A stretch of 64,000 nt of DNA from Mariannaea sp. PMI_226 (Eukaryota; Ascomycota; Sordariomycetes; Hypocreales; Nectriaceae), in NCBI GenBank assembly GCA_024336345.1, contig JANFOG010000001.1, positions 2,232,001 through 2,296,000 of the forward strand. The letters are read 5' to 3'. This document shows positions 1 through 64,000 of this stretch, in pieces. The translations under genes and the position numbers were made by a program. Position 1 is the first letter of the stretch. Each line of letters opens with the position of its first letter. The notes beneath the pieces are model-generated. The model made no database searches. It was not told the DNA's origin and saw nothing but the letters and a program-made list of their open reading frames with translations.

Positions 1-710
1 TTTTTCTTGGTCTTTTTTACTGAGTGCAGCACAACCTTAGTGCAGTCGAGTTACGGAGCATGCACTGTCGACCCCACTGAAGCGTAGGGGTGGTGGATTT
101 GTTGGTTGTTAAGAAAATAAGTATCTCGCCAGGTGGAGGTACCCAACTGTAATATGGTTTCGATCAGCAGAAATAAAGTACTGAGGCCTTTTCTCGGTAC
201 CAAACTCACAACCGCTGCCACAGTCGTCCGTGTCCGACCCACGCGGCAATCGCACACATAAAAAGTGGTGACATCATCATATCCGGTGACGACAGTGCCG
301 CGAGCGACCAGCCAGCACCAGCACCGAATGCGCAAGCCACGGGCTCATCGAGATCCAGTGACGAAAGGGAGAGGAACAAATGTGTCAAGAAGTCCGAGGG
401 GGGAAGTACAAATAGCATGTGTACTGCCTTTTGGTCTAATTCTTTGTATCTCCTGATTCAAATCCAACCAAGAGAAGAAAATAAAAAAAGAAATCTCAAA
501 TAATCATCCTCACTTACATCAATCACTCTTTGAGATCTCCCGATATCAAACATATCCAACTCGGCATCTTATAACATACAACATAATGTCGCTGCACTGT
601 CAGTATTACCCCTCTGCCTTTCATTTCGAAACGCTTTGCTCTCTTTGTCTTCTCCCTCCCCCCTTCCTTTTCCCAAATTCCAACAATAATTGAACTATCC
701 ACATACTGAC
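1..710. other. Intergenic / 5' leader of the DUF1761-like gene
   Basis: I see no convincing gene here. Reading frames on both strands are short and lack good codon bias or splice partners. The last 150 bases are pyrimidine-rich (CT runs at 640-670), as is usual for the leader of a fungal gene, and precede the ATG at 711. Confidence 0.6.
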
Positions 711-1263
711 ATGCTTGCCCTTTTTGAAGACCTCCCCGCCGTTAAGCCATCCGCCATCGCCCTCGGCACCGCCTTTAACCACGGCGTCGAGTTGGCCGTG
801 CTCTCGCCTATCTTCGGCGCTACCTATCAGCGTGCCAAGCTCTCCAACACAAAGGAGGAGTTCATCCGCTCCAAGGAGGCCAGCGGCGCCGCTGCGGCCT
901 GGGGCACCTCGCTCATCGGCTCCGCCCTGCAGAGCTACGGCGTCGGCGCCTTGATCAATGCCACTGGCACTCTGAGCTACAAGGGCGCTGCTTACTTGGG
1001 AAGCTTGATTTTCTTTGCTACCGCTGCTCCAGGTGTACGTATTACCTCTCACTTCCTTCATGCATGCTTCGAGGAAAACCAAAAAAAAAAAAAAAGAATT
1101 TAACTGACCTTGCATATGACAAAAACAGTACATCTCTCAAATCTTTGTTGAGAGGCGTCCCCTTGACACTGTCGGCGTCAGCATCGCGGCCAAGCTCGTC
1201 GAGACACTGGGTCTCTCCGTCTTCTTGACTTGGTGGGGGACCCGAACCAACCCATTTGAGTAA
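711..1263 (+). CDS. Small DUF1761-like membrane protein
   Basis: Two exons, 711-1034 and 1129-1263, give 152 residues. The intron 1035-1128 starts GTACGT, ends ACAG and lies in phase 0. It contains a run of 15 A, and reading through it soon hits a stop. The start is the first ATG after a CT-rich leader. The protein is hydrophobic, with alternating Gly/Ala-rich helices (LSPIFGATY near residue 35, ALINATGTLSYKGAAYLGSL in the middle) and a conserved-looking C-terminus ending TWWGTRTNPFE. This pattern resembles the DUF1761 family of small multi-pass membrane proteins, which has no established reaction. The gene model is well supported by clean splicing. The family name is recognition from memory and less certain. 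Confidence 0.75.
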
Positions 1264-1882
1264 AGAAAGTTGGGGGGGAGAAAAGAAAGCATAAACTCCC
1301 AATCCGGGGTTGAAGGGTTGTGTGTGTGACTTGGAGGATTGCCTTTTTTGCGAATGACAAGATGACCTCTCCCTCGCTTCTCCACTTACATGACTTCGTG
1401 TCCTTCACCTCTGGCTGCCATATATAGTGTATCACTTAGTTTCCAATGGGCTCGTTGGCTAAATACTATGATAATAACATCACTTGAACAAACATCACTG
1501 ATCTAATGCCCAAGTTGACGATGAAACCTGTTTACGCGTGAAAAACTGAAGATGAAAGTTGCGGCGGAATGTAATGAGATAGAGATTCTTTGGAAGTACA
1601 AATCACTTGTCATTGATATCGAATCCAATCAGCTCTAGCGAGGACTCTAGAAATCATGTCTTTCCCATTTTATAATTGCAATAAATACCTGAACGCCGCC
1701 AAGTCCATTCGGCCATAATTTGTCGGCCAAACCTCTGGTATAGTACACCCAGATCGTTCCACAACCAACTCGACACACGCAGAGCCTCTAATTAGAGGGC
1801 CCTTGCTTCTTTCTCTCCCCGCATTGCTTCCTCCTGACTTGCACTAAAACCCGGTGTTTTTAAACATCGTCCATCCTCGCCT
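1264..1882. other. Convergent intergenic region, no gene seen
   Basis: It lies between the 3' end of the DUF1761-like gene and the 3' end of NHP2. Only short frames occur and no RNA gene is recognisable. Confidence 0.6.
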
Positions 1883-2684
1883 TTATTTCGACGACTCGCC
1901 CTTGACCCAGGTAGCCTGCTTGGAGTACTCCTTCTGCACATACTTGACGAGGGAAGCGTAGCTGTCGCCAAACGCCTCACCATCGTCCTTATCATCCTTC
2001 TCAACCGACTTAGCCTTCTTGCCCTCAGCCTTCTCCATGATCATGACGACGCTGGTAGGACGCTTTGTCTTGGCTGCGGCACCGAGCTCCGCACGGGATG
2101 TGACGAAGATGAAGGGAACGTTGTGGTCCTCGCAGAGCACGGGGAGATGGGAGATGACATCCATGGGGGAGATGTCGCCCGCGATGATGACGACGCCAGG
2201 GAAGGAGGTGTAGCCAGGAGCGGAGGGGGGAGATTTGCGGAGGGTCTTGACGACCTCCTTGACACCACGCTTGAGGGTGTTGTGCTTGGCGGCTGTAGGG
2301 AGTCGAGGTTAGCAGCGTGTTTTTGGACACGATGAGGAGATGAAATTTGACAAATTGGGCGCGAAACTCACACTTTCGGATGGTCTTGTAAATCTTCTTC
2401 ATGCCCTTCTCATCTGCGACAGGCACGGCGAAGGACACGACGGTGCGCTCAAGGGGCATATCCTCGACCTTGTCCTCGTCCATCTCGGAGTCGTCCTCCT
2501 CATCCTTGGTGACGGCGGGAGCGACCTTGGCGACATCCTGCTGGAGCTTCTCCTCAAGGGCAGCAGCCAGCTTCTCCTTCTTGTCCTTCTTGTCCTTCTT
2601 ATCCTTTCGGGACTTGCCAACGCCGGACTCGTCGCTGCGCTTCTTGTCCTTCTTCTCCTTCTTATCGGGCTTCTCGGCGGCCAT
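1883..2684 (-). CDS. NHP2: H/ACA ribonucleoprotein subunit Nhp2
   Basis: Exons 2372-2684 and 1883-2292 on the minus strand encode 240 residues. The intron 2293-2371 begins GTGAGT and ends CTACAG. Nhp2 is the L7Ae-type core protein of box H/ACA snoRNPs, which guide rRNA pseudouridylation in the nucleolus. The C-terminal half carries the L7Ae/L30e fold: an AKHNTLKRGVKEVVKTLRK segment right after the splice, then VVIIAGDISPMDVISHLPVL and a VPFIFV strand, all hallmarks of Nhp2. The first 60 residues are a Lys/Asp/Glu-rich tail, longer than in yeast, where total length is about 156, and typical of filamentous fungi. The start is the ATG directly before the MAAEKPDKK block; upstream in-frame sequence lacks such bias. 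Confidence 0.95.
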
Positions 2685-3305
2685 TGCTGCGGTGTTTTGT
2701 AGGGGGGAACGGAAGGGTTTATTTGTTTCAGAAGGATATCTTCGGTCTTGGATCGACAGGACCGCGTTGACAAGGCCAATTGAGGTTGGTTGGGACGGAC
2801 GGTAGGTTAGTCGCAAGATGCAGTCTTTTTTTTGGTTGTTGTACCTTCCACCGGGGGGACCTCGAAATTTTTCTGCCAACCAAACTTTTTTTTCGGTGAG
2901 GTTAGCTATCCACTTACCATTTTCGGCCTTTCATAGTGCCGGTTCCGCTGCCTGCACGCATGGAGGGATACGTCTGCTCACGTGATACGACAATGATCGG
3001 GAGAAACCGTTTAGTCCAATCAAGGGCCGGCAATAGTCCATTACAGAAAAGTGAGCGCATAATAATGCTAAAAGGCTATTCCAAAGGCCAATGCCAACAT
3101 GTTTGAATTACCTATGAGATGACCACAAGTATCACGATGTGAATAGGGCAATTGAGATGTTTTGTGTAACTGTAGATGATGACAAAACGAAATGTTGCGA
3201 CAATTGTCTATTGCGTCCCTCCAGTCTAGGCAATGATGTACAGTTCAGTCATGAGGACTGTTTCTTCTCCAAGGCTTCCTGCCCGTTCACTTTCGCTCCA
3301 ACTAT
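2685..3305. other. NHP2 promoter and QCR8 3' region
   Basis: The 620 bases separate the 3' end of QCR8 from the NHP2 start, both on the minus strand. The NHP2 side has A/T runs (2826-2832, 2887-2894). No gene or RNA is recognised. Confidence 0.55.
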
Positions 3306-4072
3306 TTATTCCTCCTCATCACCAAACTCAGCACGGCCGGCCTTGGAGTTGAAGTAGTGGTTGCTTCGGGCCATTAGTCCACTGGATTCTGAAGATAATG
3401 TTTGTGGCAGGGAGGACCAAGAGACTTACCGATGGGTGGCCCAGTCCATCAAATAGTAGCCGGCAATCATGGGAGGGACCCAGAAGAAGATCTGAGCCTT
3501 AGTGCGGCGGAAAGTGTTGAAGATGGCGTCGTTGAAGGCATTATGGAAGGGGTTCTGTCGGTTGGCAGACAGACCATAGGTGACAATGCCGCGCTGCTTC
3601 TCACCACCTGTGGATTGTCAGTACACAAGATTCGTGATGAGATTTCGACAAGGTTTCCAGGTGATCAATTTTGGAGTCGACGCGAGCGGAGAAAGGGTGC
3701 ATTCCCGTGATATGCATTGAGCAATGGCGATGGATTGATTCAATTGCAAATGTTCTCTTCGGGCTATCAATCCCTTTCGTCCGTCGTTCGGCGCAATGCA
3801 GTCGAGTCTTGTTGAAGAATGCACATACCGAAGTGGCCCCAGTTGCCCAGGTAGCTAGAGTTATCAGTTAGCACAAGCTTCAATCGCGATTGACGGCGGA
3901 GGAGGGCATTCGGGTTTCAGGGCGTGAGATGTTTGACGGCATTCCTCAGCTGGCGGAAAAGCCGCACGTCGCCAAACGCCTCCAACCAATTGCCCTCTTG
4001 CCTGGCAAGAGAAATAACGTACTGTCCGCGGGCGGGATCGAGGTGGGATCGGAGAGCTTGCGTGGGCTGCAT
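3306..4072 (-). CDS. QCR8: Cytochrome bc1 complex subunit 8 (Qcr8)
   Basis: Four exons on the minus strand (4023-4072, 3829-3854, 3430-3607, 3306-3363) encode 103 residues. The second exon is only 26 nt. Introns begin GTACGT, GTATGT and GTAAGT and end AG. Qcr8 is the small ubiquinone-binding-site subunit of respiratory complex III in the mitochondrial inner membrane. Diagnostic stretches are MQPTQALRS at the N-terminus, YLGNWGHFGGEKQRGIVTYG across the second and third exons, a single membrane helix (FFWVPPMIAGYYLMDWA), and the end NHYFNSKAGRAEFGDEEE. I placed the last acceptor at 3364 because it joins WATHR to NHYFNSKAG as in the family. An AG further upstream would add four residues (GLMA plus RS). 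It shares a 350-base divergent promoter with PHB1. Confidence 0.95.
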
Positions 4073-4422
4073 TTTGTCGGATTGCAACGGGGGACTGTGG
4101 TGGATTCCTCGGTGATGCGCAAGAGGCAAAAGGTCAGGATTTGTTCCCGAGACGAAGTTCAAAATGGCAGACGCTTCCCCCATCATCCGAGCTTCCCCGA
4201 TTGGGTTTAGCGCCAACACGCACACAACCACTCCCGCTCTCCGCTCACTTTGAGAGCGGAGGTAGTCGGGCCTTGCAAAAGAGCTTCAAATCATCATCGC
4301 CGTTGACCCCGACAGCTCTCCATCCAGCGACAAACCCGACTACCTCTTTGCAGCGCCCCCTGCAACACAGACTCTTTTGCACCACAAGACCGGGAGAACC
4401 CACCCCGCGATTAATATTCATC
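4073..4422. promoter_or_regulatory. Divergent promoter of QCR8 and PHB1
   Basis: Only 350 bases separate the two start codons, so both leaders and both promoters must fit here. Both products are mitochondrial inner-membrane proteins, so co-regulation is a reasonable inference. I cannot point to a specific transcription-factor site. Confidence 0.6.
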
Positions 4423-5328
4423 ATGGCGGGCGTAGCAAAGGCCCTCAACTGGATGTACCGCATGGCGGTGCCAGCATCAGCAGGTGTCTTCCTTGCCAGC
4501 CAGGCCATTTACGATGTTAAAGGTGGCACTCGTGCCGTCATCTTCGATCGTTTGAGTGGTGTCAAGGAGACTGTCTCCAATGAGGGCACGCACTTCCTTG
4601 TCCCATGGCTGCAGAGAGCAATCATCTTCGATGTGCGGACAAAGCCAAGGAATATTGCCACCACCACCGGTAGCAAAGATTTGCAGATGGTTAGCTTGAC
4701 GCTGCGAGTGCTGCACCGTCCCAACGTCCAGGCTCTTCCCAAGATCTACCAGGCAAGTCCATCTTTCTGTCGAAACCAGCTACTCTGCATTTTGTTCCAC
4801 CGATGCTAACGGGCCATGTAGAATCTTGGTGTGGACTACGATGAGCGAGTCCTCCCCTCCATCGGAAACGAAGTCCTCAAGTCCATCGTCGCCCAGTTCG
4901 ACGCTGCCGAGCTTATTACACAGCGAGAGGCTGTCTCGCACCGTATCCGCGACGACCTGACCCGCCGTGCCTCTGAATTTAACATTGCTCTCGAGGATGT
5001 CTCCATCACTCACATGACCTTCGGCCGCGAGTTCACAAAGGCTGTCGAGCAGAAGCAGATTGCCCAGCAGGATGCCGAGCGAGCTCGCTTCATTGTCGAG
5101 CGTGCCGAGCAGGAGCGCCAGGCCAACGTCATCCGAGCCGAGGGTGAGTCTGAGAGTGCCGACGTCATCAGCAAGGCCATCGCCAAGGCTGGCGATGGTC
5201 TCATCCAGATCCGAAAGATTGAGGCGAGCAGGGACATTGCGGCGACTCTGTCCAGCAACCCCAATGTGGCATACTTGCCTGGTGGAAAGCAGGGTGGCCA
5301 GTACTTGTTGGCGGTGGGCAAGGCTTAA
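4423..5328 (+). CDS. PHB1: Prohibitin-1
   Basis: Exons 4423-4752 and 4822-5328 encode 278 residues, close to the usual 280 or so. Prohibitin-1 forms ring complexes with Phb2 in the mitochondrial inner membrane and acts as a scaffold for lipids and m-AAA protease. The N-terminus has the membrane-inserting hydrophobic stretch ([17 protein letters not shown]), followed by the SPFH domain ([53 protein letters not shown]) and the C-terminal coiled coil ([19 protein letters not shown], then the Glu/Ala-rich helix). The single intron, 4753-4821, has a GC donor (CAG|GCAAGT) with a CTAAC branch site at 4806-4810 and a TAG acceptor. It is a GC-AG intron. Confidence 0.97.
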
Positions 5329-6297
5329 GAAAAGGAAAAACATGTATACCACAGCTAATCTATTGGACTTGGGAACACTCCCCACTTATAGTTGGTGATG
5401 AGAATATCCCATCATGTACCAACCATGTACTTCTAGAAAGGGATATGTTATGAACGGGAATATGAGTTCGAGTTCTGTCTCGTCTCTGGAATTTTCTATT
5501 GCTCTTGTGAAATGATGTATGTGTATAGGGATAGGCTCCCTGATGTCTCTCAACAGACCGTTGAAGAATGTGCATGCAAATTCTGTTTCCAACTTATTGC
5601 ACTCTACTATAAGCTGAATGAACAGTGAGAGAAGAGGTATATATATATATATATATATGTATGTTTGTATGTATGTGTGTGTGTGTGTGTGTGTAAGTCC
5701 AAAGTACGAAGTGCAGTACTGATCATTATCAACCACCTTGAAAGAGAGGAAGAAGGAAATGTTACAATTCAGCTCATTCGAAAACTCGTACCAAAAAAAA
5801 AGAAAAGCTTAAGAATACCTATTAGGACATGGTTTGCCTATGTATTGAAATAGAGCAAGATTCTACGTCTTTGGAAACCCCCAATTTAAGAGTAGTCCTC
5901 CAAATTGAAAGTTCCAACAAGAGTCCAACACGAATAATGTACATACTGGGTATACACCAAAAGAAATCTTACAAACTTATAGGTTTGCATGCCCTTACTA
6001 TCATTCTTATCGAGGCACAACGGTATGTTCGTTGTCCACATGACTCTTCCTAGCACTGCTAGTCCAGATGCATCCCAAGCTAATCACAAAATGATAGACC
6101 ACCGTGTTATATGATATGATGGGGTTGGCGGGGAACTCGAGTTCCTTTGCTCTTCAAGATGTAGTCAGCTACGAGATATTTGAGCTTTTGACTGTTTGAC
6201 TCGTTTTTTTTTCGGAGATGGCATGACTCTTCTTGTATCAGAAAATAGTAAATTAATGTGCTTTGCTCGCTATCCTCTGGGCCCTATCTATCATGGC
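5329..6297. other. Convergent intergenic region between PHB1 and REX3
   Basis: AT-rich 3' regions of both genes meet here. Apart from the dinucleotide tract at 5638-5694, I see no gene or RNA. Confidence 0.6.
5638..5694. repeat. (TA)n-(TATG)-(TG)n microsatellite
   Basis: About ten TA units are followed by TATG/TTTG steps and then about ten TG units. It is a compound dinucleotide repeat in untranslated DNA and is likely to vary in length between strains. Confidence 0.9.
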
Positions 6298-8241
6298 TCA
6301 TCTTTCAATAAATTCCTCTGTTAGTTTCCCTTCTTTGATACCGTTCTTCTTTGGGTCCATGAAATTCCCATCTACGAGTTTCCATCCTTCCATCTGCATA
6401 TCCATCCACTTGTGTTTGACCTTGAGACGAACAAGATCTCCTGCTGCCCTCGCATCCTCGGCTGAGTCATGGCCCAGCATCTTCGGCCCTGTCTCCTGCT
6501 GAATCTTTCGATCGAGATGGACATCCATTAGATGCTTCAGACTCAGTCGACCCGGAAGACCGCGCGGGCTCGGATAGAGGAGAATAGTATCAATGAGAGT
6601 GGGATGAACGATGCGAGTGGTGTTGAGGTCATTCTCGAGGCCATGTCCTATAAGCGGCGTGCTGGGAGATATCAGAGAAAAGAGTAGGGAGCGGGCAATT
6701 TCGGGCGAAGAGACGATCTTGGGAGTCTTCTTTCTACGCGTAGTCTCGCCATCCTCGCTATCTTCTTGCCCGGGCCCCTTGTGAGTGGGCTCCAGTTCGT
6801 CCTCTCCAGTCCAAGGCTCCGCTTGAGCAAGGTCATCAGGCCAAACACCCGAGTATCGGGAGTTGAGGTCAAGAATTTCTCCGATAGGTCTAACTAGAAC
6901 ATCGAGGAGCTCTTCCCCGGTTGGCCAAGATGTGGCAGTTAGCCGAATGAGCTCCATACCATGAACAGTGTAACCCATCTCGCAGTCAAAAGCTACGGCG
7001 CGGTCAGTTGGAGCAAGAGGGTTTTCTGGAGTTTCGACAAAATTAAGGACAGATGCCAATCTCTTGGGATCTGTCGTTTTGAAAACGTGATGGTCGTCTG
7101 TGTAGCAACCGACGGAATCCCCAACATCCTGTCCGCAACAAAGATACCTCTTGGGCTTCCTGGATTGATCTCCAGGCGTTTTGGATGGATAGAATGCCTT
7201 GCCCCAGTGAAAGGTGCAGGAGCCTCCTGAAGTCAAAGCACCATCCTCCTCTCGTCGACCTGGAAAGACTTGGAAGCGCTGCTGGCAACGATCACACTTT
7301 TCCCACCCCTTGGAAGCCTCTACACCTTGTTTTGCCTTCTCTATATCCTCATCAGATGGTATGATAGGAACGTAACCATGAACGGAAAGATCATCAATGG
7401 GCGTGAGAATTCTCCTGGCAATTTCAAGTTCTTGTAAGGGAGTAAGCCCGGTCTCCAGCTTCTTGGGAGGCTCCGGAGCATCATTCTGCCCTTTTGCCTT
7501 TTTGATATCTTCTTTGCGTTCCGTCTTCCACTCGTCAACCTTCATCCGCTTGTACTGCATTACCATGTTCTTCATGACGTTGGGATAGACGGCTGCTTTG
7601 TGTATGGCAGTATGCTCCTCTTTATCTAAGGCTCGCACAATGAGATCTTGGTCAGATAGAATGAGAGCCTTGTCTCCATCCTTGGAGGCTTTTTTGACCT
7701 CGGTATTGAGACGCATAAACTCGGAGTTGAGCATCTTGAGCAGACGGAGACGGATTTCATAACTAGCAGGATTGCTTTTAAGTAAACGAGGGTTGAGTGA
7801 TTCAACCTTCTTGGGTTTTTGTTGGGAGGGCTTGGGAGCTGGCGAGGGACGTGATTGACTGCCCGCAGCGGGAGCAGAGGGCTTGGCAGATGGAACAGGC
7901 TGATGCTTCACTGGGAGTGGAAGCTTTCGTTTCAGTGGTGGAGGCGAAACTGGTCGTTTCGTACTTTGTAGATTAGTAGAGGTCGAACTCGATGCCTTGC
8001 CATTATCCGCCGTCTTTGGGGCTGGATTCGATACGGGGTCTGTTTTGACACGCTTCCGAGGGCCATCCTCGTTTGCTGGACTGTCTTCTAGGTGACCCTG
8101 TTGGGCAACATTATCTCTGGCGACCGGAGCATCGGCGGTAGTCTTAGCAGGAGACTCATCATTTCCATGGCCAAAAATGCAGTGAAAAGCAGTGCATTTA
8201 TTGCCTGCAGGGCAAGGAATATGCTTGAGTAAGAAACTCAT
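6298..8241 (-). CDS. REX3: RNA exonuclease 3 (DEDDh 3'-5' exonuclease)
   Basis: A single uninterrupted exon of 647 residues. Rex3 is a nuclear/cytoplasmic 3'-5' RNA exonuclease that trims RNase MRP RNA and other small RNAs. The exonuclease domain fills the C-terminal third: Exo I FDCEMG with D419 and E421, Exo II LENDLN with D538, and Exo III GHDSAED with H591 and D596, a complete DEDDh set. In front of it is a probable Zn-binding region (CDRCQQRF, SCTFHWG, YLCCG, DDHH) seen in Rex3 proteins. The first 26 residues contain C-x5-C-x4-C-x3-H, like a shortened CCCH finger. Residues of about 30-160 are low-complexity Ser/Pro/Lys. The start ATG is the first in frame and precedes this finger, which supports it. 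Confidence 0.93.
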   Translation of the reverse strand: MSFLLKHIPCPAGNKCTAFHCIFGHGNDESPAKTTADAPVARDNVAQQGHLEDSPANEDGPRKRVKTDPVSNPAPKTADNGKASSSTSTNLQSTKRPVSPPPLKRKLPLPVKHQPVPSAKPSAPAAGSQSRPSPAPKPSQQKPKKVESLNPRLLKSNPASYEIRLRLLKMLNSEFMRLNTEVKKASKDGDKALILSDQDLIVRALDKEEHTAIHKAAVYPNVMKNMVMQYKRMKVDEWKTERKEDIKKAKGQNDAPEPPKKLETGLTPLQELEIARRILTPIDDLSVHGYVPIIPSDEDIEKAKQGVEASKGWEKCDRCQQRFQVFPGRREEDGALTSGGSCTFHWGKAFYPSKTPGDQSRKPKRYLCCGQDVGDSVGCYTDDHHVFKTTDPKRLASVLNFVETPENPLAPTDRAVAFDCEMGYTVHGMELIRLTATSWPTGEELLDVLVRPIGEILDLNSRYSGVWPDDLAQAEPWTGEDELEPTHKGPGQEDSEDGETTRRKKTPKIVSSPEIARSLLFSLISPSTPLIGHGLENDLNTTRIVHPTLIDTILLYPSPRGLPGRLSLKHLMDVHLDRKIQQETGPKMLGHDSAEDARAAGDLVRLKVKHKWMDMQMEGWKLVDGNFMDPKKNGIKEGKLTEEFIER

Positions 8242-9698
8242 GGTGTAGCAAATGTCCTTTTTAGGATTGACTTGATTTCATTCCTTGGGAAGGCTCCTTA
8301 TTCGTGTGTTAAGCATAGATTTGACAAAGCGGGATGGAATATGTGGCCTGGAGCAAGAAAAGTTCAAACAATAGCAAATGACGATGGGCTCAGGCAGGGT
8401 GAGAGGATGGCCAAGGGGCTGGGTGGCCACCTCCCACGTTGTGTCTTGGTAAGAGAGCTGCACGATGGAGTACAGAAATACTAGCTGTAGCAGGTAGTAG
8501 TTGATATTAAGAAGGAGATAGATGGTGCCTTCAGAGCCCTAGAGTGCATCAAGATTGGCGAATTGGTGGTGCTGTTCATGTATATGTAGCAATGATGCAG
8601 CCTCCCTCAAGAGCCAGCTCATGAAGTGAGGTGGGTAAGGCAGTCAATAAACGCAATCTGGATATCGTAGGGCCTGAGGCACTAATACTTTAGGGGATTA
8701 AATTAATGGGGAACCACTAAAAGTTGAAACCTGGGCAGCTGAGAGCTCCGTACGGTACTACGTAGAGGGTTATTTTGACAGCCGAGAGAAGGCCCGCACA
8801 CACGGGAACCCCGCCAGAGATCATTTTGCAGGGGGGAGGCCCTAACAGCCTATGTATCTGCCGTTTTGAAAGCGCAGTAGGTGCCTACTAGGGGGTAGAG
8901 ATTGTATAAGTGAAGGGGTGTTAGAACGGGAGAACGGCCTGAGAAGTTACTCTTCAAGAGGAGCCGTAGAGCCCAGGCATGGCCAGATTTTTAACAGGCC
9001 ACAGGGAGAGTGGACAATCTCTTTTGATTTAGGTATCAAATAATACTAGATCACGACATCGTTGACGCCTAATGGAATGTTGACACCTACCGTGGGGTAT
9101 TTATGCAGATGGTGGATGGCGGGGAGAAGTGTTTCGAATATTGTAGCTGGGAAAACGCATGAATCGGTTTGCCATGATAAGGGGACCAGTATCTGTGTTT
9201 CTTAGCTGAGATTAATGATCACGCCGTTCCCATTTACCACGGTAATTTCGAGATCTCAGTGCTAAAACTACCTCTTTTGTTGGCTTTTCGTCTCAATTTT
9301 AGTCCATGCACACGGACACGGCTTTGAATCGCCCCGACGGCAAGGAAGTTATAGGACAGAAAACCATTTTCCGATAAAGACGTAATTTCTACATACTATG
9401 TATAGTGGCGGTGCTGTGGCTAGCTGCCTACCAAGGTACCATTGGTAGCTAGCACCGGGGCGCAACTCTTGTTCCCGAAAACTCCGGTTGAGCTGCAGGA
9501 ATTTGGGGTGTTTCGGGGCCCGTAGGTAGACCGCGCGTACCTAGTATAGTAGTATAATAATACGTTGGTACCTAGATAGAGGCCAACAGTTTTTTCCCCT
9601 CCGTTCCAGGTGCCTCGTCAACTTGGTCACTCCATAATTATCTTCTCAGACGAGCCTGGCCATCTTTAGTCGACTTTCGTGTCCTCCATTCTTCTGTC
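8242..9698. promoter_or_regulatory. Divergent promoter region of REX3 and the lipase gene
   Basis: Nearly 1.5 kb with no gene. It is rich in short TACCTA/GGTACC words, and an imperfect inverted repeat lies at 9419-9453. No RNA gene was recognised. Confidence 0.5.
9419..9453. repeat. Imperfect inverted repeat centred on GGTACC
   Basis: The left arm GCTAGCT(gcct)ACCAA and right arm TTGGTAGCTAGC face each other around GGTACC. The match partly extends outward (GGTGCT on the left, AGCACC on the right). It lies about 250 bases upstream of the lipase ATG. It could be a protein-binding palindrome or a chance product of the TACCTA-rich DNA here. Confidence 0.6.
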
Positions 9699-11186
9699 AT
9701 GTCTGCTCCCGCCGAAGAGTATGCCGGCGGCAGCGCCCAGGCAGACCATCTCTGCGTCCTGGTCCATGGTGTAAGACACTCCCCCCTAAAAACCCCTGGA
9801 CACTCCAATACTCTTGGGCTACGTCATGGCTGACACTGGTCGCATATAGCTTTGGGGCAATCCTAACCATATGCGCAACATTGCGAAAGCGCTCCGAAAA
9901 AAGTACTCGCACGACCATCTCTATATCCTCCTCGCGAAACAGAACAGCGGTAACTTCACATACGATGGTATCGATCGCGGCGGCGAGCGCATTTGTGCTG
10001 AGATTGAGGCTGAGATTCGCGAAATCGAGTCTCGTGGCGGCAAGATCACAAAGCTGAGCATCGTGGGATATTCACTCGGAGGTCTGATTTCTCGATATGC
10101 CGTTGGATTGCTCTACGCAAAAGGCTTTTTCAACACTGTCAAGTGCATGGTCAGTAGCATCAATCCCCGTCCTCCAACGGTTCGTAGACAATACATTATC
10201 AAGGCTAGTTACTCACGCAGTGATGTTAGAACTTTGTTACTTTCGCCAGTCCCCACCTCGGCGTTCGATCACCTCGCAAAGGTTGGATCAACCATATTTG
10301 GAATGTGTTGGGTGCCAGGTCTTTGTCCATTTCAGGACGACAGCTCTTCATGATTGATAAATTCCGCGATACCGAACGCCCGTTACTCTCTGTCTTAGCC
10401 GACCCCAACTCTATTTTTATGTCGGGTCTGCGTGAGTTCAAGCGCCGTGCGCTTTACACGAACATCGTCAACGATAGGAGCGCTGTGTACTATACCACTG
10501 GTATCCAAAAGACAGATCCCTACACCGATATGGATAGAGTGAAGGTCAATTACCTGAAAGGCTATGAGGGTGTTATCTTGGACCCAATGAACCCTTCGGT
10601 CGCCCGCCCCAGAGTCCAGAGACCGGCAACTTGGTCTACGATTACGGCTAGCATCTTGAAATGGGTGAAGCGCATCCCCTTTATGTTGAAGATCGCTCTC
10701 ATCCTGTCTGTGGGCATCGTTGCCTTCCTTATCAACGCAGTCATACAAACGATACGCAGTGCCAACCGAATAAGATTACATGACACCGGCAAGAGCGGCT
10801 TAAAGATTGAGGAATATCGCATGTCAATTTGGATGAAAGAAATCCAAGAGGAAGTCGAACACGCCTATGAAGCCCTCAACAACTCACAGAACCAAGAGTA
10901 CCTGGGTACAGAGGACGAAGAGGATGAAGACTTAGATGCCGAAGACCGGAGTTTGCTCCAAAGGGAGCGTCGGCTTTCAATCTCCACGCAACCTACTCTT
11001 GCCCTGACGCCGCACCAATTCAAGATGATTGATAGCCTTGATTCGGTGGGCTGGCGCAAGTATCCTGTATGGATTCACAACAACCGACACAGTCATGCGG
11101 CGATCATTGTACGTATGGACAAGCCGTCGTTTGACGAAGGACTTTTGGTGCTGAAGCACTTCGCTGAGGCCGAGTTCATGATTTAA
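9699..11186 (+). CDS. DUF676-family lipase, Lpl1/Rog1 type
   Basis: Exons 9699-9770, 9850-10149 and 10230-11186 encode 442 residues. Both introns are phase 0 (GTAAGA...ATATAG and GTCAGT...TTAG). The fold is an alpha/beta hydrolase of the DUF676 putative serine esterase family: VHGLWGNPNHM gives the oxyanion region, GYSLGG holds the nucleophile S99, and FVTFASPHLGVRSP follows the second splice. Length, and a single membrane-active helix at about residues 276-300, fit yeast Lpl1 (YOR059C), a lipid-droplet phospholipase; Rog1 and YDL109C are the alternative relatives. An acidic loop rich in Glu/Asp follows the helix. The second acceptor is fixed by an in-frame TAG immediately before the exon. 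Confidence 0.88.
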
Positions 11187-12414
11187 GGAGGTGACCCAAG
11201 CCAAGCCAAGCCAAGCCAAGCCAAACTTTGCGATGTTGTTCATGTGGAGCGTGTCATTGGCGTTCCAAATATCGCTATGTAGCGATGTTTGGTATTATAC
11301 TGTATCATAAGTGTAGTTAATCTCAGAGGGAACCGGGGGCGTTTGATCGTTTCTTTGTTATAGATTTAAAGGCCACTTAGATGTAATGAATAGACAGAAT
11401 AATTTACACTAAAGAATAGGACTATATCGTGGTCGCATCAAGGGTTCGGCAGATACCGATACATGTGGTATGTTTATTGAGGAGGAACTCATGATCTCGA
11501 ATCTTGATAGGACGAGAAAGGTGACTCGGAAGTGGGTGCACAGGCAAAAGAAAGCTCCGAGATCTGACAATGTCATACTTCATGCGGCTCCGGTGGAGAG
11601 TCACGAGACTCATGCAGGGATGCCAATAACGAAATACTGCACGTTTTGCACATTCGCACCACCTACTAAAGAAACATCGATGACGCTGCTGTGCGAATTC
11701 TTGGTGTTGACGGTGCATCGATGGAACTGGAGGAACACTGGTATCACGTGCTGATGGTCGCACTCCAACCCCCCGATGAGCCGACAGTGTCGTGGTAGCC
11801 CCTCACTGCCAACCAACCAGGAGCTTTGTAGCGGTGAAAGCAAACTCTCTAATTGGCTCGATTTTTAGCACCGCACTCAAATCATCCGATATGATTGATC
11901 CGTCCTCTGGAGTACTTCCTCCGTCTTCTCACACCCGCTTCCTGCTCCCCCTCACGTACCGTGCCTTCGTACTGCCTCCCGGGGTTAAGGTCAAGGCTTG
12001 TCGAGGTCGCGAGGGCATCTTCCTTTTCCCTTTTCCATTTTTACTTCTTTATCGCCATCTCTCTTCATCGTATCCTCCATCTCCTTCCTCTCTCTCGCGG
12101 CCCGACATAGCTGCGAGTCTTTTTCCTTTTCCGATTTCCTCGGCCGAGCTCTCTTTTACTGGCTTGGTTTTTTTTAAGCCGAGCTCCCCGGTTCAATTTT
12201 CTAACCAACCACCACCAATCGCCTCCAACGAGATCTCGATCCGAGTCTCAGAGCAGCTCCCTTCAGATTTTGAGGGAACTGAATTGAGCTCGTCGACCTA
12301 GACTGCATTTATTGCGTCTTTGCCTCTCCCGACAATCGACTCAATTGGCAGATGTGCCTCTTCGGTACTTCTGTCTTCTTTTTTCGCGAGCGCTTTGGCC
12401 TTTAAACCGCAACA
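11187..12414. other. Intergenic region and UPS1 leader
   Basis: The first part is the AT-rich 3' region of the lipase gene. From about 11920 the plus strand becomes strongly pyrimidine-rich (CTTCC, TCTCTT runs), typical of a fungal promoter/5' UTR for UPS1. Frames here are short and have poor bias. Confidence 0.55.
11196..11220. repeat. (CCAAG)5 tandem repeat in the lipase 3' UTR
   Basis: Five exact CCAAG units start ten bases after the lipase stop codon, so they should be transcribed in the 3' untranslated region. Confidence 0.9.
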
Positions 12415-13104
12415 ATGGTTCTCACTCACACCACCAACCATGCCTACTCTCATCCCTTCCCGACCGTCACCCTCGCCTTCTTCCTCCGCTACTCTTCTCC
12501 CCAGCTCAATCCCTTTGCCTCCCATGTTTTGAGCACCGACACCATCGAGAGCTATATCGACCCCAAAACCAATCGCCTCCACACCAAGCGTATTCACTTA
12601 AAGAAGAGCCGCATGCCCGCTGCGATCTACAAGCTGCTTCCCAAGAGCGTGACTGGTGGCGGTGCTGGAGAGAAAGCATCGTATATTCTCGAAACAAGTG
12701 TCGTCGATATCAAAGAAGGCTGGATGAAATCCGAGAGCCGCAATCTCAACTTCACTGGTGTTTTGTCGGTGACCGAGAAGCAGGAGTTTAGTGTTCCCTC
12801 CGATGCACAGAACTCTGGAGAGACTGATGTGACAACGATGGTCCAATTCAAGTCGAGGCTAGGAGAGAAGCTCCGGGGTAAGCTGGGACAGGCCCAAGAA
12901 GATGGCTGGTTCTCTGGTATCGTGGGCGGATGGGGCACCACGGGCATTCAGCGCAGCATCGAGAGCCTTGCGTCAACCAAAACTCAGGACCAGCTTTACA
13001 AGAGCCGTGATGGAATGCGACTTGTTCTGGAGCGGTTACGCAACAACGGCGTCATGAGCGTACTCGAGACTTTACGGAGGGAACGCCAGCGACAGCTTGT
13101 TTGA
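12415..13104 (+). CDS. UPS1: PRELI/MSF1-domain protein Ups1
   Basis: A single exon of 229 residues. Ups1 moves phosphatidic acid across the mitochondrial intermembrane space together with Mdm35, feeding cardiolipin synthesis. The N-terminus is the family signature (MVLTHTTNHAYSHPFPTVTL, then AFFLRYSSPQLNPFASHVLS and DTIESYIDPKTNRLHTKRI), matching yeast Ups1, which also begins MVL and ends its first motif with SPHVLSIDTI. The middle has NLNFTGVLSVTEKQEF, and the C-terminal helix (DGMRLVLERLRNNGVMSVLE) closes the lipid pocket. It is longer than the yeast 175 residues because of a Ser/Gly-rich insert and a GGAGEKA loop. The start follows a long CT-rich leader. Confidence 0.93.
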   Translation: MVLTHTTNHAYSHPFPTVTLAFFLRYSSPQLNPFASHVLSTDTIESYIDPKTNRLHTKRIHLKKSRMPAAIYKLLPKSVTGGGAGEKASYILETSVVDIKEGWMKSESRNLNFTGVLSVTEKQEFSVPSDAQNSGETDVTTMVQFKSRLGEKLRGKLGQAQEDGWFSGIVGGWGTTGIQRSIESLASTKTQDQLYKSRDGMRLVLERLRNNGVMSVLETLRRERQRQLV

Positions 13105-15641
13105 TTACACAGCTACGGCATGATTCAATTGTAACAACGAATGATGGACACGGCGCAATCATGGACTTGTATTTGGGACTGTCAAATGTCCCACCTCTTT
13201 TCATACTCACGACATCCTGCCCCTGTACCCTTTTACTGTATTACTACTACTACCTTTTTTTTCTCTTCTTTTTCTTTTAGCAAGGCGCTCAATGATTGTT
13301 TTAACGATTTGGAGTCATTTGGGGATAGGATGAAGCAGAATTACTGGCTGACGGATACTTGCTGGATCTGGCTGGACGTTGATGGGAAGAAAATCGGATC
13401 AAGCGTGCCTATGCACGAAATGGAGCGCTTCCAAATGAAGCGTGTGGAATCTCCTCTCTTGTGATAGGCACAAAATTATCGCACGAAATAGGAATGAAAA
13501 CGGTGTATGAACAGCACGCCTGGTGCCCAAGTCATTTCGTGAATGTTCCAAGTCAAAAGCTTTCTTAGTGCACGTCTCGTGGAAGAGCTTCTCCGATCTC
13601 AACAGCTCGAGTGGCAACGTTTGAGTTACCTCTGTGGCTTGTGGCGAATTATGCCTCTCGCAGTTTCAAGCCCCCCTTAAAGCATGATGCGAATAGACCC
13701 TTGGGAGCGGCAATGCTTCTGCGTCCACGATTGAAAGATCCAGCGCCACATCATCGATTGACCTCGCAAGGATTGGCCTAGTATCCAACAATCTTGATAT
13801 TCTCCACAAACGCGATCGACAAACGCATCAATAGGTCATTCTAATTGAGCCCCATCAACTCTATCAATCCGAGATCATTTCACACAAAGCCCGTTGTCTC
13901 TAGCTCTCTTCGTCATGAAACCTGGGTTATCTCGTGTCCCTTGTTGTCGATTGACCTGAGCTCCAGCGCTGAGCCTCTGCAATAGAGATCTGGACAATTA
14001 CCCAGTTACTCTGCAAAAAGCCGACTTTCGGCTTATTAATCACTTGGGGCTTCCCATGAGTTTTGGGTCAATTAGGCGAAGGAAGCTCTCTGAGGAAGCC
14101 AGGCCCGTGAATCCGAAAAGAGAGATGAGGTACAAGTAGCGTTCCTCTCTGTGCGTTACTGTAGATATCCACTCTGATATCTTCCTACTTATGGTTTGGC
14201 TTCCATTCGCTTCTCCTGCCCAGGGATCATCTCTGATTTATCTTCATTTGTCAAGTGGCGTTGCCTCTCGGAAGATTATAGCGTTGATCTGCCTAGCTTC
14301 TTGGTTGATACTCATACTCACTTATTGCACGTGTGTGGAAGTTTTGCTGATCGGCAATATGATGCAACCACAAAGAAGAACGTCGATCGCTGGCGTCTTG
14401 AGCCTGCACCTCATTTGACCATGGGTTTTATTGTCAACCACCGTGGTTGAAGCGATAGATTGGTAATATGCCCGATAACATGATTTGTGATATGAAGACT
14501 CTGGGCGGAATCATATCCATGCCCAGTTCACCTACTGTATGTGCTATGTAGCAACCTTACCCAGTTATCCGTGATGCAGGCCAGGCTCAATCAAGGTGGG
14601 CAATTAGTTATCCCAATACTTGTTAGTTTGAAGAATTACAATGTTCGTAGTTGGAGTAGGCACAATTTCCTCTTTCTTGTCGCAACTTCAGGCACAAAAC
14701 AGAAGATCATGACAAATCAGCCGGACGGCCTGACCACGCGAAATCAAACCAAAAGCTGAATCGTTAGCGACAGAATGTCCCTGATGACTGCATGCTCTAT
14801 TGAATGCGGAGAAAGTCAGGAGCCCAACCAACTGTTGAATCCATAATAAAATTACAATAATGGGTGATGATATGCACGAGGGTCTCGGCCTAAGAAATTA
14901 ACGAAATAAACAACCAACTCTTTGGTGAAGGTCCGGAGATGGGACTTCGACGGTGGGCGAATCAGAACAGGGCATGCCTGGGTAGACACGAGAGGCATCT
15001 TCTCAATTGGTCCCTAGCGCCCCTGTTCTTGAAAGCTGGGCTGGGGTTAGCCAAGTAGGCAGTTGTCCTGAACCAAAGCCACCACGTCTTCTGTCCCAAG
15101 AGCTGTTGTTATTGTTCTCTTTTAATTTTTGGGGGTGGGTTTTTGGCCCGTGTGGCTAGATTGGAAGAAAGGAGAACCTCCTCTTTCCACTTCAAGCTTA
15201 ATATCAAGGGCGATCCACGAAGCCTGACTGCTAAAAGGCGATATGTTGATACGTACTATCTGGACAATGATGCATAGGTACCTCGGGTATCTACTCTTCA
15301 ACAGGTACCATCTACTCTGTACAGCAAGGCATGTACCTGTTGATGCAAAGAAAAGCACCCCACTCCCGTAAATACCGGAAACTTCCTTGTGAGCATACAG
15401 TGCAAGCAGTAAAGTACACATGGCGGCGCATACTGTAATAAACACATGCCTACCCCTCCATGATAGCGGGGGGGTCAAAAGAAGGCAAGTGTTGACAGCG
15501 CGCAGGGCCCGTCACGTCACCTTGGCGTGAAATTATACTGGGATAAATTAACACTTCCATCGACCCGTCGCCAAACCTCCTGAGTTTTTCGTCCCCGCGG
15601 TCTCCCAAATCGTTTCTCATTGCCAAATCTCGTCGTTCGCT
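13105..15641. other. Long intergenic region between UPS1 and the phosphatase
   Basis: I see no supportable gene in these 2.5 kb. The longest frame (118 codons, minus strand, 15122-15478) has no recognisable motif and no codon bias. CT-rich stretches near 13240-13280 belong to the UPS1 3' side. Confidence 0.5.
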
Positions 15642-16325
15642 ATGCCAGAGCCTATATCAGTACTGTTTGTCTGCCTTGGCAACATCTGCCGGTCGACCAT
15701 GGCAGAGGGTATCTTCCAGAACCTGGCCAAGCAGCCCGAGCTGAAGGACAAGATCGCAATGGTCGACTCGTGCGGTACAGGTATGTCAGGGCAGATTTGC
15801 CTTCTTTTTGTGTTTCCATTTATTTCCTTTTTTTTTGGTGTTTATTGATGCTCTTTTCAATACATGCGTAGGGCCTCTTTGCATGAGGACCATATGCTGA
15901 TATTCTTCATCTAGCCGCGTACCATGCTGGCGAGGGCCCAGACGACAGAACGCTGGCCACTCTCGAGGCCAATGGCATTGACGACTACTACCACTCAGCT
16001 CGGCGCGTATGTCACATAAACTACACCCATACAACTTTATTCGATTTTGCGACTGACAAATGCGATGCAGTTTCAGACAAAAGACTTTGACCGATTCGAT
16101 TACATTTTTGCCATGGACCGGTCAAATCTATCCGACTTGCAGAGACTCCAAAAGAACAACCCAGACAGCAAGGCCAAAGTGATGCTTTTCGGCGAGTTCA
16201 GTGGCGGGAAACGAGCGGAAATCGTAAGCGATCCATACTATGGTGGCGATGAGGGTTTCTCCAAAGCATTCGAGCAGTGCTCGCGGTTCTCCAAAAACTT
16301 CATCAAAGACGTTCTTGGACAATAA
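15642..16325 (+). CDS. LTP1: Low-molecular-weight phosphotyrosine phosphatase
   Basis: Exons 15642-15780, 15915-16006 and 16071-16325 encode 161 residues, exactly the usual size. Introns begin GTATGT at both sites. The catalytic P-loop is at the N-terminus: VCLGNICRS with nucleophile C11 and R17 (C-x5-R). The general acid D131 sits in SDPYYGG. The GIDDYYHSARR segment preceding the second splice and FDYIFAMDRSNL after it match yeast Ltp1 and vertebrate ACP1. The enzyme removes phosphate from tyrosine in small cytosolic substrates. The neighbouring MAPK is on the same strand but 1.6 kb away, so no operon-like link is implied. Confidence 0.96.
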
Positions 16326-17939
16326 ACAGGCAGGGGCTTAGCGAACAAAAGGGCCAAAGGAGAGCTGGGTGGCCAAGAGATGTGATATATACCCAACACT
16401 TATATTTACAGAGAGGGCTAAAAAGAGTAATGAGGATGAGCTGTTAGATAGAATAGAGAGACAATAATATACAAAGACTACCTATATTTTCTCGGAGGGA
16501 AGTCACTGAGTTCAAAAGAGCATATGGTTCGAGTCGAGGGATGGTTATGGTGACCCAATTGCATGGTAATCTGCCAGGGACCATTATTCCGGCCCGTACG
16601 GAGCGGTCCGCCAAGAAGAACGTTGACGAATGTTTTGAAACAATCTCAATCATGCTCTGGCGGGCAATCCTGACAAGGGCATCAAGGCAGGGTGATAGGT
16701 GGGCGTCGAGATTGCGACGTCCAGGTTACGAATCCCCAATCAAACAGGCCCTTCTATCCAAGGAACTACAGCCCCCGTCTGTCAGAATGGCTAGGCCAAT
16801 CAGCTTCCATAAGACGCAACCGGAGTAGCTTCTACCAATTTTTAATTTTTTTTACCTTTCGACAACATCAGGATGTAACTGGGCCCACCGCTGGTCTAGC
16901 TTTGATTCAGCCCTACACGACCGTCCCCTTTCATGGCCGAGCTTGTCGTTAGGTTGGGTATTTGGGGGCCATTTCCAACAGATAAGCTAGCTGGGTGTTT
17001 GAGGATCATCAACTTGGCAGCCCATTTCATATCGGGCCAACCAACATTTTTCTTCTGCCGCACGAAATAAGAAAAGAAAAAAAATCATAACGACACCGCC
17101 TGGCTTACGGGAAGGGCAGATTCGGGTTAATCCCTCTTTAGTGAATGGTGGAAATCGCCGCCGTTGCCATTATTTTCTCTTGGTGCTGACCTGATCATGT
17201 CGGCGTGCTACACTACGCACTCAGCCCCGCGGGTTAAGAGCTGGAATTGCTTGTGTACCTCATGCTCACAGCCCACGATGCTTCCCTAACTACGTACCAA
17301 AGTAGGTAGGTCATCAACCACAAGCGACGGGAACACGACTTCACCATTCTCTACTCAGCGAATTCATTTCCTTTGATGTCTCTTTTGAGTATGACATTGC
17401 CCCTTTCCGTCACTTGCCCTCCTATTTTTGTCCAAGCAGCCAGGGTCTTTGTCGCGCGGCTACAATGTGCATCAGGGCTATGCGAGTGCTGATTGGCTCC
17501 TTCCCGCCACACTGGTGCAGTGGAGGCCCAGTCCAGAGGTGACTTCGCTGCGGGGGGGCGGTGTCTTAGTGGCTCGGGCTGCTGTGGATCCCCGCCCTGA
17601 GGCCTGGGCAGTCCTTGGGAGTCCTGGACTGCGCAGAGCACCACTGAGAGTTGCTCCTCGACACGTTCCCAACCCACCAACATACATATAATCGCGACGC
17701 ACGCGCTTGGTCTTGAAGAAGACTTTTCTATCCCAACCTTATCCTTCGCTTACCCGATATAAACTTCTCCCCCCCCTCCTCCTTCGTGATTGTCGACTCC
17801 TCCTCTCTCATTCAGACAACGCCCACCTCTGCGTTACCCAACTCTACCGCCAACCCCGCTATCACGGCCGAACCCGTCTGCAACTTTCCTTACCCGTCCT
17901 CCACCCCCCGCCTCCTCAGTGCCGCACCCGACCGACATC
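16326..17939. promoter_or_regulatory. Intergenic region and MAPK promoter/leader
   Basis: No gene is supported. The last 250 bases before the MAPK ATG are C/T-rich with many CCCC and CTCC runs, a typical strong fungal leader. Frames with ATG in this leader overlap the true start and may act as short upstream frames. Confidence 0.5.
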
Positions 17940-19488
<1,549 letters not shown>

Positions 19489-20694
19489 GATGGACACGGG
19501 GAGGAAAGCGTCATTGTTTTTTTGGTGAACTGATACAAGGCTCTCTGATACATAGAAGAGAGGGAGGGCATTAAAGGGGGTCGGGGGCCAAGAGCGAAGG
19601 GGCAAAGAGTTGGATAATTTTTGTGCCCGCAGTCAAAAGGGAAAGCTGATTCTAGGCTGTGACTTGAGAGTCTTCCCGGTGGCTAAGTGAGGGCTTGGAT
19701 ACCAAGCGGGCACACACACGGTCGAGCAAAAGGTTTCTGTGGGCAAGACAGAGGGCTGCTACAGTCCTCACCTCCCCTTCTTTCATATGAGATACGAGAT
19801 GAATATTTTTTTTGATCATGTTTAAAACTATTGACTTGCTAAATATATATGTGCACAATGTGATTTGGTCGAGGCAATAGCGTGTTTCACTATCAGTTGT
19901 CCTGCTGGGAATGGGCGATGATAGCAATATCCGTAGGACTTGTTATGGAAAATGATGTGGTCACCCACACGGCCGCCTCATTTCACCACGCGCCCGGTAT
20001 ACGTAATGGCGGTACCGTTTCTACCGTACCGTTTCTACCGTCGGAGCCTGTCCTATTTTTGTTTTCCTTGGCCTCTTGGCTTTCTAATTTGGTATGTGTG
20101 TCACAAGCAGGCCAACCAGGGCGCGAGTGAACATTGCGATTCGCTCCCCAAGCAGGCTTTCCCATGTCATACAGTCACACATCAAGGCACAGGTTGTAGG
20201 CGAAGATGAGAATAAGACTCATTTCTGATATTTTATTTCTATTTTATATTTCCTGCCTGTGCTACTGACACCCATTCCCAATGACACATATGTAAGCCCT
20301 CTAGATTCCGAGAGCAAACCCAGTAACGCCTGAAGGGGAACCTCGCGCCGAATTTTCCCAAGTCTAGCGTCGAAATGCATGATGAAAGAAGAAGAAAAAA
20401 AAATTATAAAACCATTGCGTTGTGGGCAAAAACAACCTCGTGCATCAGCCATGTGGATGTTGAGAAGCCGCGGGTATATCCAATGTTGAACCCTGTTTAA
20501 CCCGTAGGTGCGAGATGAATGACGAACCAAAAAAAAGAAATGATGAAATATTTGACAAGAATGGCAATAAGATGAGAAGGGAGATGAACGATCGTAAAAA
20601 GCCAAAGCTGTGAAGTCACATCTTTGCATGTCCTTTGCTTCTTAGCCAAGAAGGACTTGAGATGAAGTGAACAGCAGTGGCAATGAGTAATGGT
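19489..20694. other. Convergent intergenic region
   Basis: It holds the 3' regions of the MAPK gene and the DUF3455 gene. A short direct repeat of the word TACCGTTTC occurs near 20013-20040. No gene was recognised. Confidence 0.55.
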
Positions 20695-21485
20695 TTAGCC
20701 ATAGAACCAGTACTGCGCAGAGTACGAAGTGCTGTCAGTGCTGTCTTCGGCAGAAGAGCAGCCGTGTGAGTTGCCTCCAGCGGTGTACACGCGGTAGACG
20801 TAAGAAAGGCCGATGCTTTTGCCGTTGTCACCCAGATAGAGCCAAGCAACGGCGCCGGTGCCGTCAGGGCCGGCATTGGCGTCAGAGGGGGCGGGCACGG
20901 AATCGATCTTCTTAGCACTGAGGACCTGGCTTCCGAGATCAAAAGTTGGCGTGCCGGCAGCATCGAAGTAGTGATGGCCGAGGACGGGGAAAGAGTGGCC
21001 AGAGACCTCGAGGGGGTCAGACTCGGTGAAGGGATTGGAGGAGTCGGCGCCGCCAGAGGGGAGAAGGTTGAGGGGAACATCGCAGGAGTCCAACGCGGTG
21101 GCAGTAAGCTCAGCCCAGTCATCCGTCGACAATGCTTGGCGGGTTGGGCGCTTGGGGTAGAATCTGGTGATATCGTAGAGCATCGCCAAGGCACCGGTGC
21201 TTACGGGCGAACCGGTAGAACATGAGTAGTTCTGGATGCCGAGGCCGAGAGTGATGTGCTTGAGAGTAACATTGTTAGGTGGAGAAGGGAGTTGGGTGCC
21301 TAAGATATTGAAAGAATTTCGTGTTAGTCGAGCTTTACTTTCTACGAGAGATGAGGAGATATGGTGGGTTTGAGAGTGAAGGACTTACCACCACTGTTGT
21401 ATGGGAGAGTGGGAGTGGACAGAGCACAAGGCGAGGCCAATGCCAGAGTGGCAGAGGCAAGGGCGAGAAGAGGATTGAAGAGCAT
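20695..21485 (-). CDS. Secreted DUF3455 protein
   Basis: Exons 21389-21485 and 20695-21299 on the minus strand encode 233 residues, with an intron 21300-21388 (GTAAGT...CTTAG). The first 17 residues are a clean signal peptide (MLFNPLLALASATLALAS). The mature part has the DUF3455 features: LPSPPNNVTLKHITLGLGIQ then NYSC, ALAMLYDITRF, GHHYFDAAGTPTFDL, and VAWLYLGDNGKSIG near the end, with the paired TAGGNSHGC motif. The family is widespread in ascomycetes as extracellular protein; some entries are labelled malate dehydrogenase, which has no support here. Function is unknown. Confidence 0.88.
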
Positions 21486-24400
21486 CTCGATTGGTATGTG
21501 AGGATGTGTAGAGTAGGGAAGATAAGAAGGAGGATTGGTGTGTATAGGTAGATATAGTCGGTTGAGGAGACCCGAGAAGGTGAGATGAGACTTGAGAAGA
21601 GCTTGAGCTGGATGTATGTCGATCAATGGGAAGAGATCAACCAAGACAAGGTAAGGAAGAGGAAAGGCTCAATTGATGTGGTAATGCAGCTCAATACTGG
21701 AAATAGCAAGGAGGAAAAGGGACGGGACGGGCAGAATAATATACCTACAGTAGATGCTGGCAAGTTGGGCCCTTGCGGGAGCGGGAGCAGGCGTTGCACA
21801 AGGCGTGGGTGCGTGTAAGTTGTCCGGCGTTGTTGGTTGCTAGAGCCGTAGCGCACCTAGCTGAGCTAGTGTGTACCTGACGTGAGGTACTTGGTGGCGG
21901 CAAGCTAATAATAAACCGCAGTAATGCGGATTTGGAAAGTTGGGTGAAAGTTCCGGGAGCAGGGGGGGCTCCATGTCTATCTGGGTCTTTTTTTTTTTTG
22001 GTGTTCCCAACCCACCAAAAAGAAAAATCCAGGGTGCCCACCACGGCGCTTAGTAGCAGCAGGGGTGGGGGGCGAGGGGAGGTTGATGTGCAGAGGCGGG
22101 GAATTTGTGTGTGTATGTGTGTGTGCCTTTTCGCTTTTGGAATGCTTGGCCATGCGGGAAGAGGTCAGCGAGAAGAGAGAGTGGGTGGTCACAAGGATGA
22201 GTTGACTTTAGTTGGTTGGTCAGTTGGACGCCTGTTTGACAGCTTGGCTGGTGGGCAGGTTGGCAGCCAAGTTGGCAGGCTGGTTAGGTGGTAGCTGGTG
22301 GTTGGTAGCAGTATTCCCTGTGGTTTTGGTGGCGGTGATAGTGGTAGTGGTGACTATGGTGGTTGGAGTGCAGCCATTTCCCTGCAGAGAGGAAGCATGC
22401 TGTCTTGAGATCCCTGTTACTGTTTTCTTTTTTTTCTTTTTTTTCCTTTACGCCTTTTACTTTTGTCTTTTTTGGGTTTCTAATCTACACACTACACACT
22501 ACACAATCGTTTGACGAAATTGTGTACAAAGATACAAAGATAGCACCTTTGCCCAAGTACCTCAAGGGAGAATGAAGGATTCAATAAGATTTTAGGATGT
22601 ATAATAGCGGGGTGTCCCAACAGCATGGCGAGTTTGAGATAGACCAGACCATAATTTAGTCCCCTCCTGGACTTTTAGTTACCTACCCAACTTACACACC
22701 GTGCAAAGCAAACTTACAGAAATTACACAGTAAGTACGCATGCTAGAACAGGTGGTCAGCACTCGGGAAACAAGATGGAACTTACTAGGTAGTAATCTAC
22801 GCCAAGCACCGATTTGTAAAGATGTGACCCAAGGAGGCGCGGGCTTCGACAAGGGCCATCTCAATAACTACTCAGCCATGGAGGATGCTACCGCCTGGGC
22901 CGGGTCGGGTCTGGTCTCTTCCGTACTTGGGAAGGGAAATTCTGCTGAAAAGAGAAGCAGCAAGCATCGGAATAGAAAGAATAAGGAGCATCTGGGGCGG
23001 TCCATGTCGGGCCCCGTCCAGCGATGACATCCTTGCCCGAGATGCAAACAAGCAAGACACACCTCGGGAGGGGCCCCCCAGTTGAAGGTCAGAAATAAGC
23101 AAAAAAGGATGGCCAGTGCGGACCCAGAATGGAAAAAAGAGCGAAGAGAAAAAGGAATGGAAGGGAAGTGTCTGAGCAGCTCTATGTTCCATACTAGTAA
23201 TTGCAGATTGAGGTACAGTTTCGTCCCGTCTGCCAACTTTTGAAACTCAAGCGAAGTCCGCAGACATTTTTCCACTTTACCTGGCCGTCTTGAATGTTAG
23301 ACCCTAGCGCAATGGAGACCTGTCGAAACAATGGCTCACCAGGCTGGGGCGAGATGAAGGATCAACGAAAACAAACGAACAAACGAACGAACTAACAAAC
23401 AAACACAGGCTTCCACCGTCTAGATCAGTTCACGAGATGTTGGAAGCATGTGCCATGTGGCCGATGGAACTGGCCCCCTGTTAGTCTGCTCGCCTCCCCG
23501 CGATAATGAAGTTGTCACGGGAAAAGAGCTTCACAGCCCCCCTTCGATCAGATTCCTTCTTGACATTGACACATTCTTGTCTCGATGGGACTTCGGCCCG
23601 TTGTCTCATTGCGACAACGTAATGAAACCTTTTTTTTGGTCTTGTATGTCTACATAGTATGGATTTGGGTTGAGGAAGCAAAACTAGCGAAGGCCAAGCG
23701 ATCCTACTGACAAGGTGACCCTGCAGAAAAGCGTCGCCTCTTTTTGGGGGCCGACTCAATTAGCTGCTCTCTCCCTCTCACCCACCTGAAATGGGCTTGG
23801 CAGATGAACCAGCTGGCGCAGCAGACGCGGACTTGGCTGCATCCGAGCGCGCGGGCTGCGGATGACTGACTTCTGACGCTGAGTAGCAGATCCATAGGCT
23901 TACCGCAACACTGGGGAATTTTTTTTATTTTTTTTTTTTATTTGGAGCCGAATTTCTAATCGTTTACTTATCCGGATGCTCACGCTTCCATGAATTCAGC
24001 CACATTAAATGACAAATAAATTAGAAGCTATGTTAACAGTGTCTTCATCATGAATGAGGGTCTTCTTTTTCGCCTCAACAACCTTTGTATTAGTTAGACA
24101 AGTGGCCAACGACTGAACAGCGCAAAACATGCCGTGAAACATAATTACCCAACAAAATGATAAAACACCACCTGGTTGCAAGGCCAGGCTTCCAGGCTCG
24201 CCTAGTTGAGTTCAGGCTGCCGGGTGAGCAAAAACATTAGACGCAAGCTGGAGCAAGACATGGGGAGAAAAAAAAGCGGGATGATGCAAACATGCTCCGA
24301 TCATTGCTATTCAACCCTCACCGCAATGGGAGAACGGAAGGCATCTCTCCGTCTCGGGGGGCAGCAAAGACGGTATATCCCTGTCCATCATGATCCATGG

Positions 24401-26984
24401 ATGCTTCGGATAAGTTGCTCCTACTCAAGGATCTCCCATGGTCACATCCATCTGCCCAACCCCACAGAGCAAAACAAGAACAGAAAGAAGTAGAAGAAGA
24501 GGATATGAGCAGTGGAGACAATGAGAATGAATGTCAATTGCCGCATGATTATATCCGGTTCTGATGCAATCAGGTAACAAGCACATAAACCGACATGGCT
24601 TTCTTCCTGGAATTGGAAATCAGAAAGTATTATGAAAGCCTTCAATTATGTAGATACCTCATAGAGGTAGCATCACGGATGTGAAGCACGTATTATCAAG
24701 GAGTGAACCGGACTGTTTCGCCAGATGCAGGAAGCCTGGACCATCACTACAACCCAACAACCCATCCACGTCCTACTTGGCCTCAAAAGCAAATATCACT
24801 TTGCTGCACAGTACACAGTACACAGTACCTCAGAAAAGAGCCTCCCGTCTCCATTATACTGCATACTATGTGCTACAGATTACGGAGTACGGATACGTAC
24901 GTGCCTGTGTGAAGACAGCCTCTTCTGGCAGCAGGGGAGATTAATTGCCTCATTTGCACAGCGGCACGGCTCTGCTGCACATGCTAGGTAGTACTGGCAT
25001 CATTTCTATCTCGTACCCATCATATACGTATGTAACGGTAGAGTCGCACGGGGGCAGCATGTCCGAATGCCTTGCCACGCGGACAGTCAAAGAGGGAAGC
25101 TGGATAGGTACCTTGGTGTTCAATTGAGGAGGGAAGCGCGCCTACAGACGCCCGCGGCGGCGACACATGCACACGCAAAATGTCATCCTGGGCTTGTGAT
25201 AGCTTCTAACTACACATGGAATGGGGGAGCAGACCAAAAAGGCGAAAGAGGGACATTGGTTCATTAGTTCGATCATCAGAAACAGACTGTCAACGCGGCT
25301 TCAATTGAACCAAAGAAGGTAGGCAAATTCCCAAAACGGTGCGGCAACGACGAAGAAGTTTCGTTGAAAAGGTGGGACGGCCATGATGCTGACTGGAGGG
25401 TTAGGCGGCCAGGACACCCTTCTGGATTTGATAGATAGGCTGTTCGTTGCCTACAGCCAGCGGCCGCGGTAGTGGAGGGGGGAACGGGTGCATTAGCTTG
25501 TTCTGTATTAATTAGCCAGGCCTGCAACAACGCTGTTTCTAAAATTGGGGCAAATTTGAGCTCTTTTTTTTTTCCCCGACCAAAGGAGAAAATGGTCTGA
25601 TAGTGACGATGCAGTACGTACGTACCTTCCATCCATATTCGTGCATGGAAGTGCTAGCATCGGTACGGCAGAGCAAGATGCACGAGGAAGAATTGAGGGC
25701 TAATTTGGCCGCTTTTTTTTCTTCTTTGCTCTTTTGAGAAGCCTAGTCCTTATTCCCCAGTCTGCATAGAACTATGCCGTTCTATCCCTCTCCCATGTAA
25801 GTTAGTTGGTTGAGAAATTGGTACATGGAGATATCTTGGGCATTGAATCAACGGTGCGTATCACTTCTCCTTGTCTCACTTTGCTCTTCCTCCCCGTCGT
25901 ATTATTTGTAAGCTTCGCTCTCCCTTGGCATCTCGTGTATGTCTTCCAAAGCTGACACTCGTATGGGTTGCGCAAGTTCATACAGAGAATACCAGTATTG
26001 CATAATATTGATGTGCTGTAGTTATTTCGTAGACTTATAAGCAGGCAGGCTGTCTGACTTCGCATACGTACTTTGCCTGCAGGACCGGTTGACCCAAAAA
26101 CTGAACTGAGCCAATTCCCAGAAGAGGCAATATTTTCTTCCTCTTTTTACTGTGCATCTTGGGTTGTAAATCCCTTCTCCAACAAAGCACACTTATTGGC
26201 TTGTTGGTTGTGTTGGCTGCAACTACACATGTATAGTTAGGCAAGGTAGACAGCTACGTGGGCTGACAGTGCAGGCTGCAAGAATAAGCCATAGAAGCTT
26301 CCTCCCCCACGTTAGTTGCTTCTGAAGGATCGATCAGCGGTCGTTTGAGGGGCCTCAGGGCCTCGCTCGCTTCTGTCTGCATTGTTTAGCCACGTGTAGC
26401 CATTCCGTTCGGAGGGTCCTGCGCGCTCGCTTACGGCAGGATCAAGAGCATTTTCTTGCCATGACTGTCTCCGGTAGTACTGGTATTGGCTGTGCTGTTG
26501 TCTCCCTTGGCGCGCGGCCGGTAGCTCTGTTGTTGTAGCCGACGTGCATATGTAGCTACCTATGAGCCAAATTCGGTATGCATGCCTACAGAGTGGCTAC
26601 GTCAGGGACGTAGTTATGGAAGATACCGTACGCAGATATATCTCTAATCCTTTTTCTATTTTCCGGATATTATCATTAATAATGCGAGAAGAGCGAATGA
26701 GCAGCCGCCATGGTAAGTCTACCTCGTACACCAGGAATTCAATTGGCCATCCTTCGTCCAACACTTGCCCTAAAGTTGTGTCGATTGCAGTCTGCCTTGC
26801 TTTTTGGCCCTCTGACTGTTGGCCGGCACGGTGGGCTTGATCATTTGTAGTGGGGGAAGTGCGCAGCACCGACCCGAAATCCGGCCCCACGCTTGAACCG
26901 CGTCCCAGAAGCTCCCCAAGAGCCCAGCTTCGCTTGCGCATCTTCACCGACTTCAAGGACCCCGACACCGTCCTTCGCTCCGCC
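21486..26984. other. Unusually long intergenic gap (5.5 kb)
   Basis: It lies between two divergent genes. I find no frame with splice partners or family motifs. Visible structure includes a G/T-rich stretch at 22205-22380 made of TTGG and GGT words, CA/TG tracts near 22105-22125, (AAAC/GAAC) words near 23358-23404, three copies of ACACAGT near 24808-24826, and poly-T at 23918-23940. No tRNA or 5S rRNA signature was seen. Confidence 0.5.
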
Positions 26985-27703
26985 ATGTCGCGCCGACCAC
27001 CCAGAGGCGACTACATCGAGACGGTAAGCTAAGCTGAGCCTCACCTCTTCTCCTCCCACAGCTCCCCCGTCCTCCTTTCAGCACGCAAAAGCTAACCATC
27101 GCCGTTGTTCGGAGGCGCTTATAGGAGACGGGAAACAAGGTCGCCCGTAAAGCCATCCTCGTCGGTACCCAGAACATCGTTCTTGGAGGAAAGACGGTTA
27201 TTCAGCCCGAAGTAATGATCCGAGGCGACCTCGGTCGCACAGTTCCCTCGTCGTCCTCCACCTCGTCCTCTGCAGGCGGCGGCGCTGGCGCTGCGCCAGC
27301 CAACACCACAGCTGTTTCCATCGGCCGGTACTGCTTCCTCGCGCGTGGAGCGCTTGTGCGACCACCTGGTCGCATATACAAAGGCTCGTGGACATTTATG
27401 CCTCTGCGGATGGGCGACCACGTCTTCGTCGGGCAAGGCAGTATCGTGCAGGCCGGCAGTATCGGCAGCCATGTACACATCGGCAAGGAGTGCACCGTGG
27501 GAGAGTTCGCCATCATCAAGGACTACGTCAAAGTCCTAGACGGCACTGTGGTACCACCAGGAATGGTGGTGCCAAGCTTTTCCATCATTGCAGGACAGCC
27601 TGCGAGGGTTGTTGGTGAGATTCCAGAGGGAGGATACGATGAATTTGAGCTGCGCGACCTCTACAAGTCTGTTGGCAACAGCCCTCAAGTGGTGGCGCCT
27701 TGA
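26985..27703 (+). CDS. Dynactin subunit p25 (DCTN5 type)
   Basis: Exons 26985-27023 and 27125-27703 encode 205 residues; the intron begins GTAAGC and ends ATAG, phase 0. p25 is a pointed-end subunit of dynactin, linking dynein to early endosomes in filamentous fungi. The protein is a left-handed beta-helix of hexapeptide repeats: YIET/ETGNKVARKAIL across the splice, QNIVLGGKTVIQPEV, GDHVFVGQGSIVQAG, IGSHVHIGKECTVG and VLDGTVVPPGMVVPSFS, followed by AGQPARVVGEIPEG. These match the family closely. An oddity is a Ser/Gly/Ala-only insert after GDLGRTVP (about residues 56-72), placed in the loop before TTAVSIGRYCFL. Confidence 0.93.
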
Positions 27704-28520
27704 GAGAAACGTACTTGTATCGGTCTAAAAAGAAAACATTGCATCAAAGAAATGATGCTAATTCGTGGAACATCTTCTTCCTCCCTTCTTTTTTGCTACT
27801 AGGGTTGTTCCAGTTTATCTGAATCTGGAACACTGGCCTGAATGGAGAGAATGAATGAATGACCACAACCGACTTTATCATTCAGGCAGGAATCAATTGC
27901 TGCCGTTTGACTACTTGGCTGTCTCGTCATCTCTACAATACCAGATTTGAGGTCAAGCTGAAGTCGGCGAGGTTGGATGTGGATGTGATCACGACAGGAT
28001 GATGACCTTCAACCTTCTTTGAGGCTATTGAGTGAAGGAGCTCCCCATCTATTGAGCCGTCAGATCAAGGTGTTGGGTGCTATATGTGGAGGTTTTAATT
28101 TGATACCCTTATCTGTTTATTGCATTTGTATTTCATTCAAAGACTTTCTATTTGCTGCTATTCTGCTAGAGAACAAACGGACAACGGGCCTATCAACATC
28201 GTTTAGCAGTCAAGCTAGGCTGCGCACTGCACACAATGTGTCATGAATGGGCGAACAATAGAAATATTGTTTACACAACTTCCTTCAATAACAGCAACGA
28301 CAATAACAAAAAGATGTACCAATATCCATAGCAACAAGACCAAGGACCGTCTGGAGCTCACTATGACGCTTAAAAATATTCACGCTCCGCAAACCTCTCC
28401 CTGATCTGTCAACGTTTTCTTCAAACGCCAACGCACATTCTGTCTTCTTAGGCCTTTCCATATCCCAAGTCAAACGCACATCACAACACAAACTCCTTTC
28501 ACAATATTTTGCAGCCCACG
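27704..28520. other. Intergenic region
   Basis: It holds the 3' region of the dynactin gene and the leader of the following gene. No gene or RNA was recognised. Confidence 0.55.
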
Positions 28521-29660
28521 ATGGAAGCATTTCCTCCCCTTTCCAGCCCTCCTGGTCTACCCGCCCGACATGTCGTCTCCCAACCACGAGACTATGTAAA
28601 CGACAAAGCCTTGGCGCTCCCTGACACCCCCTTCACTTGGCAGAGCCGGCTTGATAGCCTCCAGCTCCCCTATGTGGACAAAGACGACAACTCCCTCTTC
28701 TCCACCATCCGCAACGCCATCTCTCTCAATAACAAGTTTGCCAAGCGGTCCATGCTGCCTATCTGCAAGGAAATCTACGACGCCTTCTGCTCCGAGAGGA
28801 ACCCCGCCGACCGCCTCCACGGCCTGCCCATCGCACTTGTTCGCAAGCATGGCGAGCTTGCCGCTCAGTGCCTCATCCGGGTCTGGGAGCTGTACATCGC
28901 CTTCACAGCCACGCCCTTCACTATTGATGCTGACCACGACCCCATCAAGGGGGACACCTTCGGCAAACTTTTGCGGGACGTCGCCCTAATGCGAGTCCAC
29001 AAGCAGGTCCTCCGTGCCATGCTGGAGATTGCGTTCAACGATTAGGAATCCCGCGATCGTCTTATCGGCAACAAGGAGAATGGTCAGCCCGTGGTTGACC
29101 AAGGCATCGGGTCACAATTCGACTCAGTCCGCGTGGCCAACCAACTCGCTCGCATCTCGCGCATGACCAGGGAGGCCATGGTCCTCCAGGCCTTTTACGA
29201 GTTCGTCAACACTTCGACACTGCTGGATATAAGTGAGGAGAACAACGCACCCCTCGGGGAACCTCTCAAACCTGCCATGACTACCATCTGGAATGCAACC
29301 CTGAAGGTGCATGAGTTCCTTGGTCTCAACGAGACCGAATCCCTAATCCTGCAGCACCGGGCCTTCATGGTCTGGACCATCGCCGTCAACGCAGTCCAAC
29401 GCTGGGAGGTGGGAGGCCCCCGGCTGGCCAACTTCACTACACAGTTCTGTCAGGACTTGTTGGAACTGGCGGAGGCCCGTGGCTCTGGGCAGGAGTGTAT
29501 CGACGCGTGCGTGGCTCTCCAGTACGACATCATGGTCAAGGAACAGGCAGACTTGATGGCGGATGTTGGAATCAAGCGACAATTCGAGACGGCGGAGGAG
29601 CTGATGAGGAAGAAGACCAAGTTGGAACCTGAGGCGGATGACGATGTTGATATGATGTAA
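28521..29660 (+). pseudogene. Unrecognised gene with one in-frame TAG (380 codons)
   Basis: One continuous frame from the ATG at 28521 to the TAA at 29658-29660, broken only by a TAG at 29043-29045 (codon 175). Both halves have the same frame, high G+C at third positions and no frameshift, so this is one gene. The downstream half has no ATG for about 40 codons, which argues against two genes. The product (379 residues if the TAG is read) is helical with no family I know: an N-terminal Pro-rich start, LPYVDKDDNSLFSTIRNAI, a region around RNPADRLHGLPIALVRKHGE, and an acidic tail ending DDDVDMM after a basic KKTKLEPEAD. The last residues suggest a nuclear protein, which is only inference. The TAG may be a strain nonsense mutation, a sequence error or an edited codon; see the findings. 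Confidence 0.75.
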
Positions 29661-31409
29661 CTTTGTTTGCGTTAGTATCGTATCTGGGTCCGAATATTCC
29701 CCTTCTCTATTCCCGCTTCGATTATTCTCGCTTGGGGCATTATCTCACTATTTGAGACGGTTTACTCTTGGTCCATTTGGCAAACGCTGCTTTCTCAGTC
29801 AAGTTATAACGTGCCTACGGGACATGACACCGGTTTAAGGATCATTGGTAGCTTTATTAGATCACCAAATAACAAATTCCATCGCCATCGCGTGCTCTCC
29901 CTCTTGCAAAATTTTGGTCAGTTGGGTTGTTCACAAAGAAAATGACGTATCATTGCAACCATCTCGACATAGTTACCGAGCCATCGCCGGTCGACACCGA
30001 GGGTTGTGCAGCAAGTGTACTAGCCACGGCTAAATCAGAAAGAGTTCAGCTAATCAATATTTGTGTAACCGAATAGGTGTTTACGTGTTGTAGCTAAATC
30101 CTCGGTCAGCCCGCTTCCTCCCGCTCCTCCAGCCACACCACAACCTAACGCCGTGCTTCCGTACACCGACTTGAGGAGACCTTTTTCCTTCCAACATAGC
30201 CGGGCTACAGAAAAAGCAGCAAACCCCGCAGCAACCCGACGGGGGGGGGAATGCGATAGTGCGATTTTGCATGTTTCTGATCTCCGCATTATGTGGGCCT
30301 GGGATCTTATGCGGGAGAGAGCTCTCATGCGGTAGCACACGACAGCTTCGAGTAAGTGCCTGGTGCAAGGGGAGCTGTTCCGTCACGATGCAGCAGTAGA
30401 AAAGACGAAACTATTAGAGCATATACGTAGTAACTATGTACGGGGGGGCATGCAAGCTCATCAGGAATGCAAGTCTGCATTAAGTAATTGTCCCATATGG
30501 CATCATTTGTTCGTAATATTTACACAAGATAAAAAAATATCGCGAATCGTCACCCTCACTCATGCAGAACGAGTCGCATTATGCTCACAAGACACAGCAA
30601 GATGTGGCACCAGAAGTTTTTCGTCTCGTTCTCTGTTCGTCCTCCGTCTTGATTGAGTAACTGTCTAATTGCTTTGACTCTATCATCAATATATAAAAAG
30701 GAGAAGCATATTCTAGGCAATATCGAGTGACAAAGAGACTGCCAGAAAAGGCCCCATGGTGTTGCTCGCTCGAAGACTTGTCTAATAGACCGGGGTGGGT
30801 ATAAACCGAAGAACTCCTCGAGAAGAATGAAGAAGAAAAATAATTGAAGAAAAATAATCAAGAGACGGACGGAAAGGGCTTTCCAGGTGAATATCGTTTG
30901 GCGGTCAACCCAAAAGCCCTCAAGATAGTCCAGCCCGCCTCTCCCCGCACTCCAAGCCAGCCACCCCCTTTCACCTCCTGTGACTCCAAAGCTTTTGATT
31001 GAAAAAGAAAATCCATAACCTTTTTGTTGAAAAAAAATAGAAAGAAAAAAAGAAAAGCCATCTATAACGCCGTTTGCCAGTGTAAATGCTCAAATTCAAG
31101 GCCCTTTCCGCTGTTCGCCCTCTTTTTTTATTCGCGCCGTTGTACAAGGATCTCGTGTGTTTTGTTCGTGATCGTGAGGTGAGTTATATTCGCGTAGGTA
31201 GAGTTGCAACAAAAAATGTCATAGTGGAGTGGGTGGGTGGATGGGTGTGTGTTTGTGTCATTTTTTGCATTGTAGAGTGTTTGCGCTGCCTTGAGCAGGC
31301 TCGTTGAGATGCAAAAAAAAAAAAATTGCAGCCATCGAGGGGGGAAGTCGTGATGAATTCGTAGTAGTTGGGAGGAAAATTAGACACTCGAAAACAGAGA
31401 GTGCAGAAA
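29661..31409. other. Convergent intergenic region
   Basis: About 1.7 kb between the broken gene and the 3' end of UPS2. Only short A-rich frames occur; no gene or RNA was recognised. Confidence 0.55.
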
Positions 31410-31976
31410 TTATAGAGTAGCCAACTGTCGTTGACGCTCCTTTTCCTCGGCAAAGACTTTTCGGCTCATCTCAAGGACGCGCTCGAAGCCCTCACGTCCC
31501 TTGACGGCGTTCTCCTTGAAGCGATGCACGAGGGTGTCCTCGATGCTGTTCTTGATGCGCTGCCAGCCTCCGCACAGGGCAGTGATGTTGGCGGTCTGGA
31601 TGAACTGGGTCTGGTGGTCACCGAGGGGCCTGTAGATAACCTCCTCTTGTACGTTGACAAGGTTGCTCCAGGTCAGGTTCTGGCTGACCATGGTAACAGT
31701 CTTATTGACGGGATCAACGTAGCTCGCCTCGTAGACCTGGTGCTCTTCCATGCAGTTGCCCATGATGGTCTTGAACCAGTCGGGAGCTGACTGCTTGCAG
31801 GTGATGAGTCGTTCGGTGCGCAGGATGCCGGTTTCGGGGTCTACTTCACGGGAGATGGTGTCGACGGCAATGACGTGCTCCGACTTGTTGTTCCAGGGGC
31901 CATACTTGCGCCAATTTGCCGAGGATACCTCGTCCCAGGAGTAGTTGTAGGTGACGGTGTTGGAGAAGACCTTCAT
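31410..31976 (-). CDS. UPS2: PRELI/MSF1-domain protein Ups2
   Basis: A single exon of 188 residues. Ups2 with Mdm35 carries phosphatidylserine to the inner membrane for conversion to phosphatidylethanolamine. The N-terminus is MKVFSNTVTYNYSWDEVSSA followed by NWRKY, closely like yeast Ups2 ([26 protein letters not shown]) and unlike Ups1. Next come HVIAVDTISREVDPETG, RTERLITCKQSAPDWF, and SQNLTWSNLVNVQEEVIYRP. The C-terminal helix is GREGFERVLEMSRKVFAEEK. It is shorter than the yeast protein (230), which has an extra tail. The start ATG is fixed by the conserved first residues. The leader carries a GA repeat 50 bases upstream. Confidence 0.93.
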   Translation of the reverse strand: MKVFSNTVTYNYSWDEVSSANWRKYGPWNNKSEHVIAVDTISREVDPETGILRTERLITCKQSAPDWFKTIMGNCMEEHQVYEASYVDPVNKTVTMVSQNLTWSNLVNVQEEVIYRPLGDHQTQFIQTANITALCGGWQRIKNSIEDTLVHRFKENAVKGREGFERVLEMSRKVFAEEKERQRQLATL

Positions 31977-33941
31977 TTCTGAAGATTTGGAAGGATGGAT
32001 GGATCGTTTGGATATATGTACGTGAGAGAGAGAGAGAGAGAGAGGTGCGGGAATAATTTATGATAGGGTTCGCTCTCGTCGGTGGGGGGTTTTTGTAGGA
32101 GCAAGGTGTTGATGCTGATGTCGGGTGATAGGATTACCCGTGTGTAGAGGTAGTCGAGAAAGAAGCTCTCCGGGAGTCAAAAAGTCAGGCTCGATTTTTT
32201 TTTTTTTCCTTCTCGGTACGAAGCACGGATAGCCGAAGCTGGTACGGTGAGACTCTGTGCGCAATGACGGAAAGCAGAGTCTAGAAAGGACCGATCTAAA
32301 AGAGAACAAATAAAATAAAAGAAAGAAGCTCTCTTAACGAACCGACAACGGGCGACAGGAAACAATGGATCACAGGTTTGACAATGGAGGGGGTGGACAA
32401 GAATGCGTGTGCGGCCTTTTTCTATCTTTAATACGTTTAAAGCCTCCAGCGCCTTTTTTTTTTTTTTTCCCACTTACTCACTGGGCTCCGGGGGCGGCGC
32501 GTGTGCTCAAATTTTTACCATGTGAATCAATCAAAGTCGCTATCTCCGGGTCTCCCACCTCCTCTCCTTTCGGAGTCCATCGGCTTCAGTCGTCCCAAGA
32601 GCCGCCAACCCTGATTCGGAAGATACTAGACCGGATGCGGCATGGCCTTTGATAAGTTGCGATAAAGCCTCGGAATTGGCAGAGCTTCAGCTGCGATGTG
32701 ATTGGCCCGGCCCGCAGGATGCGTATTCCCCCCATCCCCCGGCCCCCCTTCGCTGTTCGCACTTGTCACTTCTCCAGAAGAGAGCAAGAACTGGGCGAGG
32801 GGGGGGTCGAACCGCGAACTCGCACCGCCACAAGGTGGCGAGTGATGCAATGGTCAACTGAGTGTCACTGCGAGGAAAAGTCCGGAGAAGAAAGAGTGGG
32901 GGCCAAAGGCTGGGGAAAGGTGAAGGTTGGTTGATTGAGCGAGCTCGTGGACTAATCTGTACTGTGTAATGATTATCAAAGCTCCAAAAAACAGGCCTTT
33001 TGACCTCAAGACGGGAACGCTCGGGCGCCGATTGATTGATTGATTGATCTGAGGCCACAAAGGATCGTGCTCGGTCATCCAAAACCCAGCATGATTTGCA
33101 AATACAGTAGTATACAAGTTTCTTTTACCTCTTCGATCCTTGATCTACGGCAGCATAGGATCTTCAGCGCCGATGCTTCGGAGGATCGATCGATCATCTT
33201 GCAGGGAAATGGGCAGATGTTGGCAGAAGCAGTGGAATTCCCCAATGCGTGTCCCCAATATCATTGGTACTGTACTCGACACCACATAAATACTGAGGTG
33301 TAACATTGAGGGTCCCTCCCGGGGCAGCTTGATTCGCCAACTAATAAGCTTGCTTCTGCCAGGCCCGTTGAAGTCTCTTAGGTCTTATTAGAGATGCTGA
33401 GTGAGGCTTAACCACTGGTCAGCTTCTTGAAGCATAATGATAGCAGTCTGATATTGGTACATGGCTTTCAAGCTATTATAAGTCCGATTTTAGCTGGCCA
33501 AATTGGCTTTTATTTATCCATGGATAGAAAAAATAATATTAACCACAAAATTTGATAAAGATTATGGCTTGCCTGTTTTGTTTCGGCGTAATTTTGGTTC
33601 GGGGATCAGAGGTCAGGCTGCTACTAGGTTGGGTTGTCTACTGAAGAAGAGGTGAGATCGCCGAAGGTGCGCGGAGAACACAGCCCCTCCATCGCATTCA
33701 CAGCCAATATTGCAATTTGGTTACACAGCAACTACGCGCTGTAAATGGGATAAAAATAGAGAAAACACATATTCATAACACAATGGGCGAGTTTTATTTC
33801 AGTGGCGTTGTCAAACTTCAGACTACATAGCACATTCATTTACTCCGCCTTTGGTTACCCTACAACACAAAACAAGAGGAGGGTCATATTTCAGAATCCA
33901 TCTCGTAACGCTCACCAAAGCACCGCAAGGTTAATGCGGTT
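31977..33941. other. Intergenic region between UPS2 and MAP2
   Basis: It holds the UPS2 promoter and the 3' region of MAP2. An (ATTG)4 repeat is at 33031-33048. A tRNA-like T-arm word near 32808 on the minus strand does not fold. No gene was recognised. Confidence 0.55.
32024..32044. repeat. (GA)n tract in the UPS2 leader
   Basis: Ten GA units on the plus strand, so TC units on the coding strand, about 50 bases upstream of the UPS2 start. Pyrimidine tracts are common in fungal leaders. Confidence 0.85.
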
Positions 33942-35509
33942 TTAGTAGTCGTCACCACGGCTGATAACCTCCTTTACGGTAGGTCGAATCAGAATGGTCT
34001 AAATTTTAATATTAGTTACCTGACACATCGGTACAAATGGGAAAGGGGGGGAGGGGAGAGCGGTTTCGACTTACATGCTCGTATTGAGCTGTGTACGAGC
34101 CCTTCTTGTCACACAAGGGCGGGTACGCCTCGACAATGCCGGCGTTGACCAGGCTGTTGAGCTGTAAAATGGTTAGCAAGGGACTGCTAAGGTTTAGCAG
34201 TGAAATGCGCATGAGCAACATACTCCAAGCAGGTACTTGTCCTGTCCGAGACGGTCCAGGTAACGGCGGCAGAATGGCAGGGTGCCAAAGTTCTTGTTAA
34301 TCACGTTGAGCAGGTTCTTGGCCGAGCTCAAACGCAGGTCGACGTGCTGGACGTCCTGGTTCTTCGCGTAGTGCGAGGTCTCCATGTCGTCCCGGACATA
34401 ACCGTTTCCGGTGCTGCCAAAAGTCTCGATGGCGAAGACGTCACCCTCCTCCATCTTGGTCTGGTCGTTGCTCTTGACGATAGGCACAGCCTTGGTGCCG
34501 TGGATGCTGTAGGGCAGAATGTTGTGGCCCGTCAGGTTGCGGATGCTCTTGATAGGGTACGTGGTGCCGTCAATCTCGACCTCGAAGCTTTCCATAGTTT
34601 CCTGAATAACACCGCCAATCTCACCAACTCGAGCGTCAATGCCTGCCTCACGGATACCAGCGTTGGTGGCTTCCTTGACGGCCTGGAGCAAGTTGTCGTA
34701 TTTCTGGTCAAACGACATGGTAAAGGCAGAGTCGACGATGCGGCCGTTGACGTGGACACCAAAGTCCACCTTCATGACATCCTGCTGCTGCAGAACCATT
34801 TTGTTGCCGGCGTTGGGGGTATAGTGCGCGGCACAATGGTTGATGCTCAGACCACAGGGGAAACCCATACCGGCGACCTTGGCATCGCCCTCGGTCAAGC
34901 CCTGGTGACCGGTGAGGGCGCGGACGCTATCCTCGATGCCCTCGGCAATCTCAGTGAGGGACTGTCCGGGCTTCACGTTCTGCTGCGCCCACTTTCGGAC
35001 CTGACGGTGGACTTCAGCGGCCTCACGATAGTCAGTGAGGAACTCGGTGTTGAGGTTGTCGAGGTGGCGCTTCTCCTCGTTGGTGGTACGGTAGTTGTTT
35101 TCGTCCTTGTACTCGACCTCCTCGCCCTTGGGATACGACTTGTTGGGGAAGAGCTGGCTGACCAGAACTCGGGGAGGGTTGGTCTGGCTGGTGGCCTTCT
35201 TCTTCTTGGGCTTTCTCTTCTTCTTCTTCTTGGCAGCACCAGAGGACGCACCGGTAGCATCGTTGGCAGGAGCATCGGCTTCGTCTTCGGAGTCATCACC
35301 GCCGTGATCATCACCAGTGGCGGCAGTTTTTGATTGAGCGGCAGCGCCGGGGGTCTTGGAGGGTTCGGTCACTGCGGGGTGTCGACGATGATGATTAGCA
35401 GGTGTAGCGGGGGTAAGCCAACGAGGGTTTGCGCCAGTGAAACGGTTGAGGAGGGCACACACATACCAGAGAGGCCCTGAAGGGCTTCAGAAGGAACCTG
35501 GGCAGCCAT
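33942..35509 (-). CDS. MAP2: Methionine aminopeptidase 2
   Basis: Four exons on the minus strand (35467-35509, 34224-35371, 34075-34161, 33942-33998) encode 444 residues. Introns begin GTATGT, GTATGT and GTAAGT. The enzyme removes the initiator methionine from nascent proteins in the cytosol and is the fumagillin target. The N-terminal extension alternates acidic repeats and a Lys block ([12 protein letters not shown]), which binds ribosomes in this class. The catalytic part shows the metal ligands: D in [16 protein letters not shown] (two Asp), H in [12 protein letters not shown] in AIETFGSTG, and the last E in YTAQYEH just before the third splice. [18 protein letters not shown] contains the catalytic His. 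The end is [12 protein letters not shown], as in orthologues. Confidence 0.97.
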
Positions 35510-36988
35510 CTTGAGCCAAGTTGTTGTGTGGGCTTGGGACAAATAAAAGGAAGCTGAACCTGTTGAAAGAAGACCGAGAAAGAAATCGTTCAGTCTGCAG
35601 TCAAGACGGGGTGGGATTAAAAAGTGGGATGGATAGGTAACCCCACCTGGCAGACACAATTATCCAGACACTCGCACTGGTATTCTAGCAGACATACAGT
35701 ATATGTGGAATTCTGACCATACTTAAATTTTTCTAAGGCACACACCACCACAGATTTTTTTTTATCAATGACGAGTGTGGGTAGAGGAAACTACACGGGG
35801 AAATGTTGGCCGCTAATAAGCGGCTGTCCATACTATTCTACCTTTCAATACCCGGCGCGATGTGGGGAGCAATAGAGGGAGCACTATAAGAAGAGCCGCT
35901 AGGATCGTGTATATGGTATCCCTGATATTGAACTGAGCTGGCAATGGCGGTGACCTACAAACACAACGCGGTTGCAACGTAATTCTAAGTTCCTCTTCGA
36001 CTTTTGGATTGGCGAGTCTGGTCAAGGGCTTTTGCTATTATACGTGCGACTTGGTGGTTTCAGCCAGCTCGTGCTTGAGATGGAGAATAGAAGCAGCAAT
36101 ACGCAGCAATACCATTCCGGCTGTGTTTCCGCAATATCAGTACAAGAGCTCTCATGAATATGCCTTCATTTTTTCCCCCCTCTGACAGTATCCTCCTCCA
36201 AATATTCACACTCAGTTTTTGGCATTCTTTTGGAGACGCCTGAAAATATGTCTTGGAAAATAACCGAGCAGACTTACACACCCACCAGCACACTTGACTT
36301 GTCGTATCACGGCATCGGAGCAGCTCTTCGAAATTTGTACATCTGACGCTGAGATCGTTTCATTTCAATTTTTTTTTGCTGGCTACTCTTATAGCCCAAA
36401 CTGGCTTTCGGAGGATACGTGCTGGCACCGAACACCACATCCGCAGGCCGCCCATCGACAGGCCATGCCATGCTTAGCCGTGGAACAAGGGCCAAGGGCC
36501 AATCCTAATAGTCAGGTCACAAGCACCTCTAACAGCGCAAGGGATGCAGAATTCTGCTGTCATTACAAAGGGCTCTAGTCTAGTAACCTAGTAAAAAAAA
36601 AAAAACAGGACTGCACGGCAGCGATCAGCGATCTTCTCTTCTGGTTGATTAGCGCCATACCATGTCGTTGCTCTTTGTCAAGACAGGCCATGTGCTCTGG
36701 TTCCCTTCTGTTGCATTCTCGGCTCGGTTACGTCCGTCCGGTCTTGCACCCACGTCCTTGCCATGTGCCATGTGTTCATCCTCGTCCGTCACATATTGAT
36801 GGCCCTCTTGAGGCTCACTTCTCTCTCCATTAGCTACCTCCAGGTTTTCAGTCAGTTCCTCTCTGCCTTCACCACTTTGCCGTCTATGCTAGCCTGTCAT
36901 AACCTCGAAAAAGGGTGGTACTTTTGAGATACTTCCGGCTCGTCTGGTTCTCGAATTTCATTACCACACAGAAAGCAAGATATAAGTC
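35510..36988. promoter_or_regulatory. Divergent promoter region of MAP2 and the HET gene
   Basis: No gene is supported across 1.5 kb. Near 36700-36790 CT-rich words precede the HET gene. A poly-A run sits at 36592-36605. Confidence 0.5.
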
Positions 36989-38961
36989 ATGCGCCTCCTT
37001 AATACAGAGACTCTTCGCCTCGAGTCCTTTGTAGGCCCGGCCCCACGATACGCCGTCCTATCACATCGGTGGGGCGACGCTGAGCTTCTCTTTGACGAGG
37101 CTGTATGCGATGGCTGGCAGCACCGAGTCTTTACTCAAGGCGCCGAAAAGATCAAGAAAGCCTGCGCTCAGGCTCTTTACGACGGAATTGACTACATATG
37201 GGCCGATACTTGCTGTCTTGACAGGTCAAGCAGCGCAGAGCTTTCCGAGGCCATCAACGCCATGTTTGTCTGGTACCAAGAGGCTGCCGTATCTTATGCT
37301 TACCTATCCGATGTCGATATGGACGATAAGTATGCGTTTGCGCTTAGCCAGTGGTTCGAGCGGGGATGGACGCTCCAGGAACTCATCGCCCCTGAGGTTG
37401 TAGTCTTCTACGACGCAACATGGAGATATATTGGTAACAGAGACTCGATGGCCTCTCTGATATCTGAAATCACTAGTATCAACCAGCCTATCCTAGCACG
37501 GAAGAAATACGTGGAAACAAACTCACGTGGTTCCGTGCAGCGCCAGAGTCGTCACCAAACAGCTTACCGCCTTCGATCCATGTTGAGATCTTACAGTGTG
37601 GCAGCCCGGCTTTCTTGGGCAGCGGCTAGAAAGACTACAAGGGTAGAGGACATGGCATACTGCCTATTGGGTCTTTTTGATATAAATATGCAAATACTAT
37701 ACGGAGAGGGTAAAAAGGCCTTTCATCGCCTCTTCCTAGAAATAATACGGCATACAGAGGACCCTTCAATTTTGATATCATGGACCACTGCTGGGAACCT
37801 ATCCGCTGGAATGTCGTTTTACCGAGATCCTACGCATTACGCAGATAGTGGTGGTATTGGTTGGCTTAAAGCAAAAGGTGCAGCCTCTTCAAAAGTTTCA
37901 GTTACGAACCCACAGACCTTGAGTATCGAGGCTTTGTTGTGTCCCTGTGTCGTCCACGCTGCTGGAGACAGTTCCACGGACGACCACTTTGTTGTTGCCA
38001 TTATCGACTGCCATTTCGATAGGGATCAGTCGAGAGTAGGCATTGTTCTGCGGAGACAAGGGGTAGATGAAGTATTTGAACAGTATCAAGGTCTGCCCTT
38101 TGCTCAATTAGAAGCCCACTCGCAGGGGAAGGTGATAGGGTCTATGCCAAACTTGACATGCACGAAAAGTCGGTTCTACAATGCCTGTACCTATTCTTGT
38201 GTAATATCACTAATAATTCTGTTTGAACAGTTTCGTTTGTAGAAAAGGAGGCGCAACCTGGCAGCATCCAGGTAGCATTGACAGAGCGATCTGCAAGCGT
38301 TCAACGAAACCCTAGACTCTGTGTTACACCTCTGGTTCAACCACCAACCCTACACTACACAATCGGGACAAAAGACCTAGTCTCTGATGAGAAATGCATA
38401 AGGGATGGCGATGTTGGAGTATTTGTCGTAGAAAATGAATTATCACAAGGGTTTTTTCTGATATGGGGCTACAGCAACCTCGACGAGGACGACGAAGCAG
38501 CAGACAAAGGCATGATCAACAACGACCGGAGAACACCTAAACCTTGGTGTCGTATACTCCCGTGGAAAAAGAGCCCCACGAGTGTGCCAAAAAAAGTGTT
38601 GTCTCTCCAAGGCGAACCGGACATATTCGTGCTTGATCATGACCCAGTAGAGCTCTTCTCAGCACGGGAGACGTTTGTAGATATGATGGAGCGATTCCGG
38701 AAAAAGCGTAGCGACGGCCAGGTCGTCGATTTGGGGGACATTGTGGTCCTGGCGATGTTCCGGCCAAAGACCTTTCTCGGATACACCCAGTACAACCTGG
38801 TGGTTGAGATTGAGCCTTCAAGGACGGCGGTGGGCAGGACATCGTTGGGCGCGACGAGCATGACGAAGAATGAATGGAGGAGAAAACGGACAACATGGGA
38901 GCGATTCAGCCCTCCTCACCTGATGGTCATTGCGAAAAAGAAAGCGATTGAATGGCTTTAG
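36989..38961 (+). CDS. HET-domain protein
   Basis: Exons 36989-38186 and 38231-38961 encode 642 residues. The intron (GTACCT...ACAG) is only 44 nt. The HET domain (about residues 18-160) is typical: PRYAVLSHRWGDAELLF, KIKKACAQALYDGIDYIWAD, TCCLDRSSSAELSEAINAMF, WYQEAAVSYAYLSDV, then WFERGWTLQELIAPEVVVFY. These proteins can trigger cell death when incompatible hyphae fuse. A family-typical segment follows (RVEDMAYCLLGLFDINMQIL, YGEGKKAFHRLFLEII). The C-terminal third has no known signature domain (NACHT, ankyrin or WD repeats are absent). Without the splice the frame would stop right after residue 399. The gene sits alone, and HET genes turn over quickly between species. Confidence 0.9.
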
Positions 38962-40334
38962 TCACGGGGAGGCCGAGGCTGAGGCCGCTGACGGAGAACG
39001 AGGCTATTCGCAACTGCGGTGGCTTGGGTCAGGCCAGGTAATGCCGGGCAGCGGCAGATGCATACTGTACTGCTAACGTAGGTACTCTATGTACCACTGG
39101 GGGACTCGTACCTGAACCTTGTGGATGGACCCCGGAAGCGATAATTATAATTATAGCATTTGACGCTACCTTAGGTCCTGGAGGCATTTTGACGATATTC
39201 TCAATTACTATGTAACGTTTGCATTTAATGGCCGCCTACGGAAATCGAGGCGAATCCAGTGAATCTAGTGAATGAGTTTCTTTTCCTTTCGAATTCAGGG
39301 GACTTTGGGTATAATTGAGATGCCTGCTCTGGATTGAGGGGTCCTGTCCCCGTGGATCGGCACGTAGACGACAGATTACGTTGCAGGTAGAAGAATTATT
39401 ACGTGTGCGGCTTTATTAGTGCGGCGCGCGCCATTGTAACACCCTAGGCAAGCAATCCGAGGTAGCTAATCTGTAGACTGGACAAGTTTTGTCCCTAGTT
39501 CAGAGGGAGCTTGTGGTCAACGTCCCCTGTAGATTGTGGCCCCGATGACCTCATCAGCAGGGCCAAGAAGCTTGGAAAGATGAAATATAGACTGGGAGCG
39601 CTCTGGTGTTGGTTGTCATGTCAGTACCGGTGTACAATTTACGTGTGCGGTAGCTGCCGGCTGGGCTCAACTACATCCGCGTTCACGATCGTGAGACATC
39701 TTGCCAGGATTTATTTTTGTTTCCTTGCTTGGGTGTGTCTCTGCTCAGTGCGTCTTGGCTGATGGAAAGTAAGCCGCTCACAGAGCTTCGAATCGCCTCA
39801 TGATTGCGTGGCGTGGCGCAAAGGGGCCTTTTTTATGTATGGAGTCTACTAGTATCTTCCTGAGCCATGTAAGAAGAAAGTCCAAGCAGCCATTGCAAAA
39901 GGAAACCCTTTCCTCGTATTCACACGCACACACACACGCACACTGCAGTGATGAGACCTGAGATGCCCTTACTCACTGCACAGGGGATTAATCGGGCATC
40001 TCTGTCAGTTGCAAGCTAAGCCGCAGGCTAGCGGAATTAGCGGACGCCTCATCGCCACTCCGTCCCCCCAAGACGCAAAATCCCAAGGGACCCCTCTCCG
40101 ACCCGCCTGCTTGGGGACGAAGCAAGCACAACGGTCGGCTGGTCGGGCTCTCCAGAACAGACTCACTCCCGTTGCAATTCTGAAACCTTGGAACTACTCC
40201 ATTTAGACGGCACCCTTATAAGCCCAGTTTCCCAAGCTCTTTCACTACTACTCATCTCCTCCCCCCCCTTCTCCTTCTTTTATTCAGTACCTATCACAGA
40301 CAAATCGTCAGATTCTATAACCAAAGCTGCAGAA
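38962..40334. other. Intergenic region
   Basis: Tandem genes on the same strand are separated by 1.4 kb. A CA-rich tract with embedded CACG lies near 39921-39944. No gene was recognised. Confidence 0.5.
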
Positions 40335-41593
40335 ATGGGAAACCCAGCAAACGAGCCCCCAACATCAAGACCAGCCGACCCTGATACTTCAGAGGCGCCT
40401 CCCCTACCACCCAGACCACCAGGACCACCTCCTCCGCCATATGTCCAAAACGCAGGAGACGATGCCAACCATGCCCAGAACCAGCGAAGCACATCTTCGC
40501 CCTCCTCGCCAACAGGCCCTGGAAACGGGAACCATCAAATCACCCGCAAAGCTGTGCCCAACGCCCGGCCACCGCTGCCCCATCTCGAGATCAACACTTC
40601 GCAGCCCGAGGACTTTGACGGCGAGCTCGCCACTAACAACGAGCTTCCTTCTCGCGAAACCCTCCGTAAGATTGAGGACTATGTCGTGCTGGACCGCCAC
40701 GGGAAGACGCACACCTTCAAGAGTCTACACACTGGCAGCAATGTCGCCCGCCGTGTTCTCATCATCTTTGTCCGCCATTTCTTCTGCGGGGTGAGTACAT
40801 ATATTTCCTCCTGAAATCGACTGCGCCTCCCTCTTCGCTCTCTCTGTCCCAGAAGCTAAACCCACATTGGTGCAACTAGAACTGTCAAGAATATCTCCGC
40901 TACCTCTCCGAGATCATCACCCCCGAATCTCTCCTCCGTCTCCCCGTAAGCACCTTCATCGCCGTTGTGGGATGCGGCGACCCAGCACTCATCGACATGT
41001 ATGTTGAGGCGACCAATTGTCCGTTCCCCGTCTATACAGACCCAACACGATCGCTGTTCCAAGCGTTCGGGATGATCAACACGCTGGCACTGGGGTCGAA
41101 GCCCGCGTACATGCGCAAAAGCATGACCAGATCTATTGTGGAGAGCGTCGTTCAAGGCCTGAAGCAAATCCCCAGCGGAAACGTTCTCAAGTCTGGAGAC
41201 CAGCGCCAGGTCGGCGGCGAGTTTCTCTTTGAACCGCGAGACATTGTCACGCCTGTGTCAACGCCTCGTGAAGAGAAGACAAAACGTGTTGGCGCATTCG
41301 AGGAACCTAATGATGCTGCACCTACCAACAGTGGTAAAGGTCCCGTCGAGAAGCATCATGGTGATGAAGAGAAGAGGGTGACGTGGTGTCACCGAATGAA
41401 GACCACACGAGACCATGCCGAGATTCACGAGCTGATGGAGGTTCTCGGTTTGGACCCCTCGCATGTACCGATTACCCTCCAGCAGCAACACCCGGAGACT
41501 CTCACATCTTCGGTTCGCAAGGGCCAGGGACAAAGCATGGCCGAGGAGATTCGTAAACTGAGCGCTGAAATGAGCCGAACTTCGTTATCCTGA
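40335..41593 (+). CDS. AhpC/TSA-like thioredoxin-fold protein (PRXL2/AAED1 type)
   Basis: Exons 40335-40790 and 40880-41593 encode 389 residues; the intron is GTGAGT...CTAG in phase 0. The middle has the thioredoxin-like AhpC-TSA_2 domain found in peroxiredoxin-like PRXL2/AAED1 proteins: VLDRHGKTHTFKSLHTG, VLIIFVRHFFCGNCQEYL with the CxxC pair C151 and C154 spanning the splice, then FIAVVGCGDPALIDMY and FPVYTDPTRSLFQAFGM. Catalysis is inferred from family, and substrates are unknown. The first 50 residues are Pro-rich (APPLPPRPPGPPPPPYVQ), a possible SH3 ligand. The last 100 residues are low-complexity with a Glu/Lys-rich link. The start is the first ATG after a CT-rich leader. Confidence 0.85.
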
Positions 41594-41768
41594 AGTTCAA
41601 TGGATCTATGAAATTGATTTCGGTCAAAGCGACGGAGTAAGGAATGGGTATTCTGTTTTTTGTCACGACAGCTTTATGCATATTGCTTCCTCTAAAGTTA
41701 CACGGATGGTAGTAAATCGGGTCACCTGTAGGCAGTAGAACTTGGTGCACCTCCTGGAAAATGAATAA

Positions 41769-41792
41769 CGAGCGAGCGAGCGAGCGAGCGAG
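41769..41792. repeat. (CGAG)n tandem repeat
   Basis: About six CGAG units lie in the short space between the 3' ends of the peroxiredoxin-like gene and the P-loop kinase gene. Confidence 0.85.
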
Positions 41793-41850
41793 GTTTCTTG
41801 ATATAAATAATTATGTTTTTTTTAAATTGTTTTTTGTTGGTTACTATTTC

Positions 41851-42810
41851 CTATTCATGTACCCAGCTTCCGTCTTCTCTGCTCTGAACAACCTCATCAA
41901 TTCTGAGCTGGTGCTGTATGATATCGTCTCCGTTTGGCAAGTCGTTCTCTATTGCCCTACGGTCCCCTTCCTCAATGTTTCTGACAATTCCGGCCCTTAC
42001 GTGTCTCTCTCGTAGCCTTTGCCTCGCAACATCGCGGTCCACTTCGACGAACCATAACTCGTCCAGTAGCGCAGCGGCGTCGCGCCAGACGTCCCGGTCA
42101 AGCGCTAGGTAGTTCCCCTCCAGCACCACAATGCGATGGCTCGGCAACACGGCAATGTCGTCGTCCTTGGGATCCTTGATTGCGTGGTCAAAGGACGGTG
42201 CTAGAACGGGCTCGGCGGCTGGCGAGACGCGCAGGGCCTGCACGAGGACGAGGAATCTGGGTGCGTCAAATGTGAATGCGGCGCCGCGGCGGGCGTGGGC
42301 GACGGCGGGGTCGGGCATGGCAGAGAGGGCGGCGCGGGTCAAGTGGAAGCCATCCATGGGGACGAAAGTGGCAGGGAGTGAGGAGGACGAGAAGGAGGAG
42401 GAGGCATGGCTAAGGGACTGGGCTCGTTCGTTGAGGCGGGTGGTGATGACTTGGGACAGAGTTGTTTTGCCTAAAGGTGATGACGAGAGGGTGGTGGTCA
42501 GTGAAGAGGTAATGACGCAACGGGAGGGATTGAGTTACCTGACCCGGGGATCCCAGAAATGCCAATCACTAGAATAAACAGAGAGAAAGATTCAGCACGG
42601 ATTAACCAAAATTGGGGTGATGAGAAGCTCAACGCAGTCATTGTCTGATATCATGACATCCCCCATCATGACTGGTGCCTGTTCTTTCAGGATGGATGGC
42701 AAGCATGAACTGGGGGAGTTGGATTGGAACTTACGCAGCCGTTGGTCTGGCGGTAACTCCTCATACAACTTCCACGCCTTGTCCACGAGCCTCCTGACCT
42801 GGTCCTCCAT
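41851..42810 (-). CDS. P-loop kinase, Yfh7 / uridine-kinase-like family
   Basis: Three exons on the minus strand (42735-42810, 42539-42568, 41851-42470) encode 241 residues. The second exon is only 30 nt and holds most of the Walker A motif, IGISGIPGSG|KTT (G31 to T38 once joined). The remainder has VPMDGFHLTRAAL (Asp-Gly-Phe-His motif of the phosphoribulokinase/uridine-kinase/panK class), FDAPRFLVLVQAL, and VVLEGNYLALD (Walker B-like), with RHVRAGIVRNIEEGDRRAIE closing the lid. Yeast Yfh7 is an ATP-binding protein of this group with unknown substrate. Introns begin GTAAGT and GTAACT. The gene converges with the previous one. Confidence 0.87.
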
Positions 42811-43813
42811 CTTTTTTCTTTTTCTTGAGAGGGCTCCGGCTGGCAGACGAGGTGTTCGTGAGGTGGGAAGTTGTGCAGTTCAGCTGGTGTGCTTCCCCCC
42901 CCGCACTGTTCGTCATTTGGAGCACAAGGTGTGGTACCTAAATCCTGTACCTTTGGGAGGGACGGGAGCAAATTCAATTCAAGTACGTAGGTACCTTACG
43001 TAGTAGATAGCTAGATTAAAATACTGTACCTACCCCACGTTACCAATCCACACATACTCACAAATACTGTATGCTCTAAATACAGATTACTGGGGTCCTT
43101 ACTCCACTGAGACTTTGACCCAGATCGATCGCCCATGAGTCAGTGATGTCAGCGCTGACTGAGACTTTTTTGCGTATCCATCGAGGTAACCCTTCTGTCA
43201 ATCCCTGTGCCATAGTACGTATCTTCATACTGATGAGTGAGTGACGAAGCCCATTGATTATGTGCCAAGCGTATTATCTCAAAGAAGTTTGTTTTGGTGC
43301 TCTTGAAGGAGTACTCTTTTTTCTTTCTCTTTTTCTATTGCAGCCCTCTCCCCTTTTAATTTATAATATTCCTTTTATTCCCATTTTAGTGAATTGGTGA
43401 CCGAGAATTAGGTAACTGTATGTACCGATGAAAGATACAGGAGCTGGCGGCCATCATGTCATCAAAACTAAAGCGTTTGCAATGTTACTCCAATTATACT
43501 CCAATTACCGCTCATTCCTTTAACCACACCACTCTGTTCATATATGAAAATAATACTATATACTTTTTGTCAAGATGCTGTAGCTTAGGTTTCATCTTCT
43601 GATGATCCAGGACTTCAGAATTCGAAAATAGGCCCATCTTGGTGGTTTGTAAATGGTAAATAGGTAGCCGTAAGTGGGGTCGTCATGGCCATCTAGGTAG
43701 GGAGTCAATCCTAACAGTCAAGAAAAAAAAAAACTAGGCCTTGGATGAGTCAAAACCCACCTTCTGACTTGATCACTCCATCAACCTACCTCCTCCACAA
43801 AACCTCCCTTACA
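42811..43813. promoter_or_regulatory. Divergent promoter region
   Basis: It lies between the P-loop kinase gene and the small acidic gene. AT-rich, with several GTACCTA/TACGTAG words at 42984-43036. No gene was recognised. Confidence 0.5.
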
Positions 43814-44332
43814 ATGGATGACGAAGAAAACGGCCTCTTCAACATCGAAATCTCTGACGACTCCTCAGACGAGCGCGAGGCCAAGTTGGCCCGTCGGACC
43901 GGCCAGTCCGAGGAAGCCTGGAAGGCAGTTCAGAGAGACTATCGTGCCAAGGTTGAGAATGGAGACGTGAGTGCAGAGTACTACTTATATATATATACAT
44001 ATACATATTTATATATGCATATGTTCCCGAATATTGTGATGCTGATTGTCATCAAGATCTGTTCAAACATAAAACTGCCCATTGGCAACGGGGCCTCAAA
44101 AGCTGAGCTCCAAGAGCTGCTTCATGCAGTCGAGGAGATGTACTTCTTTCGTCACTATGAACGAGCTATTCAGTTTGTGAGCGATGTTCTCACCCAAAGT
44201 GAGGGCATTGACGATGAGACAAGACAGATGTTGGTGATATATCAAGACAAATGCCGACGGAAGCAAAAACTCAAGATTGAGACAAGTCAAAAACAATCCA
44301 GCAGCGACAATGTTGAGCAACCTGGAAATTGA
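43814..44332 (+). CDS. Small acidic hypothetical protein with a helical (TPR-like) segment
   Basis: Exons 43814-43966 and 44057-44332 give 142 residues. The intron is 90 nt (GTGAGT...CAAG), a multiple of three with no stop. Unspliced RNA would therefore be translated through as a Tyr-rich string. I prefer splicing because of the strong donor and the AT-rich TATATATACATA content. The N-terminus is acidic (NIEISDDSSDEREAKL) and the centre is LQELLHAVEEMYFFRHYERA then IQFVSDVLTQSEGIDDET, which looks like a TPR-type helix pair. A Lys-rich tail follows. An in-frame ATG at 43745 could extend the protein by 23 residues. No function is known to me. Confidence 0.7.
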   Translation: MDDEENGLFNIEISDDSSDEREAKLARRTGQSEEAWKAVQRDYRAKVENGDVSAEYYLYIYTYTYLYMHMFPNIVMLIVIKICSNIKLPIGNGASKAELQELLHAVEEMYFFRHYERAIQFVSDVLTQSEGIDDETRQMLVIYQDKCRRKQKLKIETSQKQSSSDNVEQPGN

Positions 44333-44638
44333 ATAAAACCCTTCCGTTTCGAAATATCTCGCATTAATCTGCCTAACTTAGGTATTGCCTACATTCCCCA
44401 GAGGCCTGGGGTTGAAGATGATTGAAACCCATTATCTCTAATAGATCACCCCTGTTCCAACCATCTTCTTCTCTCCAAAGCAAATTCCATCACCCCCGCC
44501 TTAAGTGGAAAAATCTCTAAGCGGCGAATAGAAGCAGAGGCAGAAATACCTTATGGTTCAGAGGGTTCGATGACCAACACATCACAGCAATAAATCCTAC
44601 CGTCCGTGGTTAAGGCCGTATATTTTGTATATACATCC
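44333..44638. other. Convergent intergenic region
   Basis: About 300 bases shared by the 3' ends of two convergent genes. No feature was seen. Confidence 0.55.
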
Positions 44639-47021
44639 TTAGTTGCCCCCCGTGAAATTCCCATGAAATGCAATAGGTCTTGATGCAAAGCGTGATGAAC
44701 TCAGCCCCTGAAGAGACTTTCCTGCTCCTGAAGCTGAGACGGAGCGTTGGGCAGAACGGGTTGCTGGAGTTTCTGGCGAGTTGGGCATACCACTCGTGAT
44801 GGAACTGGTCGAAAAAGCTCGATGAGAAGTCTTCATGCCCAGATCAGGTTCCGAATTTGCCCAATGAGAAGAAGCAAGGCCATTTACAGGTCGACTCTGA
44901 GTGCTCGAGACAGCTCCATTCGAGACAGAAGTGGCATTGCAAGAGATTTTAGGTGTCGACGTTTCGGACACCTCTCCATTGGATGCATTGATCATCTCAA
45001 CGTCTTCAACGCTCGCATTCTTGACCTCAGCACCAACTTTTACTTGGGAGGCTACTTGTGTACGTCGAACAATCGACCGTGCGGCAGCAGCCGCTGATAT
45101 TGGGAGACCTTTTGTTGCACTCCAATCATTTGGAATAATGGCTTTGGATCGAAGAGCGTTGATATCCTTTGGGGTGTACTGGAGACGGCTAACAGTTCCA
45201 AAGATTGCGGAATACCGAGAAGCATCTTCCTTCTCGTAATCTTGAACACGGTCTTTGGCTTGCTTTGTGTAACGAAGATGCATCTTAATCTTGATATGAG
45301 CCATACTTCGGAGGACAGCAATCAGATGCTCTTTGATTTCATCATCGAAATCACTCATGAAGCCTTGCTGAACCCAGTATTCAATTGCTCCATCTTCGAT
45401 ACCCTTGACTACAGAGTCGATGAGATGATCTTCGAAATGGTAATGAGTGATGACCTGATCGATTAGGTTGATGATATGGCCAGCAGCATTGTGAAGTGTC
45501 GGAATTTGCAAATTCTGGACCTGTTCGAAGCCATTGAGATCAATAAGCTTTCCATCTTCCACATCAACAACAGCGGGACTTTCAGCAACCGAAGCTGCCT
45601 GGGGAGGAGAAGAGAGACCAGTAGCAGGGCTCTCAGTGGCGATGCCATCATGTGAAGTGGGTGGTATGGTGTTACCCTTCAGGTGCGCAGTCACAGATTG
45701 CTGCAGGCCCTCGATGTACTGCTTGAACTTGTTCGTTTGGCTGGGCGTGCCGAGTCTTAGGTAGTATACGTATTCTTTATCCCGAAGCTTGAGCTTGCAG
45801 AATTCTCCGTCAATGACGGGGGGCTCTATGTCCAATATACCGTGCACTCTTTCTCCTCTGCCGCCTTTTTGACTGACAAAGTGGATACAAGCGTCGTTTT
45901 TGTCAAGCAGTACAACCATCTTGAAATCCACTATGAATTTGGCCTTTTCGAGCTGTCCTGGAACCACCTCACACTCTCCACGAATAAGCACATGCTCAGA
46001 TTGTGCATCTGCATTCTCTTTCGTTTCGTGATGTTGAATTGGAGTGGATTTATTGGCGATATGATCTTGTGAGGTTTCATTGGTTTGCTTCAGTGGAGGG
46101 TTGGATTGTATTGGAGTTTGGGACAGAGGCCCGAATGCAGGGATAGATGCGGGATTGAGCTTGCCATTTGAGGCTGGAACTGCCCTAGGGGGCCCCCATT
46201 GAGCTTCGATTGGACGGGTCGCTGGATTTGATCGCATATCTCGCACACGGGATTCCTAACCCCGAGCTGCAGGCCTGAAATGAACTCCGTTATCAAAGGA
46301 TGGTTGGACAGGCTTGCCATTTTTGGTTTGAGGGCCACTATTGTGTTATTATTAACCTCATCTTCGTAAATAAATTGGAATATCGACAGGTCTTACTACT
46401 TGGCGGCATCGCTCTCAAGGATATGTCTGGCAACCTTGGCAGCCCATGGTCGAGCATCCTCAATCCGAAGGCCTTCGGTCTGACGAGATTCCTCGTCAAC
46501 AATCTCGACTAGGGACAATTTTAGCGTGGATGTTTCTTTTCCCGCAGCAGAATATTTCTGTTCACCTTGCCATCTATCATTGAGATGATCCTTGAGCTGT
46601 GGGCTGTAATGTGAGGTTCCATTCCTCCCACGAGGGTCATAAGTCGGCCCTTTCTTCGCGACATTGCTAAGCGGGAGTTCTTCCTGCCGCTCACGGCTCA
46701 AGTCGGCCTATGGAGACGATTAGGAGTTAGAGAAGTTCGCGTGGCGAGGTATGGAGGTATAAACACAGCGATGAAGAGAGCAGAGTTAGAGTTGTAGGGA
46801 AGAGTGCGTCCCAGAACTGGTAGTTCCTTGCCAGCCACATGAATAACGAAGTCAAGCCAGAGACTGAAATATTGTAGGGTACTCTAGGGGGGTTTTAGGT
46901 GGTAGGATATGAAGAAGGGGACGGGTTGACCTTTCTTGGCGCCAGGAGTTGACCAGTGGAAAGACAAGGGAAGACTTACCATGCAAGCTGCCTCAACCAG
47001 GCGAGGATCGATGCTACTCAT
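44639..47021 (-). pseudogene. Unrecognised large gene with one in-frame TAG (684 codons)
   Basis: Three exons on the minus strand: 46980-47021, 46397-46707 and 44639-46337. The introns begin GTAAGT and GTAAGA, with clean acceptors CATAG and AATAG. The frame runs to the TAA at 44639-44641 and is broken only by TAG at 46256-46258 (codon 145). The model was built from splice signals and frame continuity, as no homologue is known to me. The start gives MSSIDPRLVEAACM then ADLSRERQEELPL. Downstream a compact beta-rich stretch (FIVDFKMVVLLDKNDACIHF, CKLKLRDKEYVYYLRLG) could be a PH-like fold. A helical region around EHLIAVLRSMAHIKIKMHLR and a Ser/Thr-rich tail follow. An extra intron ending at the TAG is possible but unlikely, because its donor is poor and two earlier CAG acceptors precede it. 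Confidence 0.72.
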
Positions 47022-49132
47022 TGTGAGTTCTTAGAAGAATCGAGTTTAGTAAGGAAGTATGTGATTCGAAGTTTCTTTTCTTGAAATGCAGGTTCTGAGA
47101 GTTGCTGGAGAAACTCAAGTCGTGTTGTTGTGAAAAAGAAAGGTAAGTGAGCTTGACGGGAACGACTGGAGATGCGGGTTTTTGGTGGGCGACGAAGGAG
47201 GATTATCAGCCAACCACAGGCCAGGATATTCTTGAGTGTATCGATACTGTCAAGGCAGGGATATTAGTACCTAATGTACCCCTAATACTCTTCCTAGGCC
47301 CCGAAGATTCGAGCGGACGGCCTAGTGTGCGCGGGAGCTTGGGCTTTGGGGAGTTTATAGAGTTGACAGGGAACATATATGACCAAAAGGCTTCTGCTTC
47401 ATGAGAATACACACCTAGGTGGACATACCTGAACTCTGAAATACAGTTGGGGAAGTGGATTCAAGATTGATGGATGGTCGCTGTTGCCCTCATGTGCTTC
47501 CTGTGGGTGCCACTACAGCGGAAAGTGCCATCCACCCCTTAGTTGATGGGTCATTCCGATTGTGAAATATCGCAATCTTGGTTCTATCAATGAGGTGGAC
47601 AAGGTGCCTGACGTTCCAACAAAAGCCTAGATTATTCCATATTTCAACTGTAGAGAAATATATATCTTGGATTACATACCCTGCCTTATCTAACAAGGCA
47701 GCCATTCCAACAGACATGTTTGCCTACTTGCAAGTGACGCTTTGGTATTCAATATGTTTGTTACCTAGGCAACTATCAAGGTAGAAGCATTAAAGCTTGA
47801 TGGTAACCCCGCTCCTTTCATCGTCTTTTTTAGCGTTGCTATTCCTTGGTGTTGTGGTGTCGGGACCACACACCCAGGTGCCTCTACTGTTTTCCCTCTC
47901 TTCGCCGAAGCCGAAGGCTGCCACCAAATGCTACCTAAGCTACTCTTCTTATCCTGGAAAAATGTGCCAGCCCCGTGATGTATTTGCTTAAGTCCATCCT
48001 CAAAAGAAGACACAAACAGACCTAGGTTTCACACGCCATTAATTGTAGCCTTCCCGCAGGACAAGACTATCTTCGCATCTACTGTCAATGGAATCACAAA
48101 AGTCATTAGCAATCAAAACGAGGGCGGTATCACCTTGGCCGCGTCCCCAACGAAAGGTTTCAGAGGCAATTTCTTTTTGGAGTCCAGGTCAATACCTATG
48201 TTGTCACATCTCACCCACTAACTTATTTCATAGAATCATTCCAATTGTTGACGACGAAAGCTTCGTGGTCCCCTGAATGCCCCAACAACCCCCAAGTTTT
48301 TAAGACGCGTCGAGATTAATAGCATCAACTTTCAACAAATACTACTACTTTGAATAACCCTGAATCAAGTTGAATATGATTCCACCAAACACAACTTACT
48401 ATGTTTGTTCTGGAAGGAGCGAAAAGATGGGTTTGTCACGCTGGGGATGAAAAGGCCACAGACAGTAGTGAATCTAGGACAAGATATTGTAGACGAATAA
48501 GGAGCAACATGAGATCTATGAAGAGACTCCATACGCATTCCTGCTCTTGGTAGTGTGGTGGGAGCTGTGATATTCTTGCTCACGACTGTGCCATTACAGT
48601 CACAGAACAAACCGGCGATTGTACTCTTGAAGCAATCCTTGGCGAACTACCGAATCGCTTCCAAAAAATCGCTGCTTACGTTGGCTGAATCAAGGAGGGC
48701 AAGCGAGACCTGCCCCAAACTCCGACCACAATGATTTCGAATATCAATTTGCGAGCTTCCCACAGTAAATTCCTTACTTATGAACCCTAAGTAGTAACCC
48801 AATTGACAAGCTAACAGAATCCCTTCTAACTGATTAGAATAGAATGCAGATAACTTGCACATCCCCATAGTTGACCTGTTTGCCCTAGTTTACTTTCTAT
48901 GACTGAAAGGTAGATATAGATACCTAGGTGGGTGTGGATCGTTGATGGATCGCGAGAAAATAGCATCCTGAGGTATAGGTCCTTGTTACAAGCTACTTAA
49001 TCTGGTGGCATCGGGGACAATGCCGTTTCTTCTCATCGTGTGATTGGGTTCATGTACTGCTTCTCGACCTCCGGGTTTCAAGCAGCAACACATCACGTGA
49101 TGCTCACATGCTGGCTCATCTGAGCTTCTCTG
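47022..49132. other. Intergenic region upstream of the tRNA gene
   Basis: Two kb with no confident gene. A minus-strand frame at 48365-48868 and a short plus frame at 47800-47991 are discussed under findings and rejected items. Confidence 0.5.
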
Positions 49133-49223
49133 GTCTGGTGGTCTAGTGGTATGATTCTCGCTTAGGGACAACCCTACAGCATAGCTTGCGAGAGGTCCCG
49201 GGTTCAATCCCCGGCCAGACCCT
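49133..49223 (+). tRNA. tRNA-Pro (anticodon AGG) with a 19-nt intron
   Basis: The acceptor stem GGTCTGG (49133-49139) pairs with CCAGACC (49216-49222), and the discriminator is C49223. The D arm carries the A-box word TGGTCTAGTGG. The anticodon stem is CTCGC/GCGAG, with loop TTAGGGT after removal of a 19-nt intron at 49169-49187, so the anticodon AGG is 49165-49167. The T arm has GGTTCAATCCC (B box). The mature form resembles yeast tRNA-Pro(AGG). The gene lacks an encoded CCA. The intron position, one base after the anticodon, is the standard nuclear site. Confidence 0.95.
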
Positions 49224-49231
49224 TCTTTTTG
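49224..49231 (+). terminator. Pol III terminator of tRNA-Pro
   Basis: TTC followed by five T (49227-49231) directly after the tRNA is a normal RNA polymerase III stop signal. Confidence 0.8.
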
Positions 49232-49787
49232 AACTTCCAGACAGCAATTCGTTCTTTTTGCCTTCTTCTCCAAAGCTAATTTGTCATAAGAGCCCATTAA
49301 CGAGGCTAGAAGGTCGAGTTGCGCAGGGTAGCCTCCCGTAAATACGGCAAATAGGTTTTGAATCATCAGGGATCTAGAGGCAACACGTCTCCAGCTTCCA
49401 CAAACGTTGCGAAGGTGCTTCGACAGTGCTTCACTATTGGCGAGTTGCTGTGACTGTCTTGGTTTGGACACACCCCATTTGTCTGTCCCTGTTCTCACAT
49501 TGAGAGAAAAGCGGTTGCTGATGAGCAGACCAAACGTTTAAGATCGCCTACGAGCACAACTGGTTCAATACTGATATAGGGGTCACAGTAAATAATAGTT
49601 ATTCATTGCTGACAGAGATCAGAAAAAATGAATCCTGTATATGAGATGCGGGTATGTTTAAGACGCCATAAAAGATATACTGCCTAGGGATCTGCTATCG
49701 TACCCCCTGGATGCTGAACATCTATATAAAAATAAAAGCACATCTAAGTGAATTTCAAATTCCTTTAAGGACCTTGTTTGGAGTCCA
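49224..49787. other. Intergenic region
   Basis: It holds the tRNA terminator and the 3' region of the CFEM-like gene. No other feature was seen. Confidence 0.55.
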
Positions 49788-51059
49788 TTATGAGCTAGCT
49801 GGTAATTCCCATCGCTGAACGGGCTGTTCGGAAGCATGTGTGTACCCAGGCGGAGGACTTTGCGTCTGCCCCGGTAGCTCAGACGGTCGTCCCTCTCCCG
49901 ATATTTCACCTCGTGGGCTTTGACCGTCCATCTCAGGGCGCAAGGCAGAATCGCCATTGACCTCGTGGCGCCCTGTGGTATCTGTAGGTGTGGCAGTTGC
50001 TACAGTAGGAATGAATTGCACTTCCTGCCCATCAATCTCCCCCTTGGGTTTGACCGCGTCAGAAAGTTCGTTGATTTTGGAGTGAGGAGGCACAGTAGCG
50101 TTAACCGGCTTTCGATTAATAGGCATGGAGCCCATGGGAGGAGGGGCAACAGAGGTATTAGTTATGCCAGTCTCTGGAGATGGTTGGTTGTTAGGTGAAC
50201 CACGGCGTCTCCTCCAGAACCACCAGCCAAGCGCAGCGATCAGAATAGCCGCCACAGGAACCGCAACGCCCACCCCAATTTTCACAGAAGAATTGCTTTT
50301 CGAGTTGTGGCCATCGGAACTGGAAAGGGATCCGTCCGGGTTTACCCACAGGGTTGACGTTGCTTGAACGACTACTACAAAGAGGCAATTTGGTCAGCAC
50401 ATGGGAATTCCCAATTAGAGTAAATACAGGTGCAGGTACAGTACCTGAAGCAGGATCACAGGCACCAATACCATGATCAGCAGGAACTTACTCCGCGACT
50501 TGGTGGCCCCCGAGCCCCCCTCAGTGGTCTGCGTGACAATGGTCAATTGCGTCGTCGTCTCTGCGGCGCCAGGGTCTGCAGTCTTGCTGGGTTGTGCATC
50601 AGTCTCGCCGGTATCTTGCTCAGTGCCCGAGGTGGATGAGGAGGGTTCCTCAGTTGCTGTAGCTGGGTTGTACCACTTCGTGGCGCCAGGCTGTTTGAAA
50701 CCAGCCCCCATACAATAGGAGGCATATAAAGACTGCATCGACTTGAGGTCTCGAGTATAGTCCCCCCGGGCACATGAAGTTGAACCGCATCGGCTCATAA
50801 AGGTGTCTGCAACAGAGACAGAGGCAGACTCAGTAGCGCAATAACAAGCATTCTCATAAGGGGTATCGCAGCCCATAGCCTTGCCCATATCGGTGAAGAA
50901 ATGGTCGAATAGACAAGCTTCGAGACACTTGTGACCATCTGAAGGTAGGACCTCGCTGATCGAGACAGTATCTGCGGCTAAACTCAGCTGCACGAGTATG
51001 AGGATGGACGAGAACAGATGCAATAGACCAGCCATTCTAAATCGATTTGGTGTCTTCAT
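49788..51059 (-). CDS. Secreted/membrane protein with an 8-Cys CFEM-like domain
   Basis: Exons 50492-51059 and 49788-50374 on the minus strand encode 384 residues. The donor is a perfect GTAAGT; two acceptors three bases apart (50375 or 50372) would differ by one residue. The N-terminal 28 residues are a signal peptide (LLHLFSSILILVQLSLA). Residues 45-121 carry eight Cys with C-x3-C and C-x-C spacing (KCLEAC, MGCD, ACYC, SRC, TSC, ASYC), similar to CFEM domains of fungal surface proteins that bind heme or act as adhesins. A Ser/Thr/Glu-rich linker leads to one membrane helix at about 221-242 (VGVAVPVAAILIAALGWWFW) and an Arg-rich stop transfer, then a cytoplasmic tail rich in Pro/Gly. If the intron is kept, translation ends in a hydrophobic tail instead (see findings). 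CFEM assignment is moderate because the spacing is looser than the consensus. Confidence 0.78.
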
Positions 51060-54000
51060 CGGAGTGACTGTCAGACAAGACTCTTGCCTGTGAGTTATGA
51101 ATACAAAGGATATCAGTGTGAGGAAAGCGAAACGGAGAACAAATAAGAAACTACAACAAGCAAGAATACATAAAACTGGAGAGGCAGAGATCTTAAGGAA
51201 CCACGCGAGGACTCTATCTCTATGCCAGGCTTACTATCATGCGGACGATAATTGCCCCGGTTTCCCTAATAACCAGTGACAGGGAACAAACAATCCTTGG
51301 CCCGAAGTAAAGACGATCCCTCAAACATGTTGGGTAGTGAATGCCTTCCAACGTGGGAATGGCAGCCCGGGATGGTTAAGGTTAGAAATAAGGCTCCAGG
51401 GGTTGAAGAGCTGCTATTGGCTGGGTATTGTATTAATGCTGTCTCAAGACTTGGGAATGTGGGTGGTTTGATTGTTATCCCGGGATATGAAAGCAGCTAG
51501 TCGAAGACCTCAAACGCTAGTATTCCGCACATATGCAAGTCGAGCCTGGGGAAAAGAGAATGGCCTCACAAGCGTCGGGGATTTGAGAGTGAAGGGCATC
51601 GAAAATATAAGAAGGAACGATCTTGGTTGTAGGATGAATTTTTGTTGGACGTGGGCGAGTGTAAGAAGAGAGAAGCAGTAATCGAAGACTGCTCAAATCT
51701 ACTGGACTGTCCGGTTCACAAGGAAATTGAGACTTCCACCTTTTAACACCTGCCCACAAGCGGTGATGATGATGAACTGGAAATAAAACTTCATAATTTT
51801 GACGCGCTTTGAGGATATGGTCGATCGACCGTGTAGTTCCTTCAACGCCTAGGCTGACCCAGGTTCATAGGTTGGCTGCTCATTGCAAGAAGATAGGTAA
51901 GATCTCGGGCCAGCGAGGTTGCTTTAGCTCATGCTAAAAGCGAAGGTTAGGGTTCCCGGTACAGAGTGCAACGTTCTAAGCTCGTTGATTGGGTATATTC
52001 TGGCAAAGGATCTTGCTGAAAATTGAGCGATGCCAAGGGTGTGGAGGTTCACTTGAGGAGTTGTATCGCATTGTGATACTAATTTCGGAGAGCCATGTCC
52101 GGTTGGGCATGCAGCAGGGATTCCTTACTATTAAATGAGCGCTGATCACTTTCGCTCTTCAAAAGAGATGAATTTACTAATATGCGTATTCGATCTCTTG
52201 TTTGGAGTGGGTATGCAATACAGACTGCAGGGCTTCTTAGTAGCTGATCTCGGCATGGCCTGAAGAGAGTGTGCAACATGATGGTCGCAACGAGAATGCG
52301 ACGCGGAAATCAATGAGCATGTATGTGTTACTGTCGGTGCGCATTCTCAGATGTGGCGGCAAGCCTCACTCAAAAGAGTCAAAAGAGCGGGACAATTTAA
52401 TCGAGGCGCTGATTCGCGAGCTAAACCTAGGTGCCATCGTTACACACAGGAAATCGAGAAGCCAAAATGGTAGTGATTGCGCTGAGATGCTGACTTCCCG
52501 TACAGATCATTGAGACACATGCTAAAGACCCGCCCATTGGGGGCTAGGACTTCCTTCTCCTTGATATATGCGTACCTCTTTATGCAGTCATGAATCCAGT
52601 GTGTCTTGGGGAGCCAGATGATTGAGAACCCCCAGTTGCCGTCAGCGTGCACGAGACATGGCCTCGTGGAGAGATGGCGCTTGGTTGCGCAGCGGTAATG
52701 GTGTGCATGCAGTACAGGCCATGTTCAGGGCCGGCGCATGCGTCTTCTCGTTTGTGTCTGAATGGACTGGACTGGACTGGACCGGACTGAGTGCTTGCTT
52801 GGGCAACATGCAACGGTCAAGTGGGTTGTGGAGTGGTCTCGCATCGACCATGCAGGTCGGCAATGCCTGCGATTCCTTGTTTTTATGTGCTTATTATGCG
52901 TAGGTACTACCCCGAGGTCATATTTGAAATACTTTGAGTGCAATACCATGTCTTACGACCACGTTGACCGCGCTATGGAAGAGAAAATAATCGGCAACGG
53001 ACAGCAAAGCGAGGCTCAGCTGCATGCCAGACTAAGCGAAGTAGGCCGGAACGGAGCTGGGTCGGGGTCATTTTCTTCGACTTACGTACGTACTGCAGCA
53101 AGAGTGAAAAGTGGTGGCGAAGTGCACGACGTCTTATCAATTATTGGTAGGTAGGTTCTTACTTGTCAGACGTTTGGGTGGACTTTGCGGCGGTTCCTTC
53201 GAGGGGAGTATTTTTGGACCATCATCCACTAACTAAATAAGACGGGAACGCACCATCGATATGCCTCACCTTATTTTGGTCAACCTTGATTGCACTGCCT
53301 GGCTCCAACAGCCCGGCTACCTTGAAGACCTACTAACTACATAGTGCATATTACTGTACCACACCAGACTGGCAATATGAAAAAAAAATAAAAATTGAAA
53401 AAAAATTAAGGTTGACTTTCACACTACTTTGAGAGCCTGCCGAAGAGTGGGTGATTTGGTTATTGGAAATAGTGTGGCATAGAATGGTCCAGCCAGAGAG
53501 CAGCTGAGGCAATGTTGCCTCCGAAGTTCGACCTATACTCCATAACTTACCTACCTCAAGGCTTGGATTGCAAAGGTAGCAAGGTAGGTAGGGCACCAAA
53601 AGGTAAGTGGGGAGGCGGTAAGGGCTTATCGAACTTACAGTAACTGAGGTGATCCATACAAACGGCTCGTCAATTTTCATCTCACAAAAGTCACTTATCT
53701 GGTTAGCTTCCATCTTCACTTCGTTTCCACAGGCAAATGGCAAACATCCAGAACGCCTTGCCTGAAAGTTAGAGCCCATGGAGGTCATTGGACGACGACA
53801 CACGGCCCATCTGGACCCTGCTCGACTGCAAGTCTGGCGGGGGCGGGACGGGGCTCGGCCCCAAACCTGCTTACACTGCGTTACGTAGGAGGTGGTACGT
53901 ATCACGAAATACGCCATGGCTGAGGTGTCGGGCTGATGGCTGAACCATAGCTGACGGTACTAGTGTCTTGGAATCGGGGGTAGGACTGAAGAGCAGGTAG

Positions 54001-55188
54001 TCTAATCTTTTTGATCAAAAAGTCATGGGAGGAAAGATGGACGATGGTCAACGTTTATTAACTTGGGCTCCCCATGCGAGGTTTACTCCTCTATTCTCTC
54101 TCTCGTCCTCTTCCTTTCTCCGCTCCTCCCCCTTCTTCATTTTCCCCTGTTGCCTTCGTCGACAGTGCAGGGAAGAGGTGCTGGGTATTGGTGTATCAGT
54201 GAGCTGCCTGCCCACCAACTAAGGTATACCTAAGCTCTGGTACTTCGTACGCATCCTTCTCAAGGCAAATCCTCCCTGGCGCCGAGGCCACGACGACGCT
54301 TTCTGAGGCGAACCAGCCATTCCCGAACTCGTACCCCAAACCCCAAAAGGCCTGCCCAAGCCACCACGAGCGACGTCACACAAGTCGATCCCAACTGCCG
54401 CCGAGGAAATCCATTCCTTCGACCCCATTTACGAGTGATCGCTTTGGCTGTTGCACAGTGGACAGGCTTGTTTAATATAGGGGAAACACGGACTGCTGAT
54501 CGTCCTGGCTAGTGTTTGAAACACGGATCCTCGGTTGCCCCTTTGATCCTTGGACACTGCAGTGGTTAATTACTGAACTCCTCGACGGAAGTAACTTGAC
54601 GGGGGAAGCCTTCATTCCTCCTCAGACCTCCTACTTCGTACCTCTGGGTCCAGAGGCTCCGATCCTCTCCCCCCCCACTAGAGCCTCTAAGCCACTCAGC
54701 AGCAACGACCATCTTGCCAACCAACCAAGTCGGGTTAATCGCTTGTCTGTCTGTGACATTTTTCATCAGCTTGAAACCACGAGCTTTCTCTTTTGTCCTA
54801 CTTGGTACAAAGCGCCCCCCCTTGTGTTCAGCAGCGCCGTTCGCAAGTCTTCATTCTTGCTCATCACAGTTTCTGGTGGAAAAAAAAAAACCCTTTGCGA
54901 CCTGCGAGACATTGCGACGCCAGTGCATTTCTCTTTGCGCTCTCCTGCACTCTGTGCGTCTGTTACCTACCCGTTGCGTTGTTGTTGACCACAGCATTGG
55001 CGCGCTGGTGTTGATAACGTGTGTGATTCGACAGCTGCTTGGTCCCCTGGCAACCACCGGCTACCCATCTCGAGGGTCTTTTCGACGTGCAGCAACATTC
55101 TTTTGGGCCACACCAGCCAAAGAAAAACCACCTTTCTTTCGAATTCTTGTCAACGGAGCGCCTTGGGTGCGCATAAACTATAGCCATC
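51060..55188. promoter_or_regulatory. Long upstream region and leader of the chitin synthase gene
   Basis: Four kb with no convincing gene. It contains a (GGACT)n tract at 52763-52789, a poly-A stretch at 53380-53405, and CT-rich leader sequence from about 54080. The 158-codon frame at 54512-54988 would be in the leader of the chitin synthase mRNA and lacks family features. Confidence 0.5.
52763..52789. repeat. (TGGAC)n tandem repeat
   Basis: Four TGGAC-type units with one change (TGGACC, then GGACTG) in untranslated DNA. Confidence 0.85.
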
Positions 55189-58100
55189 ATGTCGTACGAA
55201 CGTTTAGGTGAGTCCATGGCATTCCCCTCGTAACCCCCTTCCCTGCCTCGCTGCCAGTTGGCATTGAAGCTCCCCTTCCCCGTTCCTTCTCTTCTACCTC
55301 ACATGAAACCCCCTCCACCCTTGGTCCCACGCCCCTGGCTTTTTGTTCGAGATTGCGATTTGCATACTTGCGATTTGGGAGTTGAGCGGCGCTGGGATTT
55401 CTCTTCCTTCTCTTCATCTTGTTCGCTCTCTCTGAACTCCTGTTCATCTATTCTGTCTCTCCCTTTTTCTCTCACGCAAGCAAACACTTTGTGTGTCGCA
55501 GGTTCGACTGAACAAGCTTGTGCCTTGTACCAGAGTGAAGAACCTAAGCCATTGTGACGGAGCTTGTTCTTAGTCGTTTCTAGCCTACTACATCTTCTAC
55601 TTCCTCACTTGAATCGTCCGGATATTGCTTCTTTGAACTTACCCCTAACCTTCACCTTTAATAGACGACAATTACTACAACAACCAGATGGACCGTCGCG
55701 GCCAACACCGGACGCCTTCTCCAGGCCAGCAAGGCTACAATCTTGATGATGAGCCCTACGGCCACCAGGGCTATTCGCAATCGCATCTCAACATGCCCTC
55801 TGCTGACATGCATCGAATGGGGACACCAAGCGACCACTTGACCCTTAACCCTGCCGTGAGTGCTTCCGGCGCCTCGTTGAGTTTGCTCTGCGCCACAGAA
55901 GAATGGCTGCTAATATGAATCCGTTCATAGTATTCCGATGTCAATGTCTCCCACGATGGTTATGGAGACTACTCTGTGAATCCTGAGAGACATCATGACG
56001 CCTACGGCAACCAACCTTACCAACCGAATCCCCAGGAGGGCTACGACGAGTATTTCGATGACCACCGACCTATGCTGGGACACCAGACTTCCAATCTGAC
56101 GAATGAACCTTACGATCAGCCAACGCCCCCGCCTCCACCCTCAACAGCAGGAGGAGGACTTTCGCGAGCGAAGACTGTCAGGAAGAAGGTTGAGCTGTAC
56201 CGTGGAAACTTGGTGCTTGATTGCCCTGTCCCTCCTGCTCTTCTGAGCCAGAACCCCCACGGCGAGCGAGACGAGTTTACGCATATGCGATATTCTGCGG
56301 TCACCTGTGATCCCAATCAATTCTACGAGTCAAATTTCACCTTACGACAGAAGCTCTTCAGCAAGTCGCGTCATACTGAGCTATTCATTGTGGTAACCAT
56401 GTACAACGAGGACGATGTTCTCTTTGCTCGAACCATGATGGGTGTTTTCAAAAATGTTGAGTACATGTGCAACCGGCCGAACAGCAAGACGTGGGGCAAG
56501 GACGCTTGGAAGAAGATTGTAGTGTGTGTCGTGAGTGATGGTCGTGCCAAAATTAATCCACGAACAAGGTCTTTGTTGGCTGGTATGGGCGTGTACCAAG
56601 AAGGCATTGCGCAGCAGAAGGTCAATGACGACGAGGTCACAGCACACGTTTACGAATACACGACGCAGACCCATTTGCAGCTCAAGAACGACGTCGTCTC
56701 GTTGGTGCACAGGCGTCAGCCCGTGCAGATTCTTTTCTGTCTCAAGGAGAAGAACGCCAAGAAGATCAACTCTCACAGATGGTTCTTCTCAGCCTTTGGC
56801 CGCGTGCTCGATCCCAACATTTGCGTTCTTATCGATGCTGGTACTCGTCCTGGCGGCAATTCCATCTACCACTTGTGGAAGGCTTTCGACCTGGAGCCAA
56901 TGTGTGCGGGCTCTTGTGGTGAAATCAAGGCCATGTTGGGTACTGGTGGAAAGTATCTCTTGAACCCGCTCGTTGCTGCGCAAAACTTCGAATACAAGAT
57001 GAGCAACATTCTCGACAAGCCTCTAGAATCAGCATTTGGTTTCATTTCGGTGTTGCCCGGTGCTTTCTCAGCCTACCGATACGTTGCTTTGCAGAATGAC
57101 AAGAACGGGCAGGGACCGCTGGAAAAGTATTTCCTGGGAGAGACGCTGCATGGTGGAGGTGAGGCAGGTCTATTCGAATCCAACATGTACTTGGCTGAGG
57201 ATCGTATTCTTTGCTTCGAATTGGTTACCAAGCGAAACTGCCACTGGATTCTGCAATATGTCAAATCCGCTACTGGCGAGACTGATGTTCCGGATACTGT
57301 TACCGAACTTATCCTTCAGCGACGTCGTTGGCTAAACGGATCGTTCTTCGCCGCTATTTATGCCATTGCCCACTTCCACGACTTCTTCCGATCGGATCAT
57401 AGTGCTTTCCGCAAATTCGCCTTCTTCATTGAGTTCATCTTCAATACTATCAACATGATTTTCGCTTGGTTCGCCATTGGTAACTTCTTTCTGGTTTTCA
57501 AGATTCTCACCACCAGTTTGGGAGACCCAACTCTACTCGGTCGAACCGGAGAGATTCTTGGTGTTATTTTCACCTGGCTCTACGGCGTCTGCTTGATCAC
57601 CTGTTTTGTACTGTCACTTGGAAACCGACCTGCTGGATCCGGAAAGCTCTACGGAAGTATGGTTTGGTTCTGGGCTGGTTTGATGATGTAAGTGCCGCTT
57701 TTCTTTTCCAACCACGCTGCGTTGACCGCTAATTCTTTGTTTCTAGATACCTCCTTTTCGCTGCCATTTTCATCTCTGTCAAGGCGATTATTGCTGATGT
57801 CAACGATGCAGACGGCTTCAGCATCGATCAACTCTTTAAGAACAAGGTTTTCTACACGCTGATCGTTTCCGTCATGTCGACCTATGGACTTTGGATCTTG
57901 GCCTCTCTGCTCATGTTCGATCCTTGGCACATGGTCACGTCTCTAGTCCAGTACATGCTTCTGACCCCTTCGTTCACAAACGTTCTTAACGTCTACGCTT
58001 TCTGTAACACTCACGATGTGTCTTGGGGAACCAAGGGTGATGACAAAGCTGCTCCTATCGGTCACGCCAAGGTTGAAAATGGCGAAATCAAAGCTGATTT

Positions 58101-58467
58101 GCCGTCGGAGGACAGCCTTGACGCCCAGTACCACCGCGAACTCACTGTTTTCAACCACAAATTCGTTCCTGAGAAGAAGGACCCCACTCCTAGTCAGCTG
58201 CAAGAGAAGCAGATGGATTACTACAAGGGTGTGCGAACAGGTGTCGTTCTGATCTGGATGATCCTCAACTTTGCGCTTGCGGCTGTGGTCTTGAGTTCGG
58301 CAGGCCTAGAGAAGATCACACCCGGCGACAATGATAACGAGGACGTGGCGCTGGCCCGCTCCAATATCTACCTGAATGTCGTCTTGTGGAGTGTTGCAGG
58401 CCTTAGTGCTTTCAAGTTCTTGGGAGCCATGTGGTTTCTTATTGTTCGCATGTTCCGTGGCGTCTAA
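55189..58467 (+). CDS. Chitin synthase, class III
   Basis: Four exons (55189-55207, 55665-55855, 55931-57687, 57747-58467) encode 895 residues. The enzyme polymerises UDP-GlcNAc into chitin at hyphal tips. The first exon is only 19 nt and is followed by a 457-nt intron, long for a fungus. The catalytic core has [20 protein letters not shown], a VVSDGRAKI strand, AEDR at 492-495 and the QRRRW motif at 533-537. [19 protein letters not shown] and the [20 protein letters not shown] stretch point to class III (Neurospora chs-1, Aspergillus chsB) rather than I or II, which have ADVF/ADIF there. The N-terminal 160 residues are Tyr/Asn/Gly/Pro-rich. Several membrane helices follow the core. The CWI kinase Slt2 elsewhere in the window is in the same wall-maintenance network. 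Confidence 0.95.
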
Positions 58468-59390
58468 TCACGCACGACGATTATCGACAGGGCGCGCTTC
58501 TTGTTCGCACGAAGCCAGTTCAAGCTATACCCCCTTCGTTTTCTTTTGGACGTTTGCCCCCCTGCAGATTTCTTTTTCTTTTTTTTTGTTTTAGCCTTGG
58601 AGTACTGTGACTGCTGAAGTTGGCGTGTACCCGTGTATTTTGACAGTTGTCAAGAGTCTTTTTTTTCATGTTCACAGGATGTAAAGCCGCCCGATGCTCG
58701 GGTAGGGCGTTTGGGCTGCCAATGGGGTTGGAGGCTTAGATATATACACACGTTAGGATGACAAATATAACGACCTAGTGTTCATACAGAGATGGTAATA
58801 TGGCTCATATCTGTGAGGCATAAAGTATGGCTCGATATCTACTATGTTATAACTACCTGCTTCTGCACGTGAAGAATTGTTTTTGAGCAGGCTTTGCTAC
58901 GGTATCATGCTCCCCGCCTCATCTGACCAGCCTGATGCATGCGTACCATATGGTGACAATGGTGGGTGCATTATCCGTTCAGAGCCTCCCAAATATCTGG
59001 CCCACACAGTCTGACAAGCGGCTGGCGGATACCGTCACACGACGGAAGCATTAAGGCTAGACCTGATATGGTATGAATCTCGATTCTCACAATGTGGGGT
59101 AGTAGAGGACGATGACCGGGGCAGTACAGTAGCATCATCTCGCATCCTGGCCTTGCAGCTAGCTGGGTGATAACGGGAGAAAGCGACGCAAAGGAAGGAA
59201 GGAGGCTCAGTTTTGGGACGGATTGGTTCTGGAAAATCCAGCAGCCCGGATAATTGAGACGAAGATTGAGTGAGTACGTTTCTCTCCCCAAGTTGGGGTT
59301 GTCGAAGGGAATTCTCAAGACTTCCAAGAACTTTGCTCCCCCTCTCTCTTTACCTCACTTTCACCGTCGCTTCTCAACGCAATTGGAACG
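58468..59390. promoter_or_regulatory. Intergenic region and leader of the Zn2Cys6 gene
   Basis: It holds the 3' region of the chitin synthase gene and the promoter of the following regulator. No RNA gene was recognised. Confidence 0.55.
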
Positions 59391-61993
59391 ATGCCGCGCC
59401 CGAAAGTCCACCCCAGCCAGCGCCAGCGTGCTGCTGAAGCTTGCAACTTCTGTCGCGTTTCCAAGAAACGATGCAGCGCCACGGTTCCGTGTACGGCATG
59501 CAAAAAGAGGGGGATGGAGGCCTCGTGTTATCTCACACACAAGCCCTGGGGCACACGACGAACTCGCGAAAATGCTTCGAGCCCTCTCCAGAATAAGAAC
59601 CCAGCAACAACCGTTCCCTCAATAGACGCGGCGACGGTGGCGACGACGACATCTGCGGTGGCATCCACGTCCATCGCAGCTACGGGCAGATCCTCTCTCT
59701 CCCAGAATCCGCGTCAACATCAGCAACCTCACCACGCTCCACTGTCCCGGGATTCGGAGCGGGAAAAGCGACGGCGAATCTCCGTCGCCCCAGACGAGGC
59801 CCCGTTGTGGAGCCCCGCGAGCTCGCGCAACGCAGCTAGTGAAGAGTATCGCCCATTATCGCCCTCAGAGTCGAGAGTGGAGAGTCCGGATGCGATTCAG
59901 ACCAGCGCTGCGCCCTTGAATTCTCGGAAAGAGTCGTTTAGTCATGATCCTCATGCTCGGATGTTGTTGAATTTACGAGGAAATCGGGGTATGTATGACT
60001 GGAATCATCTCCCCTTTCTTCGAATTGTTACCACATATAAAAAAAAAAAAAAAAAGAATAAAGGCACTTATAATGCTCTGGCCATTGCTCTCTCGCTAAC
60101 TTGATTTCCAAGTCTTTATTGGAGAAGCCGCATCGATATCTTTCTTACAATTCCTTCGAGACACAGTCGAGGAGCAAATAGGACCTTCACAGTTTACCCG
60201 CAATGAGAAAAGCCAAAACATGCTCGAGTCAGCTCCGACAGTATCAGATGCGACAGCATCACTAGAGCCGGATCCCGAAGGCCTAAGCGTTCCAGATGTG
60301 CTAGAGTACTATGGTATATACCGGACAGTGGTAAATAACACATGATCTAACCTTCACCACCAGAATCACGCTGATAATTTCTCAGACTGGCGGATTTTTG
60401 GATCTTCTTTCCTCGTCGGAAACTGAGACTCTTCAAAATGGGGTGCACACGCAGCAGCAATCAACTAGTGACGGCAGTCAGTCTCTGATAGATCTTGTCA
60501 TTTCCATCGGCGCACAATGCAAATCTCCAAAGACCGCCCAAGACGTTGGACAACGATACTTCCGCCGATCGCAACGTCGTAGTTTTGCTGGCATGCTTGA
60601 GGACCCGGATATTGACATGGTACGGGCGTTTGTTCTCATGACATTTTATATGTTGGGCAACTGCCGAAGGAACACGGCGTTCCTTTACTTAGGAATCGCC
60701 ACTAGGGCAGCCGTGGCTCTGGGACTGCATCGCCGAGATTCGTTTTTGGATGTAAACAACGAGGAAGACAAACTTAGGTGAGTTGGACGGATACTGATTC
60801 CCAACTACTGGTGCGAGGAGGACACCTCTTCTAACAGATCTAAACTCTCAGGTTACGAGTCTGGTTGAGCTTATGCATTTTGGATATGCTCGTCAGTGCT
60901 ATCCTCGGACGTCCTCCAGCAACGTTATCATTGCGATTCGAAGTCGACCGAGAGCTCGAAGAATCGCCCGGTGTGGCGACTGACCCTGATACTGTTTGTC
61001 TTCTCGCCGCTTACAGAATCAGTTCTATCATCAACACAGCTGCTCACGATTTATACGGGAAGGAGGCTGTGGCTCATGCCGATGCTGAACGACTTCTTGA
61101 CGCCATTGACAAATGGAGTCAATCTGTTCCGGAGTGTCTCAAGAGTCAACCATGTTTTTCAGGGGCCTCAACGACACAGGCAGAAACAATTCGCAACGTC
61201 CATATTTCGTGCATGTACTATTTTGCTGTAACACTGGTTACACGCCCCATACTAATATTAACTCTGAGCTCAAGGCCAGGACTGGAAATGTCAACATCAT
61301 CGTCATCGTCGTTGTCGTCGTCATCGTCGTCACAAATGGCCTCTGCGTGTTTAGATGCGGCTCTCTATCTTATCCAGACGTGTATGGAGGCTCACAGAAT
61401 GGGCTACCTTTTCGGAAACATGTGCATTATGAAGTAAGTGTTTCTCCTTCCTGCCCCTATCCTCAGGACTCTAGCTCATGAGCCATGTAATCAGGGCGCT
61501 ACTCTTCGCTGCCGGCCTCATCCTGGGGTTCGTCATGGTTGCGGAGCGGAACGGCGACTACGAGGTGGAAAAGGCTTTCCGCAGTGCCAAGGAAATCCTC
61601 GAGACGCTGGCCATTCAGAGCCCGCAAGCCGCGCACTACTCAGAAATCCTTGGTCTTCTGCTCGGCGCGATCGAGACTCCACGTAGAAGGCTAACCTCGC
61701 GCGGCGGCAGCAAATATGTTGGACGACTGTTTACCCTTGACCGGGCAACAGATGATGCGGCAACAGCATCGACGAGTATTCCAGACTTTATGGGATTTCC
61801 TCCCATGGGGAGAGACACCACAGACTTAGCTGGTGATGATAATGATAATGATAATGGCGTTTGGGTTGGGCTTCAGCCGCAGCAAATGTTCGCTGATATG
61901 GATGGAAGTTTTCTCTCTGGTTGGGACACGCTGGACTTATCGCAGTGGGATAATTTTCCCTTTTTAGGCCCTAGGAGTTTTGGAACGGATTGA
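59391..61993 (+). CDS. Zn2Cys6 transcription factor with fungal-specific TF domain
   Basis: Five exons (59391-59988, 60113-60330, 60386-60777, 60852-61433, 61495-61993) encode 762 residues. The DNA-binding cluster is at the N-terminus: C18, C21, C28, C34, C37, C46 in the C-x2-C-x6-C-x5-C-x2-C-x8-C pattern, with a Lys/Arg linker. The central part matches the fungal-specific TF domain: AFVLMTFYMLGNCRRNTAFL, GIATRAAVALGLHRRD, LRVWLSLCILDMLVSAILGR (AILGRPP motif). A Ser run (SSSSSLSSSSSS) is coded by TCA/TCG repeats near 61293-61332, and an Asp/Asn run by GATAAT repeats near 61837-61857. Introns start GTATGT, GTAAAT, GTGAGT and GTAAGT. The gene is directly upstream of, and on the same strand as, an FAD monooxygenase, so it may be its pathway regulator; that is inference. 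Confidence 0.92.
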
Positions 61994-62616
61994 GGAGCGT
62001 GAGCGCACACAATGTATTTCTGGCACGGCCTTTTAATGAATTGATATATGTCAAGAGTTTCCGTCACTACAAGCTGTTTACCCGATCCAATATGTGGCAC
62101 ATGCACACTCAATCTATCCGAAAGACCCTAACAGAAAGTTTTATTTAAATTTATCAAGACGAAAACCAAGAGTAGCCCGTATTCATGAATGTGAGATGTT
62201 CGAGTGATAGGAATACCCGCATCTCCGTCATCCGAAGTTCCGTGTCTCGTCTTCCGACTATCTGCGGATAATGCACGCCTAGGCCCAACCTTCCGCCCAA
62301 CCTTATTACCCCAATTGAATATCGACTCGATCAAGTGTCAAGAATGGCGGACCTTGATCTCATTCGTCAGGTTCTAGCCACCGATTTCACGATGAGCTGT
62401 TGCCCAGGGGCGGATAGCGGCGGTGTATGGCATCATGGCGGTGGTGAGGAGGGATTCAGATAGATAATAAGTTGGATGGAAAAGCTTCTCGACTGGCGAT
62501 TTTTGTTCTGCTCTCCTCAGTTCAATTAAGAATTCTTAACTATTCAGATCCACAAACGACAAGGCTGTGAACTTGAAACCCCAGATCTTTGTGCAAAGCA
62601 GTTTATATCTTTCCAA
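61994..62616. promoter_or_regulatory. Promoter region of the monooxygenase gene
   Basis: About 620 bases between the regulator and the monooxygenase, same strand. Zn2Cys6 factors bind CGG triplets; two CGG words occur around 62412-62424 and 62443, but nothing distinguishes them from chance. Confidence 0.4.
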
Positions 62617-63929
62617 ATGGGATCCGTTGATCGTGGAAGCTGGCGCCAGCTGAGCGTTGGTGTAATTGGCGGCGGCATTGGTGGCCTCTCTGTGGCGATT
62701 GCTATGCGCCGTGCCGGTCATTTCGTCACCATCTACGAAAAACACGACTTTGCTGGTGAAGTTGGAGCATCCGTCTCGTGCGCTGCTAACGGTACCCGCT
62801 GGTTACATGAATGGAAGGTCGACGTTGAGAAGGGCGACCCTGTGGTGTTGACGAAACTTATCAACAGAGACTGGAAGACGGGCGAGCCTGTAAGCGTGTA
62901 CGATCTAGACGACTACGAAGAGCGCTGGGGTTATGTGTACAACATGTTCCATCGACAAAACATGCATTCCATGCTGATGGACTCTGCTCTTGGAGAGGGA
63001 GAGGGAACCCCGGCCAAGCTCGTTGTCAACCACAAGGTAACTATGCCCCCAGAATCATCATGTCCGAGATTTTTCATTGATCTAACCATGGCATCAATTA
63101 AAAGTGCCAAGACATCGACCTCGAGACCGGAGTGATCACATTCGAAGACAGAGATACAGTCAAGCATGAACTTATTATTGGCGCCGATGGTATTGGCTCT
63201 GTCGTCCGAGGAATCATAGATATTCACCCGGCTAAGAAGCCTTCCGAGTCGAGCTGTCTGCACGCCAACGTCACTACAGAGGAAGCCGTCAAGCTTGGCC
63301 TGGTCGACTACTCCAAGCACGCCGCCCTGGAATACTGGGGCGGTCAGGAGGGCAAGTGGGATAAGATTGTCCTGTCTCCCTGCAACGGCGGCAAACTTCT
63401 CTCGTATTACTGTTTTTTCCCGCGCGCAGTTGGTGATTACACAAACCAGACTTGGGGCGCAGATGAACGACCCGTGGAGGAGCTCCTGGCGCCCTACCCA
63501 GAGCTTGACATCCAGGTACGCTCGCATCTGGCTATCGGAAAGGAAATCAAGCCGTGGCGCTTGTGGGTGCAGTAAGTTAAAACCCCTTCTTTCCGTCTCC
63601 ATGGAGAGCAAAATGGTGCCTGGGGAACGAAAAGCTGATAAATTTGCCCCCTCCCGGGGGGCTCGTTTGTAGCGAGCCATATCCCTACATCCAAAAGTCC
63701 ATGGTATGTCTACTAGGCGACGCTGGCCACCCAATGATGCCCCATCAGAGCCAGGGTGCCTGCATGGCTATTGAAGACGCAGCAGCGCTTGGTATTTTGT
63801 TTAGCAAGGAGTATTTCACGGGGAGCATCTCAGAGGCCCTAGGAGTATACAACGACGTCCGACTTCCTCGAGTCACACGAGTGCAATCCGCGGCCGCTAA
63901 GGCTGCGTATAACATCAATGAGAGAATTG
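62617..63929 (+). CDS. FAD-dependent monooxygenase, salicylate-hydroxylase-like (3' partial)
   Basis: Exons 62617-63036, 63105-63571 and 63673-63929 are visible. A further intron starts GTATGT at 63930 and the gene runs off the window. The 381 residues seen contain all three flavin motifs of group A monooxygenases: GxGxxG at residues 18-23 in VIGGGIGGLSVAIAMRRAGH, the DG motif in IIGADGIGSVVR, and the GD motif in CLLGDAGHPMMPHQSQGACM. Such enzymes hydroxylate aromatic rings (salicylate and similar acids) using NAD(P)H. The actual substrate is unknown. Introns begin GTAACT and GTAAGT; a phase-2 splice gives LWVH|EPYPYIQ. The position beside a Zn2Cys6 factor suggests an inducible pathway. Confidence 0.9.
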
Positions 63930-64000
63930 GTATGTCCACAACTTACGCGAGGTGTTCCTTGTGGGGGAAATTTCCACCTTGAGAACGGCGATGCTGAATC
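63930..64000. other. Start of a further intron of the monooxygenase gene
   Basis: The GTATGT donor at 63930 opens an intron. The window ends just after a CTGAATC word near 63994-64000 that looks like a branch site, so the acceptor is probably a few bases beyond the edge. Confidence 0.7.

What the first reader, a model, noticed from the sequence alone, without database searches (positions are those of the whole stretch)
29040..46264. Two intact genes each stopped by a TAG in the same 12-nt word, TTAGGAATCCCG
In the gene at 28521-29660 the TAG is 29043-29045; in the gene at 44639-47021 it is 46256-46258 on the minus strand. Both give the peptide context stop-E-S-R. Both TAGs sit at the start of TTAGGAATCCCG, so nine bases beyond the TAG match (TTAG + GAATCCCG). 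Chance sharing is of order one in a few hundred thousand per pair. In each case the A of the TAG is the first base of an AGG loop. The minus-strand gene has a 7-bp stem (CGGGGUU / AAUCCCG); the plus-strand gene has a 4-bp stem (GAUU / AAUC). Sordariomycetes such as Fusarium graminearum and Neurospora edit A to I in sexual tissue, favouring U before the A and hairpin loops, and restore UAG to UGG in genes that look like pseudogenes. Two genes in one window with the same element would be a striking example.
Basis: partly seen in the sequence, partly recalled or inferred. Interest (0 to 1): 0.8.

Follow-up and report, generated by a model that had tools for sequence, protein, structure and literature searches.

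The report
Two stop-interrupted fungal genes, probably edited
Two otherwise intact genes of a soil fungus each contain one stop signal of a kind that related fungi are known to overwrite in their RNA during sexual reproduction; this is a known pattern in a new genus, and RNA data would be needed to prove it here.

Summary
The window is from Mariannaea sp. PMI_226 (Nectriaceae, Sordariomycetes). Both in-frame TAGs are real and both lie in TTAGGAATCCCG. The 12-mer is not an element: 5 genome copies against 5.03 expected, the other 3 in frames full of stops. Informative are its core UUAGGAA, which has the preferred base at all six neighbours of the published Fusarium A-to-I editing site, and the genes themselves. 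In the minus-strand gene the TAG aligns with tryptophan in 3 of 21 homologues (all three Fusarium), with a doubtful glycine in one and a gap in 17. The deposited protein lacks exactly 13 residues at the stop, as if a 39-nt intron had been drawn around it, an artefact described for edited genes. The plus-strand gene is coding-like on both sides of its TAG but has no detected homologue. The same genome has in-frame TAGs in two genes of types known to need this editing in Fusarium: a kinase with tandem TAGTAG, as in PUK1, and a probable rid. Best reading: premature stops corrected from UAG to UGG by Tad2-Tad3-Ame1-type editing in sexual tissue. It is a new member of a known kind. No RNA was available; editing at the two sites is inferred, with good support for the minus-strand gene and moderate support for the other.

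The parts
28521..29660 (+). gene 1: single-exon gene, 379 codons before the final stop, one in-frame TAG (codon 175); no homologue found
   Evidence: no homologue; no family
29043..29045 (+). in-frame TAG of gene 1; candidate edited A is 29044
29042..29053 (+). word TTAGGAATCCCG in gene 1; UUAGGAA has 6 of 6 preferred neighbours of an edited A
   Evidence: preference in PMC9600606 section 6
46980..47021 (-). gene 2 exon 1
   Evidence: protein identical to deposited P0002 apart from 13 residues at the stop
46397..46707 (-). gene 2 exon 2
44639..46337 (-). gene 2 exon 3, with the in-frame TAG (codon 145) and, after it, the part coding for a PH/EVH1-like domain
46256..46258 (-). in-frame TAG of gene 2; candidate edited A is 46257
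46248..46264 (-). hairpin CGGGGUU-AGG-AAUCCCG with the candidate A first in the loop; contains the second copy of the word (46248-46259)
46222..46260 (-). 39-nt stretch whose removal gives exactly the deposited protein P0002; judged a wrong intron drawn around the stop (inferred from the protein; no annotation record was seen)
   Evidence: donor GTTAGG, no CTRAY-type branch site by eye

Best explanation
Both genes carry a premature UAG that is corrected in the mRNA, most likely in sexual fruiting tissue, by A-to-I deamination to UIG, read as UGG (tryptophan). The enzyme would be the tRNA deaminase Tad2-Tad3 with its cofactor Ame1, as in Fusarium graminearum. Without correction, gene 2 gives a 144-residue product without its PH/EVH1-like domain, and gene 1 a 174-residue product. 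Shown here: the stops, the open downstream frames, the W alignment of gene 2, the sequence context, the gene 2 hairpin, and in-frame TAGs in two other genes of types known to be edited in relatives. Inferred: that editing happens at these two sites, when, and by which enzyme.
For: Organism is a Sordariomycete. UUAGGAA has 6 of 6 preferred positions, as do only 124 of 5253 TAGs. Gene 2 TAG aligns with W in three Fusarium proteins, 12 of 12 pairwise alignments. The deposited protein differs from the read-through only by 13 residues at the stop, the false-intron artefact described for PUK1, 69 other F. graminearum genes and CHE1. Gene 2 hairpin. Kinase with in-frame TAGTAG where kinases have W, as reported for PUK1. 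Probable rid with an in-frame TAG; rid needs this correction in two Fusarium species. DUF726 (Ame1 domain) present at what I group as three loci. Gene 1 coding-like on both sides.
Against: No RNA evidence. No homologue for gene 1, so W there is a guess. Only 3 of 21 gene 2 homologues have W; 17 have a gap and one a doubtful G. The 30 codons just after the gene 2 stop score poorly as coding (-0.143). No excess of TAG among interrupted frames: TGA 12, TAG 6, TAA 2; TGA 3, TAG 2, TAA 1; TAA 3, TAG 1 in the window. The gene 1 stem is not predicted, and the TAG in the rid-type gene is paired, not in a loop, in its predicted fold. Two such genes in 64 kb exceed the Fusarium density.
Confidence: 0.72

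Rival explanations
1. Plain nonsense mutations: one or both genes are recent pseudogenes or null alleles of this strain, and the TAG is not corrected.
For: No RNA evidence; gene 1 has no relatives that would show constraint; interrupted frames with TGA and TAA also occur in the sample.
Against: One lesion in 683 codons and one in 379 codons, with long open frames after them; the part of gene 2 after the stop is still recognisably homologous (23-41% identity in six homologues); same preferred context at both sites.
Confidence: 0.15
2. The stops lie in real short introns: 39 nt in gene 2 (46260-46222) and 66 nt in gene 1 (28980-29045), so that ordinary splicing removes them.
For: The deposited protein P0002 corresponds to removing the 39 nt; the intron pattern used flags a 66-nt candidate in gene 1, which would keep the frame.
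Against: Donors GTTAGG and GTCGCC do not fit GTRNGY (the consensus is recalled); 39 nt is very short; the gene 1 stretch is strongly coding-like (0.357 bits per codon, in-frame median 0.121); the 39-nt stretch codes for residues that align without gaps with Fusarium on both sides of the W.
Confidence: 0.08
3. Editing is real but done by an OLD-type (OTT_1508-like) deaminase outside sexual tissue, as reported for the zao genes of Neurospora.
For: Six PF14441 matches in the genome; OLD proteins share the preference for U at -1 and hairpin loops (PMC12754623 passages).
Against: No PF14441 match in the window; the nearest on this contig starts about 794 kb beyond it, whereas OLD targets are described as neighbouring genes; no Pfam zinc finger in gene 1 or in the deposited gene 2 protein.
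Confidence: 0.03
4. Sequencing or assembly error at one or both positions.
For: Reads could not be inspected; the deposited protein and the window come from the same assembly, so they do not check each other.
Against: Two sites with the same preferred context, and in-frame TAGs also in the PUK1-type kinase and the probable rid gene, make independent errors unlikely.
Confidence: 0.02

Closest known systems
Premature stop correction (PSC) genes of Fusarium graminearum: PUK1, rid, AMA1, AMD1 and others, about 70 in all (PMC4817773, PMC11156358)
   Same: In-frame UAG in an otherwise intact gene, U before the A, stop hidden by a wrong intron in the annotation (gene 2), W expected after editing.
   Different: Neither gene was matched to a listed PSC gene (the supplementary list could not be read); the Fusarium relatives of gene 2 that have sequence at the site carry W in the genome; no RNA evidence.
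CHE1 of Fusarium (PMC11169179)
   Same: UAG corrected by editing; annotation adds a small wrong intron, truncates the protein or starts it after the stop.
   Different: CHE1 is a zinc finger gene edited in hyphae; no zinc finger found here.
OLD-ZAO antiviral module of Neurospora (PMC12754623)
   Same: UAG corrected to UIG, preference for U at -1 and hairpin loops.
   Different: No PF14441 deaminase in the window, no zinc finger.

Membership tests
Fungal PSC-edited genes | In-frame UAG in an otherwise intact coding sequence | tested here: met
Fungal PSC-edited genes | U at -1 and preferred neighbours | tested here: met
   6 of 6 at both sites; preference from PMC9600606 section 6; background 124 of 5253 TAGs
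Fungal PSC-edited genes | Edited A in a predicted hairpin loop (a preference; about 62% of sites in Fusarium) | tested here: inconclusive
   gene 2 clear, gene 1 weak; 26.3% of 1500 random TAGs also qualify
Fungal PSC-edited genes | Tryptophan at the codon in homologues | tested here: inconclusive
   gene 2: W in 3 of 21, doubtful G in 1, gap in 17; gene 1: no homologue
Fungal PSC-edited genes | Automated annotation avoids the stop with a wrong intron (frequent, not required) | tested here: met
   gene 2 only: P0002 equals the read-through minus 13 residues at the stop; gene 1: no deposited protein was found
Fungal PSC-edited genes | Organism has the editing system | tested here: inconclusive
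   indirect: in-frame TAGs in a PUK1-type kinase and a probable rid, DUF726 loci present; the Ame1 residues MV500-501 were not checked
Fungal PSC-edited genes | A/G mixture in RNA, sexual-stage expression | not testable with these tools
   no RNA reads
OLD-ZAO module | OTT_1508-like deaminase gene next to the edited gene | tested here: not met
   six PF14441 matches, none in the window

The most novel reading that the evidence does not exclude
The gene 2 UAG is not an accident of one species but an old regulatory stop shared across much of Nectriaceae and hidden in databases by wrong introns, with tryptophan fixed in the genome only in one Fusarium lineage. In 17 of 21 homologous proteins the annotated sequence has a gap at this column; some segments look cut at the site (FKPAAP-ARWGP in two Fusarium proteins, AVS-TVHNLKQ in Thelonectria), and one metagenome protein begins just after it. 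Gaps are common in this disordered linker, and that protein may simply start at a contig end, so this is a lead only. Gene 1 would be a second, lineage-specific gene that is silent except in sexual tissue.
Probability: 0.3. Interest if true: 0.6.

Novelty: new member of a known kind. Interest (0 to 1): 0.45.

Why it matters
If confirmed, stop-correcting editing extends to Mariannaea, for which the one full-text search made (Mariannaea and RNA editing) found no paper, and two genes are added of a kind that standard annotation loses or distorts. Gene 2 would be a case in which relatives keep tryptophan in the genome while this species supplies it by editing, so one could ask whether such a stop is merely tolerated or is used as a switch.

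Tried and rejected
The shared 12-mer as an element: rejected; 5 genome copies against 5.03 expected, 4 for the backwards control, and the three other copies lie in frames full of stops. Paralogues of gene 1: none at E 0.001. Homologues of gene 1: two searches with X at the stop, none at E 0.001 or 0.01; the method needs shared five-residue words, and a deposited product of only the first 174 residues could have been missed. Structure of gene 1 from a single sequence: mean pLDDT 43.9, not used. Families: none for gene 1 or P0002 in Pfam or NCBIfam. Solved structures by sequence: none for the gene 2 alignment; seven matches for gene 1 with E from 0.058 to 0.37, not used. Larger test for an excess of TAG: only 200 kb beyond the window could be had, and it showed none; gene 2 escapes that scan because an intron lies close upstream. 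The codon score also rates the antisense frame nearly as high (median 0.063 against 0.121), so it is a weak guide. AMA1 as a third control: places were listed but no letters could be cut out. Of 137 kinase matches reported (125 of 188 candidates scored), 16 have a TAG inside; I fetched 5 of these 16; one is the PUK1-type locus, the other four look by eye like stops in introns or, in L042, unclear, and were not tested. The kinase was called PUK1-type from the position and tandem form of its stops, and the methyltransferase probable rid from its domain; neither was compared with a Fusarium sequence. P0009, P0010 and P0011 were left out of alignment A1 because they start after the site.
Full report
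What is there. The word TTAGGAATCCCG occurs twice in the window, and each copy places a TAG in frame inside a gene. Gene 1 is a single open frame, 28521-29660, with TAG at 29043-29045. Gene 2 is on the minus strand, with introns of 272 and 59 nt, 683 codons, and TAG at 46258-46256.

Which organism. The best homologue of gene 2 is P0002, a hypothetical protein of Mariannaea sp. PMI_226, 98% identical over the whole length, from a contig of 5,532,987 bases. The contig in which the window lies has the same length. Mariannaea belongs to Nectriaceae, Hypocreales, Sordariomycetes.

Is the shared word special? No. The genome of 42.2 Mb holds 5 copies; 5.03 are expected from base composition. The three other copies sit in frames with many stops. 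In the window 476 different 12-mers occur at least twice. What the two sites share for a reason is probably the editing context: in F. graminearum the favoured bases are C/U at -2, U at -1, A/G at +1, G at +2 and A/G at +3 and +4 (PMC9600606, sections 6 and 7 read). UUAGGAA fits all six; 124 of 5253 TAGs do. The remaining bases TCCCG look like coincidence.

Gene 2. One search found 25 proteins, one of them the organism's own. Of the other 24, 21 were aligned with gene 2; three that start after the site were left out. With the stop masked as X, the alignment puts X on W in F. culmorum, F. langsethiae and F. longipes, on a doubtful G in Ilyonectria, and on a gap in the other 17. The three W cases hold in 12 of 12 pairwise alignments (three proteins, four gap settings). 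Six homologues measured on both sides have 48-65% identity before the stop and 23-41% after it, over 362 to 509 aligned residues after it. P0002 equals the read-through of gene 2 minus exactly 13 residues at the stop, as if a 39-nt intron with donor GTTAGG had been drawn there. The same artefact is reported for PUK1 and for 69 further F. graminearum genes (PMC4817773, passages and section 12) and for CHE1 in some Fusarium species (PMC11169179, abstract and section 7). A model of P0002 from 24 proteins (mean pLDDT 53, the domain mostly 70-92) has a PH/EVH1/Ran-binding-like fold after the stop; best Foldseek E 1.2e-4. The truncated product would lack it. Against: the 30 codons right after the stop score -0.143 as coding, between the 5% and 25% points of in-frame windows, as may happen in a disordered linker.

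Gene 1. Its two parts score 0.224 and 0.218 bits per codon (in-frame median of 21-codon windows 0.121), though this score also rates antisense frames fairly high. In a 264-kb scan with another coding model it was one of 6 interrupted frames that passed. No homologue, family or paralogue was found. A 66-nt intron that would remove the stop has a poor donor (GTCGCC) and codes too well for an intron (0.357).

Hairpins. Gene 2 has a 7-bp stem with loop AGG; 11 of 5253 TAGs have such a stem of 7 or more. The 4-bp stem of gene 1 is not predicted; its A is unpaired in an 8-nt loop with 30-nt flanks. 26.3% of 1500 random TAGs lie in a loop in the same test, so gene 1 gains little.

Does this fungus have such editing? 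Two genes known to need it were looked for. The kinase scan (137 matches) led to a locus with in-frame TAGTAG in YDGRCD**SIGIILYECL, flanked by a GAUGC/GCAUC stem by eye. The solved kinases shown align with W at the second stop and L at the first (ULK1); that NDR-type kinases have W at both is recalled. F. graminearum PUK1 has UAGUAG in its kinase domain, N. crassa UAGUGG and F. verticillioides UGGUAG (PMC4817773 passages). A DNA methyltransferase gene on C19, probably rid, has one in-frame TAG at C19:909981, with 158 open codons before and 452 after it and no GTRNGY donor in the 150 nt upstream; its A is paired in the predicted fold. F. graminearum and F. verticillioides rid need the correction (PMC7306014 passage). 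So both genes examined carry an in-frame TAG; a third, AMA1, could not be read. DUF726, the domain of Ame1, has six matches that I group as three loci. In F. graminearum the enzyme is Tad2-Tad3-Ame1 (PMC11087585 passages; PMC11156358, abstract and sections 5 and 6). OLD-type deaminases, which also correct UAG in fungi (PMC12754623 passages), have six matches in the genome and none in the window.

Against. There is no RNA. The sample shows no excess of TAG among interrupted frames: TGA 12, TAG 6, TAA 2; TGA 3, TAG 2, TAA 1 with the stricter test; and 3 TAA to 1 TAG, without a coding test, in the window. Two such genes in 64 kb is more than the Fusarium density would give (expected 0.12, P 0.007, with a 36-Mb Fusarium genome recalled), which may reflect a window picked for its oddity.

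Verdict. Premature stops corrected by A-to-I editing: about 0.85 for gene 2, about 0.6 for gene 1, 0.72 overall (my judgement). A new member of a known kind, in a genus for which one full-text search found no paper on RNA editing.

Noticed in passing
L038 (G000:C12:4135200-4137700), TAGTAG on the minus strand starting at C12:4135788: Kinase gene with tandem in-frame TAGTAG (CD**SIGIILYECL), the form reported for PUK1 of F. graminearum; used here as a control.
   Followed up: partly
L008 position 1243 (G000:C19:909981): Probable rid methyltransferase gene with one in-frame TAG (SHLTCR*KLEVGF), 158 open codons before and 452 after; used here as a control.
   Followed up: partly
P0003-P0026, segment between ARPW and WGP: 17 of 21 aligned homologues of gene 2 have a gap at the column of the stop; some look cut there, which may point to hidden stops in other Nectriaceae.
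   Followed up: partly
window 36989-38239 (+) and 55976-57688 (+): Other genes in the window: a HET-domain gene and a chitin synthase.
   Followed up: no
G000: C1:3090507, C12:2554149, C19:1681527, C24:582571, C24:2047213, C5:637367: Six OTT_1508-like deaminase matches (the domain of the OLD antiviral editing enzymes); whether zinc finger genes with an in-frame TAG lie beside them was not checked.
   Followed up: no
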